64,000 nucleotides of DNA from Sulfurirhabdus autotrophica (GTDB taxonomy: Bacteria > Pseudomonadota > Gammaproteobacteria > Burkholderiales > SMCO01): assembly GCF_004346685.1 (NCBI RefSeq), contig NZ_SMCO01000007.1:62001-126000 (forward strand), written 5' to 3'. This document shows, in pieces, positions 1-64,000 of this stretch. The notes under the pieces were generated by a model. That model did not search any database. It worked only from the letters and a program-made list of their open reading frames with translations, and was not told where the DNA came from. Both the position numbers and the translations under genes were made by a program. Each line of letters opens with the position of its first letter. The first letter of the stretch is position 1.

Positions 1-559
1 TAATCAATTCATCGTGTTCAAATTCGGATGTCACTTCCGCGACAGGACTTTCCCAGTCTGCATCGGATTCACTGATCAGGGTTTGCGGGAGTGTTTGTTC
101 AAGAGGCGCAGGCCCAGTTTGCAGGGGTGCTGGTTCTGGTGCTATTTCAGGCTCTGAAGCAGGTTCAAATATTGACTCAGTTGTCGCTTCTGGAACTGGT
201 TCATGTTCTGGTTCTTCGAAAGGTGCATATTCTGCATCAGTTTCTGGTTTCGGTATTTCAAAATAGGTAACTTGTTCCAGAGGTTCCAGATAAATTTCAA
301 ATGACTCTTTTACTGCGCCAATTTCACTTTTTTCAAAAGCTGTTTCTGGAATGGGAGCGCTTTCCGGTTCAGGTGAGATTTCAACTGGTTTTTGGGGCAC
401 TGAAGATGCGGTGCTGCTGCGCGGGGCCAGGCTTTCAAATGCATTGAACACGCGGGCGCAACGACCGCACCGCACATCCCCTTCATGGGCGTTGAGTTGC
501 TCAGTAGAAACCCGGAACGTGGTTTTGCAACTCGGGCAGGTAGTAATCATATCGCCCAT
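1..559 (-). CDS. zinc-ribbon (MJ0042/DUF3426-type) protein, 3' end outside window
   Basis: Leftward gene cut by the window edge; 186 codons are visible. The N-terminus has two CxxC knuckles (CPSC near residue 8 and CGRC near residue 31), the pattern of the MJ0042 zinc-finger domain. It is followed by a long Glu/Pro-rich acidic linker. Known members carry a transmembrane segment and a DUF3426 domain further on, which would lie outside the window. It starts 6 bases after the prmA stop. I chose ATG 559 over ATG 550 because an AAGGT box lies about 8 bases upstream. Function is unknown; the ribbon is probably structural or binds a partner. Confidence 0.8.
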   Translation of the reverse strand, partial: MGDMITTCPSCKTTFRVSTEQLNAHEGDVRCGRCARVFNAFESLAPRSSTASSVPQKPVEISPEPESAPIPETAFEKSEIGAVKESFEIYLEPLEQVTYFEIPKPETDAEYAPFEEPEHEPVPEATTESIFEPASEPEIAPEPAPLQTGPAPLEQTLPQTLISESDADWESPVAEVTSEFEHDELI

Positions 560-565
560 ATCAGA

Positions 566-1456
566 TTACCTTTTTATTCCAGCAAGTCTTACCCAGCCTT
601 CATCCTGCCCGCTTACTGCCATCTCAAACCATTCCTGGTAAATAGCGAGAACATCCTGTGCCTGCTCAACAAGAATACCGGATAAGACGATGTGGCCGCC
701 GCCACGAACGGAAGATGCTAATGCGGGAGCCAACACTTTTAATGGGTTGGTTAAAATGTTTGCAACCAGAATATCTGCCTTGAACGAAGGTGCAGCACCA
801 GGCAAAAAGAATTCAGCGTCAACTTGATTTTGAGTGGCGTTGTCGTTGCTTGCCTGGATAGCCTGGGGGTCAATATCGACACCAACTGCCCGTCCTGCTC
901 CCAGTTTCATCGCAGCGATGGCCAGAATGCCTGAACCGCAGCCGTAATCCAGCACGCTTTCTCCCCCTTTGATGTTTTCATCCAGCCATTGCAAACACAA
1001 ACGCGTAGTGGGGTGGCTACCGGTACCAAAGGCAAGGCCCGGGTCCAGCACCAGATTAATGGCATCCTGTGCGGGCGCTGTGTGCCATGTGGGGACAATC
1101 CACAACCTGGGTGAAATTGGAATGGGATCGAATTGGGCCTGAGTCAAACGTACCCAGTCCTGTTCCTCTAAGTGATCTATGATGTAAGGTGGAATTTTTT
1201 CCAGGTGAGAAGCTTGTGCAGCAGCAGCCATAATGGCTGGCACATCGGCGTCAGTCGGAAACAGGGCGTTAACAATACTGCTCTGCCACAAACCGGCTTC
1301 AGGCTCACCCGGTTCACCAAAAATCGGCTTTTCCTGTTCAGTACCTGCTTCGGCATCTTCTATACTGGCTGACAGCGCACCTAAGTCCATCAAAATATCG
1401 CTTAGAATTTCCGCTGTCAGCTCGTCTGCTTGTATGTTGACTGATTGCCAGGCCAT
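566..1456 (-). CDS. prmA: ribosomal protein L11 methyltransferase
   Basis: 296 residues, the normal size for PrmA, which trimethylates several amino groups of ribosomal protein L11 using S-adenosylmethionine. An N-terminal substrate-recognition domain is followed by a class I methyltransferase fold. The family signature LAFGTGSHPTT lies near residues 140-150 and the SAM-binding loop LDYGCGSG near 169-176; an NPLKVLAPAL segment follows the catalytic strand. It lies downstream of accC in the same direction with a 50-base gap and is followed by the zinc-ribbon gene, a common betaproteobacterial order. Confidence 0.95.
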   Translation of the reverse strand: MAWQSVNIQADELTAEILSDILMDLGALSASIEDAEAGTEQEKPIFGEPGEPEAGLWQSSIVNALFPTDADVPAIMAAAAQASHLEKIPPYIIDHLEEQDWVRLTQAQFDPIPISPRLWIVPTWHTAPAQDAINLVLDPGLAFGTGSHPTTRLCLQWLDENIKGGESVLDYGCGSGILAIAAMKLGAGRAVGVDIDPQAIQASNDNATQNQVDAEFFLPGAAPSFKADILVANILTNPLKVLAPALASSVRGGGHIVLSGILVEQAQDVLAIYQEWFEMAVSGQDEGWVRLAGIKR

Positions 1457-1506
1457 TTTCAGTTTGCTCCGCTGGCTATACAGTTAAGAATGGATGAACG
1501 AATTGA

Positions 1507-2859
1507 TCAGGGCTTTTTAAGGTCAGCAATCTTCTTTTCCAGATAATGAATGCTCGCGCCACCTTGCAGAAAAGCCGCATCGTGCATCAGATCCTGATGC
1601 AGCGGAATATTGGTCATGATACCTTCTACCACTGTTTCAGAAAGTGCAGTCCTCATTCGCGCGATAGCTTGCTCTCGCGTGTCACCATGGGCAATGAGCT
1701 TGCCAATCATCGAATCGTAGTGCGGAGGAACAAAATAATTGTGGTAAACATGGGAATCAACACGGATACCAGGGCCGCCTGGCGTATGGTACTGGGTGAT
1801 TCGTCCAGGAGAGGGTACAAAGGTATAAGGATTTTCTGCGTTGATACGGCATTCAATCGCATGCCCTTTAAAGGTGATTTCCTTTTGCTTGAAGCGCAGC
1901 TTTTCGCCGGCAGCAATGCGAATCTGTTCTTGCACAATATCCACGCCGGTAATTTGTTCAGTGACCGGGTGCTCTACTTGAACCCGTGTGTTCATTTCAA
2001 TGAAGAAGAATTCATCGTTTTCATACAGGAATTCAAAGGTGCCTGCACCACGGTAACCAATCTTGCGGCAGGCTTCTGCACATCTTTCACCAATTTTATC
2101 CCGTAATTTTGTTGCCAGTCCCGGGGCAGGCGCTTCTTCCAGAATCTTTTGGTGGCGACGCTGCATGGAACAGTCACGCTCTCCTAAATGGATCGCATTG
2201 CCATGCTCGTCAGCCAATACCTGTATCTCAATATGGCGTGGATTTTCCAGGTATTTTTCCATATATACGGTGGGATTGCCAAAAGCTGTTTGCGCTTCAG
2301 CCTGAGTCATACTGACAGCGTTTAGCAATGCAGCTTCAGTATGAACAACGCGCATACCGCGTCCGCCACCGCCACCAGAAGCTTTGATAATGATCGGGTA
2401 GCCAATGTCGTGAGCAATACGCATCATTTCATCCGGGTCTTCAGGGACAGCCCCTTCAGAACCAGGCACGCAAGGTACATTTGCCGCTTTCATGGCATCT
2501 TTCGCGCTGACTTTGTCACCCATCAGGCGAATGGTTTCTGGTCGAGGACCGATAAAAACAAAACCACTTTGCTCGACACGCTCGGCAAAGTCTGCATTTT
2601 CAGAAAGAAAACCGTAACCAGGATGGATCGCTTCCGCATCCGTCACTTCGGCAGCGCTGATGATGGCCGGAACATGCAGGTAGCTCAGGCTGGACGGCGC
2701 TGGTCCAATGCAAACAGACTCATCTGCGAGCTTGACGTATTTTGCTTCGGCATCTGCTTCAGAGTGAACGGCAACAGTTTTAATGCCCATTTCACGACAT
2801 GCACGCTGGATGCGTAGTGCAATTTCACCACGGTTGGCGATAAGAATTTTTTCAAACAT
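1507..2859 (-). CDS. accC: acetyl-CoA carboxylase, biotin carboxylase subunit
   Basis: 450 residues. AccC uses ATP and bicarbonate to carboxylate the biotin carried by AccB, the first half-reaction of malonyl-CoA synthesis. The N-terminal biotin-carboxylase domain begins [16 protein letters not shown]. The ATP-grasp glycine-rich loop GGGGRGMR is near residues 163-170. The motif [14 protein letters not shown], with the catalytic Arg and Glu region, is near 290-303. Length and all motifs are typical. It follows accB in the same direction after about 100 bases, so the two are probably cotranscribed. Confidence 0.97.
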
Positions 2860-2962
2860 GGGGTAACCTTAGTTTAACCACAAAGACCCTGAAGAGCAGG
2901 AAAACTTCATTCATTACAGGAGCCAGAGTTTATCTGCCCCTGATGGCTAACTGAAAATGTAA

Positions 2963-3418
2963 TTAACCAATGACAAACAATGGCTCGCCGTATTCTACGG
3001 GATGGCCATTCTCAACCAGAATGGCTTTGATGACACCACCTTGATCGGCTTCAATTTCATTCAGTAGTTTCATTGCCTCGATAATACAAAGGGTGTCACC
3101 TGAATTAACCGATTGACCCACTTCAGCAAACGCTTTTGATCCGGGTGAAGCTGAGCGGTAGAAAGTTCCTACCATAGGCGAACGGACGATATGTCCATCC
3201 GGCGCAGATGGCTCAGCATCCACGATGGTAGCCGCAGCAGGCGTACCTACAGCAAAGGCTTGCGGTGCCTGTTGCGGAGCGTACATGTATTGAGCAGGCT
3301 GTGCGGATTGGTTAACGCGGGTAATGCGTACCTTTTCTTCGCCTTCGGATATTTCCAGTTCGGCAATGCCGGACTCTTCGACCAAATCGATCAGTTTTTT
3401 AAGTTTTCTAAGATCCAT
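2963..3418 (-). CDS. accB: acetyl-CoA carboxylase biotin carboxyl carrier protein
   Basis: 151 residues. BCCP carries biotin between the AccC and AccAD active sites. The N-terminal helical region (residues 1-36) is followed by an Ala/Pro-rich flexible linker and a C-terminal biotinyl domain. The biotin acceptor is Lys117 in the motif [10 protein letters not shown]. The gene lies 2 bases from the aroQ stop, so aroQ-accB-accC reads as one operon. Confidence 0.97.
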
Positions 3419-3420
3419 GA

Positions 3421-3864
3421 TTAACCTTTGTTAAATTGGTGTAGTGCGAATTCCAGCGCCAGTTCATAGCCTTTGGCGCCAAGACCGCTGATAACGCCGA
3501 TAGCAAGATCGGAAAAATAAGAGTGGTGCCGGAAGGGTTCACGGGCAAACACATTGGATAAATGAATTTCTATAAAAGGGATAGCTACGCCAGCCAAGGC
3601 GTCACGCAATGCAACACTGGTATGAGTGAAAGCAGCCGGGTTGATGAGAATGAAATCTACACCCGAAGCCGGGGCTTGGTGAATGCGATCGATCAGAGCA
3701 GCCTCGGCATTGCTTTGGAATGAATCAAGTACACAACCAGATTGCTCTGCCAGGGTTTTCAGGCGGTCATCAATATCGGCAAGTTTATCCGTACCGTAAT
3801 GAGCCGGTTCGCGTGAGCCAAGCAGATTTAAGTTGGGGCCATGTAGTACCAGAATCTTCTTCAT
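3421..3864 (-). CDS. aroQ: 3-dehydroquinate dehydratase, type II
   Basis: 147 residues, the usual size of the dodecameric type II enzyme that converts 3-dehydroquinate to 3-dehydroshikimate. The N-terminal motif [14 protein letters not shown], the [16 protein letters not shown] block with the substrate-binding Asn and His, and the [17 protein letters not shown] motif are all present. It is the promoter-proximal gene of the aroQ-accB-accC cluster. Another shikimate gene, aroE, lies elsewhere in the window (54264-55076). Confidence 0.96.
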
Positions 3865-3895
3865 AAGCGCAAGTTTGACGCAAATAAGGTCATTT

Positions 3896-3950
3896 TGTCC
3901 AGTTTTTTGCAGATTTTCACGTCATTATAGCAGAGGGATTCTGTGACGGG
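3896..3950 (-). promoter_or_regulatory. probable sigma-70 promoter of the aroQ-accB-accC-prmA block
   Basis: On the minus strand a perfect TATAAT -10 box lies at 3929-3924. A TGACCC-like -35 element lies about 18 bases upstream, around 3948-3953. This places the start of transcription about 50 bases before aroQ. It is read by eye; the -35 is a poor match. Confidence 0.45.
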
Positions 3951-3963
3951 TCAGCCTGTTGTA

Positions 3964-4506
3964 TTAAAGTAATGGAACGAGTAATTGGTCTAGTTTTGCT
4001 TCGGTGATGCCACCGATTAATGAGGTCGTAATTTTACCATGACGATCAACAATCAGGGTATAGGGAAGTCCGCCAAGCCGGTTGCCAACCTGTTTAGAAA
4101 GTGAAATAGCGTCCATTTCACCCAGCAGGACAGGGTAGTTGATACCCATTTCATCTGAAAAGGCTTGCACTTTGTCCTTCTGGTCAATGGCGATCCCTAT
4201 AAATACCAGGCCTTGTTTGCCGTATTTATCCTGTAGCTTGATAAATTCGGGAATTTCAGTACGACAAGGAGGGCACCAAGTAGCCCAGAAATTGACAACG
4301 AGCACTTTTCCCTTCCATTGGGAAAGTGGCTGCTTTTTGCCGATCAGGTCGTCAAAACTGGCATTAAATAATGTTGAGCTGACGTCTGGTTGTGTAACAG
4401 AGGTGGCAGGAGGAACATTATCTTTCAGGGCGTAGGTGAAGATCCCGACAGCAATGGCTACAGCTGCAACCAGACTGACTATAAGCGGTGTTTTGGCTAT
4501 TTTCAT
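3964..4506 (-). CDS. TlpA/ResA-family membrane-anchored thiol-disulfide oxidoreductase
   Basis: 180 residues. One N-terminal membrane anchor (residues about 7-26) is followed by a thioredoxin fold with the active site WCPPC (Cys78 and Cys81), inside the family motif NFWATWCPPC. A cis-Pro segment GGLPYTLIVDR lies near residue 150. TlpA/ResA proteins reduce disulfides in the periplasm, for example in cytochrome c maturation or copper-centre assembly. The gene starts 9 bases after dsbD, the likely donor of its electrons, so the two probably form one redox relay. The exact substrate cannot be read from sequence. Confidence 0.88.
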   Translation of the reverse strand: MKIAKTPLIVSLVAAVAIAVGIFTYALKDNVPPATSVTQPDVSSTLFNASFDDLIGKKQPLSQWKGKVLVVNFWATWCPPCRTEIPEFIKLQDKYGKQGLVFIGIAIDQKDKVQAFSDEMGINYPVLLGEMDAISLSKQVGNRLGGLPYTLIVDRHGKITTSLIGGITEAKLDQLLVPLL

Positions 4507-4515
4507 TGGATTGAA

Positions 4516-6804
4516 CTAGCGCATGTGAGTATTAAGATTGTTCAGAAATTTTTCTGCGGGCACATAGCCAATGATTTTTGCAGGCACAATTTCGGCACCA
4601 TTTTTGTCAAAGAAGATAATGCCGGGAGGGCCGAACAGATTGAATTTTTTCAATAGTGCTTTATCCTCAAGACTGTTCAATGTCACGTCAGCCTGCAGCA
4701 TGATGGCGTCTTTTAACTTGGCTTTTACTCTTGGGTCGCTAAAAGTAAAACGCTCAAATTCTTTGCAGGACACGCACCAGTCTGCGTAAAAGTCCAACAT
4801 GACATACTTGCCCTTGGCCTCTTGAATTTGAGATTCCAGCTCAGCAATGTTTTTGACTCGCTTGAACTGAAGAGAAGTAGTCTCAGTTGCACCAGAAGCG
4901 GTTTCTGCAGCGCTTGCACGCAGTCCGGACAAAGGTTGAAGTATGTCACGTCCACCACTTAAAGCGCCTATCAGCATCGCAACTCCGGCAATCAAAGTAA
5001 TGATGCCGACCCCTTTCCAGAATTTGGCAAAACCATGGGCATTGGTTGGTAGAGGATCCAGCGCTTTCAGGTAAATAGCCGAAACAATGAGGAGCGCAGC
5101 CCATAACAGCATATGGGCTACGGTTGGAATCACAGGTGAAATGAGCCAGATTGCCACGCCGATCAACAATACGCCAAAGAAGCTTTTAACGGCATTCATC
5201 CAGCCACCTGCTTTAGGCAATAACGCACCGGCAGAGACACCCACCAGAATCAGCGGGACGCCCATACCCATTGCCATGGCAAACAGAGCAGATCCGCCAA
5301 GCCATACATTGTGGGTTTGACCTATATACAGCAGCGCTCCGGCAAGGGGTGCAGCAACACATGGGCCTACTATCACGGCGGAAAGTACACCCATGATAAA
5401 GACGCCTATCGTGCTGCCGCCTTTCATTTTATTGCTGGCATTTGAAAACTTGCTCTGGATTGCACTGGGTAGTTGTAATTCATAGAAGCCGAACATGGAA
5501 AATGCCAGTACGACGAAGACCAGTGCGAAAGTGCTTAGTACCCAGGGATTTTGCAATGCAGCAGAGAGCAAGCTGCCGGAAAGTCCTGCTGCAATCCCTA
5601 CCAGCGCATAGGTGATGGCCATTCCCAGTACATAGGAAAGGGATAGAACAAAAGCACGGGCTTTAGTCAGGTGTTGTCCTTGTCCAGCGATGATGCCTGA
5701 CAAGATAGGGATCATCGGGAATACGCAGGGAGTCAGAGCTAACAGCAGTCCTGCACCAAAGAAAAAGCTGATTATCAGCCAGAAATTGCCACCCTGGAAC
5801 AGGCGTTCTATAGTGGATGACTCCGATGATGTTTCATTTCCAGATGGTTGTGCTGGAGCAGCTGTTTCTGGCGTTACTTGCTCTGCTGAAGTTTTTTCAG
5901 GCTGAATGGAAGCTGAAGTAACAGTTTTAGTCAGTTCAGCTAAACTCAGGTTAAACGTTTTGTTAATAGGAGGGTAACAAATACCTTTCTCGCTACAGCC
6001 TTGAAAAGTAGCAACTAGTGTCACCTTTTCGGCTTGTTGTGTATCACGCTTTAATGTAATAACTGCTTGAAATGGTTGGTGGTAAACCTCGGTTTTTCCA
6101 AAATTAGGATCGGTTTTGATATCGCCTGCGGGTAGCTTTACTCCGGCAATACTGATCCCGGTACTATTTTTAAGCGTAAAACTGATTTTATCTCGATACA
6201 AATAGTAACTTGGTTCGGGTTTGAAATCGGCGAGCAGCGTATTGCCGTCTTTTACGGTGACATTCAATTTAAAAGCGACTTCCGGTGGGAGAAACTCGTC
6301 AGTTGAGCCACCCAGACTTGCGCCCAGTTGCTTCAGTTTTGCCAGTCCACTCAAGGGTTCGGACACCTGAGGAGTGGCAGTGGCCAGTTTAAGTTCTGCA
6401 GTTTGCGTAATGGGTGGGTAACATACACCTGCATCCGCACACCCCTGTGAAACTGCTTTTAATGAAACGGTTTGCAAGTTTGAATTGGCGTTCTTCAGGG
6501 GAATCGTTATTTTGACATCATGGCGATAGGTTTCCACTTTACCAAAATATTCATCCTGCTTTACTTTTCCGGGGGGAAGTGTTGGTGCGCCGATAGAGAC
6601 TTCAGGGGTTGTGATCTCGAATTTGAATTTATCACGATAGAGATAATAGCCATCTTCAATTTTATATCTGACTTCAATTGTACCGGCGTCCGTCAGACGT
6701 GCCGAAAACTTGAAAGCCTGTTCTGGCTCCAGTAATTCTCCCTCAACAATTGCGTGAGCAAATAAAGGCAGGCACAAGAGCAGGGAAAGAAAAAAACGCT
6801 TCAT
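4516..6804 (-). CDS. dsbD: thiol:disulfide interchange protein DsbD with two N-terminal alpha domains
   Basis: 762 residues, against about 565 for the Escherichia coli protein. DsbD moves electrons from cytoplasmic thioredoxin across the membrane to periplasmic partners. A signal peptide (1-18) is followed by two complete alpha domains, with Cys pairs C122/C128 (GCADAGVCYPP) and C270/C276 (GCSEKGICYPP). A Pro/Thr/Ser-rich linker (about 295-330) leads to an eight-helix beta domain with ALTPCVFPMIP and VGPCVAAP. The protein ends in a thioredoxin-like gamma domain with WCVSC. The duplicated alpha domain explains the extra length. It lies between cutA and tlpA on the same strand. Confidence 0.95.
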   Translation of the reverse strand: MKRFFLSLLLCLPLFAHAIVEGELLEPEQAFKFSARLTDAGTIEVRYKIEDGYYLYRDKFKFEITTPEVSIGAPTLPPGKVKQDEYFGKVETYRHDVKITIPLKNANSNLQTVSLKAVSQGCADAGVCYPPITQTAELKLATATPQVSEPLSGLAKLKQLGASLGGSTDEFLPPEVAFKLNVTVKDGNTLLADFKPEPSYYLYRDKISFTLKNSTGISIAGVKLPAGDIKTDPNFGKTEVYHQPFQAVITLKRDTQQAEKVTLVATFQGCSEKGICYPPINKTFNLSLAELTKTVTSASIQPEKTSAEQVTPETAAPAQPSGNETSSESSTIERLFQGGNFWLIISFFFGAGLLLALTPCVFPMIPILSGIIAGQGQHLTKARAFVLSLSYVLGMAITYALVGIAAGLSGSLLSAALQNPWVLSTFALVFVVLAFSMFGFYELQLPSAIQSKFSNASNKMKGGSTIGVFIMGVLSAVIVGPCVAAPLAGALLYIGQTHNVWLGGSALFAMAMGMGVPLILVGVSAGALLPKAGGWMNAVKSFFGVLLIGVAIWLISPVIPTVAHMLLWAALLIVSAIYLKALDPLPTNAHGFAKFWKGVGIITLIAGVAMLIGALSGGRDILQPLSGLRASAAETASGATETTSLQFKRVKNIAELESQIQEAKGKYVMLDFYADWCVSCKEFERFTFSDPRVKAKLKDAIMLQADVTLNSLEDKALLKKFNLFGPPGIIFFDKNGAEIVPAKIIGYVPAEKFLNNLNTHMR

Positions 6805-6856
6805 TAAAAGTGGTCCTAAAGTGTGATGGTTTTTATTGGTTTCTGGTCTTATTTGT

Positions 6857-7174
6857 TTATTTTATCGTTTCGGCGGCAACCCATGCTAAATATTCCGGTA
6901 AACCACCCTGAACTGGGACATAGATAATTTCCGGAAGTTCATATGGATGAAGCTCCTTGATTGCTTTCTCAACCGCATCATAGCACTGCTGTGTTGTTTT
7001 TATAAAAATGGGCACTTCTTCCGCTGTTTCGACATTATCCTGCCAATGGTACACTGAAGTGCATGCAGCGAGAATATTGACGCAAGCAACTAACCGTTTT
7101 TGTACCAGAATCCGGGCCAGGGTTTCCGCACTCTTTCTGTCGGGCAAGTTGGTGATAATCAGTATGATATCCAT
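6857..7174 (-). CDS. cutA: divalent-cation tolerance protein CutA
   Basis: 105 residues, matching the small trimeric PII-like CutA family. Conserved blocks include the N-terminal hydrophobic strand, RLVACVNI, YHWQ and the C-terminal PEIIYVPV and YLAWV. The family is linked to copper and other divalent metal tolerance, but the biochemical role is unsettled. It precedes dsbD by about 50 bases on the same strand; the cutA-dsbD order is also found in enterobacteria. Confidence 0.93.
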   Translation of the reverse strand: MDIILIITNLPDRKSAETLARILVQKRLVACVNILAACTSVYHWQDNVETAEEVPIFIKTTQQCYDAVEKAIKELHPYELPEIIYVPVQGGLPEYLAWVAAETIK

Positions 7175-7269
7175 TTTTTTACGTCATTGACTATTGTTAA
7201 GGCTGATTTTGCCCGCATATTAACTTTCAGGGCGCGCTTTTCACGTAAATTATATATTCAGGATACATT

Positions 7270-7698
7270 TTGCGTAGTTTTGGTTTTATTTTTTTAATTA
7301 TTTTACTCGGATTTCCAGCATTGGAAATCTATACCTTATTCCAAGTGGCGCATGCGATAGGCTGGTGGCTATTACCATGGCTTATTTTTACCACGGGTGC
7401 AGGCTGGGTGTTGATTCAAGAAGAACGGCTGGCAATTTTTGGCAGGCTGATGCTGGCCATTCAAAGTGGTCAATCGCCTTTTGGTGCATTGTGGGATAGC
7501 GGGAGAACCATGGTAGCAGGAGTGCTGCTCATTTTCCCGGGCGTGTGGAGCGATGCGCTAGCGTTCATTTTGTTGTTGTTCCCACGTCAATCTGCAGGTG
7601 GTGGAGCAAGCCAAAACACACCGGCAGATGACGGCGTGATTGAGGGCGAATGGCGCAGGGTAAATTCCGAAAAGCTGGAATCTCGGGATAAGGTATGA
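7270..7698 (+). CDS. fxsA: FxsA-family cytoplasmic membrane protein
   Basis: 142 residues. Several hydrophobic segments lie in residues 1-95, including FPALEIYTLFQVA and the FPGVWSDALAF region typical of FxsA. The C-terminal tail is short and charged. FxsA is known from E. coli, where it relieves phage T7 exclusion by F plasmids; its normal role is unknown. The start is TTG, with AGGA about 5 bases upstream. It is divergent from cutA with 95 bases between. Confidence 0.85.
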   Translation: MRSFGFIFLIILLGFPALEIYTLFQVAHAIGWWLLPWLIFTTGAGWVLIQEERLAIFGRLMLAIQSGQSPFGALWDSGRTMVAGVLLIFPGVWSDALAFILLLFPRQSAGGGASQNTPADDGVIEGEWRRVNSEKLESRDKV

Positions 7699-7703
7699 TT
7701 ATT

Positions 7704-7726
7704 TCCCAGAATAAATTATTCTGGGA
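7704..7726. terminator. hairpin between convergent fxsA and epimerase-like gene
   Basis: An 11-bp perfect inverted repeat around one central base (TCCCAGAATAA with TTATTCTGGGA). It lies 6 bases after the fxsA stop and overlaps the last codons of the leftward gene. Its place between converging genes suggests a shared terminator, but neither side has a clear T-run. Confidence 0.5.
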
Positions 7727-8612
7727 TGGCAGTATTAGATGTCAGTGCCGCACGAATCCCGGCAGCAACATCCGGGTAGAGTAATTTTGCACGTAATTCT
7801 TGTTTGATACGGGTATTGGACAAACGACGTGACTCATCCATGAAGGAAAGCATGGCAGGGGAAATGCATGTCTTTGCTTCTTCTCTTGAGACGCGAGGGG
7901 GGCGTTGCAGACCATAATTGTCTGCTACCAGATCGAAGTATTCACCCATTTTCATCATGGAGTCATCGCTGGCGTTGTAAACCCGGCAAGGCATTCCTCT
8001 ATAAAGTGCAATAGTAGCGAGATGGGCTAGATCATCCTTGTGAATGTGATTAGTGTAGCAATCTTCGTCACTATTCAAGGCTGGTGTCTGGTTCTGGAGG
8101 CGAGTAATGGGTAACCGATCTGCACCATAAATGCCAGGGACACGCAAAATACTGACACTGGTACCTGTTCGTCTGCTCCACGCCCGCAGTACTTTTTCTG
8201 CGTCCGCACGGCGAATGCCACGAGCGCTTTTGGGAGCGGTAGGGCGAGATTCTGAAACCCATTCGCCATTGCAATTGCCATAAACACCGCTGGTACTGAT
8301 ATAGACCAGACGTTGTGGTAAAATTTTTGATTTATTCAGTGCGCTAAGAAAATGCCGGGTACGTTTGTCTTTTTTGCCGTTGTTTTGTGGCGGCGCAAAA
8401 TGCAGCACAAGGTCAGCCAGGCCTGAAATCCTTTTAAGGCTTTTGGGTTCATCCAGATCGCCCAGCACGGGTGTGACACCCAAGGCACGAATTTCGGAAA
8501 ACCGCTCCTTATTTCGCGTTAGAGCATAAATATGGTAATTTTTGCGAAGGTAAGGCAGCGTGCGTTGTGCAACATCGCCAAATCCTATAATAAGTAATCG
8601 TCTCATGCGCAT
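7716..8612 (-). CDS. NAD(P)-dependent epimerase/SDR-like protein (YeeZ type)
   Basis: 298 residues. An N-terminal Rossmann nucleotide-binding motif, LLIIGFGDVAQR, is followed by YISTSGVYG, which contains the Ser/Thr and Tyr expected in extended SDR proteins; the usual YxxxK is replaced by a variant (RRADAEKVLRAW). LRVPGIYG also matches nucleotide-sugar epimerases. E. coli YeeZ is a similar protein of unknown substrate. No sugar-pathway genes are adjacent, so the substrate is not inferable. ATG 8606 is an equally possible start; neither has a clear ribosome site. Confidence 0.75.
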   Translation of the reverse strand: MRMRRLLIIGFGDVAQRTLPYLRKNYHIYALTRNKERFSEIRALGVTPVLGDLDEPKSLKRISGLADLVLHFAPPQNNGKKDKRTRHFLSALNKSKILPQRLVYISTSGVYGNCNGEWVSESRPTAPKSARGIRRADAEKVLRAWSRRTGTSVSILRVPGIYGADRLPITRLQNQTPALNSDEDCYTNHIHKDDLAHLATIALYRGMPCRVYNASDDSMMKMGEYFDLVADNYGLQRPPRVSREEAKTCISPAMLSFMDESRRLSNTRIKQELRAKLLYPDVAAGIRAALTSNTAIPE

Positions 8613-8715
8613 ATTGTAGCAATATTGCCTGTTTCAGTGTATGTAAAAGGTTATCAGTATGTGTTCAAAGGGTCGCGAAGTTGGCATTCAGTGAATAGTA
8701 ATATAAGGATTACCC

Positions 8716-9750
8716 ATGTCTCATCAAATAACGATTAAACCAAGCAATCATGTTTTTACGGCAGGCGAAGACGAAACCATTCTTGAAGCCGCATTGCGTG
8801 AAGGTTTTGCTTTGGCTTATGGCTGTCGCAATGGTGCTTGTGGCACATGCAAAGGCAAAATACTGGAAGGTTCAGTGGATTATGGTGTTTATCAGGAAAA
8901 TGCATTAAGCGAAGATGAAAAACAACGTGGAATGGCATTGTTTTGCTGTGCTCAGGCGCAGTCAGATTTGACGATAGAATGTCGTGAAATTGGCGCGGCC
9001 AAAGATATTCAGATTAAAATACTGCCCTGCCGCGTGCATCAGTTGGAAAAGCTGGCGGATGATGTCATTGTGATGCATCTCAAGTTACCCGCTAATGAGC
9101 GTTTGCAGTTTTTAGCGGGGCAGTATGTTGATATTCTGATGAAAGATGGCAAGCGTCGGAGCTTTTCTCTGGCAAATGCGCCACACGATGATGAATTGCT
9201 GCAGTTACACGTCCGCAATATTTCAGGTGGTGCTTTTACCGAGCATGTATTTACGAAAATGAAGGAAAAAGACATTCTGCGATTTGAAGGTCCGCTAGGG
9301 ACATTCTTTCTGCGTGATGACAGTGATAAACCGATCATATTTGTGGCGGGCGGCACAGGTTTTGCGCCAATCAAGAGTATGCTGGAGCATGCTTTTCATG
9401 TTGAGTCAGACCGTCAGATGGTAATGTATTGGGGTGCACGTACTTTGTCTGATCTGTATATGCCGGAATTGCCGGGCCAGTGGCAGCAAGCCCACTCCAA
9501 TTTTACTTTTATTCCGGTTCTTTCTGAGCCAAAACCAGAAGATAATTGGGATGGTCGTACAGGGTTAGTTCATGAAGCGATCATGAAAGACTTCCCGGAT
9601 CTTTCCGGATATCAGGTTTATGCCTGCGGTTCACCGCCTATGGTAGAAGCAGCCCATCAGGGTTTTATACAACAAGGGTTGCCGGAAGAGGAATTTTTGT
9701 CTGATGCGTTCCTGTTTCAGTCAACGCCTGCACCCAAAAACTCAGATTGA
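8716..9750 (+). CDS. 2Fe-2S ferredoxin-FAD reductase (CDP-6-deoxy-glucoseen reductase-like)
   Basis: 344 residues. An N-terminal plant-type ferredoxin domain has cluster ligands C37, C42 and C45 (CRNGACGTC) and a fourth Cys at 77/78. The middle FAD-binding domain has RRSFSLANAP, and the C-terminal NAD(P)H-binding domain has FVAGGTGFAPI and YACGSPPM. This is the layout of AscD/RfbI-like reductases and of NADH reductases serving oxygenases. No dehydratase or oxygenase partner is nearby, so the electron acceptor is unknown. A ribosome site AAGGA lies about 8 bases before the ATG. Confidence 0.85.
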   Translation: MSHQITIKPSNHVFTAGEDETILEAALREGFALAYGCRNGACGTCKGKILEGSVDYGVYQENALSEDEKQRGMALFCCAQAQSDLTIECREIGAAKDIQIKILPCRVHQLEKLADDVIVMHLKLPANERLQFLAGQYVDILMKDGKRRSFSLANAPHDDELLQLHVRNISGGAFTEHVFTKMKEKDILRFEGPLGTFFLRDDSDKPIIFVAGGTGFAPIKSMLEHAFHVESDRQMVMYWGARTLSDLYMPELPGQWQQAHSNFTFIPVLSEPKPEDNWDGRTGLVHEAIMKDFPDLSGYQVYACGSPPMVEAAHQGFIQQGLPEEEFLSDAFLFQSTPAPKNSD

Positions 9751-9798
9751 TTGCCTGACGGGAATGAGCAATGTAACCAGGGTTCTGAAGGCCGTGGA

Positions 9799-10146
9799 TT
9801 ATATTGCTTCCTGAATGATGATAAATTCGGCTTCTGCAGTAGCCTTGTTGATGCTGATGTGCATCTCGCAATAAGCATTTTGTGGCATGGGGTCATCGCC
9901 ACACCCACAACAAATGACGATTTCCGTGAAAAATATCCCCACTTTGGTAAGAATGGTGTGCTCAGTCTCTGTGGTGCTTAACACCGTTGCTGAGATATTG
10001 CTGTCATCAACATAGCCGCCTTGGGAAATACCTTGATGCAATGGCAGCGTGCCTGTTTTTAACTCGACGATTTCATTTTTGAGTGTTTGTACGAAAGCGT
10101 CTGAATGCCAGTCACGCAATGAGCGGGGTAATTTAGGCATGGTCAC
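9799..10146 (-). CDS. conserved small protein of unknown function
   Basis: 115 residues with no signal peptide or membrane segment. The N-terminus PKLPRSLRDW and middle GTLPLHQGISQGGYVD look like a compact conserved domain. It contains a Cys cluster, CCGCGDDP, followed by a further Cys, and ends in a predicted beta strand. Composition is that of a real coding region and it does not overlap another gene. The Cys cluster could bind a metal, but that is speculation. It lies downstream of hemY on the same strand with a 38-base gap. Confidence 0.6.
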   Translation of the reverse strand: MTMPKLPRSLRDWHSDAFVQTLKNEIVELKTGTLPLHQGISQGGYVDDSNISATVLSTTETEHTILTKVGIFFTEIVICCGCGDDPMPQNAYCEMHISINKATAEAEFIIIQEAI

Positions 10147-10184
10147 GTTAAAGAGTTTGGAAGTGACGTTTTAACTGAAGGTAC

Positions 10185-11381
10185 TCAGCCAGGTAGACTG
10201 TTTTGCTGTAATGTCAGTTCCAGACTCTTGCGGTAATGTCCGCAGGCATCATTTTCCCGCTTCATTTTTTCAAGCAACTGTGCGAACGCAATATGGGTTT
10301 CACTGGTTGGTTCAACGCTAAGACTGGCTTCCAGGTAGCTTTGTGATTTACCCCAAAGTTCCTGACGCATGCAAAGTTTTCCCAGCGTCAGCAATAACGC
10401 AGCGTCTTTGGGATGAGTAGATAGCCACTTTTCCGCACGTTCCAGTTGCTTGAGAATATCCTTGCTGTGACAGGTACCGTAGAGTTTGATCAAGTTGCTG
10501 TCCCATTGTTGCTCCAGGCTGGTTTCTATCATGCTCAGAGCGGTCTGGTCATCACCTATCTTGATGAACTGCTGGGCAGCAGTGAATGTCACTTTTGTGT
10601 TGGCGCGGATGGCGGAGGGGATTTTAAGCCAGTATGCTTTCAGCGTCTTGTCATCATCCTGTGCCTTGCGCTTGAGATTTTCCAGGTAGGCATTTATCTT
10701 TAATTGTTCAGCCTGAGTGGATTCGATAGCACCTCGTTTCTCAAGCTGGGTGACCAGGGTAAGTACTTGCTCCCAGTTTTTTGCTTGCTGCTGCGCTTTA
10801 AGTTCGAGTCTCATGGCAGACAGGTGCTTGGGTGCCAGTACACTAAGTTGTTTCAGACTGTCCATCGCTTCCGGAAAGGCGCGCTGGTCAATCAGCAGAT
10901 CAGCTTGCGTCATCAAGCGCACAAGAGATTCATCGGGAGCCAGCCGTTCTGCGCGCATGAGGTATTCATCTCTGCGATTAAAAGCGCGTTGCTCATGGGC
11001 TGCGCGCGCAGCGAGTGTGGCTGTGATGGCAGGTGATTCCTGCATCTCCATGGCTTTGCTGGCCAGTTTTTCGGCTTTTTCATAGCGACCTTCGAAAAAG
11101 GCAAGAAGGGCATTGTCTGTGATTTTTCTGGCCTTCTTGTGTCGGCGTTCAAGTCGAAAGCTGCGTACGTAGGCTGGGAGGCGCAATGTATGTGTTGCAA
11201 GCCGAATTAAAATGTATCCCAGGAAAAAAATGCCAAGCAGAAGCGCAATCATTAAATTGAGCGCAAGCTCAATGCGATAGGGCGGGTAAACCAGCAAAAC
11301 GTAGCTGGATGTGTTTTTGCCGGCAAGGGTAAATGCCACTGCCAGGCCGAATACAGCAAGAATCCAGAATAGTCCTCTCAA
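10185..11381 (-). CDS. hemY: HemY-like inner-membrane TPR protein
   Basis: 398 residues. Two N-terminal transmembrane segments (about 4-22 and 40-63, with the family's HTLRLP motif after) are followed by a helical tetratricopeptide-repeat domain. This is the proteobacterial HemY of the hemCDXY operon, linked to late haem or tetrapyrrole metabolism. It is not protoporphyrinogen oxidase, which shares the name in Gram-positives. Its start overlaps the end of hemX by 4 bases, showing translational coupling. Confidence 0.88.
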   Translation of the reverse strand: MRGLFWILAVFGLAVAFTLAGKNTSSYVLLVYPPYRIELALNLMIALLLGIFFLGYILIRLATHTLRLPAYVRSFRLERRHKKARKITDNALLAFFEGRYEKAEKLASKAMEMQESPAITATLAARAAHEQRAFNRRDEYLMRAERLAPDESLVRLMTQADLLIDQRAFPEAMDSLKQLSVLAPKHLSAMRLELKAQQQAKNWEQVLTLVTQLEKRGAIESTQAEQLKINAYLENLKRKAQDDDKTLKAYWLKIPSAIRANTKVTFTAAQQFIKIGDDQTALSMIETSLEQQWDSNLIKLYGTCHSKDILKQLERAEKWLSTHPKDAALLLTLGKLCMRQELWGKSQSYLEASLSVEPTSETHIAFAQLLEKMKRENDACGHYRKSLELTLQQNSLPG

Positions 11382-12448
11382 CGTGGATTCCTTTCATGTG
11401 CTTGTTTGTAATTCTGCACCACCTGAAGACTCTCTGAAATATCAGGAGCGTTAATGCTGACTTGGCTTTCTGCCAACTGGCGCAAGGATGATTTCGCAAG
11501 CTTTGTGGATTTTGCATTGCTATCGAAATAGCGTGTCAGCCACTCTTGTGCTGCTTTCAGGTCCGCTTTATAACTTTGTTCATCATGTTGCAGTAAAGCA
11601 ATGCGTGCTGTGAGTAGCCGAAGTTTCATGTTTTCACGGACAAAATAAGCTTGCTCAGGCGGCAGCAAAGGGATTTCAGGGTGGTCAATTTTACTCACCT
11701 GAACCATTTGTTTGATGTCCTGCCATGCTTCCAGACCCAATTGCTTCCACCACTTTTCGCTTGCATCTTTCTTTGGCGGAGGAATGTTGTCTTTCATGGG
11801 GGTGCCAATATCCAGAGGCAGGGAATCTATTCTGCCAATCATATCGTCAAGGCGCAGACTGATTCCAACCGTATCTACGAAAGGCATTGCCTGCAGCCGC
11901 TCGATATCCTTGTTGATGGCTTTGCGGATGCCAATAAACTGGGGTTTGTCTAATCGTTGTAGTCGGCTGTCAGCTGTCTGCATGGCAATCAACGCAGCTT
12001 TAACGTTGCCGGAAATCTGTAATTGCTGGCTGGCAATGGATAAAATTTGCTCGATATCTGCCAGCGCCCATTCATCGCGGTTGCGTGAGAGCTCCTGGTA
12101 GAGTGTTTCAAGTGCAACTTGCTGGTTTTGCGAATCTACCAGTTTGCTTTCGAGTACGCCCAGTTTAACCAGTGCTTCTCTGGTGCCTTCCTGAGCCTGG
12201 GAAGAAACGACTTGATTTTCTTTATTGGTGGACTCAAATTGAGCCAGGCGTTTACCCAAGGTTTGCTCAAGATCATTGATGCGATGCCGCGACTCAATAC
12301 TCTGCCAGACAGAAAGAACCAAGGCAATGACGGCGATAATAAAGCCGAAACTAACATAACGGCTCCAACCGGAAAAGCGGCTGGGGCCAGAAGGGGTGGC
12401 TGGTTTTGGTGCTTCAATTGCTGCTTGTTCTGAATTTTCGGTGGTCAT
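11378..12448 (-). CDS. hemX: HemX-like membrane protein
   Basis: 356 residues. A cytoplasmic N-terminus rich in Pro/Ala/Ser is followed by a single transmembrane helix (about 32-50) and a coiled-coil region (about 55-110). A helical domain with SRNRDEWALADIEQILSIA, the strongest family motif, follows. HemX proteins are often called uroporphyrinogen-III C-methyltransferases but lack the SAM-binding domain of real ones, and none is visible here. It overlaps both hemD and hemY by 4 bases, so all are translated together. Confidence 0.88.
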   Translation of the reverse strand: MTTENSEQAAIEAPKPATPSGPSRFSGWSRYVSFGFIIAVIALVLSVWQSIESRHRINDLEQTLGKRLAQFESTNKENQVVSSQAQEGTREALVKLGVLESKLVDSQNQQVALETLYQELSRNRDEWALADIEQILSIASQQLQISGNVKAALIAMQTADSRLQRLDKPQFIGIRKAINKDIERLQAMPFVDTVGISLRLDDMIGRIDSLPLDIGTPMKDNIPPPKKDASEKWWKQLGLEAWQDIKQMVQVSKIDHPEIPLLPPEQAYFVRENMKLRLLTARIALLQHDEQSYKADLKAAQEWLTRYFDSNAKSTKLAKSSLRQLAESQVSINAPDISESLQVVQNYKQAHERNPR

Positions 12449-13254
12449 GCTTTATCTCTGCTGAACCATTCAATTAGGCCATTTAATAAATCTTCATCGG
12501 TCATTGGGGTAACAATCACCTGTGCCAGGCCGAGTTCACTGGCGGTTTGTGCAATTCTTTCATGAGGAACAAATACGGGTGTTTTAATCATCCACTGCCG
12601 CCCCAGTTTGCCTACCATATCATATAAGTTGTGCAGGCCTTCACCGCTGGTAACAATAATAGCATCTAGCTCATTGCGCGCCCAGTGACGCAAAAGTTCG
12701 CCAGAACTGGTGTTGGGTCGCGCGCGCCGGTAGCACTCTGCATATTCTATATGTGCTCCCCGGCTTACCAGGGTATCACCCAGAACTTCCCGGCCACCAT
12801 CGCCGCGAAAAATCACGATACGCTTATCTTTCACATCCTGAAACTCAGGCATCGCCAACAGATTCTCGCTATCAAAGCGTGTGGTGGGTGTAATCACGTC
12901 CGTTACGCCAAAATGTTTCAACTCTTTTGTGCTGCCACGGCCAATGGAGGCGATTTTTAGATTGGGAGGCAGCTCACGGCGCGCCTTGATCAGGTTCATC
13001 GCTTTTTGTACGGCATTCGGGCTGATGAAAACAGCTATGTCAAATGTTTCCAGTCGTTCGATAAGTGCATTAAGCGGCTGTAAGTCTTCAGTGTCTAAAA
13101 TCTCCAGCACCGGAAACAGAATGGGCGTGCCGCCATTGTTCCGGATTAATTCTGCTAAAGGTCCGGCCTGGTGCGCCGGGCGGGTAATGACAATACCGCG
13201 TCCTGAAAGCAGCTTGGTGGCAGGTTCGCTAAGGTTGGTGCCGAGATACTGCAT
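12445..13254 (-). CDS. hemD: uroporphyrinogen-III synthase
   Basis: 269 residues. HemD closes hydroxymethylbilane with inversion of ring D to give uroporphyrinogen III. The sequence is divergent, as in all HemD proteins, but shows the expected start GRGIVITRPAHQAGPLAELI, the middle FISPNAVQKAM and the conserved C-terminal block VTSGEGLHNLYDM. It ends 4 bases into hemX and begins 3 bases after the hemC stop. Confidence 0.92.
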   Translation of the reverse strand: MQYLGTNLSEPATKLLSGRGIVITRPAHQAGPLAELIRNNGGTPILFPVLEILDTEDLQPLNALIERLETFDIAVFISPNAVQKAMNLIKARRELPPNLKIASIGRGSTKELKHFGVTDVITPTTRFDSENLLAMPEFQDVKDKRIVIFRGDGGREVLGDTLVSRGAHIEYAECYRRARPNTSSGELLRHWARNELDAIIVTSGEGLHNLYDMVGKLGRQWMIKTPVFVPHERIAQTASELGLAQVIVTPMTDEDLLNGLIEWFSRDKA

Positions 13255-13257
13255 TAT

Positions 13258-14226
13258 TTAATGATCCAATGCCAGTGCGGCTAAAATTTCGCCTGCACCT
13301 TGGGCAAGTAATTGTTCCGCCAGATTGGTACCGAGTATTTCAGCCTCTTCCGGCAGGCCTTGCACAGCGGCTTCAATGATTTGACTGCCATCTGGCTTTG
13401 CAACAAATCCGCGCAGTTTCAGTACACCGTCTACTATTTCGGCAAAACCGCCTAATGGAACCTGGCAACTTCCTTCCAAAGTCCGGCTCATAGCGCGTTC
13501 TGCGCTCACACAATGGGCTGTTACGGGATGATTAAGGGGCTGAACCAGTTCGATTAAATCGGCCCGATCTGATCTGCATTCGATTCCCAATGCACCCTGG
13601 CCCACGGCGGGCAAGCTTTGTTCAGGGCTAAGCAAGGAGGCAATCCGGTCGCCCAATCCCAGGCGCTTGAGTCCGGCTGCAGCAAGAATAATCGCGCTGA
13701 ATTGACCTTCATCCAGTTTTTTTAGACGGGTGCCGACATTTCCACGCAATGCCTTGATATTAAGATGAGGAAAACGGGCAAGTAGCACGCTTTGACGGCG
13801 CATGCTGGAGGTCCCTACAATACTGCCCTGCGGTAAATCAGCCAGGCTTTTAAATTGATTGGAAACAAAAGCATCGCGCGGGTCTTCTCGTTCCCCAATG
13901 GCGGCAAGGCAAAATCCTTCCGGCATGGTCATGGTGACATCTTTCATGGAGTGGACTGCGATGTCAGCGCGTCCTTCCGACATAGCCTGTTCCAATTCTT
14001 TGATGAACAGCCCTTTGCCACCAATTTTACTGAGGGGCATGTCTAAAATCTGATCACCTTTAGTGGTCATGCCCAAGATTCGGACCTCAAGTTCGGGGTA
14101 TAATTGCCGTAAGCGTTGTTGTATGTACTCAGCTTGCCACATGGCAAGAGCGCTTTCACGCGAAGCAATGGTAAGCGTACCGAGCTTACTGGCGATAGTA
14201 TGTGAACTATTACTCAAAAAAATCAT
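13258..14226 (-). CDS. hemC: porphobilinogen deaminase (hydroxymethylbilane synthase)
   Basis: 322 residues from the chosen start. HemC joins four porphobilinogen units on a dipyrromethane cofactor, which is bound to Cys254 in [10 protein letters not shown]. Other signatures are [12 protein letters not shown] at the start, [18 protein letters not shown] and GTSSMRRQ. The frame stays open to an ATG at 14292, but that would overlap the divergent thioredoxin gene and add a hydrophobic segment foreign to the family. I therefore prefer ATG 14226, though its ribosome site is poor; TTG 14214 is also possible. Confidence 0.95.
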
Positions 14227-14273
14227 CCAAAAAAAATTATAAATTAATGCCAACTTGAACAGGCGCAAATTGA

Positions 14274-14756
14274 ATGAAACAAACCATAACACGAATAGCT
14301 GTCATTTTAACATGGATAATGGGAAGCTGGATGCCTGCAGCTTGGGCTGATGGTCTTCCTTATGTACAGGATTTTACAACAGAAGCTAAAGCTGCACAGG
14401 CAAAACAAGTTCCCATTCTGGTGTTATTCATGAGCCCGCATTGCGTATATTGTGAACGGGTATTGCAAGAATTTTTGCTGCCGATGGGGCGAAATGCTGA
14501 CTATGATACCAAAGTCATTATGCGTCAAATCGATATGGGCAGTGAATCAAAATTACTGGATTTTAAGGGAAGATCAACCACGCAGAGCAAGTTTGCCAGT
14601 ATGCATAAAGTACGCATGGTTCCGACGATAAAGGTATTTGATGCGCAGGGAAATGAATTGGCAGATCCGATTGTCGGTTTACTGACCCCGGATTATTACG
14701 GCGGTTATCTGGATAATGCCATTGATCAAGGACTGGCTAAAATCAGGGCTAACTAA
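14274..14756 (+). CDS. periplasmic thioredoxin-like protein (SoxW-like)
   Basis: 160 residues. A signal peptide (1-25, ending AAWA) is followed by a thioredoxin fold with the active site CVYC (C57/C60) and a cis-Pro segment [11 protein letters not shown]. It resembles the SoxW/thioredoxin-fold group that keeps periplasmic proteins reduced, for example in sulfur oxidation. No sox genes are seen nearby, so that role is not claimed. It is divergent from hemC, about 47 bases from its preferred start. Confidence 0.8.
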
Positions 14757-14790
14757 ACGGGGAATTTTTTTACCGCGATTGAAGCTGTGG

Positions 14791-15561
14791 TCAGTTTTTA
14801 ATTTCCTTGACGAGGTGGAGCTGGCGTCGGCTGATGGCCAGCTTTTCATCCAGACCTTTTAACAGGACTACCCACCCGGATTGGGATTCTGCGTTTTCAG
14901 TTCCACCTTCGGTTTTCTCTAATCCGATGATAAATTCTTTTGCCACCAGGCAATTACGATGAATACGCACGAAGCGCGAGGCGTATTCCTGTTCCAGCTT
15001 GGTCAGGGATTCTTCCAGCAGATACTCTCGCTCGCAGGTTTTAATTGTGACGTATTTAAGCTCGGCTTTAAGGTAGAGGATTTCATTGATCGGGATAAGC
15101 TGGATTTTTCCGCGTTCAACCACGCTTAAATTGGCAGGTGCCCGTGGCGAGAGATGCTGTAGTGCAAGCAAGCTTGCGGCAGACAGGGCCTGCGCTTTTT
15201 TTAGAGCGGCAGCCAGGCGTTCAACCCGGATTGGCTTTAAAAGGTAATCAATGGCGTTCACTTCAAACGCCTGAATAGCATAATTGTCGTATGCCGTGGT
15301 AAAAATAATGGCAGGCGGCTCTGGCAATTTCTGAACGTGCTGGGCAAATTCAATCCCGTCCATTTCCGGCATGCGGATATCCAGAAGAATGACATCCGGT
15401 TTCACTTTATCAAGGGCAGCCAAAGCCACAGCACCATTTTTGGATTCTTCTACAATTTCCAGATTTAATTCTGCTGCGCAATCCGATAGTAACTCCCTCA
15501 AGCGTTTTCTGGCGGGCGCTTCATCGTCAACGAGCATGATTTTTAATGGGACCGTGTTCAT
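14791..15561 (-). CDS. LytTR-family response regulator (AlgR-like)
   Basis: 256 residues. An N-terminal receiver domain has the phospho-acceptor Asp in VILLDIRMPEMDG and the switch Lys in YLLKPI. A C-terminal LytTR DNA-binding domain follows (about 150-250), with the RFVRIHRNCLVA block. AlgR-type regulators control exported polysaccharides, type IV pili or fimbriae. Its start overlaps the end of the sensor gene by 4 bases, so the two are made as a pair. The target genes cannot be seen. Confidence 0.92.
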   Translation of the reverse strand: MNTVPLKIMLVDDEAPARKRLRELLSDCAAELNLEIVEESKNGAVALAALDKVKPDVILLDIRMPEMDGIEFAQHVQKLPEPPAIIFTTAYDNYAIQAFEVNAIDYLLKPIRVERLAAALKKAQALSAASLLALQHLSPRAPANLSVVERGKIQLIPINEILYLKAELKYVTIKTCEREYLLEESLTKLEQEYASRFVRIHRNCLVAKEFIIGLEKTEGGTENAESQSGWVVLLKGLDEKLAISRRQLHLVKEIKN

Positions 15562-16574
15562 TTTTGCGTGGTTACATAAGGGATAATGATGTGCACTTGA
15601 TATGAATTCCCGCTAATTTTTGTTGTCAGACTGGCTTCTGCATCGAAATGCAGGGCAAGTCGTTCGCGAATGTTCTGCAATGCCATTTTATTACCAGAAT
15701 GGTGATTGCCATCTTGTTGATAAGGATTTCGCAGCACCAGATTTACTTGATTACGCGTACTATATATATTGATGGTGATCTCACCTGCCTGGCTGGAAGG
15801 TTCGATGCCGTGGTATACGGCATTTTCCAGTAATGGCTGTAGCGCAAGTGGTGGAATGAGCGCCCCTTTGGGCATTTTGTCGGTATGCCAGGTTATCTGG
15901 AGCCGCTCGCCCAGGCGTAATTGCTCCAGATTGAGGTATTCCTTGCATAACTCGATTTCTCTTTCCAATGTGGTCAGTTGCCGATTGTCCGCCATGACTA
16001 CGCGAAACAGATCAGCCATATCTTCCAATGCACGTTCAGCACGCTTTGGGTCAGTGCGAATCAAGCTGAGCACTGCATTGATACTATTAAACAGAAAGTG
16101 GGGGCGAATGCGCGCCTGCAGTGCTTGCAATCTGGCTTCGGCCAGCGCGGGAGAAAGTGCACGGCTACGCAAATTAAAGTAGGCGAGCAGAAAAGCGGTC
16201 ATTGATCCGCTAAAAAACCAGTTTCGCTGTAGTGCGCTGGTTTCAAAAGTACCAAAGTAGCGTTGGTCCAGCATATAGATGGCTGTTGTCAGGCACAGCT
16301 CCAACGCAATGACGGCAAATACCCCTGACGGGTAAGTAATCTTTGCAAGCACCCGGTTTGAAAGACATAAAAGAATCAGGCTCAGTAATAAAATGGGCTG
16401 AACCAAAGCAGATATGGCTAATAATTCTTGCCATAAAAGGGCAACAGTTGGCGCTTTAGCTGCAGCTGCCAGCACACTTGCCGCATCCACAAAAACCAGG
16501 ATGCGCAGGCTCGTCCCCATGTTGCAAAAATTTGGCAGGGAGATTGGAAGGTCGTTTTGATTTATAATTGCCAT
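15558..16574 (-). CDS. LytS/AlgZ-type sensor histidine kinase
   Basis: 338 residues from the chosen start. Four hydrophobic segments (about 20-130) are followed by a His_kinase domain: [20 protein letters not shown] carries the phospho-acceptor His, [17 protein letters not shown] is the N-box, and a C-terminal ATPase fold has [10 protein letters not shown]. This type lacks the classical HisKA domain, as in AlgZ/FimS and LytS. ATG 16574 has a GGA box 5 bases upstream and avoids running into the divergent argH start. Confidence 0.9.
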
Positions 16575-16605
16575 AATTTTCCATTTTGAACAAGGCAGTA
16601 ACACT

Positions 16606-18009
16606 ATGCAAGATAAAAAGAATGACGCTCCAGTTGAAAGCAAGGCGTGGTCTGGCAGATTTTCTGAACCCGTGGCAGAGCTGGTAAAGCGTTACACTGC
16701 CTCGGTGGGGTTTGATCATCGCCTGGCTGCTTACGATATACAAGGCTCGCTGGCGCATGCCCATATGTTGCAAGCAGCAGGTATTCTGGGCGCAGAAGAC
16801 TGGGCTGCGATTCAAAGAGGCCTTGCAATGATCGAGCAAGAAATTAGCGATGGTCGATTCAAATGGTCTCTGGATCTGGAAGATGTTCACCTTAATATAG
16901 AGAAGCGTCTGACCGATTTAATTGGTGATGCAGGGAAGCGATTGCACACGGGTCGTTCACGTAATGACCAGGTTGCTACAGATATCCGGTTATACCTGCG
17001 GGCTTCTATTGATGGCCTGCTTGAATTGATTCGCCATGCCCAATTGGCTTTTCTGGATCTCGCTGAAAAAAATGCCGACACCATCATGCCAGGCTTTACT
17101 CATCTGCAAGTAGCGCAGCCTGTAACTTTTGGACATCATCTGATGGCTTATTTTGAGATGCTCAAGCGGGATGCGGATCGGTTGCAGGATTGTCGTAAGC
17201 GTGTGAATCGTTTGCCACTGGGCGCGGCTGCACTGGCAGGAACCAGCTATCCCATTGATCGGGAAATGGTCGCAAAAGAACTGGGGTTTGATGGTGTTTG
17301 TGAAAATTCACTGGATGCAGTTTCGGATCGCGATTTCGCCATCGAATTTGCATCTTGCGCTGCACTGATCATGACACATCTTTCCCGTTTGTCAGAAGAG
17401 CTCATCCTCTGGATGAGCCCGCGCTTCGGCTTCATTAGTATTGCAGATCGTTTTTGTACCGGCTCCAGCATTATGCCGCAAAAGAAAAATCCGGATGTGC
17501 CGGAATTGATTCGCGGTAAAACGGGGCGTATTAATGGGCATCTCGTCGCATTGCTAACGCTCATGAAGTCCCAGCCACTAGCATATAACAAAGATAATCA
17601 GGAAGATAAAGAACCATTGTTTGATACGGTGGATACATTAGCCAATACCCTCACAATTCTCGCAGACATGATGACAGGTATAACAGCAAAACCTGAAGCA
17701 ATGCGGGCTGCTGCAGCGCAAGGGTTTGCCACGGCAACCGACCTGGCCGACTACATGGTCAAAAAAGGGTTGCCTTTCCGTGATGCTCATGAAGTGGTTG
17801 CATTGGCTGTTCGTCATGCTGAAACCAAGGGGTGTGATCTGAGTGATCTGCCTTTGGCAGAATTGCGTGGGTTCTCTGATTTAATCGAAGATGATGTTTT
17901 TGGTGTACTCACGCTGGAAGGTTCACTGAACAGTCGTAACCATATTGGTGGAACTGCACCCAATCAGGTCAGGGCTGCGATTGGTCGAGCGCGCAAATTG
18001 CTGGGTTAG
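16606..18009 (+). CDS. argH: argininosuccinate lyase
   Basis: 467 residues. ArgH cleaves argininosuccinate to arginine and fumarate, the last step of arginine synthesis. The N-terminus has [23 protein letters not shown] holds substrate-binding residues; TAxxHLQ-type [14 protein letters not shown] contains the catalytic His; and the fumarase/lyase signature [12 protein letters not shown] contains the catalytic Ser. Length is normal. It is divergent from the sensor kinase gene with about 30 bases between, so promoters probably overlap. Confidence 0.97.
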
Positions 18010-18052
18010 AAATCGGACCTGGTTAGTTTAAGTTAACAACTTAGGGATACGA

Positions 18053-18625
18053 TTAAGTCGGGGACACGTGAAGTCGGCAAATTTTACGAGTCTCGGTAAT
18101 GCCTAATTTGTCACCGGTCAGACCGCACCTGAAAATTCGTTTGCTTTCCTGGCGGCAATAAACACAGGTATTGCACACGCCAAATGATTTTATACTTTCG
18201 ATGATTTGAAGATTGTTCAAGGTTTCGTTCAGCACCAATACAGCTGTCCTCAATTTTGTGGGGCTGATGTATTTGGTTGCTGATTGCCAGCTAGAAGTCA
18301 GTTCAACTTCCTTTAATAACTTTTCGCCTGCTTCACTAAGTGTCAAACGTACCTGACGCTTATCCATTTCATCCATGTAACGATCTATCAGCCCTTTTCT
18401 GTGTAGCAGAATAAGGCTTTGGGAAATGCTGCCTTTGGTTTGTCCTAAATATTCAGTCAGACCTTGGGGGGTGTTGCTATAGCGGTTGGCTCGCTTGATG
18501 TATTTCAAAGCCTGAAGATGAACGGGTTGCAAATTATGCGCATTTTCCAGATTGCGCACATCTGCGCGAATCCGGTTCCCGACTCGTTCGATTAGGTCCG
18601 ATAATAATAAAGTATTTTTATCCAT
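18053..18625 (-). CDS. MarR-family regulator with Cys-rich C-terminal tail
   Basis: 190 residues. A winged-helix domain (about 20-110) has LTEYLGQTKGSISQSLILL as recognition region and DKRQVRLTLSEAG as wing, matching MarR. After a dimer helix the tail holds five Cys (151, 154, 157, 167, 183) and His186 in the pattern CNTCVYC...RCGLT...ICRLH. This suggests a metal or iron-sulfur site that could make DNA binding redox- or metal-responsive. An operator-like dyad lies just upstream (18631-18667). The nearby iron gene cyaY fits a metal theme but does not prove it. Confidence 0.8.
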   Translation of the reverse strand: MDKNTLLLSDLIERVGNRIRADVRNLENAHNLQPVHLQALKYIKRANRYSNTPQGLTEYLGQTKGSISQSLILLHRKGLIDRYMDEMDKRQVRLTLSEAGEKLLKEVELTSSWQSATKYISPTKLRTAVLVLNETLNNLQIIESIKSFGVCNTCVYCRQESKRIFRCGLTGDKLGITETRKICRLHVSPT

Positions 18626-18630
18626 CTGCC

Positions 18631-18667
18631 TGATACCTGCTTCGAAATGAATTTATTTCATGGTATC
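18631..18667. promoter_or_regulatory. nested dyad upstream of the MarR-like gene
   Basis: Outer arms GATACC (18632-18637) and GGTATC (18662-18667) flank an inner near-palindrome at 18644-18659 (arms GAAAT and ATTTC). It lies 6 to 42 bases before the marR-like start, where an autoregulatory operator is expected. Binding by that regulator is inferred. Confidence 0.4.
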
Positions 18668-18709
18668 GGTTCGCTACAGCATAATCAAGAAAAATGGATG
18701 GGCAGCGAT

Positions 18710-19033
18710 TTACGAAGACAATTTGACTGGAACGCCAGCTTGTTCTGAAATAAGTCTGGAAAGTTCGCTCATCAGTTCAGTATTGTTGCGGGTATTGAGC
18801 CAGGCATCATCTTGCCATTTATAATGAAACCCGCCTGATTTTGCTGCGACCCACATTTCCTGCACGGCGCCCTGACGGTTAACAATAATTTTGCTGCCGT
18901 TTTCGAATTCCAGTTCCAGAATGCCGCCGCCGCTTAATTCATAGTCGATGTCGACATGGGTAACAGCATCCAGTGCTTCCTCAATCTGCTTGAAAGTTTT
19001 TTCAGTCAGTTGGTTGTATTCATTTTCGGTCAT
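18710..19033 (-). CDS. cyaY: frataxin-like iron donor CyaY
   Basis: 107 residues, the normal size of bacterial frataxin, which binds iron and regulates iron-sulfur cluster assembly through IscS. The acidic first helix (EKTFKQIEEALD) and the strands VDIDYELSGGGILELEFENG, KIIVNRQ and EMWVAA with GGFHYKWQ are all typical. It is divergent from lptM, about 60 bases apart; this cyaY/lptM/lysA arrangement recurs in betaproteobacteria. Confidence 0.95.
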   Translation of the reverse strand: MTENEYNQLTEKTFKQIEEALDAVTHVDIDYELSGGGILELEFENGSKIIVNRQGAVQEMWVAAKSGGFHYKWQDDAWLNTRNNTELMSELSRLISEQAGVPVKLSS

Positions 19034-19092
19034 TTTTCAGCCTTTGCTTTGTGATAAGATACGATTTTTCGCAAGAATAGAGAGAGAATACT

Positions 19093-19257
19093 ATGCGGCT
19101 TGCCAGTTTTCTAGTTCTGATGTCAACTTTGCTTTCCGGATGCGGTATCAGAGGCCCCCTCTACCTGCCGGAAAACAAACCTGCTCAATCCAAATCTGTT
19201 CCTACAGGGGAAGTCGTACCGCAAGCTTTGCCTGCTCCAGAACAAATTAAACAATGA
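19093..19257 (+). CDS. lptM: LPS translocon maturation lipoprotein LptM
   Basis: 54 residues. A signal peptide ends in the lipobox LLSGC (Cys17), followed directly by GIRGPLYLPE, the conserved motif of LptM (formerly YifL), which helps oxidative maturation of the LptDE outer-membrane complex. A Pro/Ala-rich tail follows. It is placed directly upstream of lysA, its usual neighbour, and 24 bases separate the two, so they are probably cotranscribed. Confidence 0.9.
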   Translation: MRLASFLVLMSTLLSGCGIRGPLYLPENKPAQSKSVPTGEVVPQALPAPEQIKQ

Positions 19258-19281
19258 ATCGTTTGACTTAAGGTTACCCAA

Positions 19282-20532
19282 GTGAATATTTTTGAAATGA
19301 AGAATGCAGAATTGCATGCAGAATCTGTGCCATTAACCGATATTGCTGCGCAATTCAGTACACCATGTTATGTGTACTCGCATGCAGCGTTGACGGCAGC
19401 GTATCAGGAATTTGAACAAGCCTTCAAGGGGCATGATCATCTGATATGTTACGCAGTTAAAGCAAACCCGAATCTAGGTATTCTGAGTTTGTTTGCACGG
19501 TTGGGTAGTGGATTCGATATTGTTTCAGGCGGTGAGTTGAAACGAGTGCTGGCCGCAGGGGGTGATGTATCCAAAGTGGTGTTCTCCGGTGTTGGGAAAA
19601 CAGCAGAAGAAATCCGTCTTGCTTTGTCATGGGGCATTCTCTGTTTCAATGTGGAGTCGGAAAGTGAGTTGCAGCAACTGAATAAAATTGCTGGCGAAGC
19701 AGGAAAAGTGGCACCAATTTCATTGCGTGTGAATCCAGACGTGGATGCTAGAACCCATCCTTATATAGCAACCGGTTTAAAAGATAATAAATTTGGTGTG
19801 GCCTATGAAGAAGCTTTACGTCTTTATCGCATGGCAAATGGATTGCCTAATTTGAGCATACATGGCGTAGATTGCCACATTGGTTCGCAGCTTACAGAAA
19901 TATCTCCATTTGTAGATGCGCTTGAAAAAGTGTTGGTGCTACTGGATAAATTGGAAGCCGAAGGGATTCATGTCGCTCATCTTGATCTGGGTGGTGGAAT
20001 TGGTATTTGCTACTCAGATGAAACACCACCGAAAGTGGCCGACTATGCAAATGCTTTGTTTAAAAAATTGGCGGGGCGGTCTCAGAAAATTCTGGTTGAA
20101 CCCGGGCGTGCACTGGTTGGGAACGCAGGGTTGCTATTGACAAAAGTAGAGTATTTAAAGCCAGGAGTAGACAAAAATTTTGCCATTGTAGATGCAGCCA
20201 TGAATGATCTGATGCGTCCTGCACTTTATGATGCGTATCATAATATTGTGCCGGTTCACAAAAGAAATGGCATCCCGAAAAATTATGAAATAGTCGGTCC
20301 GGTTTGTGAAAGCGGTGATTTTCTCGGACATGATCGCATGCTGGATATTGCCGAAGGCGATCTGCTGGCGATCATGTCGGCGGGTGCATATGGCATGAGT
20401 ATGAGCTCAAATTATAATACGCGACCACGCGCAGCAGAAGTGATGGTTGAAGGTGAAAAAATACATTTGATCAGGGAACGAGAAACAGTGGAACAGCTTT
20501 TTTTGCTAGAAAAAACGCTGCCAAAAATCTGA
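19282..20532 (+). CDS. lysA: diaminopimelate decarboxylase
   Basis: 416 residues. LysA decarboxylates meso-diaminopimelate to lysine, using PLP. The PLP lysine is in YAVKANPN (near residue 58). HIGSQL and the glycine-rich LDLGGGIGICY bind the phosphate, and GPVCESGDFLG holds a catalytic Cys from the partner subunit. The start is GTG 19282, which gives the usual family N-terminus and has AAGG about 8 bases upstream; ATG 19297 would cut the first strand. Confidence 0.96.
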   Translation: MNIFEMKNAELHAESVPLTDIAAQFSTPCYVYSHAALTAAYQEFEQAFKGHDHLICYAVKANPNLGILSLFARLGSGFDIVSGGELKRVLAAGGDVSKVVFSGVGKTAEEIRLALSWGILCFNVESESELQQLNKIAGEAGKVAPISLRVNPDVDARTHPYIATGLKDNKFGVAYEEALRLYRMANGLPNLSIHGVDCHIGSQLTEISPFVDALEKVLVLLDKLEAEGIHVAHLDLGGGIGICYSDETPPKVADYANALFKKLAGRSQKILVEPGRALVGNAGLLLTKVEYLKPGVDKNFAIVDAAMNDLMRPALYDAYHNIVPVHKRNGIPKNYEIVGPVCESGDFLGHDRMLDIAEGDLLAIMSAGAYGMSMSSNYNTRPRAAEVMVEGEKIHLIRERETVEQLFLLEKTLPKI

Positions 20533-20916
20533 AAAATATAATTTTTTCTTTTTTTTATCAAAATTGTTGCATGCTCGCAACGCATTGGTAATAAATATCT
20601 ATTTAGTTACCATCTCTATACCCCTTTTAAAAAGCCATTCTTTTTTCATTAAGTATCGAATCGATACTTAATGAAAATTTTCTTGAAATTAAATGCAATA
20701 AAAGTGCATTAACTTGTTGTGTTTTATTAATAATCTGGAATAGAATTGCCTCACCAAGCGAAGGTGGGAGCCCGTCTTTGTGATTAACTGGTACTTAAGA
20801 TGATGTGCAATACCGGGAAATGGATTCACGTTGTCGCTTGAAGTGCAGATGAAAATCTCTCTGTGATGTTAGAGGCAACAACATAAACCGGCTTAACTTT
20901 TTTATAGGAGTAGATC
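20533..20916. other. intergenic region between lysA and the H1-like gene
   Basis: 384 bases without a gene. It is strongly AT-rich and contains a perfect 35-base palindrome (20643-20677, listed separately). A small hairpin (CACC/GGTG) with GC-rich surroundings lies near 20752-20785, probably in the leader of the H1-like transcript. No open frame with a plausible start was seen, and no clear sigma-70 promoter could be fixed. Confidence 0.6.
20643..20677. repeat. 17-bp perfect inverted repeat around one central base
   Basis: The arms TTTTCATTAAGTATCGA and its exact complement are separated by a single A at 20660. It lies 110 bases after lysA and 240 bases before the H1-like gene. A large stem with poly-A/poly-T ends could act as a bidirectional terminator of lysA. 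Alternatively, with no loop, it could be a protein-binding site. An 11-base part of it (20658-20668) recurs at 26749-26759. Confidence 0.6.
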
Positions 20917-21471
20917 ATGGCAACACCAGAAAAAAGCAAGACTGCAGCTACCGCTAAGAAACCGGCAGCTAAAACAACCACAGCAAAAGTAGCAGCAGTA
21001 AAAAAACCTGCAGCTAAAGCAGCAGCCAAGCCAGTGGCAAAAGCCGCAGCAAAACCTGTAGCTAAAAAAGTAGCGGCAAAAAAACCTGCAGCTAAAGCAG
21101 CAGCCAAGCCAGCGGCAAAAGCAGCAGCAAAACCTGTAGCTAAAAAAGTAGCGGCAAAAAAACCTGCAGCTAAAGCAGCAGCCAAGCCAGCGGCAAAAGC
21201 AGCAGCAAAACCTGTAGCTAAAAAAGTAGCGGCAAAAAAACCTGCAGCTAAAGCAGCAGCCAAGCCAGCGGCAAAAGCAGCAGCAAAACCTGCAGCAAAA
21301 AAAGTAGCGGCAAAAAAACCTGCAGCTAAAGCAGCAGCCAAGCCAGCGGCAAAAGCAGCAGCAAAACCTGCAGCTAAGCCAGCAGCTAAAAAAGTAACGG
21401 CAAAAAAACCTGCAGCAAAAAAACCAGCGGCCAAAAAAGCACCAGCAGTGAAGCCTGCTACCACAGCTTAA
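20917..21471 (+). CDS. histone H1-like Ala/Lys/Pro-repeat DNA-binding protein
   Basis: 184 residues, almost wholly Ala, Lys, Pro and Val in KPAAK/AAAKP repeats, like the C-terminal tail of histone H1 and the AlgP/BpH1-type bacterial proteins. Such proteins bind DNA nonspecifically and affect nucleoid structure or transcription. From residue 31 the protein is built of 26-residue units encoded by 78-bp DNA repeats. There is no folded domain or signal peptide. A ribosome site AGGAG lies 8 bases upstream. A long opposite-strand frame (20826-21464) is a by-product of the repeat composition. Confidence 0.9.
   Translation: MATPEKSKTAATAKKPAAKTTTAKVAAVKKPAAKAAAKPVAKAAAKPVAKKVAAKKPAAKAAAKPAAKAAAKPVAKKVAAKKPAAKAAAKPAAKAAAKPVAKKVAAKKPAAKAAAKPAAKAAAKPAAKKVAAKKPAAKAAAKPAAKAAAKPAAKPAAKKVTAKKPAAKKPAAKKAPAVKPATTA
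21007..21408 (+). repeat. five tandem 78-bp repeats inside the H1-like gene
   Basis: The sequence CCTGCAGCTAAAGCAG recurs at exact 78-base spacing from 21007, 21085, 21163, 21241 and 21319. The last unit carries an in-frame 12-base addition. Units differ by only a few bases, so expansion is recent or homogenised, and copy number is likely to vary between strains without breaking the frame. Confidence 0.9.
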
Positions 21472-21496
21472 TTCTATTAAGTTGTTTCAGTAATTG

Positions 21497-21528
21497 ATCA
21501 GGGAGAGTATTTTTATACTCCCCCTGAT
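21497..21528 (+). terminator. terminator of the H1-like gene
   Basis: A 13-bp stem with one mismatch (ATCAGGG-GAGTAT paired with ATACTC-CCCTGAT) closes a TTTT loop 25 bases after the stop codon. The following T-run is weak, but position and strength of the stem fit a terminator. Confidence 0.65.
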
Positions 21529-21786
21529 TGTTTCTAAGTCTCCTGCAATTATTTAGGACGCTTATTCAGCCCCTAAAGTTAATGACTGCCAAATTGATTT
21601 GCTTGATAGTCATTATTTTCTGATAAGTAAATTCTTCAGAGTGAAATGAAGCAAATTGCTTAAATGTACTCTCATTAAGTTCGTAAAAACCGCCTTCAAG
21701 AATTCCGCCTTAGTTTTTCTAAGATAATCAAAATAATCTGCCGCAATCCATTAATGGACGAGTGTTTTTTAATGCAAAACAAAAAG

Positions 21787-21833
21787 TTGCAAAGCAGTCT
21801 GTGCTTGCATAAAATTGACTGACCGATCGGTCA
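21787..21833 (+). promoter_or_regulatory. promoter with overlapping TetR-type operator
   Basis: A TTGCAA -35 box (21787-21792) lies 17 bases from a TAAAAT -10 box (21810-21815). Immediately downstream, over the expected transcription start, lies the perfect 14-bp palindrome TGACCGATCGGTCA (21820-21833). This closely resembles operators of AcrR/TetR-family repressors. It is 50 bases before the TetR gene, so self-repression that also controls the efflux genes is the simplest reading. Confidence 0.7.
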
Positions 21834-21882
21834 ATACAACAAATTTTATGAAGGTCTGTTGCATATAACGAGTTAACTATTA

Positions 21883-22557
21883 TTGAAAAATGCTCTTTCA
21901 AATAAAATGGTATCGCCATCCAGTGAATCGCAAAGCGAGAAGGATAGTGTGCAAAGAATTCTTGATGCGGCACAATTCCTGTTTGCAAAGCATGGGTTTG
22001 ATGCCGTATCGGTGAACGCTATTGCAGCGATGGCAGGCGTAAGTAAGGCCAATGTATTTCACCACTTTACTTCCAAGCGAGAGTTGCACCTTGCAGTCAT
22101 GCAGTCAGCGAACCAGAAGTTTGGCGCAACGCTTAATAAACTGGGGCATGAAGGCGCTGATGTAGTCGCTAATCTTGAAAACTATGCGAAAGCACATTTA
22201 GGCAGCATTCTGGAGAATGAACAATTATCTCGTCTAGTATTAAGGGATGTGTTGGAAAATGCGCCTGAACATAGTCGTGAATTGGCAGGGAAAATATTCG
22301 GAAATAATTTTGCTCGATTAGTGGGGTTATTGCGGAATAGTCAGGAAAGCGGAGCTTTAAAAACAGAGTTGGATCCCGCCATGATAGCGGTGATGTTGAT
22401 TGGCGCAAATGTGTTCTTTTTTGAAGCGCGTGAAGTGCTCAGACATTTTACGGATGTGAATTTTGTAGATAAGCCAGAGCAATACAGTCATATGCTGGTG
22501 GATATTTTACTAAATGGCATTTTGCCTGTGGACGGCAGTAAAAAAATTGAAGGATAA
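21883..22557 (+). CDS. TetR/AcrR-family transcriptional repressor
   Basis: 224 residues. The N-terminal helix-turn-helix is clear: RILDAAQFLFAKHGFDAVSVNAIA followed by AGVSKANVFHHFTSKRELHLAV. The helical C-terminal ligand domain resembles the CerR/TetR_C groups. TTG 21883 is the longest start; ATG 21907 is also possible and keeps the whole DNA-binding domain. It stands 11 bases before the RND adaptor gene and behind a palindromic operator, so it probably represses itself and the pump genes until a toxic ligand binds. Confidence 0.9.
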   Translation: MKNALSNKMVSPSSESQSEKDSVQRILDAAQFLFAKHGFDAVSVNAIAAMAGVSKANVFHHFTSKRELHLAVMQSANQKFGATLNKLGHEGADVVANLENYAKAHLGSILENEQLSRLVLRDVLENAPEHSRELAGKIFGNNFARLVGLLRNSQESGALKTELDPAMIAVMLIGANVFFFEAREVLRHFTDVNFVDKPEQYSHMLVDILLNGILPVDGSKKIEG

Positions 22558-22568
22558 GGTTTAAGAAC

Positions 22569-23672
22569 ATGAAAAAACAACCTCTGATCATGATCGTGTT
22601 AAGTGCCAGCCTGTTATTTGGTTGCGGAAAAAAAGTCGAAGAGCAGAAAAAAGGGCCGCCTGCCACGATTGTGACCGTTGCCAAGTCGCAAGTCCAAACA
22701 GTTGAAGTGTTGCAGGAGAGCGTAGGTGTGATAGATACAGACTCTGCCCCGACCCTATCTGCAGAAGTTTCTGCAAAGGTTGAACAGGTTTTAGCAGATA
22801 CGGGTGATTTGGTGAAACCAGGACAGGTGTTGGCAATACTGGATAAAAAAGATTTAAGTAATGCATTGAAGGTAGCACAGGCGGAAGCTGCGCGAATAGA
22901 TGCGTTACTTGAAAGTCAACGAAAGTCGACTGAGCGTAATCGTCAGCTGGCCGCACAAAATTTTATATCGCCGACAAAACTGGATGACAGTGTTGCACTG
23001 CTCAATGCATTGGAGGCGCAATTAAAAGCATCGCGCGCTGCACAGGATATCGCCAGTCATAATTTAAGCAAGATAAAAGTAGTAGCACCAGTTGCCAGCA
23101 GGGTGGAACAACGTTTTATTTCCAAGGGCGATTATGTCACTCCGGGTAAGCCACTATTTTTATTGGCGACATCGCAAAATCTGATGGTGCGGTTGCCTTT
23201 TCCTGAGGGGGTGGCAGATCAGATTAAACCAGGATTAACTGTCAGGTTAACGACCCCTACCGCACCGAATAAATCAGTAGTTGGGAAAGTGCAGGAAGTG
23301 CGGACCATGGTCGGTGCAGCTAATAGGGCATTTGAGGCCATTGTGGAAGTGGCTAATCCGGGAGACTGGAAACCCGGTGCGAGTGTCACTGCCGCCTTAG
23401 TTGTAGCTGAGCACCCTGGCGCAGTAGTTGTGCCTGAGGCAAGCCTGGTATTACGTCCCGCAGGGAAAGTGGTGTATGTGATAGAGAACGACAAGGCAAT
23501 GCAGCGATTGGTCAGTGTAGGTGAACGCATTGGCGGTGTGGTTGAAATTACTTCCGGACTGAAAGAAGGCGAGATGGTCGCAGTGGATGGGGCAGGGTTT
23601 TTAACGGATAAAGCGGTAGTGAAAATACAGAATTCGCAATCAGATAATAGTAATGCTGAGGCCAGGAAATGA
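22569..23672 (+). CDS. RND efflux periplasmic adaptor lipoprotein
   Basis: 367 residues. A lipoprotein signal peptide ends in LLFGCG (Cys near residue 19). Then come a barrel-sandwich biotinyl-lipoyl-like hybrid domain, a coiled-coil hairpin (about 90-130, EAARIDALLESQRKSTERNRQLA), a beta-barrel domain and a membrane-proximal domain with VVVPEASLV. Membrane-fusion proteins of this kind link an RND pump to an outer-membrane channel. Its stop overlaps the pump start by 4 bases. No outer-membrane factor gene is present in the cluster. Confidence 0.92.
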   Translation: MKKQPLIMIVLSASLLFGCGKKVEEQKKGPPATIVTVAKSQVQTVEVLQESVGVIDTDSAPTLSAEVSAKVEQVLADTGDLVKPGQVLAILDKKDLSNALKVAQAEAARIDALLESQRKSTERNRQLAAQNFISPTKLDDSVALLNALEAQLKASRAAQDIASHNLSKIKVVAPVASRVEQRFISKGDYVTPGKPLFLLATSQNLMVRLPFPEGVADQIKPGLTVRLTTPTAPNKSVVGKVQEVRTMVGAANRAFEAIVEVANPGDWKPGASVTAALVVAEHPGAVVVPEASLVLRPAGKVVYVIENDKAMQRLVSVGERIGGVVEITSGLKEGEMVAVDGAGFLTDKAVVKIQNSQSDNSNAEARK

Positions 23673-26600
23673 CACTGCCAGAGCTTTCCATCAAGCGCCA
23701 TGTGTTGGCGTATATGCTGTCCGGCGTACTGGTGTTATTCGGTATTATCAGTTATCAGCGCCTTGGTATTGATCGGTTTCCATCCATTGAATTTCCGATT
23801 ATTTCCATCACCACAACACAGCTTGGTGCAAACCCGGAAATTGTGGATGCCAGTATTACCAATATTATTGAAAAGCAGCTTAACAGCGTGCCAGGTATCG
23901 AACACATCCAGTCGAGTTCTTCGCCAGGGGTGTCGACCGTGGCCATTACCTTTGATCTGGATAAAAATATTGACGTTGCTTTTAACGAAGTGCAGGCCAA
24001 GATCAATCAGGTATTGAGACTGTTACCAAAAGATGCTGACCCGCCTGTGGTTGCTAAAGTGGAAACAAATGCGCAGCCAATCATGTGGCTGGCGCTGCAA
24101 GGAGATCGAACACAGCAGCAGCTTAACCTGTACGCACAAAACATTATCAAGAAAAAACTGGAAACAATCAGTGGTGTGGGAGAAGTGCGTTTAGGTGGAA
24201 AGCGTGATCGCACCATACGCGTGAATCTCGATCCGGCACGCATGGCTGCATTTGGCGTCACGGCAAAAGATTTAACCGATGCTTTTCATAATGAACATTT
24301 GCAATTGCCAGGGGGATTTTTGGTAGGTGAAAAAACAGAAGCATTGCTGAAGCTCGATCTGGAATTTCATCAAACGGATGCATTGCAAAATCTCATTGTG
24401 GTATATCGTGATGGCGCACCGGTCAGATTGAAAGACGTGGCATCCATAGAGGACGGCTTGGCCGACTATCGCCAGCTTGCGCGGTTTAATGGTAAGCCGG
24501 CAATTGGTTTGGGTATTGTGAAGATCGCCAATACCAACACTGTGGCAATTGTGGGCGAGGTAAAAAAACGACTGGATGAAGAGATTATTCCGCAGTTGCC
24601 CCCCGGCATGACAATAAAGGTGGCTTCCAATGATGCATTGTTTATTCAGCAAATGGTGGATGCGTTAAAACAGCATTTGATTGAAGGTACACTGCTGGCT
24701 GCGCTAGTGGTATTGATATTTCTAAAAAGCTGGCGTTCTACACTGATTGTCTCGGCTGCGATTCCTGTGTCTTTATTAGGCGCAATTGCAGTGATGTATT
24801 TTGCAGGGTTTACATTTAATACGCTCACGTTACTGGCGCTGTTATTACTGATTGGCGTGGTAGTGGATGACGCTATTGTGGTGTTGGAAAATATCTATCG
24901 CCATAGAGAAAAAATTGACCCGGATCCAGAAACTTCAGCGATAAATGGTAGCAGGGAAGTGGTTTTTGCAGTGCTGGCAGCCACGTTGTCCCTGGTGGCG
25001 ATTTTTGCACCAGTGCTGTTTATGGGTGGCATTATCGGCAAGTTTTTTAAATCCTTCGCCGTAGTTGTAACGTTTGGTGTGCTGGTATCCATGTTTGTTT
25101 CGCTGACGCTAACTCCGATGCTTTGTTCGCGGTACCTGACAGTGAGTAAGGAGCATGGGCCAATTTACCGTTGGCTGGAGAACATGTTCAACAAGCTGGA
25201 TCATTTTTATCGGCACTTGCTGAACTTCGCACTGAACCATCGCTGGAAGGTGGTGGTGGCAACCATACTGGTAGTACTTTCCAGTGGCTATTTTTTCGCG
25301 AATGTTGGCAAGACCTTTGTTCCGGATGAAGACGAGGGACGTTTTCTGGTATTTTTTAAAACCCCTCTTGGCTCAGGCATAAACTATACGGATGATCGAC
25401 TGAAAAACGTACAGAAGGTTTTGGCCGGTCACAAAGAGATCGCAACTTATTTCACCGCGATTGGATTGGGCCAGGCAGGGCAGGTAAATCAGGGTATAGC
25501 CTTTGTGCGAATGGTGCCGCCGGAAGAAAGAAATATCAAGCAATATGAATTGTTGTCAGTGTTACGCAAAGAGCTGGCCGGGATTCCTGGCGTACGGGCG
25601 TTTGCAGCACCCGTGGCGATTGTGGGCGGACAGCGAGGTGAGCCGTTACAGTTTGTAGTGAGGGGGCCTAACCTTGAACAGGTCTCAAAAATGAGCCAGC
25701 AGTTATTGCAGAAATTGCAGTCTGATCCAGGGTTGGGTCGGCTTGATCTGGATTTGCAACTGGATCTGCCGCAATTGGTGATGAATATAGATCGCACCCG
25801 ATCCGCCAGTTTAGGACTCTCGGCCAAGGATATTGCGGATGCAGTGAATATGATATCGGGTGGTATCAATGTGGCCAAGTATAACGACCAGCCCGGTGAC
25901 GGAGAGCGATATGATATCCGTTTGAAAGCAGGGGAGGGGACGTTTACCCAGCCATCGGATCTAAGTCGGATTTATTTGCGCAGTCGTGATGGGCAATTGG
26001 TGCGTCTGGATACGGTTGCCAGCTTTAAGGAAACTATTGGTGCAGCAGTCATCGGCAAGCTTGATCTGCAATATGGCGCAAACTTCTATGCAACGCCAAC
26101 GGTGCCTCTAGGTGATGCAGTGACGCGTATCAAACAGGTTGCTGCAGAAATCATGCCTGCTGGCTATACGGTAAAATTTGTAGGTCAAGCAGAAGAGTTC
26201 AGTAAAACCATCAATTACATGGCATTTGCTTTTGTACTGGCACTGATATTGTTATATATGGTTTTGGCCAGCCAGTTTAATTCATTTGTTCAGCCTATGA
26301 TCATCATGGTTGCCCAACCTCTGGCAATTATTGGTGGCGTGATGGGTTTATGGCTGATGGGAAATGTGTTCGCGATACAATCCATGACATTGAATATCTA
26401 TTCCATGATCGGGCTTGTACTGTTGATCGGGTTAGTGGCCAAAAATTCCATTTTGCTTGTGGACCTGACCAATCAAAGGCGGGAGGGTGGAATGGGGATT
26501 GATGCGGCTTTGAAAGATGCCTGTCCAATCCGAATGCGCCCCGTTTTGATGACATCATTGACCGTGATTCTGGCATTATTGCCAGCAGCGACAGGTCTGG

Positions 26601-26740
26601 GTGCGGGAGCTGAAACCAATGGTCCGCTTGCCGTGGCGGTTATCGGCGGTATGATCAGTTCAACTTTGCTGACATTGATGGTAGTGCCTTCAGTATATTC
26701 ATTAGTTGAAAACGGCATTGCAAAATGGAAAGCAAGATAA
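23669..26740 (+). CDS. RND-family multidrug/solvent efflux permease
   Basis: 1023 residues, the normal size of an AcrB-type pump. TM1 is followed by a large periplasmic porter domain (about 30-330) with RLGIDRFPSIEFPI, helices TM2-TM7 with GVVVDDAIVVLENIYRHRE (proton-relay Asp pair), a second periplasmic loop and TM8-TM12. FVPDEDEGRF precedes the second loop, and the C-terminal part has LLIGLVAKNSILLVD with the relay Lys. The subtype is closer to the MexF/MdtBC/HAE groups than to metal pumps; the metal-pump signature was not seen. Substrates are not predictable. Confidence 0.95.
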   Translation: MTLPELSIKRHVLAYMLSGVLVLFGIISYQRLGIDRFPSIEFPIISITTTQLGANPEIVDASITNIIEKQLNSVPGIEHIQSSSSPGVSTVAITFDLDKNIDVAFNEVQAKINQVLRLLPKDADPPVVAKVETNAQPIMWLALQGDRTQQQLNLYAQNIIKKKLETISGVGEVRLGGKRDRTIRVNLDPARMAAFGVTAKDLTDAFHNEHLQLPGGFLVGEKTEALLKLDLEFHQTDALQNLIVVYRDGAPVRLKDVASIEDGLADYRQLARFNGKPAIGLGIVKIANTNTVAIVGEVKKRLDEEIIPQLPPGMTIKVASNDALFIQQMVDALKQHLIEGTLLAALVVLIFLKSWRSTLIVSAAIPVSLLGAIAVMYFAGFTFNTLTLLALLLLIGVVVDDAIVVLENIYRHREKIDPDPETSAINGSREVVFAVLAATLSLVAIFAPVLFMGGIIGKFFKSFAVVVTFGVLVSMFVSLTLTPMLCSRYLTVSKEHGPIYRWLENMFNKLDHFYRHLLNFALNHRWKVVVATILVVLSSGYFFANVGKTFVPDEDEGRFLVFFKTPLGSGINYTDDRLKNVQKVLAGHKEIATYFTAIGLGQAGQVNQGIAFVRMVPPEERNIKQYELLSVLRKELAGIPGVRAFAAPVAIVGGQRGEPLQFVVRGPNLEQVSKMSQQLLQKLQSDPGLGRLDLDLQLDLPQLVMNIDRTRSASLGLSAKDIADAVNMISGGINVAKYNDQPGDGERYDIRLKAGEGTFTQPSDLSRIYLRSRDGQLVRLDTVASFKETIGAAVIGKLDLQYGANFYATPTVPLGDAVTRIKQVAAEIMPAGYTVKFVGQAEEFSKTINYMAFAFVLALILLYMVLASQFNSFVQPMIIMVAQPLAIIGGVMGLWLMGNVFAIQSMTLNIYSMIGLVLLIGLVAKNSILLVDLTNQRREGGMGIDAALKDACPIRMRPVLMTSLTVILALLPAATGLGAGAETNGPLAVAVIGGMISSTLLTLMVVPSVYSLVENGIAKWKAR

Positions 26741-26811
26741 TTTGTTTTGAATCGATACTATATAACCTATAAATCAAGTCCGATACAATTGGAATGGTGA
26801 GAAAAATTATT

Positions 26812-27759
26812 ATGTACAAAGCAGGCATGATTGCGAGTGCACTTTCATTGGCATTGGTCGGATGCAGTGCACAGCCGAGTAATGTTTATCAAGGGTATGC
26901 CGAAGGTGAGTTTCTGAGAGTGGCCGCACCCTATGCGGGGTCATTGATTGCGCTCAATGTGCAGCGGGGAAATCAGGTGCAAAAATCAGCGCCGATTTTT
27001 GTGCTTGAGCAGGAAAATGAAAAAGCAGCGCGCATGGAAGCAGAAGAACGCCTGCATAGAACCGAGTTCCAGTTGGAGAATTTGCGTAAGGGTAAACGGC
27101 CTTCAGAATTGGCTGCGATACGTGCCCAGCGAGATCAGGTTCAGGCTTCACTGAAACAGTCGGAACAGGATTTTCGTCGCGATGAAAAGCTGGCGGCAAC
27201 CGGATTTATTTCTCAGCAAAAACTGGAGGCAGGGCGTACTGCATTGATCAGTAATCGAGCGCGTATAGCTGAGTTGAATGCACAATTAGCCACAGCGCAG
27301 TTGAGTGCGCGAAGTGATGAAATCCGTGCGGCCGAATCCGATGTGGCTGCTGCCCAAGCGACACTTAAGCAGGCGGAGTGGAAGCTAGCCCAAAAATCCA
27401 TCACTTCCCCGGCCACAGGCTTGGTGCAAGATACCTTATATGTAAAAGGAGAATGGGTGCCTGCGGGCAGCCCAGTTGTCTCGCTACTGCCCCCAGAGAA
27501 TATCAAAGTGCGTTTCTTCGTCACTGAGAATACGTTGGGAAGTTTGCATCTGAGTCAAAAAGTGAAAATCAGCTGTGATAGTTGCGGCCCTGCAATCGCT
27601 GCCGTAATTTCCTATATTTCACCGCAAGCCGAATATACACCTCCAGTCATTTATAGCAAAGAAAACCGCAGCAAGCTGGTATTCCTGATTGAAGCCAGAA
27701 CATCTCCCGCAGACGCAGTTAAGCTGCATCCGGGTCAACCTGTCGATGTGGTATTGTAA
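26812..27759 (+). CDS. HlyD-family adaptor lipoprotein of the ABC exporter
   Basis: 315 residues from the chosen start. A lipoprotein signal peptide (lipobox LVGC) is followed by a lipoyl-like half-motif, a long coiled coil (about 70-180) rich in Glu/Arg/Gln, and the second half-motif with KSITSPATGLVQDTLYVKGEWV, then a beta-barrel region. It resembles YbhG/EmrA-like adaptors that serve ABC-2 exporters. It ends 5 bases before the ATPase gene. ATG 26794 is in frame, but has no ribosome site; ATG 26812 has GGTGAG about 10 bases upstream. Confidence 0.88.
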   Translation: MYKAGMIASALSLALVGCSAQPSNVYQGYAEGEFLRVAAPYAGSLIALNVQRGNQVQKSAPIFVLEQENEKAARMEAEERLHRTEFQLENLRKGKRPSELAAIRAQRDQVQASLKQSEQDFRRDEKLAATGFISQQKLEAGRTALISNRARIAELNAQLATAQLSARSDEIRAAESDVAAAQATLKQAEWKLAQKSITSPATGLVQDTLYVKGEWVPAGSPVVSLLPPENIKVRFFVTENTLGSLHLSQKVKISCDSCGPAIAAVISYISPQAEYTPPVIYSKENRSKLVFLIEARTSPADAVKLHPGQPVDVVL

Positions 27760-27764
27760 ATTTT

Positions 27765-28694
27765 ATGTCCAATGGTGAATTCGTCATTGATGTACACGGC
27801 CTGAGTAAAAGTTTTGATGGCAAGCTGGCTGTGAATCAGCTCAGTCTGCAGGTAAATAAGGGAGAGATTTACGGTTTTCTCGGCCCGAATGGCAGTGGCA
27901 AAACCACCTCTATACGCATGTTGTGCGGCTTGCTGACGCCAGATAGCGGCAGCGGTACCTGCCTGGGGTTTGATGTGATTTTGGAAACCGCTGAAATCAA
28001 ACGTCAGGTCGGTTACATGACACAGCGATTCAGCTTGTACGAAGACCTGACCATCCAGGAAAATCTGGATTTTACTGCACGTGTTTACGGTATGAAAAAC
28101 CGCCGTGAAGTGGTCGAGAACAGTCTCGAACGCCTCGGCCTCACCCAACGTCAAAAGCAACTGGCCGGAACCCTTTCTGGTGGGTGGAAGCAACGCTTGG
28201 CATTGGCCGCCTGCATGTTGCATGAACCGCGTCTATTGTTACTGGATGAGCCCACCGCAGGGGTGGACCCAAAAGCGCGGCGTGATTTCTGGGATGAGAT
28301 TCACAAACTGGCAGCTGATGGGATTACCGTTCTGGTGAGTACGCATTACATGGATGAGGCAGAGCGTTGCCACCGTCTTGCGTACTTGGCTAACGGTAGT
28401 TTACTGACACATGGCACAGCGACAGAAGTGGTGGCGAAATCAGGGATTATTACCTGGTCAGTTGAAGGGGATGAATTGATCCATCTGGCGGAACAATTGC
28501 GCGGATTGCCAGGTATCAAACAAATTGTGCCATTTGGCAATACACTCCACGTAAGTGGCATTGATGCCGAACTATTGCATCGGAGTATTTCCGTATTTCA
28601 GGAAGATGAACGCTATCATTGGGTCCGTGCCAAACCTGGACTGGAAGATGTCTTTATTCAAATGATGGATCAGTCGCAGGATGTTTTTTCATGA
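27765..28694 (+). CDS. ABC-2 type exporter, ATP-binding protein
   Basis: 309 residues. Walker A is GPNGSGKTT (near 42), the signature is LSGGWKQRLALA, Walker B is LLLLDEPTAGVDP and the H-loop is VSTHYMDEAERC. The motif set matches YbhF-like and drug-exporting ABC-2 ATPases; E. coli YbhF has two such domains fused, this protein only one. Its stop overlaps the permease start by 4 bases, so both subunits are made together. Confidence 0.93.
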   Translation: MSNGEFVIDVHGLSKSFDGKLAVNQLSLQVNKGEIYGFLGPNGSGKTTSIRMLCGLLTPDSGSGTCLGFDVILETAEIKRQVGYMTQRFSLYEDLTIQENLDFTARVYGMKNRREVVENSLERLGLTQRQKQLAGTLSGGWKQRLALAACMLHEPRLLLLDEPTAGVDPKARRDFWDEIHKLAADGITVLVSTHYMDEAERCHRLAYLANGSLLTHGTATEVVAKSGIITWSVEGDELIHLAEQLRGLPGIKQIVPFGNTLHVSGIDAELLHRSISVFQEDERYHWVRAKPGLEDVFIQMMDQSQDVFS

Positions 28695-29830
28695 GAGGCG
28701 ATCGTTTTTCCTGGTCAAGATTTTCAGCGATTGTGGTGAAAGAATTCATCCAGATGCGACGGGATCGGCTCACTTTCGCCATGATGGTCGGTATTCCCAT
28801 GATGCAGTTGATCCTGTTTGGATTCGCCATTAATTCAGACCCCAAGCATTTACCCACTGCGGTATTGTCGGCAGACCATAGCCCATTTTCCCGTTCATTT
28901 ATCCGCGCATTGGAAAATAGCCAATATTTTGTCGTAGAAAAACAGGCCACCAGTGAAGCAGAAGCAGACCGAATGCTCGCGGTAGGTGATGTGCAATTTG
29001 TCATCAATATTCCTGAAAATTTCTCTCGAAAACTGCAGAGGGGTGAACGTCCAAGCATTCTGGTTGAAGCCGACGCGACCGACCCTTCGGCAACAGGTAA
29101 TGCAATTAGTGCTATTAATAATCTGGCGCAGACGGCAATCAATCGTGATTTGCAAGGGGTTTTGCAAACACAACAACCCAAGCCTGCTGCTTTTGATGTA
29201 AATATTCACCGGCGCTATAACCCAGAAGGTATCACCCAGTACAATATTGTGCCGGGCCTGATGGGGGTGATACTAACCATGACCATGATCATGATGACCG
29301 GGCTTGCCATGACCCGTGAACGGGAACGCGGTACCATGGAAAATCTGCTCGCCACACCGGTAAAACCGTTTGAAGTCATGGCAGGCAAAATCATGCCGTA
29401 CATACTGGTTGGCTATATACAGGTGACGCTGATCATGCTCGCTGCACGCTTGATATTCAATGTGCCGATGCTGGGTAGTATTCCCATGTTGTACCTGGTA
29501 ATCCTCGCCTTTATTGCGGCAAACCTTTCGGTGGGCATCATGTTTTCTACCATCGCCAAAAATCAGATGCAGGCCATGCAAATGACTTTTTTCTTCTTTC
29601 TCCCCTCGTTGTTGCTGTCAGGCTTCATGTTCCCCTTTCGCGGAATGCCGCCTTGGGCACAAACCATTGGAGAAATATTACCCCTGACACATTTCTTGAG
29701 GATGGTGCGTGGCATCTTGCTGAAAGGAAATGGCGTGATGGATACGCTGCCGCATTTATGGCCCATTGGTTTGTTTATTTTATTTGTGGTGGGTATTGGT
29801 TTAAAGCGGTATAGGAAAACACTGGATTAG
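28691..29830 (+). CDS. ABC-2 type exporter, permease (YbhS/YbhR-like)
   Basis: 379 residues. A cytoplasmic start MRGDRFSWSRFSAIVVKEFIQMRRDR is followed by TM1, a large extracytoplasmic loop (about 50-180) and five further hydrophobic segments, with MTGLAMTRERERGTMENLLATPV as the coupling region. This is the classical ABC-2/DrrB-like layout. I set the start at the ATGA overlap with the ATPase gene rather than the longer frame from 28619, which would run inside that gene. With the adaptor and ATPase it completes a likely drug or toxic-compound exporter. Confidence 0.92.
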   Translation: MRGDRFSWSRFSAIVVKEFIQMRRDRLTFAMMVGIPMMQLILFGFAINSDPKHLPTAVLSADHSPFSRSFIRALENSQYFVVEKQATSEAEADRMLAVGDVQFVINIPENFSRKLQRGERPSILVEADATDPSATGNAISAINNLAQTAINRDLQGVLQTQQPKPAAFDVNIHRRYNPEGITQYNIVPGLMGVILTMTMIMMTGLAMTRERERGTMENLLATPVKPFEVMAGKIMPYILVGYIQVTLIMLAARLIFNVPMLGSIPMLYLVILAFIAANLSVGIMFSTIAKNQMQAMQMTFFFFLPSLLLSGFMFPFRGMPPWAQTIGEILPLTHFLRMVRGILLKGNGVMDTLPHLWPIGLFILFVVGIGLKRYRKTLD

Positions 29831-30028
29831 TCCGTTTTTATTATTCACATCAAGCAGTTATCTGGATGAACTTTCCGTCTGTTAAGCATGATTTTTAAAA
29901 CCTGCTACGCTTGAATTTCCTTCAGAAAAAACTGATCTAAACATCTAGTGGTTACCATTTTACGGTTTAATCTGAAGCGTAATTTTTCAGAAAAACGCGT
30001 AACGTTTATTAACTAAAGAGGATAAATC

Positions 30029-31051
30029 ATGAAACTGAACAGACTACTTTTTGCATCACTGCTTGCGATATTTTGTATGGGATTTATTGTTGAATCAGCT
30101 TCCGCAGCAGATGAGGGAAAGTCCCCTCAGAAAATGCCAGCAGTTCAAAAATTCGAACCGATCCCTGCTAACAAGGATGATGACATACGGGTGTTCTATC
30201 CTGATGGAAAAGAAGTTAAAGGGGTGCAAGCTCTTGAATTGATGCAGGCTGGTAAACCGGGCTTAACCATCTGGCTTGCAGGGAATCAATTCTTTGCCAT
30301 GGAAGATGTAATCCATGCCTTTCAGAAAAACAACAAGGAAGTGGTAGGGGTCATTACCATGCCTCCTGGCAAGGTAATGAACGCCATTCTGAATGGGGGG
30401 TGGTCCTACATGAACAAAGACTATGCGATGACCCCTGATGTATTCGGGATGGTGGACATGGGCTCGGTAAAGAAACTTAAGGAAGCAGGTAAAGGCAAAG
30501 ACTATGTGACCTACATGCACAACCAGCTGGTGCTAATGGTCGCGGATGGTAATCCAAAAAAAATCAAGGGCATTGCCGATCTTGGTCGACCTGAGCTTAA
30601 AGTGATGCTGCCAAATCCGATCATGGAAGGCATCATGAAATTCTATGCCAAAAAAGTTCTGGAACATAATGCTCTCTGGGACAAATTATCAGCCGGAAAA
30701 AATTGTCAGTCATGCTATGGCGCACCCAACGTTTACTTTACATCTGTTCATCATCGGGAAATCTCTGATGGCATCAAGGCCGGAAAAGTGGATGTGGGCA
30801 TCGTGTGGGCAACGGAATATAAGAATGCCCTCAAAGAAGGCCAGAAAGTAGGGGTAGTAAACCTGCCTGAGAAGGATAGCATGAAGAATGAGGTCAACTA
30901 TATTGCCGGTAACATCCCCGGCACAGCCCATGAAAAAAACGCAGTGGCGTATCTGAAATTCCTGGGAACCAAGGCTGGACAGACCGCATACTCAGACCAT
31001 GGCTTTATCGAAGCAACTGAAGAAGAGTTGAAGGTTCATGCTATTCCGTAA
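30029..31051 (+). CDS. orphan periplasmic substrate-binding protein (ModA/family 1-like)
   Basis: 340 residues. A signal peptide (1-26, ending ASA) is followed by a type II periplasmic-binding fold. The region LTIWLAGNQFFAMEDVIHAFQ resembles the first lobe of ModA-like proteins, and KVDVGIVWATEYKNAL resembles the second-lobe strand. A CxxC pair occurs in KNCQSCYGAPN, unusual for molybdate-binding proteins. No ABC permease or ATPase is adjacent on this strand, so it is an orphan. It could serve a distant transporter, a sensor, or bind a redox-active ligand. A strong ribosome site AAGAGGA precedes the ATG. Confidence 0.75.
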   Translation: MKLNRLLFASLLAIFCMGFIVESASAADEGKSPQKMPAVQKFEPIPANKDDDIRVFYPDGKEVKGVQALELMQAGKPGLTIWLAGNQFFAMEDVIHAFQKNNKEVVGVITMPPGKVMNAILNGGWSYMNKDYAMTPDVFGMVDMGSVKKLKEAGKGKDYVTYMHNQLVLMVADGNPKKIKGIADLGRPELKVMLPNPIMEGIMKFYAKKVLEHNALWDKLSAGKNCQSCYGAPNVYFTSVHHREISDGIKAGKVDVGIVWATEYKNALKEGQKVGVVNLPEKDSMKNEVNYIAGNIPGTAHEKNAVAYLKFLGTKAGQTAYSDHGFIEATEEELKVHAIP

Positions 31052-31153
31052 ATGGTTGTACCTTTGAAACAGGACTGCGATGACAGGCTTGGGTTAAAGC
31101 TGTTTCAGTATTGTATAAACGGCAGATCATATTGACTCAATCCTCTCGCAGTA

Positions 31154-31216
31154 ACTGTTTGGAAAGACTTGAAAGGCTCGGTTTATACACTGAGCTTTTC
31201 AAAATATTTGAACAGT
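31154..31216. repeat. long imperfect hairpin after the binding-protein gene
   Basis: Outer arms ACTGTT (31154-31159) and AACAGT (31211-31216) enclose an inner 11-bp stem (TTGAAAGGCTC with GAGCTTTTCAA, one G-U pair). It begins 102 bases after the stop. It may be a terminator or mRNA-stabilising structure; there is no clean T-run. Confidence 0.45.
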
Positions 31217-31329
31217 CCGTCATTTGAATTGGATGCCTGCTGTCAGCGTGTCACGTATAAAAGATTTGGTTGAGTAGATCTGTGAAATTCAACGTTGTGC
31301 ATGAAGGTTTAGAATGATCATGGGCATTG

Positions 31330-31917
31330 TCAGAAGAGCGTCTCCCGATACCGTTCATGTCCGTTTAGCATTACTGCCAGAATGCCAGCCTTTCCACGAT
31401 TGTCGATTGCGACAAGCATTGAGACCTTCTCGCCCCCCTGCGGCCGCTCAATCTGTCTGCCTGTCCCTTCCTGCACATAATACTGTTCGATACCGTAGCG
31501 GACATTCAACGTGCGTTGCTTAACTGATTTGTTTGTTGTGCGGTCCCACTCGAATTCGCTGGAATACTGGACTTCGCCTTTAAGTGGCAGAAGACCGGAC
31601 GGGATATCACTGCGCTGGTGGTAGACCGAGATGGCTTTCGCGCCATTGGGGTCGGGTTTGAGCGCAACCCATACCGTGTCATAACGTTTGAAGTCTTTAT
31701 CACCCCCAAGAGCCGATTCGCCGTCGAGATGAAGTCGGCTGATCGGATAGGCAAGGCGCGCGAAATCTCCCATGAACATGGAACGCGGGTCGACCGGTTC
31801 GGTTTGAAGTATTACTGGCACTCCGGTATTCAGTGTCCACTGCTTATCGGCGATCATTGCCGCTAGCGCGGAAATCTGAATGCCAGCCAGAAGAGCGATT
31901 TTTAGCCACAGATTCAT
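31330..31917 (-). CDS. GDYXXLXY-domain exported protein
   Basis: 195 residues. An N-terminal hydrophobic segment (about 5-22) anchors or exports the protein. The family motif appears as GDFARLAY in MFMGDFARLAYPISRL. The C-terminus has RYGIEQYYVQEGTGRQIER, another conserved block. Function is unknown; members almost always sit beside DUF2157 membrane proteins, as here, where the two genes overlap by 4 bases. Confidence 0.85.
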   Translation of the reverse strand: MNLWLKIALLAGIQISALAAMIADKQWTLNTGVPVILQTEPVDPRSMFMGDFARLAYPISRLHLDGESALGGDKDFKRYDTVWVALKPDPNGAKAISVYHQRSDIPSGLLPLKGEVQYSSEFEWDRTTNKSVKQRTLNVRYGIEQYYVQEGTGRQIERPQGGEKVSMLVAIDNRGKAGILAVMLNGHERYRETLF

Positions 31918-33227
31918 GATTGCCCCCGGTCTGCCATGTCGTGCATGAGCGAGCGACGACTGCGCTCCAGCCAGCCGCCACCGGCCAGGAGCAACACGCC
32001 GCCAGCCATGAAGAAGAGTGAGCGATCTAGGAGTGTCCAGAAAGTATCAAAGTAGCGGGCCAGCACCAATATTGAAAAGGCGGTAAATGCCCTGTTCACC
32101 ATTGCGCGGTCGCCGTGGCGGATACCGAGATCACCGATCCAGTAAAGCATCCCGAGAAAGAGGGCATTCCAGAACAGCGCAAGCAATCCACCACTGCGAG
32201 GTACCATGACCTCGATCGCCAGCAGTAAAGCAAATCCTATCCCCAGTGCAATGACAATACGCAGCCGCTCAGTGGATAATTCGCTGTTTCGGGTAAGGCG
32301 AAGAAGGCCAGCCGTATAAATCGCTGCGGTGCCGGCAAGGGCAATTAACCACGGTGCAAGGTCACGCGCAGGGTTGGCCTGGTGCCCCGCAAAGTCGGGA
32401 AAGGTGAAAACGAAGGCCCCTGCCAGCGCAGCAAGTAAAAAGTCAGCGCGCACTGCACGGGCGAACGGATGTTCGCTGGCTTGCGCGAGCGCCCAGCAGC
32501 CCGTAATGCCCAGCACCTGCAGTGCAAACAGGCGCATGTGATCGTATGACTCCCATGAACCGCCAAACCATGGCTGGGCATGCCAGCCGACCATCCAGAG
32601 GATAAAGAGCGCGCCCCATCCACGGGCCGCAATATGCCATTCGTGGCGTAAGAGCGGCACGGCAGCAAGCAATAAATAGCCCAGTAGCGGCCAGTTCATC
32701 ATCCGGTAATCAAATTGCTCGTTCCATGTCCACAGTGCAGCCAGCGCGATTGAGGCCACCAATGCGGGTTGGGATTCTAGCAGCCATGCGGTCAGCAAGC
32801 CACCAGCCGCCCACATCGCGATTCCGTCGGGGAAGTGTGCATCGATATGGTAAATCTGACCAATCAGCATGATCGCTGCGCCAAAGAATAAGACCGAAAG
32901 GAGCGCCATACCTTGTGCCAGTTTGGGCAGAGCGCCACGGGTAAGGCAGAAGCCATGTGCGATATGACTGGCGGTGAGGGAAACCAGGATAAGCACAAGC
33001 TTGGTGAGCTTATTCATCTCGTTCCAGTGAGCGGCAAACCAGGTGATGACACCAACACCAAGCAAGAGCGCGCCAATCAGTGCCAGTGAAGAAGCCCAAA
33101 CCAGTTTAGGCTGCCGGGTAGCAATGTCGTTAAGGATAGCCTGCGCACCTTCGGCGGCCACCCATCCTTCTTGTTGCCAGCGCGGTAATTCCTGCGCAAG
33201 CCGTTTACTGAATCCCTTGTCGCTCAT
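31914..33227 (-). CDS. DUF2157 polytopic membrane protein
   Basis: 437 residues from the chosen start. A soluble N-terminal DUF2157 segment (about 1-40, KRLAQELPRWQQEGWVAAEGA) is followed by about a dozen hydrophobic helices. Function is unknown. ATG 33227 has a strong GAGGAA ribosome site; the frame could extend five codons upstream. Base composition is noticeably more GC-rich than its neighbours, which could mean transfer, though this two-gene module is also common in the class. Confidence 0.85.
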   Translation of the reverse strand: MSDKGFSKRLAQELPRWQQEGWVAAEGAQAILNDIATRQPKLVWASSLALIGALLLGVGVITWFAAHWNEMNKLTKLVLILVSLTASHIAHGFCLTRGALPKLAQGMALLSVLFFGAAIMLIGQIYHIDAHFPDGIAMWAAGGLLTAWLLESQPALVASIALAALWTWNEQFDYRMMNWPLLGYLLLAAVPLLRHEWHIAARGWGALFILWMVGWHAQPWFGGSWESYDHMRLFALQVLGITGCWALAQASEHPFARAVRADFLLAALAGAFVFTFPDFAGHQANPARDLAPWLIALAGTAAIYTAGLLRLTRNSELSTERLRIVIALGIGFALLLAIEVMVPRSGGLLALFWNALFLGMLYWIGDLGIRHGDRAMVNRAFTAFSILVLARYFDTFWTLLDRSLFFMAGGVLLLAGGGWLERSRRSLMHDMADRGQS

Positions 33228-33314
33228 CGTTCCTCTCACCAAGATGCTTTTAATCTATATCAGCGCTGAATTCGCGCGAGTGTTTATTTATTTGGTACCA
33301 CACTCGGGATACCT

Positions 33315-33346
33315 TCAAACTGCATGATTGAAATAATGCAGTTTGA
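33315..33346. terminator. hairpin in the intergenic region
   Basis: Perfect 11-bp arms TCAAACTGCAT and ATGCAGTTTGA with a 10-base loop. It lies near 90 bases upstream of the DUF2157 gene and next to the gene remnant, and could be the terminator of the lost gene. No T-run follows. Confidence 0.4.
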
Positions 33347-33384
33347 ATGAACACGGATGGCAGGAAGCTTTTATCCTAGTTTGC

Positions 33385-33480
33385 TCACTCTTTAACCTCG
33401 CCACGCTCCGTATACAACAAATCATCCAGGCGGACTAGCTGACCTTTTTCGACCCTTTCAGCTATGGCATCAAAAGATTG
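33385..33480 (-). pseudogene. possible 3'-end gene remnant
   Basis: A 31-codon frame on the minus strand ends in a stop but lacks any normal start codon before the in-frame TAG upstream. Its translation contains AIAERVEKGQLVRLDDLLYT, which looks like a genuine small-protein C-terminus (amphipathic helix, balanced charge), not random translation. It may be what is left of a small antitoxin or DNA-binding protein. The family is not recognised. Confidence 0.3.
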
Positions 33481-33718
33481 CTAAAATGAATCAATGATAA
33501 AATGATAATAACATAACTCAAGAAGCTTGCTATTGATCTTGCTTAATGACTTGTTAGAACGCAAAAATTTTCTATCAGAGTTCAAAGCTGAAGTGGGGAT
33601 GTGGGTTTAAAAGTCCAAAGGGTATTGCGTTGTATGAGATTCACACTTTCGAGGTTGGACTTTGCATTTGATAATTCTTGAGTTGAAGTAAAAATCGATT
33701 CTACTTTTGAAACGTATA

Positions 33719-33739
33719 CCCTCACCAGAAAGGTGAGGG
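33719..33739 (-). terminator. terminator of the FabMG-like gene
   Basis: An 8-bp GC-rich stem (CCCTCACC/GGTGAGGG) with a 5-base loop lies 22 bases beyond the stop codon on the minus strand. The downstream T content is modest. Confidence 0.6.
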
Positions 33740-33760
33740 GGAAGTATTTACCTGTGAGCT

Positions 33761-35077
33761 TCAACCATGTATCAAATTAAGCTGTTTGGCAATAATGTCA
33801 TGATTCAGCCACACAACCGGTGCAGATGGGTCAGATGCTGCGTGGAACATCAGCGGCCCGGTTCCTTCCAGTACCAGAGCACTCAACAGATCGGTTATCA
33901 GTGCTTTACGGTCGATATGCATTTGGGTGATTTCGTCTGACGTACCAATCATGATATCTGCTAGGGGTGCGGAGTTATCCATTGGCCAGGCTTCAAAATT
34001 ACGGAATTCGGTGATGACACCGTTTTTATTGTAATCATCAATTTTCTGTAACAGATCTTCAAGCGAAGACCCTTCTTGCAATAACGCATGGCAAGCTTGC
34101 CACTGCGCGTCTACCCAAGCACCGCCGCCTTCTTTCTTCAGCGACCTAAGTAGTGGAAAGAGGGAAAGTTCAACCCCAACGAAAATATCAGAGGAGTTGG
34201 TGCGTATTTCAGGGCAGTTGAATACTGTGGCCTTGATACCTTTGCTCCATGCGTCTTCTGCAATATGCTCCAGGCGCATTTTGGCTTTGCCCTGGGTATA
34301 GTTGGTATAGGTTTGCCACTGGTACTTTCCGTCGATAAGAATTTCTGTGCCATGATAGCCATAGGCAGTGTAACGTACCTGGCCGCCGGTTTTTTCCATC
34401 CGTTCGCGGATAGCGGCACTACCTTCAATAAGGTATTGAAACGTGTTGGCCGTCACTTCGTCAAAATTCATCAGGATCAGCTTGCCAAGATCACTTTCCA
34501 GCAGCGCGCGCGAAGACAGGAAGCGCTCGCCGCGACCTTTGTAGATTCGGTTGGCAATAGCAAGGAAAACCTTCACCTTTGGGATGCCACCAGCCATGGT
34601 ATGAGCAAAGAAGACGTTGCTGCCATCTGCAATCATGCCATCAATTTGGCTCATGACTTGTGCAATAGAATCTTTTACGCGTTTTACACCCACTTCGCGG
34701 CATTTTTCGATGTGTTTGAAATCGAGCTTGTCATCTTGCCAGCTTTTCAGGGTCATGCCAGCAAGCATATCGGTTGGTGTGAGTTCGCCAGTTGGCGCAT
34801 CCAGATCAAATCCGGCCATTAGCGGTATGTTGATGATTTTGCTGCCGAGATTTTCTTCGGCCGTAGCCAATTCTTCGTCCGTGAGCGGCCGTAAAGCGTT
34901 GTTTTCATCGCGGCGGCCGACGGTAACGCCGATTATCGTCATACCGGCTTTGCGGGCTTCGTTTACCAGTCCGTTAGCGTAACCTCGCCCAAAGAGTTCA
35001 CCGAACAGTACGAAAACATCTCCTTTGCGAAAAATATTTTTCTGTGGAATATCTCTTAAGGGAAAAGGTGCAATCAT
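33761..35077 (-). CDS. FabMG-like protein (candidate enoyl-ACP reductase)
   Basis: 438 residues from the chosen start. The N-terminus has a Rossmann-like turn, VFVLFGELFGRGYANGLV, followed by TIIGVTVGRRDENN. The middle has KVKVFLAIANRIYKGRGERF and YGYHGTEILIDG. I recognise this only as the family now called FabMG in databases, after a metagenome-derived enoyl-ACP reductase; enzymatic activity is not proven from sequence. No fatty-acid genes adjoin. ATG 35077 has a GAGG box 9 bases upstream and begins MIAPFPLRD; the longer frame adds five codons with no ribosome site. Confidence 0.55.
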   Translation of the reverse strand: MIAPFPLRDIPQKNIFRKGDVFVLFGELFGRGYANGLVNEARKAGMTIIGVTVGRRDENNALRPLTDEELATAEENLGSKIINIPLMAGFDLDAPTGELTPTDMLAGMTLKSWQDDKLDFKHIEKCREVGVKRVKDSIAQVMSQIDGMIADGSNVFFAHTMAGGIPKVKVFLAIANRIYKGRGERFLSSRALLESDLGKLILMNFDEVTANTFQYLIEGSAAIRERMEKTGGQVRYTAYGYHGTEILIDGKYQWQTYTNYTQGKAKMRLEHIAEDAWSKGIKATVFNCPEIRTNSSDIFVGVELSLFPLLRSLKKEGGGAWVDAQWQACHALLQEGSSLEDLLQKIDDYNKNGVITEFRNFEAWPMDNSAPLADIMIGTSDEITQMHIDRKALITDLLSALVLEGTGPLMFHAASDPSAPVVWLNHDIIAKQLNLIHG

Positions 35078-35238
35078 AGGTAATAGCCTCAAACGGAATT
35101 GCGTATTGTATCAAATTCTCATTTGGAAGCATGAAAAACGACGAATGATGAATTTCAGCGCTTATAATGTAGGAGGACCTTAAATAAAACAAATTATTCC
35201 CGGATTGTCTTTCTCGACAATATGAATGGCTAAGAATC

Positions 35239-35985
35239 ATGGATGAATATATATACAGTAAAACCGGCAAAGGGCTGCGCGCCATTAACACGGGTACGTC
35301 TGAAATACCTTCTGTTGCAGCAAGTGTGCTTGCCCAGGTGGATGGTAAGTCCAGTGCAATAGAGGTGCATATGCGATGCCCTGAGTTAAGCAGCGAACAA
35401 GTGAAGCAGGCGTTTGACTGGCTTTTGCATGCAGGTTATGCCAAGGCATTGGCTAGTGAACTGCAAACGATTCATGCCCCCGCGAGCAACGCCGGTGTGG
35501 TGATGCTCGACCCTGTAGAGGGTTTGCAGGAGTGGGCCAAGGCGCAGCGCATGACGAAAGACTTGGCAAATGTGGGGTATTGCTCTTCAGGAAGTGCGGG
35601 GCAGTCCAAGCCCATAAACGCGAGTATCCTGATTGTCGAGGATGACCCGCAATTGGCTCAGCTGGAAATAGCTTTGCTCAGAAGAGAAGGGTATAAGTTG
35701 AGCCATGTGAGTTCAGGCGAACTGGCACTCGAAAAGTTAGAAACAGGTGCGCTGCCGGATGTTGTCATTCTCGATATCGTGTTGCCCGGTATAGATGGAT
35801 TTGAAACGCTGCGTACCCTGCGCGCCAAGGCAAGAACGGCGAATCTGCGCGTGGTCATGGTGACTTCACGGGTGAGCGATGAGGATGTGATGGAAGGCTT
35901 GATCAGCGGTGCGGATGGCTATATTTTTAAACCATTCCGTCCGGAAAAACTGACGAACAATCTGCTGGAGGTGCTTGGCTGGTAA
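35239..35985 (+). CDS. response regulator with N-terminal winged-helix-like domain and C-terminal receiver
   Basis: 248 residues, with the usual order reversed. Residues 1-75 (YSKTGKGLRAI...VLAQVDGKSSA...LLHAGYAKAL) look like a small winged-helix domain seen in betaproteobacterial signalling proteins. A 50-residue linker follows. Residues about 130-248 are a CheY-like receiver with the acidic pair VEDD, phospho-acceptor Asp in VVILDIVLPGIDG, Thr/Ser in VMVTSR and Lys in YIFKPF. No kinase is adjacent. The output is unknown; it may act by protein interaction rather than DNA binding. Confidence 0.8.
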   Translation: MDEYIYSKTGKGLRAINTGTSEIPSVAASVLAQVDGKSSAIEVHMRCPELSSEQVKQAFDWLLHAGYAKALASELQTIHAPASNAGVVMLDPVEGLQEWAKAQRMTKDLANVGYCSSGSAGQSKPINASILIVEDDPQLAQLEIALLRREGYKLSHVSSGELALEKLETGALPDVVILDIVLPGIDGFETLRTLRAKARTANLRVVMVTSRVSDEDVMEGLISGADGYIFKPFRPEKLTNNLLEVLGW

Positions 35986-36041
35986 TGGGGGTGAAATATT
36001 AATCCAGTCTGACGCAAAATTACAATTTCAGTAAGACTTAA

Positions 36042-36173
36042 TTAACCGCAGAGGCGCTGAGGCACGGAGAAAGGAAATGTTTTGGGCGAGTGAAATGTCG
36101 CCATGAAGCAAAGCGTCACAAATTATATATTGAATGGCCCGTCACCTCAGCGCCTCTGCGTCTCCGCGGTTAA
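36042..36173. repeat. inverted dispersed-repeat element (REP-like)
   Basis: The arm at 36042-36062 (TTAACCGCAGAGGCGCTGAGG) is the reverse complement of the arm at 36145-36173, except that the right arm carries 8 extra bases. About 80 bases of AT-rich sequence lie between. The TTAACCGCAGAGRCGC type of repeat occurs between genes in many Proteobacteria. It fills most of the gap between the regulator and methyltransferase genes. Confidence 0.65.
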
Positions 36174-36279
36174 TCTTCAATGCTTCCGGAAACGCGAACA
36201 AATGTTATCTTATGTTTCTGTGCCCACTTTCTTATGCGATGAGGGGTGTTTTTGAAAAAACCATAAATACCAGGTAGAA

Positions 36280-36927
36280 ATGAAACTGAAACCGCAAGAA
36301 CTGGAAGAGGCCGCTGCCCTTACACTTGAGTACTATAATCAACAGGCTGATGATTTTTTTGAAGGCACAATTGGCCATGATGTCAGTCAGAATATCGCGG
36401 CATTGTTGCAGTACATTGAAGGGGCGTTGCCTTTTACCATACTGGATGTTGGTTGTGGGCCGGGGCGTGATCTGAAAGTTTTCAGAGAACAAGGACACAT
36501 TGCTGTGGGTCTGGAAGGCGGTGTTCGTTTTGTTGAAATGGCGCGGACGTATAGCGGTTGTGATGTCTGGTTGCAAAATTTGATTAACCTCGACCTGCCT
36601 GCAGATCATTTTGATGGTGTTTTTGCTAACGCTTCGCTGTTTCATGTACCCAGCCAGGCGTTGCCTCGTGTATTGTCCGAGCTTTATGCCACACTAAAAC
36701 CAAATGGTGTTTTGTTCAGCTCGAACCCTCGTGGCAATAATCAGGAAGGCTGGAATAGAGGGAGATATGGTGCCTACCACGACCTTGAATCCTGGCGCAT
36801 ATTCATGACCAATGCAGGGTTTGTTGAACTGACCCATTACTACCGGCCACCTGGCGTGCCCATAGAGCAACAGCCCTGGCTGGCGAGTGTGTGGCGCAAG
36901 CCGCTTTTGCCCGTTGTAACAGAATAA
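36280..36927 (+). CDS. class I SAM-dependent methyltransferase
   Basis: 215 residues. The SAM-binding motif is ILDVGCGPGRDLKVF (near 60-74). Motif II is the acidic end of the second strand, replaced here by VGLEGG. The post-motifs are PADHFDGVFANASLFHVP and YATLKPNGVLFSS. It resembles UbiE/Tehb-like small-molecule methyltransferases. The substrate cannot be told. A start at 36280 gives MKLKPQELEEAAALTLEYYNQQADDF, a typical entry helix. Confidence 0.85.
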   Translation: MKLKPQELEEAAALTLEYYNQQADDFFEGTIGHDVSQNIAALLQYIEGALPFTILDVGCGPGRDLKVFREQGHIAVGLEGGVRFVEMARTYSGCDVWLQNLINLDLPADHFDGVFANASLFHVPSQALPRVLSELYATLKPNGVLFSSNPRGNNQEGWNRGRYGAYHDLESWRIFMTNAGFVELTHYYRPPGVPIEQQPWLASVWRKPLLPVVTE

Positions 36928-36952
36928 AATCTCAGTTATTTATTCGTTGCTT

Positions 36953-36976
36953 TGCTTATGCCTGTTTGCATAAGCA
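36953..36976. terminator. hairpin after the methyltransferase gene
   Basis: Perfect 9-bp arms TGCTTATGC and GCATAAGCA with a 6-base loop, 26 bases beyond the stop. It lacks a T-run, so termination is only likely. Confidence 0.45.
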
Positions 36977-37022
36977 TGGGCATCGCTAATAATAACTTGA
37001 TGTGATAAAAGGTGAGTTATAA

Positions 37023-38063
37023 ATGAAGCAAATAGTTATTGTATGGATAGTATTCTTACTGGTGAATTTAACTGGATGCGTTTCTATTCCCAGCGACCCT
37101 GCTTTGCTCACATTTGATCAGTCCAGATTGCCTCCCGCTGATATCAGTTTGAATATTCCGGGGCTGGGTCCTTGCACAGATAACCCGGATCGAACTTTAC
37201 ACCTTAATTCAGACCAGCCTGTTACCGTGCTAGTGCATGGCTGTTTTGCTTCTACGGGACGTTTTCGTGCTCTGGCAGAAGTGATGGCGTTTCACGGTCA
37301 GCAATCAGCCTGCTTTACTTATGATGATCGTGACAGCTTAATGTTGAGTTCTGCCCAACTGGCTACGGCGCTCGATAAGCTGTCTGGACAGATGCGTAAT
37401 AAACAGGTTACCGTTGTCGGGCATAGTCAGGGGGCTTTGATCGCCCGGAAAGCATTGGTTGCAGACCGACCTGATGCGCTTCGGAATAAAGAATTGAAAC
37501 TAAGGCTGGTGACTATTTCAGGCCCTTTTTCCGGGATTGCTGCTGCGGAACAGTGCGGGTCTCCATCTCCATTGGTTCGAGTGCTGACTTTAGGGTTGGT
37601 TCAACCTCTTTGCAAGATAGTCAGCGGCGATAAATGGTTTGAAATCACTTCCGCTTCCGACTTTATCCGCCAGCCGGGTGAGTTGCTTGGCCAAGTACAG
37701 TCTTATCTTAAAATTGATACGGACGAACGGGGTACTTGCCGTCAATTTAATAATGCCGGTATTTGCATTGAGCATGATTATGTATTCAGTCTGGATGAGC
37801 AGTTTTACAAGCCCGTCGATGAGGCAAAAGTAGTCAAAAACGTGGAAGTAAAAGCGGGGCATGTTGAAATTGTCGGTGATCAACGGGTTGCTCCGCTCAA
37901 GCTCATTGCGGTCTTGCAACAAAATGGGATTTTGAATCAGACAGAAGCAAAGCGCAGTGCTGCATTTAACCAGCTTCTGACTAAACTATACCTGGCTGAT
38001 TATGCAAATCCTTCGCAGAATGGTGAGTCTGGATATTGTAAAGCGTGCGCTTATCCAGACTAA
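37023..38063 (+). CDS. lipase/alpha-beta hydrolase-like lipoprotein
   Basis: 346 residues. A lipoprotein signal peptide ends in LTGC (Cys19). The body has an alpha/beta-hydrolase pattern: VTVLVHGCFASTGRF forms the oxyanion-hole strand, and VVGHSQGALIARKAL contains the nucleophile-elbow Ser. A catalytic Asp may be in the CIEHDYVFSLDE region and a His in the AGHVEIVGDQRV segment near the end. Six or more Cys suggest periplasmic disulfides. Substrate unknown. Confidence 0.8.
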   Translation: MKQIVIVWIVFLLVNLTGCVSIPSDPALLTFDQSRLPPADISLNIPGLGPCTDNPDRTLHLNSDQPVTVLVHGCFASTGRFRALAEVMAFHGQQSACFTYDDRDSLMLSSAQLATALDKLSGQMRNKQVTVVGHSQGALIARKALVADRPDALRNKELKLRLVTISGPFSGIAAAEQCGSPSPLVRVLTLGLVQPLCKIVSGDKWFEITSASDFIRQPGELLGQVQSYLKIDTDERGTCRQFNNAGICIEHDYVFSLDEQFYKPVDEAKVVKNVEVKAGHVEIVGDQRVAPLKLIAVLQQNGILNQTEAKRSAAFNQLLTKLYLADYANPSQNGESGYCKACAYPD

Positions 38064-38099
38064 CTCTTAAGGCTTTTACTCTAAATAGCCTTAAGAGTT
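38062..38099. terminator. bidirectional terminator between lipase-like gene and msrQ
   Basis: Perfect 12-bp arms AACTCTTAAGGC and GCCTTAAGAGTT with a 14-base loop. The structure spans the stop codons of two convergent genes. Confidence 0.7.
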
Positions 38100-38738
38100 C
38101 TGTTGAGAAGGCTTCAGCATAGGTTTGCTGTGCGAGCTGGATAAATTTGCACTTTTGGTTTTTCTTAACCATACCAAGGCACGATACCCAAGTAAAACCG
38201 ACAAAACGATCGCATAAATCACTGGTTGTGTGATGTCTTTTTTAACCAGCCACCAGTAATGGATGACACCAAAGGTAGCAATGATATATACCAATCGGTG
38301 AAGCTGTTGCCAGCGTTTTCCACCCAGCCGTTTGACCATTTTATTGGTTGAGGTGACTGCCAGGGGTATAAGCAGCAGAAATGCAGCAAATCCGACCGTG
38401 ATAAAAGGCCGTTTAATAATATCTTTGTAAATCGTTTGCGGGTCAAAAAACTGATCCAGCCAGATATACGTGGTGAAATGCAGGCACACATAGAAAAACG
38501 CATACAAACCCAGCATGCGACGTAGCTTGATAAGCCACGACCAACCCGTCAATTTTCGCAAGGGGGTGACACCCAGCGTGATCATTAAAAACACCAGAGT
38601 CCATGTGCCAGTAGACCGGGTGATGAGCTCAATGGGATTGGCGCCGAGTTGACTGGTATAGCCGAACCACCCAAGCCGTGCGAGAGGGATGAGACAGGCA
38701 AGAAAGACCAGGGCTTTTAATGCAGGAAAAAATTTCAT
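38091..38738 (-). CDS. msrQ: MsrQ, haem-b membrane subunit of periplasmic methionine sulfoxide reductase
   Basis: 215 residues with six hydrophobic segments of the ferric-reductase-like type. MsrQ takes electrons from the quinone pool or flavin reductase and passes them to MsrP. Likely haem ligands are His in FFYVCLHFTTYIW and in the QQLHRLVYIIATFGVIHYWW block. The motif TGTWTLVFLMITLGVTPLRK is typical. Its start overlaps the msrP stop by one base. Confidence 0.93.
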   Translation of the reverse strand: MKFFPALKALVFLACLIPLARLGWFGYTSQLGANPIELITRSTGTWTLVFLMITLGVTPLRKLTGWSWLIKLRRMLGLYAFFYVCLHFTTYIWLDQFFDPQTIYKDIIKRPFITVGFAAFLLLIPLAVTSTNKMVKRLGGKRWQQLHRLVYIIATFGVIHYWWLVKKDITQPVIYAIVLSVLLGYRALVWLRKTKSANLSSSHSKPMLKPSQQNS

Positions 38739-39706
38739 CAGAAATACTTTTTCAAATCTAGACCAGCGTACATACGGGCGACTTGGTCTCCATATCCGTT
38801 ATACATCAAGGTTTCACGTTTAAAAAACTCGCCGATACGACGTTCTTTTGCCTGACTCCAACGGGGATGGTCTACATTCGGGTTTACGTTGGCAAAGAAA
38901 CCGTATTCTCTTGGGTTGGCTTTCATCCACGAAGAATTGGTTGGTTTTGAAACAAAGCGGATCTTCACGATGGATTTAGCGCTTTTGAAGCCATATTTCC
39001 AGGGCACAACCAGCCGAACAGGCGCGCCGTTCTGGTTGGGCAATACCTCACCGTATAGGCCTACAGCCATTAAGGTCAGGGGATTCATTGCTTCATCAAT
39101 GCGCAGGCCTTCTACATAAGGCCAGTCCAGCACACCGGAGCGCTGCCCGGGAAACTGCTTGGGGTCGTGCAGCGTGGTGAATTCAACAAATTTTGCGTTA
39201 CCTGTGGGTTCTACCTGTTTGATCAATTCGCTGAGTGAGAAGCCTACCCAGGGAATAACCATAGACCATCCCTCTACGCAGCGGAGTCGATAGATGCGCT
39301 CTTCAAGGGGGACGAGCTTGAGCAGATCTTCTATATCGTATACTTTAGGACGTTTGACTTCGCCTTCTACCGCAACGGTCCATGGACGGGTATTCAGCGT
39401 GCCGGCCATTTGTGCAGGCGAAGATTTGTCGGTATCAAACTCGTAAAAATTGTTGTAGCTGGTGACGTCTTTGTAGGGTGTTAATGGATCGGTCACACTG
39501 AATGAACTTTTTTGAAGGCCGCTTAATTTAGCTGCAGTTGCGGCTTCCACTTCTTGGGAATGGGACAGTAAACCAGGTAAAGCAATACCTGCTGCCACTG
39601 CAGCAATAGACTTTGTGGCTGCACCCATAAAATCACGTCGAGATTGGTAAATGCGTTTGTCCGTTATTTCGGAAGGTTTAATGTCGCTAGGTTGCTTGAT
39701 GAGCAT
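38738..39706 (-). CDS. msrP: MsrP, periplasmic molybdoenzyme methionine sulfoxide reductase
   Basis: 322 residues. A Tat signal (SRRDFMGAA near 22-30) directs export of the folded protein. The sulfite-oxidase-type fold binds molybdopterin, with Cys143 in [14 protein letters not shown] as the molybdenum ligand. MsrP repairs oxidised methionines in envelope proteins, and works with the membrane protein MsrQ encoded next. A GGAG ribosome site lies upstream of the ATG. Confidence 0.95.
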
Positions 39707-39953
39707 GATGAGTCTCCTGTAATTTTCTTTTAGTCGTTATGAGCAGCCATTCCTTACAACATAATGACAGGAAAGTTTTGTGGCAGTTCATATTTTCTGG
39801 CCAAATCAAAAAAATAAACACTGTCTGGAATAATATGGAATGGATTGCTGTTAACAGTGTTGGACGGGTTAAAAATGCTGGTGCCTGTTTGGGAAATCGT
39901 AAAACAATGGGGTTACTTACGCTTTGATTTTAACTTTTTTAAGAGGAAAAAGT

Positions 39954-40409
39954 ATGAAGGTTTCAGTGAATGTTATTTTGGCAAGTTTGTTGGTTGTGGC
40001 ATTTAGCAGCAATGTGATTGCAGATGAAGTGAAGCCTGAAGATGCGATTAAATATCGTAAATCAGTCATGACAGTGATGAACTGGCAGTTCAAACCTTTG
40101 GGCGCCATGGTCAAAGGGGATCGTCCATTTGACAAGGATGTGTTTATAAAAAACGCAGCCTATCTGGAAGTGCTAAGCAAAATGCCGCTGGAAGGGTTTA
40201 TTGCGGGTTCCGATAAGGGCGAAACCAAAGCCAAGCCGGAAATCTGGGCTGAAATGGAAAAATTCAAAGGAGGTATGGAAAAGCTGCAAGCTGAAACTGC
40301 CAAATTGGCTCAGGTGTCTAAAACGGGCGACATGAACCAGATTAAAGCGCAATTCGGCGAAACCGGCAAAACCTGCAAAGCTTGCCACGATAACTTCAAG
40401 AGCAAGTGA
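39954..40409 (+). CDS. cytochrome c' (c-556 type)
   Basis: 151 residues. A signal peptide (1-23) is followed by a four-helix bundle domain. The C-terminal haem-binding motif CKACH is at 141-145, as in all cytochromes c'; the distal helix has AIKYRKSVM. Roles include nitric-oxide binding and electron transfer; the partner is not known. The start at 39954 has an AAGAGG site 9 bases upstream. It lies convergent to a cytochrome b561 gene. Confidence 0.9.
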   Translation: MKVSVNVILASLLVVAFSSNVIADEVKPEDAIKYRKSVMTVMNWQFKPLGAMVKGDRPFDKDVFIKNAAYLEVLSKMPLEGFIAGSDKGETKAKPEIWAEMEKFKGGMEKLQAETAKLAQVSKTGDMNQIKAQFGETGKTCKACHDNFKSK

Positions 40410-40421
40410 TTTTAAGGTAAT

Positions 40422-40463
40422 GCAGGCATGGGGTGATTTACCTGCACCGGGTAAATCGCCTGC
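40422..40463. terminator. bidirectional terminator after cytochrome c'
   Basis: Nested arms GCAGGC (40422-40427) with GCCTGC (40458-40463) and GATTTACC with GGTAAATC form a long stem between two convergent genes. Confidence 0.6.
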
Positions 40464-41153
40464 TTAGGCTTTGGTGACGAGTAGCGCAACACCCGCTATC
40501 ACTATTCCAAACAGCAGTAGCGCAATCCAGTTGCTGGTAAAGCGAAGTTTTGGCGGGGTTTCACCTGCTAGCGGCTTGAATCCGGTGATCAAGGGTGTAA
40601 TCAGATTGTCCCGCTTAAAAAAACGATAAAACAGCACGGCTGCGATATGCAACCCTACAATCACTAATAATATATCAAAGGATTCGTGGTGCAATCCGCT
40701 CAGAATGTCACTGATATCTTTGCTGATCCAATGAGCAAGCGGCCCTTCGCTACTGACATCATCATTAGAAAATAACCCGGTTACTGCCTGAAATAACAGA
40801 AAACCCAACATAAGCAGGACCATCCATCCACCTAGTGGGTTATGACCGATCTGGTTGCCGGGTTTGGATTGCAGCAGGGTTTTGGCATAAGCGATAGTGG
40901 GCTGCAAGCCGCGGATGAAAGTTCTAAATCGTGACGTGGTACTGCCAAATATTCCCCACAGCACACGGAAAATAACCAGGGAAAGGATGGTATAGCCAGA
41001 ATATTCGTGAATATTGAAAGCATTATCACTGAGCTCAATGCTCGCCCACGAAACACCCAATAAGATCACCAGGCTCCAGTGAAACAATCGGGTAGGTAAA
41101 TCCCAGATTTTGATAGTCTGAATATTTGGATTGGTTTGGTTTTCTTGCTGCAT
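40464..41153 (-). CDS. cytochrome b561-family membrane protein
   Basis: 229 residues. It starts IKIWDLPTRLFHWSLVILL, the classical opening of the Ni-hydrogenase/b561 haem family, with His in FHW as a haem ligand. Four hydrophobic segments follow, with further His in HEYSGY, GLHHESFD and VGLHIAAVLFY. Such proteins accept electrons from soluble cytochromes c or donate to them; the neighbouring cytochrome c' is a candidate partner. ATG 41153 has an AGGAA site 7 bases upstream; the frame stays open for 24 codons more. Confidence 0.88.
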   Translation of the reverse strand: MQQENQTNPNIQTIKIWDLPTRLFHWSLVILLGVSWASIELSDNAFNIHEYSGYTILSLVIFRVLWGIFGSTTSRFRTFIRGLQPTIAYAKTLLQSKPGNQIGHNPLGGWMVLLMLGFLLFQAVTGLFSNDDVSSEGPLAHWISKDISDILSGLHHESFDILLVIVGLHIAAVLFYRFFKRDNLITPLITGFKPLAGETPPKLRFTSNWIALLLFGIVIAGVALLVTKA

Positions 41154-41294
41154 GATGGGTTCCTGCAAGGAATGGTAGTAAAGCTCGCCTACATACAGAT
41201 TTAAGTATCTTGTATGCAGGCGCATCCTACCTATTTTTTATGGGTTACACAATTTGCCGGTAGTGCTTTGACGAAATTGCTGGCATTGAGGTAC

Positions 41295-42059
41295 CTATAA
41301 ATTCAGCTGGTGGTAGACCACGTTAGCGACTAACAGCAAATCAGGTTTGGCCAGTTCTCCACTCAGCGCGTAACCTATTGGCCCGTCTACCCAGTAAAAC
41401 ACGCCCACTTTGCCTTCCTGCTCAAAGCGGAAAGCCGTTTCGCGCATGTCCTTGACGTGAGTACGTACATACAGGGTTAACCGCTTTCCTTTTGTATCCT
41501 GGTACATGAACTGCGCTGCCGGCCCATCTGTTCCTGGTAATAAACGCCCGCCTACCAGCTGGTACCCCGCTTCTGTCAGGTGAGGGGCATGTACGTTTGC
41601 ATCCAGCCGTTTGGATAACCATTTAACCAGATGCGCTTCTTGATCGGCACCCACTTCAACAGGGTGTAGCACTTCCGGGGTATACACAACATGCGCAATG
41701 GCTGCCTGATGCGGCAAGGATGCCAGGTAGGCTGGTTTCGCGCTATCTGCCCCATGAATCAGCCACCCGGCAACACCGCCCAGCACCATCCAGAGCGCAA
41801 CTGTCGCATAACGCATGATGGGCATGAAAGATCGGCGGCGGGCAGCCGGGTGCATTGCCAATGGGATGGGTTCAGCGGCAACAGGGTCAAATAGGGCATG
41901 CAACATGTCATTTTGCTGCTGATACGACTGAATACGCTCCGCTTCTGCGGGGTGCGCAGCAAGATAGGCTTTTACCTCCGCCATGCGCGCAGGGTCAAGC
42001 TGCCCATCCACATACGCATGCAGATCATTTTCCTGAATAGGTTGTGTGCTGTTGTTCAT
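41295..42059 (-). CDS. transmembrane anti-sigma factor
   Basis: 254 residues. The N-terminal anti-sigma domain (1-45) has LHAYVDGQLDPARMAEVKAYL and two His/Cys positions reduced to His, as in non-zinc RsiW-like members. A single transmembrane helix lies near 85-105. The C-terminal extracytoplasmic part has YQLVGGRLLPGTDGPAAQFMY, found in this family. It overlaps the sigma gene by 4 bases. It should hold the sigma factor at the membrane until an envelope signal releases it. Confidence 0.9.
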   Translation of the reverse strand: MNNSTQPIQENDLHAYVDGQLDPARMAEVKAYLAAHPAEAERIQSYQQQNDMLHALFDPVAAEPIPLAMHPAARRRSFMPIMRYATVALWMVLGGVAGWLIHGADSAKPAYLASLPHQAAIAHVVYTPEVLHPVEVGADQEAHLVKWLSKRLDANVHAPHLTEAGYQLVGGRLLPGTDGPAAQFMYQDTKGKRLTLYVRTHVKDMRETAFRFEQEGKVGVFYWVDGPIGYALSGELAKPDLLLVANVVYHQLNL

Positions 42060-42559
42060 TTCACTCTCCGCAGTGTTGGTGCGGCATTTCCGGCCATGAG
42101 CACGCGCAGTTTTTCCCTGCCGCGTGATAGCCGCGACATCACTGTGCCGATGGGTATGCCCAATACTTGGGCGACTTCTTCATAACGCATTTGTTCCAGG
42201 CCCACCAGTAATACGACTTCTTTAAATTCCCCCGGCAACCGCGAAATGGCGGACATCAGGTCGCGCATTTCCAGCCCTTCGTCCTGGGTGGCGCGCACTG
42301 GAATATCCAGTGCCTCTTCGTCCAGCGTGACAAAAGCATGAGGGTTAGGGTTTTGCCGGATATGATTGATAAAAAGATTATGCATAATGGTAAACATCCA
42401 GGCGCGGATATCGCTTCCCTGCCGCCACAGGTGGAGTTTCCCCCAGGCGCGCTCCAGCGTGTCCTGCACCAGATCATCAGCACGGTCCCGATCGCCAACC
42501 AAAGCGCGTGCATAGCGCCTTAGTCGGGGGATCTGCTCTTCAATCAGGGCATTTTTGAT
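42056..42559 (-). CDS. ECF-type RNA polymerase sigma factor (start codon uncertain)
   Basis: About 167 residues if it begins at 42559. Region 2 has IPRLRRYARALVGDRDRADDLVQDTLERAW; region 4 has GLEQMRYEEVAQVLGIPIGT and VMSRLSRGREKL. It belongs to the RpoE-like ECF group paired with an anti-sigma. Between the in-frame TAA (42581-42583) and TTG 42502 there is no ATG, GTG or TTG. I place the start at ATC 42559 because a GAGGGG box lies 7 bases upstream; TTG 42502 would remove the start of region 2. A rare start codon or a sequence error is possible. Confidence 0.7.
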   Translation of the reverse strand: MKNALIEEQIPRLRRYARALVGDRDRADDLVQDTLERAWGKLHLWRQGSDIRAWMFTIMHNLFINHIRQNPNPHAFVTLDEEALDIPVRATQDEGLEMRDLMSAISRLPGEFKEVVLLVGLEQMRYEEVAQVLGIPIGTVMSRLSRGREKLRVLMAGNAAPTLRRVK

Positions 42560-42580
42560 ATGCGTGCCCCTCTGTAAGTG

Positions 42581-42970
42581 TTACTGGACAATGATGTGCC
42601 AGACATCGTTAACATTATCGCCATTCATATCACCCGGTTTTTCGTCTTTAGCATATAGATAGAGAGGTTTGCCTTTGAGTGCCCATTGTTTGCTGCCATT
42701 GTCACGGGTAATCACCGTAAATGGACCCGCATCCTGAGCGCCTTCGGCTGCGAAAGGTGGCCAATTGGTTGCACAAGCATCATTGCAAACGCTTTTTCCA
42801 CTGCCCGCTGTATCTTTATCAAACGTATACAGTGTCATTCCTGCGTTAGTCACTACTACGCCCATGGCCTTTTTTGCCGGAAACTTGGGCGCATCTTCGC
42901 TAAGAGCGGGTTGCGCTGCGAACGCAATCAAGCAAGCGGTTGTAAGTGTCAGCGTTTTCAGGATGTTCAT
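42581..42970 (-). CDS. secreted COG4315-type repeat lipoprotein-like protein
   Basis: 129 residues from the chosen start. A signal peptide is followed by two copies of the short repeat seen in this family: GMTLYTFDKDTAGSGKSVC and GKPLYLYAKDEKPGDMNGD, with CNDACATNWPPF between. Function is unknown; such proteins often occur with ECF sigma/anti-sigma genes. The next gene follows directly in the same frame beyond the TAA. ATG 42970 has a GAGGT box 7 bases upstream. Confidence 0.85.
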   Translation of the reverse strand: MNILKTLTLTTACLIAFAAQPALSEDAPKFPAKKAMGVVVTNAGMTLYTFDKDTAGSGKSVCNDACATNWPPFAAEGAQDAGPFTVITRDNGSKQWALKGKPLYLYAKDEKPGDMNGDNVNDVWHIIVQ

Positions 42971-43089
42971 ATTTGTACCTCGGTTTTTTAGTAGTGAGTT
43001 CAACCACTATTTTAGCAGTTATCTCCATAAAACCGATTTTAAAGCAGTTGGTGCAGCAGATTTCCTGCTGCACCAACCCCAATCAAATA

Positions 43090-43515
43090 TCAATAAGCAG
43101 GAGTTACTGACAACTTTGGATCGATTTGCCAGATTTCATTAACGAGCTTGCCACCACGATAAACCAGCACATATCGAACTTTAATAGTCGCTTTACCTTT
43201 AAATTCCACGTTGGCTGTGACGGTAGTGCCTTTGTCATTGGCACTTTCTTCTAATTTGGAAGTGGTGACTTCAAAAGGAGCATTCTTGGAAAACTTGCCC
43301 CAGACTTCCTTTATTTTGTCTGCGCCAGCGTAACCACCATCCAGCGGACCGCCAACCCATTGAAATGTGGCGGTGTCATTATAGGATTGCATGATCTGAT
43401 CTACATTGCCAGCGCCGATGGCTTTGAAGTGAGCACTGGCATCGTCTGCAGCACCAGCAAAAGCGAATGAAGAAAGTGAAAACAAGGTGGCAACTGCCAG
43501 AGTACGGGTAAGCAT
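43090..43515 (-). CDS. exported SnoaL/DUF4440-like protein
   Basis: 141 residues. A signal peptide (1-20, ending AFAGA) is followed by a NTF2-like fold, with HFKAIGAGNVDQIMQSYND and YVLVYRGGKLVNEIWQID as conserved segments. Members of this fold include small enzymes and binding proteins; no catalytic residues can be named. ATG 43515 has GGAG 8 bases upstream. It lies upstream of the COG4315 gene on the same strand, with about 120 bases between. Confidence 0.75.
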   Translation of the reverse strand: MLTRTLAVATLFSLSSFAFAGAADDASAHFKAIGAGNVDQIMQSYNDTATFQWVGGPLDGGYAGADKIKEVWGKFSKNAPFEVTTSKLEESANDKGTTVTANVEFKGKATIKVRYVLVYRGGKLVNEIWQIDPKLSVTPAY

Positions 43516-43885
43516 GATCAATCTCCAGATGATGAACAAACACAAAGTTGAAGCAACGATTTTGCTGCTTATATTGTGGTTAACGCTGGCGATTAGAAAA
43601 TATTCCCGTAAATATAAAATAATATGGGCTTCTGAATTTTTCTGTGGGGATTATTATCGTTAAACGATAAATTTCATCCAATTACTATGGGCGGTAGGTT
43701 TCGATGATTGAATTTGCTTACGTTTGCATGCGGCAGAAAAGGGGCCATGAGCGTTTGGTCGAGTAATCATGGTTGGCAGTCCGGAAAGTAGTAAAAAACA
43801 GTCGGTCAGCGTAAAGTTAAGGGGTGAAATAATTTCAGTCACTGATACAATCGTTCATTCACGCCCCCACGCATATTTTCTAAAT
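43516..43885. other. intergenic region left of the cupin gene
   Basis: About 370 bases without a gene. A small palindrome with 8-bp arms (TTATCGTT/AACGATAA) lies at 43654-43670. Short frames on both strands have no ribosome site and no recognisable product. Confidence 0.55.
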
Positions 43886-44493
43886 CTAGCATTGCTGCAA
43901 ATGCCCATTCCGCAGCAAAATCAATGTCTCTAGTTTGGTATACGGGGCATGGCCTGAGCCTGTAGAAACCTCAGCCAACAGCCCGCTGGGTAAGCACCCT
44001 TCTCATCACACAGCTCGCCTTTCAATACCAAAATTTCTTCGCCAAAGGGATGAGTGTGGGCATGCACTCGGGTTCCGGGCTGCCACAGTACGAGCGATAA
44101 CTGATGAGGCGATTTTGCGAGATAGGCGACTCTCATGCCCTGTAGGTAACCAAAAAACCAAACGAGATCATCGCCGGCTATGGTTTCTGGTCTGCATGCG
44201 TTATCGATTGCATCGCGATTAATAAACAGCAATGACCCTACAGCGCCAGCGGCCAAAGTACTGTTCGTGCCACGTCGCAGAAAACTTCCTGCTCGATGTC
44301 CATGCGTATTTTCGTACAATGTTCCGCTGATGATATATATATCGTGGCGAATACATTTAGCTAGTTCGATGGTTTCAAATGGTGCCAAAGACTGAATTCC
44401 TGACCAAGGAAAATTTCGAGGAGACGAGAGGTGAACCAGGGAGCTCCCCAGCCCTTTCATGGTGGTCAAGTCGATGTTTTGCTGTTCAATCAT
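43886..44493 (-). pseudogene. cupin (ChrR-like) gene with an apparent 1-bp frameshift
   Basis: The frame from ATG 44493 codes a double-cupin protein like ChrR-type anti-sigma and dioxygenase-like proteins, with HAHTHPFGEEILVLKG as a metal-binding region. After PAGCWLR (near 43969) the frame ends early at 43930 in a non-family tail. In the neighbouring frame the family ending continues as TGSGHAPYTKLETLILLRNG and stops at 43886. Loss of one G (GGG to GG) near 43966 would explain it. It may be a true inactivating mutation or a sequencing error. A GGAAGG site precedes the start. Confidence 0.65.
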
Positions 44494-44539
44494 GAAGCCT
44501 TCCTGGCCGCGTATGCAGCCTAATCAACCTTAATAATAA

Positions 44540-45202
44540 TTACGCAACCAAGCCAACGGGGGTTGTCGTCATTGGTACAAATCCCGGCAAAGCTTCGATG
44601 CGCGCTAACCATGCACGAAGGTTCGGATAAGGTTGCAGCGAGACATTTCCCTCAGGTGCGCGTGCAATGTAGCTATAGTTGGCGATGTCAGCGAGCGTTG
44701 GATTCGATCCCACCAGAAAAGGCGTTTGCGAAAGCGTTTGCTCCATAACGCCAAACAGATTGTTCGCCCTAGCAATGGCTTCAACAGTATTGATCGGGGC
44801 GTTAAATAAAACCGCTACTCGCGCCGCAGCCGGGCCAAAAGCAAGTAAACCAGCAGCCACCGACAACCAGCGTTGAACCTGGGCTGCTTGCGTCGAATCA
44901 AGTGGCAGCCAGGTATCTGGAACATATTTATGGGCTAGATAAACCAAAATTGCGTTGGCATCGGCCAAAGTGGTTGCACCATCTTGAATTACAGGAATTT
45001 GTCCAAACGGATTCATTGCCAAAAATTCAGGCGATTTTTGAGCCCTGCTCGTCAAATTGATGTGAATTAATTCTATTGGCAAATTGAGCAGCGAAAGAAA
45101 AAGTTCAACCCGGTGACAGTGACCAGAAATCGGATGGCGATAAAGTTTGATGGGCTGAGCCGGGTTTGCGGCAGACTTTAAGCCTGTTGATATGGGATTC
45201 AT
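44540..45202 (-). CDS. glutathione S-transferase
   Basis: 220 residues. The N-terminal thioredoxin-like domain has KLYRHPISGHCHRVELFLSLL, with Ser in the usual active-site position, and FGQIPVIQDG with the cis-Pro and Ser/Asp glutathione contacts. The C-terminal helical domain has FLVGSNPTLADI. It conjugates or binds small electrophiles; the substrate is unknown. ATG 45202 has an AAGGAG site 7 bases upstream. It stands between the helical exported protein and the cupin gene, with 46-47-base gaps on both sides. Confidence 0.92.
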   Translation of the reverse strand: MNPISTGLKSAANPAQPIKLYRHPISGHCHRVELFLSLLNLPIELIHINLTSRAQKSPEFLAMNPFGQIPVIQDGATTLADANAILVYLAHKYVPDTWLPLDSTQAAQVQRWLSVAAGLLAFGPAAARVAVLFNAPINTVEAIARANNLFGVMEQTLSQTPFLVGSNPTLADIANYSYIARAPEGNVSLQPYPNLRAWLARIEALPGFVPMTTTPVGLVA

Positions 45203-45249
45203 GTTGTTACTCCTTTCAGTACAATTGTGATCTATTGGAAAATCCATCA

Positions 45250-45906
45250 TTACTTGAATTGAGCGGGAAATTGCTTGGCAAGGGCGACAGTCAAGGCGTC
45301 AGCAATACCGACCATATGTGTTTTCATCGCTTCCCAGGTTTGGGCTTCTTCGGCGTATTGCTGATTAGCGACTTGCTGAATTTGTTGGATATGATGACCG
45401 CCATGCGCTAGTAGCATTCCGCGCAGCGCATCAATAGGCAGATTGGGGTTGGCTTTGCTCAGGAATGCCGCAATCTGCTCAACATTGTCGATCATATCTT
45501 GCCGCGTTTCATTTTGCCTGGTTTCGTTTTTGTTTTGAGTCGCAATCAAATATCCCTTAACGGCAGTGTAGTGTCCTGCCAATAGTTTAAAAAGGGTTTC
45601 AGATGCTGCCTTGCCGTAAAAAGGTTCGATTGAAGCAGCCAACTGCTTCGCATTATTGACTGTTTCTTTCTCAGCTACTGCGGCTGCAACGCTATTGCCA
45701 TTCATGGTTTCTGTTACTACGGCGCGTACCCAAAAAGCATGGCCGATCCAAAGATCACGCAAAGCCGCGTCCGTGAGGCTAATTTTATCATTCGCCAGGA
45801 TGGTATCAGTGTGCATGGCATGTTTGTGGGCGAACGCAGGGGAAGTGAAGCCTAGCGCAATGCTCAAAAGGGAAATGCTTATTAGATTTTTAGAGATCGA
45901 ATGCAT
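45250..45906 (-). CDS. exported helical protein of unknown function
   Basis: 218 residues. A signal peptide (1-26, ending AFA) is followed by a mainly helical chain. RDLWIGHAFWVRAVVTETMNG and LLAHGGHHIQQIQQV are the most ordered parts, with His residues that could bind a metal. The pentapeptide NETRQ is repeated back to back. I do not recognise a named family. It is the first gene of the leftward group divergent from the LysR gene, with a 185-base shared control region. Confidence 0.65.
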   Translation of the reverse strand: MHSISKNLISISLLSIALGFTSPAFAHKHAMHTDTILANDKISLTDAALRDLWIGHAFWVRAVVTETMNGNSVAAAVAEKETVNNAKQLAASIEPFYGKAASETLFKLLAGHYTAVKGYLIATQNKNETRQNETRQDMIDNVEQIAAFLSKANPNLPIDALRGMLLAHGGHHIQQIQQVANQQYAEEAQTWEAMKTHMVGIADALTVALAKQFPAQFK

Positions 45907-46091
45907 GTTCGGTACGCCTTGTAGTGAGTTTTTAAAAAAGTTTTAGATGAAGCTCCATGAAAAACCTTATAAGAGAGATCGTTGTTAATTACTGTGTCGA
46001 TCCATCGGAAGCAAGTATGATTGCTGCGAATTAAATGATAAATACCGAAAATATTATTTAACTACTCCACTTTTCGGATTAATATTCGAGC

Positions 46092-46982
46092 ATGGACAAA
46101 TTCAAAGCGATGCTAACCTTCACGCAAATTGCCGACAGTGGCAGCCTAACTGCGGCGGCACAAGCAATGGAATCCTCTTTGCCTGCCGTGGTAAGGTCAC
46201 TTGGCGCACTCGAGGCGGAGTTAGGGGTGCGTCTTTTTAATCGCAGCACAAGGCGAATTTCACTCACCGAGGAGGGCAGACGGTATTTGGAAAGTTGTCG
46301 CCAAATACTTGGGGCGGTTGCCGATGCCGAGGCGGGTTTAAGTTCACAAGTGCAAGAGCCGAGCGGCTTACTCACTATCACTGCATCGGTGGCCATTGGT
46401 CAAATGGTGGTTACGCCCGTTATCATGAGCTTGGTAAAACGCTACCCCAAGGTGCGCTGCAATCTGGTCTTGTTGGATCGTGTCGTCAATTTACTGGAAG
46501 AAGGCATCGACATCGGGGTTCGGGTAGGCGAGCTACAGGATAGTACCTTGATTGCACAAAAAATTGGCGCCGTCAGAAGGGTGTTGGTGGCGAGTCCGCG
46601 CTATCTTGAACAACACGGCAGACCTAGCCACCCTAAAGACTTACTTAAGATAAATTGCATCCGTTTTTCAACTACTAACGGTCCTTGGTGGCGCTTTCAA
46701 GAAAATGGCAAGGAATTCACACTTGCGGTTACTGGTAACCTTGAATTTAATCACGCTGGTTCCGCCCTTGCCGCATGTGTGGAAGGCTTAGGCATCGGCG
46801 TTTTTACCTCATACCAAGTGGCGCCCTCTCTTGCTACTGGGCAGCTGCAAATATTGCTCGAAGCATTCGAATCCCCGCCTCGCCCCATTAACTTGATCTA
46901 TCCGCATGCGCGCCTGCTACCAAGTCGCACCAAAATTTTTATTGAGATGATGAAGCAAGGGAGTAAAGCGTTGCAGGAATAA
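46092..46982 (+). CDS. LysR-family transcriptional regulator
   Basis: 296 residues. The N-terminal winged helix-turn-helix has SGSLTAAAQAMESSLPAVVRSLGALEAELGVRLF and TRRISLTEEG. The C-terminal periplasmic-binding-like domain has GLLTITASVAIGQMVVTPVI and EFNHAGSALAACVEGLGIGV. It is closest to the DsdA/CrgA-like group that often regulates a divergent neighbour. The helical protein, transferase and cupin genes on the other strand are the likely targets. Confidence 0.9.
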   Translation: MDKFKAMLTFTQIADSGSLTAAAQAMESSLPAVVRSLGALEAELGVRLFNRSTRRISLTEEGRRYLESCRQILGAVADAEAGLSSQVQEPSGLLTITASVAIGQMVVTPVIMSLVKRYPKVRCNLVLLDRVVNLLEEGIDIGVRVGELQDSTLIAQKIGAVRRVLVASPRYLEQHGRPSHPKDLLKINCIRFSTTNGPWWRFQENGKEFTLAVTGNLEFNHAGSALAACVEGLGIGVFTSYQVAPSLATGQLQILLEAFESPPRPINLIYPHARLLPSRTKIFIEMMKQGSKALQE

Positions 46983-47316
46983 ACTACAGGATGTAAATTG
47001 TAGAATAGCCAAACGCAGCTCCCAAAGTCCGTCTTAACAAGTGTAAATAAGCACTTGGAGTCCGCAATTGGTATTGTGCCGAATGCTTCCTCCTTACTCT
47101 TCTTCAATAAATAAAATAGCTATTTCCATCGGCGAACTCGAAACAGATGCCTGTTTTTGCAATTTTTCGGACCGTAGGCGTCACGGTGATGACGGTCTCT
47201 GAAGGGGCGGGGACGGCTGTACACCATTCCATAAAGCCGACGTTGGGATTTGGTTGCGGAGGCTGTCAAAGAAAACGGCCATCCACAGCAAAATCAAAAA
47301 TACCCCAATACAAAAA
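46983..47316. other. intergenic region between the LysR gene and the Lpd-like gene
   Basis: 334 bases. A 42-codon frame on the minus strand (47104-47232) starts MEWCTAVPAPSE and reads fairly naturally, but it has no ribosome site and no recognised family. A weak hairpin (GACCGT/ACGGTC) lies near 47169-47196. Nothing else was seen. Confidence 0.45.
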
Positions 47317-48711
47317 CTATTTGCCGAAAACCTGCTCCGAAAGTCCCCACTTGGCGGCGAGCGTTTCGGTGGCATTGAGTATCTCTTCTGCTCGTGCAGG
47401 ATGATTGTAAAAAGTACTGGCAAAACGGTTCAGGGCATCTTCCTGGCCGAATTGCTGTGCGATGAGATGGATAAGTTCCCCTGCTTCACTGCCAATGACT
47501 TCTGCACCTAGCAATGCGCCGCTATCCATATCGGCAATTAACCTGACAAATCCTTCTTGCTCATCCTGCCCTAGCGCACGCGGGTTGCCTTCAAATGAAG
47601 CAAAGCCGACACCAGCTTCAAGCCCTTCGTCTTCGGCTTCATCTTCACTAATGCCGATAATGCCCAGTTCCAGCGCTGAATACACAAGCTGTGGCACAGC
47701 TTTGTTCTGCTGTTTGCGGGATTGCGGGGAAAGGATGTTGGATACAACGACTGCCGCATCGGCTAAGGCATGGTTAGCTGACATATGGTGGTTGGCTACA
47801 TCACCAATGGCGTAAATATGAGGGATATCGCTTTGCAAATATTCATTCACTTTGACGAACCCTTTGGTGTCAGTAGTGACGCCGGCCGATGCCAGGTTCA
47901 GTCCCTCGGTATGGGGAATCCGACCAGTGCCAAGTAGTACCCAGTCAACATTGATTTCAGAGCCATCATCCAGATTAAGGGTAACGCCCGGCCCAGTGAG
48001 ATCAACGCTTTTTGTACGGGAACCGGTATGCGGGACGATTTTATGTCTTTCCATGGCATTGGAAAGAAGTTTTAGCGCGGGTTTGCTGTAACTGCTTTTT
48101 GAAAGGGGTTTGGACTGTGTGATCCAGGTAATTCTTTTGCCCAGCATGGCAAGAATAAAAGCAAATTCAGTGCCGATTACGCCAGAGCCGATAACCGCTA
48201 CCCGGCGGCCTCTTGGTGGGACGCTATCAAACAGGTTGTCGGTGGTGAGAATTTTATCCGGTACTATTGGAAAAACGTCGGGAATATAAGCAGAGGAGCC
48301 AGTGGCAATGACAATATGCTTGCCGTGCAATGTTGTTTGCCCATCAATGCTTATCTTGTGAGCATCCACAAAACTGCCGGTTCCTTTGAAAGAGGCGATG
48401 CCGAGTCGCTTCATATAGTCCAGATAGCTGTCCCGGACCACTTGGACAGTATCTTTCTGGTGCCGCCATGCGATAGTAATGTCAGCGGTCAGGTTGCCAT
48501 GAATGCCACGTTTAGCATAGTTTTTACTGGCGGCAACCAGGTGTGCGGTATGGTGCCAGTCTTTTTTGGGAACGCAACCGCGGTTGAGGCAGCAACCACC
48601 CCAATCTGCTTTTTCTATGATGGCTACGCTCAGTCCGCGTAGTTTGGCAAGTACTGCAGCCCGGTAGCCGCCCGGGCCAGAGCCGATCACGATGAGATCA
48701 AATTCTGACAT
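47317..48711 (-). CDS. dihydrolipoamide dehydrogenase-like flavoprotein disulfide reductase
   Basis: 464 residues. An FAD-binding N-terminus (LIVIGSGPGGYRAAVLAKLRG) is followed by the redox-active motif CLNRGC, within GGCCLNRGCVPKK, an NAD(P)-binding GSGVIGTEFA and a C-terminal dimer domain. The usual catalytic His-Glu near the end appears as FYNHPARAEE. Lipoamide dehydrogenases normally have GGTCLNVGC; the extra Cys and changed residues point to a divergent subfamily such as mercuric-reductase-like or soluble transhydrogenase-like. No 2-oxo-acid dehydrogenase genes adjoin, so the substrate is open. Confidence 0.8.
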   Translation of the reverse strand: MSEFDLIVIGSGPGGYRAAVLAKLRGLSVAIIEKADWGGCCLNRGCVPKKDWHHTAHLVAASKNYAKRGIHGNLTADITIAWRHQKDTVQVVRDSYLDYMKRLGIASFKGTGSFVDAHKISIDGQTTLHGKHIVIATGSSAYIPDVFPIVPDKILTTDNLFDSVPPRGRRVAVIGSGVIGTEFAFILAMLGKRITWITQSKPLSKSSYSKPALKLLSNAMERHKIVPHTGSRTKSVDLTGPGVTLNLDDGSEINVDWVLLGTGRIPHTEGLNLASAGVTTDTKGFVKVNEYLQSDIPHIYAIGDVANHHMSANHALADAAVVVSNILSPQSRKQQNKAVPQLVYSALELGIIGISEDEAEDEGLEAGVGFASFEGNPRALGQDEQEGFVRLIADMDSGALLGAEVIGSEAGELIHLIAQQFGQEDALNRFASTFYNHPARAEEILNATETLAAKWGLSEQVFGK

Positions 48712-48824
48712 GGAAAATCCTTCTGTAAAATAGCCATTCTCCAGTTGCCCTGGATGAACTCGGGTTTTATTATTTTTACAGTGATTTCTAAGTGGTCACT
48801 GCTATTGTTTGAAACAAGGTCGTT

Positions 48825-50267
48825 TTAAAGCAGGAACAACGTGGCCAGACCCAGAAAAATAAAAAACCCTCCGCTATCGGTGATGGCAGTAATCAACACG
48901 CTTGAGCCTACGGCCGGGTCACGGCCCATTTTGTGCATCAACAGGGGAATCATGACCCCCATCACCGCAGCCAGTAATAAATTGAGGATCATGGCACCAG
49001 TCATTACAAAGCCTAATGCAATGTTGTTATATAAAATATAAGCGAAAACGCCCACTACTGCCCCCCACACCACCCCATTCAACAGGCTGACGCCGACTTC
49101 TTTCAATAATAGCTTGCGGGCATTTCCGGGATGGATTTGACCAAATGCCAAGGCACGCACGATCATGGTAATGGTCTGGTTGCCGGAGTTGCCACCAATG
49201 CCGGCAATAATAGGCATCAGTGCCGCCAGTGCGACGAGTTGCTGGATAGTGCCTTCGAACAGGCCGATCACGCGAGAGGCAATAAATGCGGTAACCAGAT
49301 TAATGGCCAGCCATGCCCAACGGTTCTGGACGCTTTTCCAGACCGTAGCGAACAAATCTTCTTCTTCTCTAAAACCGGCCATGGAGAGCATGTCACTGTC
49401 CGATTCTTCACGGATAAAATCCACGACAGCATCAACAGTGACGCGACCAATGAGTTGCTCATCTTTATCAATAACAGGAGCGGAAACCAGATCATAACGT
49501 TCGAAAGCCTGTGCAGCCTGATCAGCCTCTTCATCAGCGTGCAGGGTGATCGGGTCATCGACCATTACTGCTGCCACGCTCACATCAGGATCATGCAGTA
49601 ACAAACGCTTCAAGGGGAGGACCCCAATTAGCTTTTTATCCCGGTCAATTACGAATAACTTGTCGGTCTGATCGGGTAATTCGCCCACGCGACGCAAGTA
49701 ACGCAGTACCACCTCCAGACTGATGTCTTCGCGGATGGTAACCATGTCAAAATCCATCAGCGCACCGACAGTGCCTTCAGGATAACCCAGTGCAGACTGC
49801 AATTGAGCACGGTTTTGTGCGTCAAGGGACTGCAGCAAATCCTGCATCACATCATGGGGAAGGTCCGGCGCCAGATCGGCAATTTCGTCAGTGTCCAGAT
49901 TCTCGGCCGCTGCGAACAGCTCCTCTGAATCCATGCTGGCAATCAGGGTTTCCCGAACGGCATCCGATACTTCCAGCAGAATTTCACCATCCCGCTCCGC
50001 TTTAACCAGATCCCAGACTAAAAGCCGGTCATTAAGCGGCAGGGACTCAAGAATATACGCAACGTCTGCCGGGTGAAGCTCATCCAGTTTTTTCTGGAGC
50101 GCAACCAGATTTTGTTTGTGCACCAGGGATTCAACGAGATCGTGGCGTGGCATTTCCTGTTTGTGCACCAGATTTTCGATAAGCCGATAGCGCTGCAACA
50201 TATCCACTATCTGGTGCAGGTTTTGCGTGTCTCTCTCAGGGTGCTTTATTTCTTCTGCTTCGGCCAT
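48825..50267 (-). CDS. mgtE: MgtE-type magnesium transporter
   Basis: 480 residues. An N-terminal superhelical domain (about 30-150, LHPADVAYILESLP and LAPDLPHDVMQDLL) is followed by two CBS domains (about 160-290). A five-helix membrane domain with GIGGNSGNQTITMIVRALA, the pore signature, and PAVGSSVLITAITD completes the channel. The cytosolic domains sense magnesium and close the pore. Length is normal. It is divergent from the duplicated ABC permease gene. Confidence 0.95.
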   Translation of the reverse strand: MAEAEEIKHPERDTQNLHQIVDMLQRYRLIENLVHKQEMPRHDLVESLVHKQNLVALQKKLDELHPADVAYILESLPLNDRLLVWDLVKAERDGEILLEVSDAVRETLIASMDSEELFAAAENLDTDEIADLAPDLPHDVMQDLLQSLDAQNRAQLQSALGYPEGTVGALMDFDMVTIREDISLEVVLRYLRRVGELPDQTDKLFVIDRDKKLIGVLPLKRLLLHDPDVSVAAVMVDDPITLHADEEADQAAQAFERYDLVSAPVIDKDEQLIGRVTVDAVVDFIREESDSDMLSMAGFREEEDLFATVWKSVQNRWAWLAINLVTAFIASRVIGLFEGTIQQLVALAALMPIIAGIGGNSGNQTITMIVRALAFGQIHPGNARKLLLKEVGVSLLNGVVWGAVVGVFAYILYNNIALGFVMTGAMILNLLLAAVMGVMIPLLMHKMGRDPAVGSSVLITAITDSGGFFIFLGLATLFLL

Positions 50268-50408
50268 GCCTTATCGATTTTATTTTCGCCAATTACGCTA
50301 TTTTAAGAACTTAAAGAGTGCCCGTCTAATCAAATAAATTTAATGCTCATAATAATAGTGACATCATAGCCTGTAATATGACAATTCTTGCAGTTCGAGA
50401 GAGATAAA

Positions 50409-52151
50409 ATGCATTTTTTTACTGCAAATCCGGCTGGGCGCGATGTTGTTGATTTCCCCAATCGTTGGGATTTGCTGATCCTGCCTGGTGTTTTAGCCGC
50501 TCTTTTCAGCTTGGCATGGGGTATGCACCAAATGACTGCGCCCTATGATCTGGGGCAGCAGTTGCCAGTTTCCCTGGAGCCTTCTAATTTGCCCGCATAT
50601 GCCATGCGAACAACACTGCGTATGGCTGCGGCGATGTTGTTTTCCATTCTGTTCACTTTTATTTATGCGAGCCTTGCGGCCAAAAGCCGGCGCGCCGGTA
50701 TGGTGTTAATCCCTCTGCTGGACGTCTTGCAATCGGTCCCTATACTAGGTTTTTTGTCCATCACTATTATGGGGTTTATTCACCTGTTTCCGGGTAGTTT
50801 GATGGGGCCAGAGGCAGCAGCAATTTTTGCAATTTTCACATCTCAGGCGTGGAATATGGCATTCAGTTTTTACTACTCTTTACGCATGATACCCACTGAT
50901 TTATATCAGGTTGCCGATGTTTTTCAACTTTCGGCATGGCAGCGTTTCTGGAAGCTGGAAGTGCCATTTGCTATGCCAAATCTGGTTTGGAACGCCATGA
51001 TGTCGGTGTCCGGGGGGTGGTTTTTTGTGGTTGCCTCGGAGGCAATCAGCGTTTCAGGGCAAACGATAATGCTTCCGGGAATCGGTTCTTTTATCGCCCT
51101 GGCGATTCAACACAAAGACCTGAGTGCGATCGGTTATGCCATCTTTACGATGTTCATCGTTATTTTACTTTACGATCAATTGATATTTCGCCCGCTGATA
51201 GCCTGGTCGGATAAATTCAAATTTGAGCTATCAGAATCGCAAGATGTACCGTCTTCATGGGTGCTGACATTGATGCAGCGCACACGACTCTTGCCTAAGC
51301 TATTGGCATTGCCAGCTATATTCTGGGAAATTTCTTTGAAAGTTTTTAGACATATACCCGCCAGGCCGTTGCCAAAATTCAAACTGAAAATATTAAATAG
51401 AAATGTTCGCTTGTTAGACAAGGTCTGGTTGGCGCTACTGTTGGTATTATCGATTATCGGTTTGTTGACTTTGTCGCATTTTGTTTTGAGCGAGGTAAGT
51501 TACAGCGAAATTGGGAATGTCTTTTTTCTGGGATTGCTGACAGCTGGCAGGGTGATTGTTTTAATCATTTTGGCCACTTTGTTCTGGGTGCCGATTGGTG
51601 TGTGGATAGGCATGCGGCCAAAATGGGCGCAGCGGGCTCAGCCAGTTGTGCTGTTTTTGGCGGCTTTCCCCGCAAATTTGATGTTCCCGTTAGCGGTCGT
51701 GCTGATAGTAACCTACCATTTGAATGTGGAAATATGGCTGAGCCCGCTCATGATATTGGGTACACAATGGTACATCCTGTTTAACGTGATTGCGGGTGCT
51801 GCTGCCATTCCGAATGATATGCGCGAAGCAGCTGCCAATCTGGGATTGAAAAAATTGCTGGTGTGGCGCCGCATGATTTTACCTGCGATTTTCCCCTCTT
51901 ATATTACTGGTGGCTTGACCGCCTCAGGGGGCGCGTGGAATGCAAGCGTGGTCTCGGAGTTGGTAAGCTGGGGTAATACAACTCTGGTTGCAAGCGGGAT
52001 TGGTGCTTATATTACGCAACAGACAATGAATGGCGATCATCCTCGAATCGCCTTGGGGATTGGTGTAATGAGTTTGTACGTGATTATTCTTAACAGGGTG
52101 GTATGGAAAAGACTGTACCGGTTTGCTCAGGACAGGTTAAAACTGGAATAA
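50409..52151 (+). CDS. ABC transporter duplicated permease (COG4986-type)
   Basis: 580 residues: two permease units fused in one chain. The first half (about 60-280) and the second half (about 345-575) each have about six helices and an EAA-like loop: YQVADVFQLSAWQRFWKLEVP and REAAANLGLKKLLVWRRMILPA. The family belongs to the NitT/TauT type of importers for anions or small organic compounds. A substrate-binding protein is absent here. ATG 50409 has a GAGAG site 6 bases upstream. It ends 10 bases before the ATPase gene. Confidence 0.88.
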   Translation: MHFFTANPAGRDVVDFPNRWDLLILPGVLAALFSLAWGMHQMTAPYDLGQQLPVSLEPSNLPAYAMRTTLRMAAAMLFSILFTFIYASLAAKSRRAGMVLIPLLDVLQSVPILGFLSITIMGFIHLFPGSLMGPEAAAIFAIFTSQAWNMAFSFYYSLRMIPTDLYQVADVFQLSAWQRFWKLEVPFAMPNLVWNAMMSVSGGWFFVVASEAISVSGQTIMLPGIGSFIALAIQHKDLSAIGYAIFTMFIVILLYDQLIFRPLIAWSDKFKFELSESQDVPSSWVLTLMQRTRLLPKLLALPAIFWEISLKVFRHIPARPLPKFKLKILNRNVRLLDKVWLALLLVLSIIGLLTLSHFVLSEVSYSEIGNVFFLGLLTAGRVIVLIILATLFWVPIGVWIGMRPKWAQRAQPVVLFLAAFPANLMFPLAVVLIVTYHLNVEIWLSPLMILGTQWYILFNVIAGAAAIPNDMREAAANLGLKKLLVWRRMILPAIFPSYITGGLTASGGAWNASVVSELVSWGNTTLVASGIGAYITQQTMNGDHPRIALGIGVMSLYVIILNRVVWKRLYRFAQDRLKLE

Positions 52152-52161
52152 AAATAAAGCC

Positions 52162-53484
52162 ATGGATGAATCCAAAAAAGAATGTTTGATGCACTTGCAT
52201 GGTGTCAGTAAGTCGTTTGCGGGTGCCGAAAAGAAAAGATTGAGTGTGTTGAAAGATATTGATCTTGAATTACATGCCGGTGAAATTGTGGCGATTCTGG
52301 GTAAGTCAGGTTGTGGAAAATCCACCCTGTTAAGGATTCTGGCAGGATTGACGCGCCCGACCAGCGGCAAGGTATTGTATCGGGGTAAACATGTGGATCA
52401 TCCGGAGCCGGGGATCAGTATGGTGTTTCAGACTTTTGCCTTGTTTCCATGGTTGAATGTTTTGCAGAACGTTGAATTGGGATTGGAAGCGCAAGGTATA
52501 GAACCCGTTGAGCGACGTCAGCGCGCACTGGAAGTAATCGACATGATTGGCCTGGATGGATTTGAGTCAGCTTTCCCCAAAGAACTCTCAGGGGGCATGC
52601 GCCAACGGGTAGGATTTGCGCGTGCGTTGGTGGTGAATCCCGATATATTGCTGATGGATGAAGCATTTTCGGCACTGGATGTACCAACCTCTGAAACTTT
52701 GCGTAATGACCTGTTGGATTTATGGATTGAACGTCTGATCCCGACGCGAGCGATCTTGATGGTGTCGCACAATATCGAAGAAGCGCTACTGATGGCGGAC
52801 CGAGTGATTGTATTTGATAGCAACCCCGGACGGGTCAAGGCCGAAGTGGCCATCACCCTGAAGCACCCTCGCGACAGGGAATCACTGGCGTTCAGGCAAT
52901 TGGTTGAACGCATTTATACCATCATGACGACAACGGTGATTCCGAATGAAACCGAATCAGCAAAGGCAGTGCGGATTGGGATAGGTCATCCATTGCCCAG
53001 TGTGACCGTTGCCCAGATGACTGGAGCGATGGAGGAAATACTGCACTTATCCAGCACAGGTAGCGCTGAACTGCCGGTATTGGCGGTTGCATTGCAACTT
53101 GAGATAGATAACCTGTTCCCTATTTTGGATGCGCTGGTGCTGCTGGACTTTGCTGTGATTGCAAGTGGGGTGATCACCCTTTCCCGTCATGGTAAGGCAT
53201 TTGTAGATGCCGATATTTTGCGACGCAAGGAAATTTTCGGAGAACACCAGTTAAAACGTGTCCCCCTGGCCGGGCATATTCGCCGTGTGCTCGATGAGCG
53301 CCCTTCGCAACGTGCACCGGAGCAGCGGTTTTTAAGGGAATTGGAAGATTATCTCAGTGAAGAAGAAGCTGAAAGAGTGCTGGCTGTTGTCATCGACTGG
53401 GGGCGTTACGCAGAGTTGTTTGCTTATGACTACAACTCCGGCATTTTAAGCACCGAGAATCCCGGAGAAGAAGTCATAGAGTAA
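52162..53484 (+). CDS. ABC transporter ATPase with C-terminal AAA-associated domain
   Basis: 440 residues. The first 255 form a NitT/TauT-type ATPase: Walker A GKSGCGKST, Q-loop MVFQTFALFPWLN, signature LSGGMRQR, Walker B ILLMDEAFSALD and H-loop MVSHNIEEAL. The last 170 are the AAA-associated C-terminal domain, with LQLEIDNLFPILDALVLLDF, a winged-helix-like part and an acidic tail (YLSEEEAERVLAVVIDWGRYAELFAYD). This domain may sense the substrate or regulate the ATPase. It pairs with the duplicated permease just upstream. Confidence 0.9.
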   Translation: MDESKKECLMHLHGVSKSFAGAEKKRLSVLKDIDLELHAGEIVAILGKSGCGKSTLLRILAGLTRPTSGKVLYRGKHVDHPEPGISMVFQTFALFPWLNVLQNVELGLEAQGIEPVERRQRALEVIDMIGLDGFESAFPKELSGGMRQRVGFARALVVNPDILLMDEAFSALDVPTSETLRNDLLDLWIERLIPTRAILMVSHNIEEALLMADRVIVFDSNPGRVKAEVAITLKHPRDRESLAFRQLVERIYTIMTTTVIPNETESAKAVRIGIGHPLPSVTVAQMTGAMEEILHLSSTGSAELPVLAVALQLEIDNLFPILDALVLLDFAVIASGVITLSRHGKAFVDADILRRKEIFGEHQLKRVPLAGHIRRVLDERPSQRAPEQRFLRELEDYLSEEEAERVLAVVIDWGRYAELFAYDYNSGILSTENPGEEVIE

Positions 53485-53560
53485 AATCAGGTGCACTTAC
53501 AAAGAATCCGCAAATGGATGGCATGCACAATGAAAAAGCGAAACGCTGGAAAGTGCTTTT

Positions 53561-54262
53561 TTAACGCGGTACCACTGCAGAATTCATGCGTGCCAGAATA
53601 ATGCCCGTTTTGCGCTGTAACCCTTTTGCACCGGGGTGCTTATCGTAATAGCGCGGATTTGGCACCATGGCAGCCAGCTTGGCTGCTTGCGGTGCGGACA
53701 GACTAGCCGCGCTGGTGCGGTAATAGTGGCGGGCAGCGGCCTCTGCGCCAAAAACGCCATTTCCCCATTCAATCACATTCATGTAAATTTCCAGAATCCG
53801 GCGCTTGCTCATCATTTGTTCCAGCATTACCGTAATGGCAGCCTCTTCTATTTTGCGCCAAGGTGTGCGCTTGCTGGAAAGAAACAGATTTTTTGCCAGC
53901 TGCTGGCTGATGGTGGAACCTCCTGCGACAACCTTGCCTTTCTTCATGTTTTTTTCGTAGGCCTTTTGGATGCCTTCCCAGTCAAAGCCTTCGTGGTCGA
54001 TGAATTTGGCGTCTTCGGCGGCAACCAGGGCGCGTTTCAAGTTCATGGAAATGCGATCATAAGGAACCCACTGGTGCCTTAATTCGGCATCCGGGTTTTG
54101 ATCTTGCATGATTGCCAGCCGATCATCCATAAAAGAACTGGTAGCTGGATTGTGATCCACCCACCACCAGATATGCCCGAAAATCCAGAGTTGGTAGAGC
54201 AAAACCACACCAATGAACAGGGCAATGCCCTTCCAGAACCAGCGCCAAAGTGTTTTTAACAT
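53561..54262 (-). CDS. mtgA: monofunctional biosynthetic peptidoglycan transglycosylase
   Basis: 233 residues. One N-terminal membrane anchor (about 12-33) is followed by a glycosyltransferase 51 domain. The catalytic Glu is in AAEDAKFIDHEGFDW, the second motif is GGSTISQQLAKNLFLS, and later motifs are KRRILEIYMNVIEWGNGVFGAE and KLAAMVPNP. It polymerises lipid II glycan strands without a transpeptidase domain. It starts 1 base after the aroE stop, a neighbourhood common in betaproteobacteria. Confidence 0.95.
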   Translation of the reverse strand: MLKTLWRWFWKGIALFIGVVLLYQLWIFGHIWWWVDHNPATSSFMDDRLAIMQDQNPDAELRHQWVPYDRISMNLKRALVAAEDAKFIDHEGFDWEGIQKAYEKNMKKGKVVAGGSTISQQLAKNLFLSSKRTPWRKIEEAAITVMLEQMMSKRRILEIYMNVIEWGNGVFGAEAAARHYYRTSAASLSAPQAAKLAAMVPNPRYYDKHPGAKGLQRKTGIILARMNSAVVPR

Positions 54263-54263
54263 G

Positions 54264-55076
54264 TTATTTTCTGAGTAATTCGATGACGGGAAGTGTGGCG
54301 GGTCTTACACCACGCCAAATAAAGAAAGATTCAGCAGCTTGTTCCACCAGCATGCCCAAGCCGTCTGCCAGTTGGGCTGCGCCTTCACTTTGTGCAAACA
54401 ACAGAAAGGGAGTCAATCCCTTGCCATACATCATGTCGTAGGCGAGCGCATGGCTAGCAAAAACACCTGCAGGTAATGGTGGTAAGGCATCGTTCAGGCT
54501 GCTGGAAGTGGCATTGATAACAAGATCAAACTCGCGGCCCGCCAGATCAGAATATCCGCCGCCTGTGATTGCACCATAGGCGGAAAATTGCTGCTGAAGT
54601 TCCACAGCTTTCGCCGCAGTGCGGTTGGCAATGGTGAGTGAATCAGGAAGCTGTTTCAGTATGGGTAATATTACGCCGCGCGCTGCGCCACCTGCCCCTA
54701 GTAACAGGACGCGTTTGTTTTGAATGTTGAATCCCAGGTTTTCCTTAATGTCCCGAACCAGTCCTGCGCCGTCCGTGTTGTCCCCGAAGATATTGCCATT
54801 CTCGAATTTAAGCGTATTGACTGCCTCGGCCAACTGAGCCCGCTCGGAAAGTACCGAGGCCAGTTGGTAAGCTTCCTGTTTAAAAGGAACAGTAACGTTC
54901 ATTCCTTTTCCACCCTGGCTAATGAACTGATCAACAGTGCGGTCAAACCCGTCAAGGGGAGCCAGTACCGCTGTGTAAGCCATATCTTCCCCAGTTTGTT
55001 TGGCGAATTCAGTATGAATACTCGGGGATTTGCTATGTGCTATGGGGTTGCCTGTAACGGCGTATTGGTCAGTCAT
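54264..55076 (-). CDS. aroE: shikimate dehydrogenase
   Basis: 270 residues. AroE reduces 3-dehydroshikimate with NADPH. The substrate-binding N-terminus has YAVTGNPIAHSKSPSIH with the conserved Ser pair, and KGMNVTVPFKQEAY holds the catalytic Lys. The NADP-binding part has LLLGAGGAARGVILP and the NRT phosphate-binding motif. DMMYG near residue 214 is also typical. It is upstream of mtgA in the same direction. Confidence 0.95.
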   Translation of the reverse strand: MTDQYAVTGNPIAHSKSPSIHTEFAKQTGEDMAYTAVLAPLDGFDRTVDQFISQGGKGMNVTVPFKQEAYQLASVLSERAQLAEAVNTLKFENGNIFGDNTDGAGLVRDIKENLGFNIQNKRVLLLGAGGAARGVILPILKQLPDSLTIANRTAAKAVELQQQFSAYGAITGGGYSDLAGREFDLVINATSSSLNDALPPLPAGVFASHALAYDMMYGKGLTPFLLFAQSEGAAQLADGLGMLVEQAAESFFIWRGVRPATLPVIELLRK

Positions 55077-55227
55077 GTTCAGAAATCAAAAAGGCATATT
55101 TTAACCTAGAAAGGATTTTTCATCTCAGCACTTCTATGGTTTGGGATAAATTAAGTGCTGGCGACTGATAGACAGCTAAATAACCACTCTGATTTTCTGC
55201 GGCTAACCAATGAGGATACTGAAAAAG

Positions 55228-55683
55228 TTAACTTTGTTGCCAAGGGAGGCCGGCTGCCTTCCATCCGTTAACCGAGCTACGGCGGTTGGTAGCGGGATCT
55301 TTGTCGCCTTCAAAACCTTGAATCACGTTGTAGCAATTGGTAAAGCCTGCTTCCATCGCGGCAATTGCTGCCTTATGGGATCGGCCTCCAGAACGGCAAA
55401 TAAACATCACGAGTGATTCCGAGTCGATTTGCTGTTTGAGATTGGTAATAAAGAAAGGGTTAGCATGCCAGCCAGGGTAAGATTGCCATTCAATCTGGGC
55501 GCTGCCCGGAATAGTGCCAATCAGTTCCCATTCAGCATGGGCTCGCACATCCACCAAAACGGCAGAGGGTGCCTCTGAAAGCAAGTGATAAGCTTCTGCA
55601 GGTAATAAAGCCCCTTCGTAGGGCAAACCAAGCTGTATTGCCCGTTCGTGAGCAGTTTTTAGAATTTCAGTGATGTTTCCCAT
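55228..55683 (-). CDS. rhodanese-domain sulfurtransferase-like protein
   Basis: 151 residues. A single rhodanese domain has ILVDVR-like VLVDVRAHAEWELIGTIPGS and the active-site loop CRSGGRS, with the reactive Cys. Such proteins carry sulfane sulfur or act in signalling. The FEGDKDP segment near the end recurs in a subgroup of proteobacterial single-domain rhodaneses. ATG 55683 has AAGG 7 bases upstream; the frame stays open another 78 codons, but that part overlaps the divergent CDF gene. It is divergent from that gene, with 66 bases between. Confidence 0.9.
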   Translation of the reverse strand: MGNITEILKTAHERAIQLGLPYEGALLPAEAYHLLSEAPSAVLVDVRAHAEWELIGTIPGSAQIEWQSYPGWHANPFFITNLKQQIDSESLVMFICRSGGRSHKAAIAAMEAGFTNCYNVIQGFEGDKDPATNRRSSVNGWKAAGLPWQQS

Positions 55684-55749
55684 GATAAACCTTGCTCTAA
55701 ACCCTTTTTTTACAGTATAAATGAGTTTTTCATATATGTAATAAAAGCC

Positions 55750-56916
55750 TTGAGCAATCATCCTCCTTCCGGTATTGACCCGGCCAATCACGAACGTTAC
55801 CTTGCCGCGCAAAGAGTCACCTGGGTCAGTGTTGTGGTGAATGTGGTTTTGACTATCCTGCAGATTGTCGTGGGGTATTTCGGACGCTCCCAAGCCCTCA
55901 TGGCAGATGGTATTCATTCATTATCCGATCTGCTATCTGATTTTCTTGTGCTTTTTGCCAACCGCCACGGCAGTCGTTCAGCTGACGCGGACCATCCTTA
56001 TGGGCACGCACGCATTGAAACCGCGGCCACACTGATCTTAGGGGTGTTGCTGATTGCAACCGGTGTGCTGTTGTTATGGGGAGCAGGAATGCGCCTCCAG
56101 GATGCCAGTGCCATTCAGAAAGTGCATCCGGCTACGTTATGGATCGGTTTGCTGACCCTTGTAGGCAAGGAAAGCTTGTTTCGTTACATGATGAGTGTTG
56201 CCAAACGGTTGCGCTCTCAAATGCTCATGGCGAACGCCTGGCATTCACGTTCGGATGCGGCTTCTTCACTGGTTGTAGTGGCAGGGATTGCTGGCAATCT
56301 GGCCGGATTTACCTTTCTGGATCTGATTGCGGCGGTACTGGTAGCTTTCATGATTGCGCGTATGGGATGGAAAATGGGTTATGACGCACTTTCAGAACTT
56401 ATCGACACTTCTCTGGATGCCGAACAGGTAGCGGCGATTCGGGAATCACTGGAAAGCACGCCTGGCGTGCTTGGCCTGCATGAATTAAAAACCCGTAAAA
56501 TGGGCGATAATGCACTGGTGGATGCCCATGTGCTGGTTGATCCGAAGATCAGTGTGTCGGAAGGGCACTATATTGCAGAAACCGCACGAAGCCGCGTTCT
56601 GAAAAACCATGATGTTCTGGATGTCATGGTGCATATAGACCCGGAAGATGATACCCGTGCCAAACCCAGTGTGCATTTGCCTGGTCGCAAGGTGCTTCTG
56701 GAACATTTACACCAGTGCCTGAGCGGTGCACTTCCTGAACCTGAAAAGATCGTGCTGCATTATCTGGAAGGCAAGGTCGAGGTGGAAATATTCTTGTCTG
56801 CGGCTTTTTGTGACGACGTGGACATCATGAGAGGGCTGAAATCTCGGATTATGGAAGTGGTGTTGAGCGATGATTATTTTAGTGCAATCCACTTGCACCG
56901 TCATGATGCGCTATAA
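55750..56916 (+). CDS. cation diffusion facilitator (CDF) metal transporter
   Basis: 388 residues. Six membrane helices carry the CDF metal-site residues: SQALMADGIHSLSDLLSD in TM2 and NAWHSRSDAASSLVV in TM5, with AADHPYGHARIE following TM2. A cytoplasmic C-terminal domain has the RKMGDNALVDAHVLVDP metal-binding type fold, then an extra 80-residue tail with a second similar half. Likely exports zinc, iron, manganese or cobalt; the site residues do not settle which. The start is TTG 55750 with a poor ribosome site. Its stop lies inside the glnA control region. Confidence 0.92.
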   Translation: MSNHPPSGIDPANHERYLAAQRVTWVSVVVNVVLTILQIVVGYFGRSQALMADGIHSLSDLLSDFLVLFANRHGSRSADADHPYGHARIETAATLILGVLLIATGVLLLWGAGMRLQDASAIQKVHPATLWIGLLTLVGKESLFRYMMSVAKRLRSQMLMANAWHSRSDAASSLVVVAGIAGNLAGFTFLDLIAAVLVAFMIARMGWKMGYDALSELIDTSLDAEQVAAIRESLESTPGVLGLHELKTRKMGDNALVDAHVLVDPKISVSEGHYIAETARSRVLKNHDVLDVMVHIDPEDDTRAKPSVHLPGRKVLLEHLHQCLSGALPEPEKIVLHYLEGKVEVEIFLSAAFCDDVDIMRGLKSRIMEVVLSDDYFSAIHLHRHDAL

Positions 56917-56923
56917 TGGTGCG
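56907..56923. promoter_or_regulatory. NtrC-type enhancer site 2 of glnA
   Basis: TGCGCT-N5-GGTGCG, which matches TGCACC-N5-GGTGCA at nine of twelve positions. It lies 30 bases upstream of the stronger site, so both fall on the same face of the helix. It partly overlaps the end of the CDF gene. Confidence 0.55.
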
Positions 56924-56930
56924 TTATTTT

Positions 56931-56959
56931 ATTAATTGCACCAATTTGGTGCAATTAAT
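56931..56959. promoter_or_regulatory. NtrC-type enhancer site 1 of glnA
   Basis: A 13-bp perfect inverted repeat with a 3-base centre, containing TGCACC-AATTT-GGTGCA (56937-56953), an exact fit to the NtrC consensus. It is centred about 96 bases before the predicted sigma-54 transcription start, a standard enhancer distance. Confidence 0.85.
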
Positions 56960-57014
56960 TTTGTTACCGTAGTGCAACAGCTTGTGGCAGAATATCTTTC
57001 TTTAGAATTTTTGA

Positions 57015-57030
57015 TGGCATGGTTCCTGCT
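57015..57030 (+). promoter_or_regulatory. sigma-54 promoter of glnA
   Basis: TGGCATGGTTCCTGCT has the invariant GG (57016-57017) and GC (57028-57029) with 10 bases between, and five of the other consensus positions. Transcription would start near 57041, about 57 bases before the ATG. Confidence 0.8.
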
Positions 57031-57097
57031 TACCTAGCCCTTTGTAGAAGAAAAAAACTTTACCGTAAAATTGTGTTGATATTTTAGGAGAATGAAG

Positions 57098-58507
57098 ATG
57101 GCGGCAGCCGATGTTTTAAAGATGATCAAGGATAACGAAGTGAAGTTCGTTGATCTGCGTTTTACTGATACCCGCGGCAAGGAACAGCACGTGACCATCC
57201 CGTCGCATGTAGTTGATGCAGACTGGTTTGAAGCCGGTCATGCGTTTGACGGTTCATCCATCGCTGGCTGGAAAGGTATTCAAGCTTCTGACATGATGCT
57301 GATGCCTGATCCTGAAACTGCTAATATGGACCCGTTCATGGACGAGTCCACCCTGATTATTACCTGCGATGTCATTGAGCCATCTGACGGTAAGGGTTAT
57401 GACCGTGACCCACGTTCTATTGCAAAGCGTGCTGAAGCTTACTTGAAGTCAACCGGTATCGGTGACACAGCTTACTTTGGCCCAGAGCCAGAGTTCTTCA
57501 TTTTTGATTCCGTAACCTGGCATACCGATATGTCCGGTACATCGGTCAAGATTAATTCCGAGGAAGCAGCCTGGAGTTCCGGCGAAGTATTCGAAGGCGG
57601 CAATACTGGCCATCGTCCACGCGTTAAGGGTGGTTACTTCCCCGTCCCACCAGTTGATTCCCTGCAAGATATCCGTTCTGCCATGTGCCTGGCAATGGAA
57701 GAAATGGGTGTGCCAGTTGAAGTGCATCACCATGAAGTGGCAACTGCCGGTCAATGTGAAATCGGTACCCGTTTCTCTACCCTGGTTCAGCGCGCTGACT
57801 GGACTCAAATTCTGAAATATGTTGTACATAACGTTGCACATTCATATGGCAAAACCGCTACTTTCATGCCTAAGCCTATCGTGGGTGATAACGGTTCCGG
57901 TATGCACGTACACCAGTCCATCTGGAAAGACGGCAAAAACCTGTTTGACGGCAACGGTTATGCGGGTCTGTCCGAAATGGCATTGTTCTACATTGGCGGT
58001 ATTATCAAGCACGCCAAAGCACTGAATGCAATTACCAATCCAGGTACCAACTCTTACAAGCGTCTGGTTCCAGGTTTTGAGGCACCAGTTATGCTGGCTT
58101 ACTCAGCGCGTAACCGTTCTGCTTCCATCCGTATTCCTTATGTAACCAACCCTAAAGGCCGTCGTATTGAAGTGCGTTTCCCAGATCCAACCGCGAACCC
58201 ATACCTGGCATTTACCGCCATGTTGATGGCTGGCCTGGACGGTATTCAGAACAAGATTCATCCAGGTGATGCAATGGATAAAAACTTGTATGATCTGCCG
58301 CCAGAAGAATCCAGCGCTATTCCACAAGTTTGTTCTTCACTGGAAATGGCATTGGACGCTCTGAATACAGACCGAGAGTTCCTGACACGTGGTGGTGTAT
58401 TCTCCAACGAAATGATTGATGCATTCATTGAGTTGAAGATGGAAGAAGTAACACGCTTCCGCATGACTACCCATCCAGTTGAATTTGATATGTATTACAG
58501 CATCTAA
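57098..58507 (+). CDS. glnA: glutamine synthetase, type I
   Basis: 469 residues, exactly the typical GSI length. It joins ammonia to glutamate at the cost of ATP. The beta-grasp N-terminus has [30 protein letters not shown] and [10 protein letters not shown] bind metal and [20 protein letters not shown] is the family signature. The adenylylation Tyr is in the NLYDLPPEE loop near residue 397. ATG 57098 has AGGAG 7 bases upstream; ATG 57092 is too close to it. NtrC sites and a sigma-54 promoter lie just upstream, so transcription should rise under nitrogen limitation. Confidence 0.98.
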
Positions 58508-58525
58508 TCAGTCGGTTATGTGCAT

Positions 58526-58557
58526 AAAAAGGGCGGGGGTTTCCCCGCCCTTTTTTA
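58526..58557 (+). terminator. intrinsic terminator of glnA
   Basis: A GC-rich stem GGGCGGGG/CCCCGCCC with a 4-base loop is followed by TTTTTT, 24 bases after the glnA stop. All parts of a Rho-independent terminator are present. Confidence 0.95.
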
Positions 58558-58679
58558 TTTGTGTTGAGTAGATTGGCTTAAATGTCATTTTCTTAATGCA
58601 AGGCTGGTTGCATTGATTGCTGTTAGTGCCTATCATAAACTTGCCTGAAGATTGAGATAGGAAAAGGCAAGGGAGAGCT

Positions 58680-59165
58680 ATGAAGCAAAATGTGTTGAGA
58701 GCGTGCGGTTTCTTGTTGCTGATAGGCAGTCTCAGCACTCAGGCTGAGATGTATAAACAGGTGGATGACAAAGGTCAGGTTACCTATTCCAATGTGCCGA
58801 TAAAAGGTGCAAAAAAAGTAGACCTGGCACCGATTACGATATTACCCCCAACCAAAGCCAAATCTGCGGGAGCATCTGCAAAAGGGAGCGCAGTCGAGGT
58901 GCAGGATGGACCCGAAAAAAATGCAAAAAAGCAGGCAGTGGAAGAGTCTTTAGTTAAAGAACAGACTTCGTTGGTAAAAGCCAAGCTAGCGATGGAAGAA
59001 GAAAAAAATCGTTCGGGAACGCTTAAAAATAAGGTTGACGGTAAAGAAGTAGCGCGAAAAGCCGTTAACAGGAATGAAGAAAGAATAAAAGAATTGCAGG
59101 ATGAGATTGCTCTGCGCGAAAAAAATATTGAGTTGTTGAAGCAGGATTTAGCAACTTTACAGTAA
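58680..59165 (+). CDS. DUF4124 exported coiled-coil protein
   Basis: 161 residues. A signal peptide (1-22) is followed by the DUF4124 motif MYKQVDDKGQVTYSNVP (about 24-42). A Lys/Glu-rich linker and C-terminal coiled coil (about 90-161) follow. Function is unknown; DUF4124 is common in betaproteobacterial envelope proteins. It lies between glnA and ntrB, and a paralogue follows at 59196. Confidence 0.85.
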   Translation: MKQNVLRACGFLLLIGSLSTQAEMYKQVDDKGQVTYSNVPIKGAKKVDLAPITILPPTKAKSAGASAKGSAVEVQDGPEKNAKKQAVEESLVKEQTSLVKAKLAMEEEKNRSGTLKNKVDGKEVARKAVNRNEERIKELQDEIALREKNIELLKQDLATLQ

Positions 59166-59195
59166 TATTTACAGTCATATAGGCATTGTGAACCT

Positions 59196-59669
59196 TTGAA
59201 AACAAGAATGAATATGTTAAAAAATATCGCGTTTATTATTCTGTTTGGCCTGCATTTGTCTGCCTATGCGGAAATATACAAATATGTTGACGAGAACGGT
59301 CGCGTAACATATTCAAATATTGCCAAAAAGGGTGCAAAAAAGCTGGATCTGGAGCCAATTTCGACTATTTCCGGCACCAAACCGAAAAATGCCTCTTCAC
59401 CGACGCCTTCCAGTTTTCCTAAAGTGGATGGTGAAACGCAAAAAAAGCGTGATGATGTACGACGCCAACTGCTGGAAGAAGAATTGGCTAACGAACAAAA
59501 GCGACTCGTAGCAGCGCAGCAGGCGCTTAAAGAAGGCGAAGGCGTGCGCTTGGGCAATGAGAAAAATTACCAGAAATATCTGGACAGAGTTCAGGGCCTG
59601 AAAGACGAAGTGACAGCCCACGAAAAAAATCTGGAAGCTTTGCAGAAAGAACTGGCTGGAACAAGATAA
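59196..59669 (+). CDS. DUF4124 exported coiled-coil protein, paralogue
   Basis: 157 residues from TTG 59196; ATG 59208 or 59214 are also possible. The layout repeats its neighbour: signal peptide, IYKYVDENGRVTYSNIA, linker, and a coiled coil ending HEKNLEALQKELAGTR. The pair appears to be a tandem duplication, since both the DUF4124 motif and the coiled coil correspond. Function is unknown. Confidence 0.82.
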   Translation: MKTRMNMLKNIAFIILFGLHLSAYAEIYKYVDENGRVTYSNIAKKGAKKLDLEPISTISGTKPKNASSPTPSSFPKVDGETQKKRDDVRRQLLEEELANEQKRLVAAQQALKEGEGVRLGNEKNYQKYLDRVQGLKDEVTAHEKNLEALQKELAGTR

Positions 59670-59795
59670 ATACCGAAAGTGCAACGGGTAGGTTCGTAGA
59701 AAACAGCGATCCGTCCGTTGCAAGAAAATTCAATTGGCCGCCTTACCCTATGGCGCGTTTCTTGCTTTACACAATGTGTGACTGAAAAATATCCC

Positions 59796-60848
59796 ATGAA
59801 AAATTCGGCGTTCCCTGGTTTGGAGCTGTTATCCACCGCAGTTTTGCTGGCGGACGAAGATTTGCGCCTGAAATATATCAATCCGTCAGCAGAAAGTATG
59901 TTTCAGCTAAGTAGTAAGCATGTGCTGGGTCAATCTCTGTATAACATTTTCTCCGATACAAGTGAATTGCAGGCTGCGGTGACCTATGCCACGGAACACA
60001 ACAGCAGTTTTACTGAACATGAGATGACGATCGGCACACACGGCAATGAGAAAATGCTCGCTAGCTGCACGGTAACGCCCATAGAAAGCGAGGGGCTTGG
60101 CATTCTGATCGAATTTCGGCAAATGGAACAGCAACTGAAAATTGCGCGGGAAGAGCGCATGTTGCTGCAACAGCAAGCTAATCGTGAATTGATCCGCAAT
60201 CTCGCACACGAAATCAAAAACCCTTTGGGGGGAATCCGTGGCGCGGCTCAGTTGCTGGAATACGAATTGCCAAAACCGGAGCTGAAAGAGTATACCCAGG
60301 TAATTATCAAGGAATCAGACCGTTTGCAAGGTTTGATGGACCGGTTGCTTACACCGCATCGGATTCCGCAGATTCAGCAAATCAATATTCATGAGGTGCT
60401 TGAACGGGTAAGAAGTTTGTTACTGGCGGAAACGCCTGTTGGAATCAAAATCAAGCGAGATTACGATACCAGCTTGCCGGAGATGGTGGGTGACAGAGAG
60501 CAGTTGATCCAGGTGGTGTTGAATATTGCGCGGAATGCCGTTCAGGCGCTGCAGGGCAAAGGGGAAATCATATTTCGAACTCGCGTAGCCCGACGTGTGA
60601 CGTTAGCCAGAAAGCACTATCGTCTGGCGCTTAAATTACAGATTATCGATAATGGACCGGGTATTCCGGAATCGCTCAAAGAAAAGATTTTCTACCCTCT
60701 GGTATCAGGTCGTGAGGATGGAAGCGGATTAGGGCTGACTATTGCCCAAACCTATGTGAATCAGCATCATGGCACAATTGAATATGAAAGTCGCCCGGGT
60801 GCAACTACCTTTACCTTGTTGCTTCCGGTGTCAGGTGAAGAAGAGTAA
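59796..60848 (+). CDS. glnL: nitrogen regulation sensor kinase NtrB (GlnL)
   Basis: 350 residues. An N-terminal PAS domain (about 5-110, LLADEDLRLKYINPSAESMFQ) is followed by a HisKA helix with His138 in NLAHEIKNPLGGIRGAAQLL. The ATPase domain has the N-box QVVLNIARNAVQAL, DNGPGIPE and GSGLGLTIAQ. NtrB phosphorylates or dephosphorylates NtrC according to nitrogen status relayed by PII. ATG 59796 gives the normal family N-terminus; the frame could extend 26 codons upstream. A dyad and ntrC follow. Confidence 0.95.
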   Translation: MKNSAFPGLELLSTAVLLADEDLRLKYINPSAESMFQLSSKHVLGQSLYNIFSDTSELQAAVTYATEHNSSFTEHEMTIGTHGNEKMLASCTVTPIESEGLGILIEFRQMEQQLKIAREERMLLQQQANRELIRNLAHEIKNPLGGIRGAAQLLEYELPKPELKEYTQVIIKESDRLQGLMDRLLTPHRIPQIQQINIHEVLERVRSLLLAETPVGIKIKRDYDTSLPEMVGDREQLIQVVLNIARNAVQALQGKGEIIFRTRVARRVTLARKHYRLALKLQIIDNGPGIPESLKEKIFYPLVSGREDGSGLGLTIAQTYVNQHHGTIEYESRPGATTFTLLLPVSGEEE

Positions 60849-60856
60849 AACTATTC

Positions 60857-60877
60857 AATGCACCAAAATAGTGCATT
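60857..60877. promoter_or_regulatory. NtrC-type dyad between ntrB and ntrC
   Basis: Perfect 7-bp arms AATGCAC and GTGCATT, containing TGCACC-AAAAT-AGTGCA (60859-60875), ten or eleven of twelve NtrC consensus positions. It lies 36-56 bases before the ntrC start, and suggests that NtrC controls its own gene. Confidence 0.65.
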
Positions 60878-60912
60878 GGTTTAATCAGATGGATATTTGA
60901 GAATAAATAACT

Positions 60913-62313
60913 ATGAAACCTGTCTGGATTATAGATGATGACCGTTCTATTCGCTGGGTGTTTGAAAAAGCACTGGCGCGGGAAGGCATTGAGTTCGAAG
61001 TGTTTACAAATGGGCAGGATGCGCTGACAGCCCTTGAAACTACCGTACCACAGGTTGTGGTTAGCGACATTCGCATGCCCGGTAGCTCAGGGCTTGAACT
61101 GTTGCAAAAGGTGAAAGAGCGTTTCCCTAATATCCCCGTTATTATCATGACAGCTTACTCCGATCTGGAAAGTGCCGTAGCGGCATTCCAGGGAGGGGCA
61201 TTTGAATATTTGCCAAAGCCTTTTGACGTGAATCATGCGATAGAGCTTATTCGTCGTGCCATGGACGAAAGCATGCGTGCCGCAGACGTGAACGAAGTCA
61301 TGGAAGGTGAACCGGAAATTCTGGGGCAGGCACCTGCCATGCAGGAAGTGTTTCGCGCAATTGGCCGTCTATCTCAATCTCACGCCAGTGTGATGATTAC
61401 AGGTGAATCGGGTACGGGTAAAGAGTTGGTCGCCCGAGCGCTGCATCGACACAGTCCTCGTGCCGCAAAACCATTTATCGCCCTGAATACGGCTGCCATA
61501 CCTAAGGATTTGCTTGAATCAGAGCTATTTGGACATGAGCGAGGTGCGTTTACCGGTGCCCAGAGTATGCGCCGGGGGCGCTTTGAACAGGCAGATGGCG
61601 GTACCCTGTTTCTGGATGAAATTGGGGATATGCCCTCCGATTTGCAGACACGATTATTGCGCGTATTGTCAGATGGCCAATTTTACCGGGTTGGCGGGCA
61701 TCAACCCATTAAGGTGAATGTTCGGGTGATCGCAGCAACACATCAGGATCTGGAAGTCAGAGTGAAGCAGGGATTATTTCGCGAAGACCTGTTTCATCGT
61801 TTGCATGTGATTCGTTTACGTTTGCCACCATTGCGCGAACGGCCGGAAGATATCCCATTATTGGCGAAATTCTTTCTGCAAAAGAGTGCCAAGGAACTAG
61901 GTGGCGAACAAAAACGGTTTTCGGAAGCTGCATTGAAGTACCTCAGCTCGCTGAGTTTTCCTGGTAATGTGCGCCAATTGGAAAATGTCTGCCATTGGCT
62001 GATGGTTATGGCGCCGGGGCAGAATATTGAGATTGCCGATTTGCCGCCGGAGCTCTTGGGTGAAGATCGTGTCGAGGTAGGGCAAGGTTGGCAGGATGCG
62101 CTGGAAAATGAGGCTAAAAGTGCGCTCAATCGGGGTGAACAAGGCATTATGGAACAGCTGAGCAAGCAGTTTGAATCGGTGCTGATTAAAGCTGCGCTCG
62201 GGCATACCGGGGGGCGGCGGCTAGAAGCTGCAACATTGCTTGGGTTGGGGCGTAATACTTTGACGCGGAAGATTCAGGAGTTGGGGTTGGAGGAAGGTGG
62301 GGCTGCTGAGTAA
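60913..62313 (+). CDS. glnG: nitrogen regulation response regulator NtrC (GlnG)
   Basis: 466 residues. The receiver has the acidic pair DDD, phospho-acceptor Asp52 in VVSDIRMPG and Lys in YLPKPFD. The AAA+ sigma-54 activation domain (about 140-375) has Walker A GESGTGKE, the sigma-54-contact loop GAFTGA and Walker B GGTLFLDEIGDM. A Fis-type helix-turn-helix (EAATLLGLGRNTLTRKI) ends the protein. It should activate glnA from the two upstream enhancer sites. Length and all motifs are normal. Confidence 0.97.
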   Translation: MKPVWIIDDDRSIRWVFEKALAREGIEFEVFTNGQDALTALETTVPQVVVSDIRMPGSSGLELLQKVKERFPNIPVIIMTAYSDLESAVAAFQGGAFEYLPKPFDVNHAIELIRRAMDESMRAADVNEVMEGEPEILGQAPAMQEVFRAIGRLSQSHASVMITGESGTGKELVARALHRHSPRAAKPFIALNTAAIPKDLLESELFGHERGAFTGAQSMRRGRFEQADGGTLFLDEIGDMPSDLQTRLLRVLSDGQFYRVGGHQPIKVNVRVIAATHQDLEVRVKQGLFREDLFHRLHVIRLRLPPLRERPEDIPLLAKFFLQKSAKELGGEQKRFSEAALKYLSSLSFPGNVRQLENVCHWLMVMAPGQNIEIADLPPELLGEDRVEVGQGWQDALENEAKSALNRGEQGIMEQLSKQFESVLIKAALGHTGGRRLEAATLLGLGRNTLTRKIQELGLEEGGAAE

Positions 62314-62409
62314 GGCTGTGTCCGTTTGATATTTGTGAATGCCCCTACCAGCAAGGAAAATCAGCCTGTTTGTCTATGAGTGATTGATTTGTTGGGTTGT
62401 TTGGTTATC

Positions 62410-62438
62410 TTGCCACAATGCGGGCACTACGGTATAGT
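62410..62438 (+). promoter_or_regulatory. sigma-70 promoter of the riboswitch-lipA-gcvT transcript
   Basis: TTGCCA (62410-62415), 17 bases, then TATAGT (62433-62438). Transcription would start near 62445, just before the first glycine aptamer. Confidence 0.7.
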
Positions 62439-62465
62439 TCGTGGTAATATCAGTCTGAAAGGCTA

Positions 62466-62541
62466 AGCGGGAGAGTGTGCTGATTGCTAGCACCGCCGAA
62501 GGCGTAAATACCCAATAATCGCTCAGGTAAAAGGAACCGTT
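62466..62541 (+). promoter_or_regulatory. glycine riboswitch, aptamer 1
   Basis: AGCGG and CCGTT pair as P1. GGGAGAG follows, then the P2 hairpin GTGCT/AGCAC, the conserved core CGCCGAAGGCG, and the closing CTCAGGTAAAAGGAACC. These match the glycine aptamer consensus. The aptamer senses glycine together with aptamer 2, 99 bases downstream. Confidence 0.88.
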
Positions 62542-62639
62542 TGGTCGAGTAGCTGCTTTGATTTTATTTTGGTGTGATGTTGTTTGCTGCGAAAAGTGGC
62601 TGACTTGCTCGCTGATAAATCCTTGTGACTGCTGAGACT

Positions 62640-62733
62640 ACTCTGGAGAGCGATGATCTTTTTTGATAAGATCATCCACCGAAGGGGCACGCGACATTTT
62701 TTGTCGTAATCTCTCAGGTTAAAAGGACAGGGG
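62640..62733 (+). promoter_or_regulatory. glycine riboswitch, aptamer 2
   Basis: Conserved parts are GGAGAGCG, P2 (GATGATCTT/AAGATCATC), CACCGAAGGGGCA, P3 (GCGACA/TGTCGT) and CTCTCAGGTTAAAAGGACAG. The 3' strand of its P1 includes the G-run that also begins the terminator. Glycine binding should hold that run in P1 and so prevent termination, which makes an ON switch. Confidence 0.93.
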
Positions 62734-62767
62734 GGTGAAGCCGGAATTCCGGCTTCACCCCTTTTTT
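62732..62767 (+). terminator. riboswitch expression-platform terminator
   Basis: A perfect 15-bp inverted repeat (62732-62746 with 62747-62761) is followed by TTTTTT (62762-62767). Its first Gs overlap the 3' side of aptamer 2 P1. It lies only 13 bases before the lipA start codon. Confidence 0.93.
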
Positions 62768-62780
62768 ATTGGTGTTTTTG

Positions 62781-63686
62781 ATGATATCCCAGCAACGTAA
62801 TATTACCCGCATGCCCGTTTGGATTCGCCAGAATCTGGGTAAAGAAACCCATTATCAGGATACAAGCCGTTCGGTGCATGAAAATGCCCTGCATACCGTA
62901 TGTGAAGAAGCCAGGTGTCCGAATAGGGGTGAGTGCTGGAGTCGTGGTACGGCTACCTTCATGCTGCTGGGGGATACCTGTACCCGCGCGTGCGGCTTTT
63001 GCGCGGTCAAAACTGGTAAACCTGAGTGGTTTGACAAGGACGAACCAGCGCGCGTGGCGCGGGCGGTGGCTGAATTAAAGCTGAGCTATATAGTCCTGAC
63101 TTCGGTGAACCGGGATGATTTGCCCGATGGCGGCGCAGGAATATTTGCTGAAACCCTCAAATTATTGCGGCTGCAAAATGCACAAATTGGCGTGGAGTTC
63201 CTGACGCCTGATTTCCGCAATTGCCAGCAAGCTGCTATTGAACTGATGCAGCAAACACTAACAGCGTTACCTGATGGCGTAAGGCGCGACTTGGTTTGGG
63301 GGCATAACGTGGAAACAGTGCCTCGTTTGTATCGTGAAGCGCGTAAAGGCTCAAAATACGAGCGTTCGCTAGACATGTTGGCACTCGCTGCCAAATTATC
63401 AGGTGTGGAATCGAAATCGGCATTGATGCTGGGATTGGGTGAAACCCGCGAGGAGGTGCTGGAGGTATTGCAGGATTTGCGGAAACAGGGTGTTAATCGT
63501 GTTTCCCTGGGGCAATATTTGCGCCCTTCTCTGCAGCACTTACCGGTTCAGGAATACATTCACCCGGACGAGTTTGCTGCTTATGAAGTGGCGGCACGTG
63601 AAATGGGCTTTGGCTGGGTAAAAGCGGGGCCGATGGTGCGGAGTTCCTATTTTGCTGAGGAAGAGCAGTTGGCAACTCTTGGATAG
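62781..63686 (+). CDS. lipA: lipoyl synthase, short form
   Basis: 301 residues from ATG 62781. LipA inserts two sulfurs into octanoyl chains on carrier proteins such as GcvH. The auxiliary cluster ligands are C41, C46 and C52 (CEEARCPNRGEC); the radical-SAM cluster ligands are C67, C71 and C74 (CTRACGFC); the C-terminal VRSSYFAEE holds the family Ser ligand. The N-terminal extension usual in betaproteobacterial LipA is missing, so this may be a second, glycine-linked copy. The leader holds a glycine riboswitch, and gcvT follows 82 bases downstream. Confidence 0.93.
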   Translation: MISQQRNITRMPVWIRQNLGKETHYQDTSRSVHENALHTVCEEARCPNRGECWSRGTATFMLLGDTCTRACGFCAVKTGKPEWFDKDEPARVARAVAELKLSYIVLTSVNRDDLPDGGAGIFAETLKLLRLQNAQIGVEFLTPDFRNCQQAAIELMQQTLTALPDGVRRDLVWGHNVETVPRLYREARKGSKYERSLDMLALAAKLSGVESKSALMLGLGETREEVLEVLQDLRKQGVNRVSLGQYLRPSLQHLPVQEYIHPDEFAAYEVAAREMGFGWVKAGPMVRSSYFAEEEQLATLG

Positions 63687-63693
63687 CAGCAGG

Positions 63694-63719
63694 TTCCCTC
63701 GTCCCTTGTGGGAGAGGGA
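63694..63719. repeat. imperfect hairpin between lipA and gcvT
   Basis: CCCTCGTCCC pairs with GGGAGAGGG around a TTGT loop with a bulge. Such CCCTC...GAGGG hairpins are dispersed in many proteobacterial genomes. It might weaken or process the transcript between lipA and gcvT. Confidence 0.4.
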
Positions 63720-63768
63720 GTTGTAGCGCAGAAAACTAGAATGAATTTTTTTAAATAGAGACTAAACC

Positions 63769-64000
63769 ATGTTGAAGCAAACCCCCCTGAATCAGGCACA
63801 TCGTAATATGGGCGCAAAAATGGTGGATTTTGGCGGTTGGGACATGCCATTGCATTATGGTTCCCAATTGGATGAACATCATAAGGTGCGCCAGGGGTCG
63901 GGCATGTTCGATGTCTGCCATATGCTGGTAGTAGATGTGACTGGTGCTGGTGTTAGGGATTTTTTACGCCAAACCATGGCTAACAATGTCGATAAACTGA
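63769..64000 (+). CDS. gcvT: aminomethyltransferase (glycine cleavage T protein), 5' part
   Basis: The first 77 codons are in the window; the gene runs off the end. The N-terminus [24 protein letters not shown] and GMFDVCHM are typical GcvT folate-binding sequence; GcvT takes the aminomethyl group from lipoylated GcvH and forms methylene-tetrahydrofolate and ammonia. DVSHM is the usual form of the last motif; here it is DVCHM. The upstream glycine riboswitch supports a gcv operon, and gcvH/gcvP probably follow outside the window. Confidence 0.92.

Follow-up and report, generated by a model that had tools for sequence, protein, structure and literature searches.

The CxxC binding-protein gene and its locus

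The window (the whole 64,000-nucleotide stretch of the Sulfurirhabdus autotrophica genome that we analyzed) carries on its forward strand, at 30029..31051, a gene that stands alone and encodes an orphan periplasmic binding protein of 340 amino acids with a CxxC pair. The assignment rests on an open reading frame with an ATG start, a match to the SBP_bac_11 family, and an alignment of 16 relatives. A ribosome-binding site, AAAGAGGA, was read from the sequence at 30015..30022 (+), 6 bases 5' of the ATG, and residues 1 to 26 (30029..30106, +) constitute a putative signal peptide, judged by eye, that lacks a lipobox and ends ...ESASA/A in the manner typical of export. The first-pass annotation described both the ribosome site and the leader as strong, and we agree with it on each. 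The window protein is predicted to be soluble and periplasmic, with an export-type leader.

Neither modB and modC nor any other uptake ABC gene was found beside the gene among the open reading frames and domains of the window. An ABC-2 type exporter set, however, occupies 27765-29830 on the strand of the binding-protein gene and ends 199 bp upstream of it, so the earlier statement that no transporter genes are adjacent holds for uptake systems and fails for transporters in general. An operon with this exporter set was considered and rejected, as the arrangement is absent, by eye, beside the genes of the named relatives. A phage origin was likewise dismissed, since 50,697 phage records gave no match.

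The gene downstream is convergent, and the gap between the two holds the long hairpin that had been reported from the sequence. This hairpin is real: its arms (31169-31185/31186-31202; feature 31169..31202, +, by folding) begin ~118 bases past the stop codon, and it folds at −18.9 kcal/mol (z −4.3), with 0/200 shuffles as good. It has no T-run. We found no match to it among Rfam families and no further copy in the genome, which rules out a repeat or a known RNA. Strong hairpins at varying positions also occur 3' of other CxxC genes (24 loci tabulated, counting the duplicate L115), where they were scored by minimum energies, without shuffles. The hairpin is probably an ordinary 3' end.

Elsewhere in the window, a highly repetitive Ala/Phe/Gly-rich open reading frame at 20826-21464 (−) is, by eye, probably an antisense reading of a lysine/alanine-repeat gene, and a gene pair at 38091-39706 (−) resembles by eye the MsrPQ methionine sulfoxide reductase system.

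Fold and distance from molybdate- and sulfate-binding proteins

The window protein matches SBP_bac_11 (PF13531) over nearly the whole profile (positions 1-226 of 227) at 128.6 bits, against a gathering cut-off of 25 (E 4e-37). It scores far lower against the profiles of characterized binding proteins: 32.1 bits for ModA (TIGR01256; curated cut-off, 62.5) and 39.1 bits for Sbp/CysP (TIGR00971; curated cut-off, 155.5). An AlphaFold2 model built from 13 sequences (pLDDT 80, pTM 0.76; residues 1-38 below a pLDDT of 50) matched ModA, sulfate-binding, and tungstate-binding structures in Foldseek (best E 2.3e-13). VIA gave Z scores of 17-21 for ModA and Sbp entries, among them 4kd5 (Z 21.0, rmsd 2.7, 222 aligned). 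By sequence profile, the nearest solved structures are sulfate-binding proteins (1sbp, E 8.5e-10). Structure prediction, one of the checks proposed at the outset, has thus upheld the substrate-binding fold. These matches of a predicted model establish the fold of the window protein, not its ligand; the label "ModA-like" is sound as a description of fold and misleading as a statement of identity.

Four conserved features punctuate the C-terminal half of the protein, all on the forward strand. The E200 codon (30626..30628), within an NPxxEGI motif, sits in the alignment at the SSGG turn of 1sbp. The CQSC pair (30704..30715), with the codons for C226 and C229 at 30704-30706 and 30713-30715, supplies the only two cysteines of the mature protein. 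A phmmer alignment places an HHRE motif at residues 241 to 244 (30749..30760) on the A173-R174 loop of 1sbp, and WATE, with W260 and E263 (30806..30817), on the W192 region. In 1sbp, A173-R174 and W192 have a part in sulfate binding. The HHRE loop is poorly modelled, with pLDDT below 50 at residues 242-251.

A CxxC clade and its sister group

The 16 aligned relatives are 39-76% identical to the window protein, and the named ones (12 loci) belong to Sulfuriferula, Gallionella, Sulfuritalea, and related MAGs. Genome searches extended the family to 79 distinct open reading frames: 25 in a near group, A; 27 in A', from other orders of the same class; 22 in a sister group, B; 4 distant sequences (two "B2" and two ModA-like); and 1 gene piece. 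The piece is the N-terminal part of a broken CxxC gene, L053, which forms one row labelled B, hence our count of 22 rather than 23 for that group; its C-terminal part is counted among the 52 CxxC sequences.

The CxxC pair defines a clade. It is present in 52/52 A and A' sequences and in 0/22 B sequences, and A and A' together form a single clade with a FastTree support of 0.999. The larger clade of A, A', and B has a support of 0.955, and two further B2 sequences fall inside it. From residue 50 onward, exactly two cysteines occur in 50/52 CxxC sequences, while 18/23 rows labelled B (the L053 piece included) have none. Members of the CxxC clade come from several orders within one bacterial class.

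The remaining motifs are common property of both branches. E200, W260, and E263 are found in all 74 sequences of A, A', and B that extend over these positions, and HHR is found in all A, A', and B sequences except L016 and L017. The window protein has E200, HHR, W260, and E263, as does group B, and in addition the CxxC insert that the whole CxxC clade carries before the HHR motif, with HH lying 12 residues after CxxC. Because E200, HHR, and W260 are shared, and given the alignment to 1sbp, a single pocket type seems common to the CxxC groups and B, with CxxC gained in one of them.

Several members of the clade merit a remark of their own. L121 (G090:C157) has two CxxC binding-protein genes in tandem. 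In L124 (G225:C1:1854045-1855051) the CxxC gene is broken across two frames, which reflects either decay of this copy or an error in sequencing. One genus (L016/L119 and L017/L123) has neither soxB nor DsrE-domain proteins and has kept a diverged CxxC member, whose neighbors resemble by eye c-type cytochromes; L017 lacks HH.

Transporters beside CxxC genes

We compared 85 wide loci (24 A, 31 A', and 30 B), in which L002 and L115 have identical sequence, leaving 54 distinct CxxC loci. Any ABC ATPase within 7 kb was found in 8/54 of them, several being exporter-type by eye. These transporter calls rest on ATPases and on reading of the gene lists, since a permease profile built from two sequences and a motif missed the ModB of L118. 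The orphan status assigned to the window gene by the first-pass annotation is therefore upheld, both by the want of an uptake transporter beside it and by the scarcity of ABC ATPases across the clade.

The lone complete modABC lies at L118, 1.6 kb from the CxxC gene, and it has a ModA of its own. That ModA is cysteine-free in the mature part and reaches 259 bits against TIGR01256, compared with 31.6 bits for the neighboring CxxC protein; we found no complete modABC operon with the same cysteines. Together with the clade-defining distribution of the pair, this supports the view that the CxxC is foreign to molybdate-binding proteins. At L118:5299-10490 the modABC genes and the CxxC gene stand in a row with two genes that by eye are of Rieske type and globin type, which makes the locus a natural side-by-side control of ModA against the CxxC protein. 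At L010, an ABC set with its own binding protein lies, by eye, 1.6 kb downstream of the CxxC gene.

The CxxC clade is linked to sulfur oxidation

A test for distant genes that co-occur with the family, another of the checks proposed at the outset, showed an association with soxB. In a class-wide sample of 369 genomes, 32 had a CxxC member (>190 bits), and soxB was present in 31 of these against 120 of the 337 others (Fisher p 3e-12, overstated because the genomes are related); the others include two genomes with partial matches, G444 (127.5 bits) and G439 (97.9 bits), and the one exception is G304, with a CxxC member and no soxB. In a sample of 250 genomes from the order, the counts were 9/11 against 112/239 (p 0.03, again overstated by relatedness). 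The two exceptions, G008 and G056, come from one genus, and no DsrE-domain protein was matched in either. No association with dsrA appeared in the order sample (3/11 against 47/239, p 0.46), which gives no sign of a link to reverse dissimilatory sulfite reductase. The genomic link of the family is with sulfur oxidation, not with molybdenum, a connection that the earlier reading had overlooked.

The genome of the window has soxB, dsrA, and 11 DsrE-domain matches, and no match to the thiosulfate dehydrogenase family NF052225. No sulfur-oxidation gene is a direct neighbor of the binding-protein gene in the window, and neither a thiosulfate dehydrogenase nor doxD was seen beside it by eye. The neighbors of CxxC genes are mostly unconserved among relatives. 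Nevertheless, a DsrE-like gene with one conserved cysteine lies within 3 kb in at least 7 of 46 CxxC loci from 42 genomes, in five genera, against 0.45 expected, an enrichment that is partly circular and inflated because the profile was built from recurring neighbors of CxxC genes, and at weak E-values that profile also took in certain other proteins. At L011, soxY, soxZ, and soxB (all above their cut-offs) and two DsrE-like genes lie within 4.2 kb of the CxxC gene.

The DsrE-like profile also matched the tail of proteins of ~230-260 amino acids that resemble anti-sigma factors by eye (L152, L153, L154, L007, L009, and L117, with G000:C17:7326-7730 also listed among them). Some of their genes adjoin ECF-type sigma factors and DsrE-like genes; Pfam gave no match in the three scanned (L152, L153, and L007). 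Possibly these proteins are a sulfur-sensing anti-sigma family.

Sister group B and the thiosulfate operons

The genes of group B sit in a more explicit sulfur context. NF052225 was found in 7/250 genomes, and in 7/7 of these it lies directly upstream of a group B binding protein on the same strand; put differently, it is present in 7/17 sister-group genomes and in 0/233 others (p 2e-9). Plasmid-borne group B genes stand beside NF052225 proteins (L076 and L077) or DoxD (L073), and their further neighbors include DsrE, DsbC/DsbD, TlpA, and putative sulfite/sulfate exporters. SoxA-like cytochromes, with scores below the SoxA cut-off, occur near group B genes. Group B is the counterpart of the "sbp" in tsd-sbp-doxDA operons described in the literature, and the matching arrangement in A. 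ferrooxidans is reported to be induced on sulfur (PMC2754497). We found no function stated for this "sbp" in the open-licence PMC literature searched, which included PMC2754497, PMC2621215, PMC6335251, PMC11582611, and PMC12285272.

A proposed role in periplasmic sulfur oxidation

From its genomic associations we regard the CxxC protein as a likely candidate helper of periplasmic sulfur oxidation. Our preferred reading, to which we assign a probability of about 0.5, is that it binds a sulfur oxyanion in the periplasm in the service of sulfur oxidation, independently of any transporter, and that the CxxC would act as a redox or sulfane-sulfur site. The protein would belong to the periplasmic branch of the pathway and need no ABC transporter. 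Its ligand, most likely thiosulfate or an allied anion that bears sulfane sulfur, would be enclosed by the two-lobed fold and held through the NPxxEG turn, W260, and the HHR loop. The CxxC pair, apparently added in this branch 12 residues before the HHR loop, would most likely serve as a thiol/disulfide site, either taking up sulfane sulfur from the bound compound or sensing its redox state. We infer such a redox-active or sulfane-sulfur-carrying site because the pair is invariant, is the sole thiol pair, and occurs in proteins encoded near DsrE-like ones. Sulfur or electrons might then pass to the single-cysteine DsrE-like periplasmic proteins or to the Sox machinery.

A bolder extension, which we hold only tentatively and think improbable as it stands, makes the CxxC clade an unrecognized periplasmic sulfur carrier, whose cleft would capture thiosulfate while the CxxC takes its sulfane sulfur and shuttles it from Sox-type thiosulfate oxidation to later steps. 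A 2024 article states that sulfane sulfur reaches the cytoplasm "by unknown means" and proposes SoxT transporters for the membrane step (PMC11582611).

Several other explanations compete with the preferred reading. The protein could simply chaperone or buffer thiosulfate or sulfate in the periplasm, its CxxC being a structural disulfide only. Because group B keeps its place beside thiosulfate dehydrogenase and DoxD without any CxxC, binding alone may suffice, and a CxxC in the oxidizing periplasm is likely oxidized. A structural disulfide, however, should be lost now and then, and the pair is retained in 52/52 sequences, even in L017 with its missing HH; we consider this alternative unlikely. 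We are similarly doubtful of a sensory role, in which the protein would bind a sulfur compound and report to a membrane sensor or anti-sigma factor rather than take part in catalysis. In at least four A' loci (L130, L131, L138, and L147; domains scanned in L130, L138, and L147), the gene has upstream of it, on the same strand, one for a kinase or LuxR-type regulator fused to a PhnD-type periplasmic domain, an architecture that resembles the tetrathionate/thiosulfate sensors TtrS/ThsS, and ECF sigma/anti-sigma pairs with a tail matching the DsrE-like profile lie near L007, L009, L117, and L152-L154. Against this, the PhnD-domain regulators already possess a binding domain in the periplasm, and the regulator arrangement occurs in few of the loci listed and is absent from the window.

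The two remaining explanations fare considerably worse. The suggestion that the protein binds or stores a metal draws on a ligand set that is plausible on paper, CxxC followed 12 residues later by HH, but the two elements are inherited independently (L017 has CxxC without HH, and group B has HH without CxxC) and the genomic links are with sulfur genes. Because CxxC and HHR vary independently, we reject an obligate Cys2-His2 site. The metal role that the first-pass annotation had entertained is not supported; metal binding or storage through CxxC and HH strikes us as very unlikely. Least probable of all is an ordinary ModA whose operon has been lost and which relies on a ModBC encoded elsewhere. 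The fold is that of ModA and there is a weak TIGR01256 match; the score, however, is barely half the curated cut-off, the family is linked to soxB, and the genuine ModA of L118, encoded near a CxxC member, is without the pair. Score, motif, and context (an ABC ATPase within 7 kb at 8/54 CxxC loci) together rule out molybdate uptake.

Transporter-less binding proteins recur in thiosulfate operons, and the reading that we prefer, a transporter-independent binder with a reactive CxxC, would put right a label, molybdate-binding protein, that is easily misapplied. With a single pair of cysteines as the obvious residues to mutate, the CxxC clade offers a tractable protein, and such mutants bear on how sulfane sulfur is handled in the periplasm, or how the redox state of sulfur compounds is.

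Comparison with known systems

The presence of group B binding proteins in tsd/doxDA operons is already in print; the CxxC clade and its link to soxB we did not find described in the open-licence PMC literature. The closest known counterpart is the "sbp" of the tsd-sbp-doxDA cluster, represented by AFE_0043 and AFE_0049 of Acidithiobacillus ferrooxidans and by a counterpart on plasmid pGOX1 of Gluconobacter oxydans. Like the window protein, it is a transporter-less substrate-binding protein in a sulfur-oxidation setting; unlike the window protein, it has no CxxC and lies inside a sulfur operon. Our sequence comparison used the G. oxydans protein (L073), which is 26.5% identical over 93% of the window protein, groups with B, and shares the HHRQ motif of that group.

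ModA and Sbp/CysP share the two-lobed fold and weak profile matches with the window protein, which differs from them in falling below their curated cut-offs, in having no modBC or cysTWA operon, and in carrying the CxxC insert along with the HHR and NPxxEG motifs. The sulfur carriers SoxY, DsrE, and TusA offer an analogy for the proposed use of cysteine in handling sulfane sulfur. Their folds are unrelated to that of the window protein, and they employ one terminal or loop cysteine where the window protein has two, arranged as CxxC.
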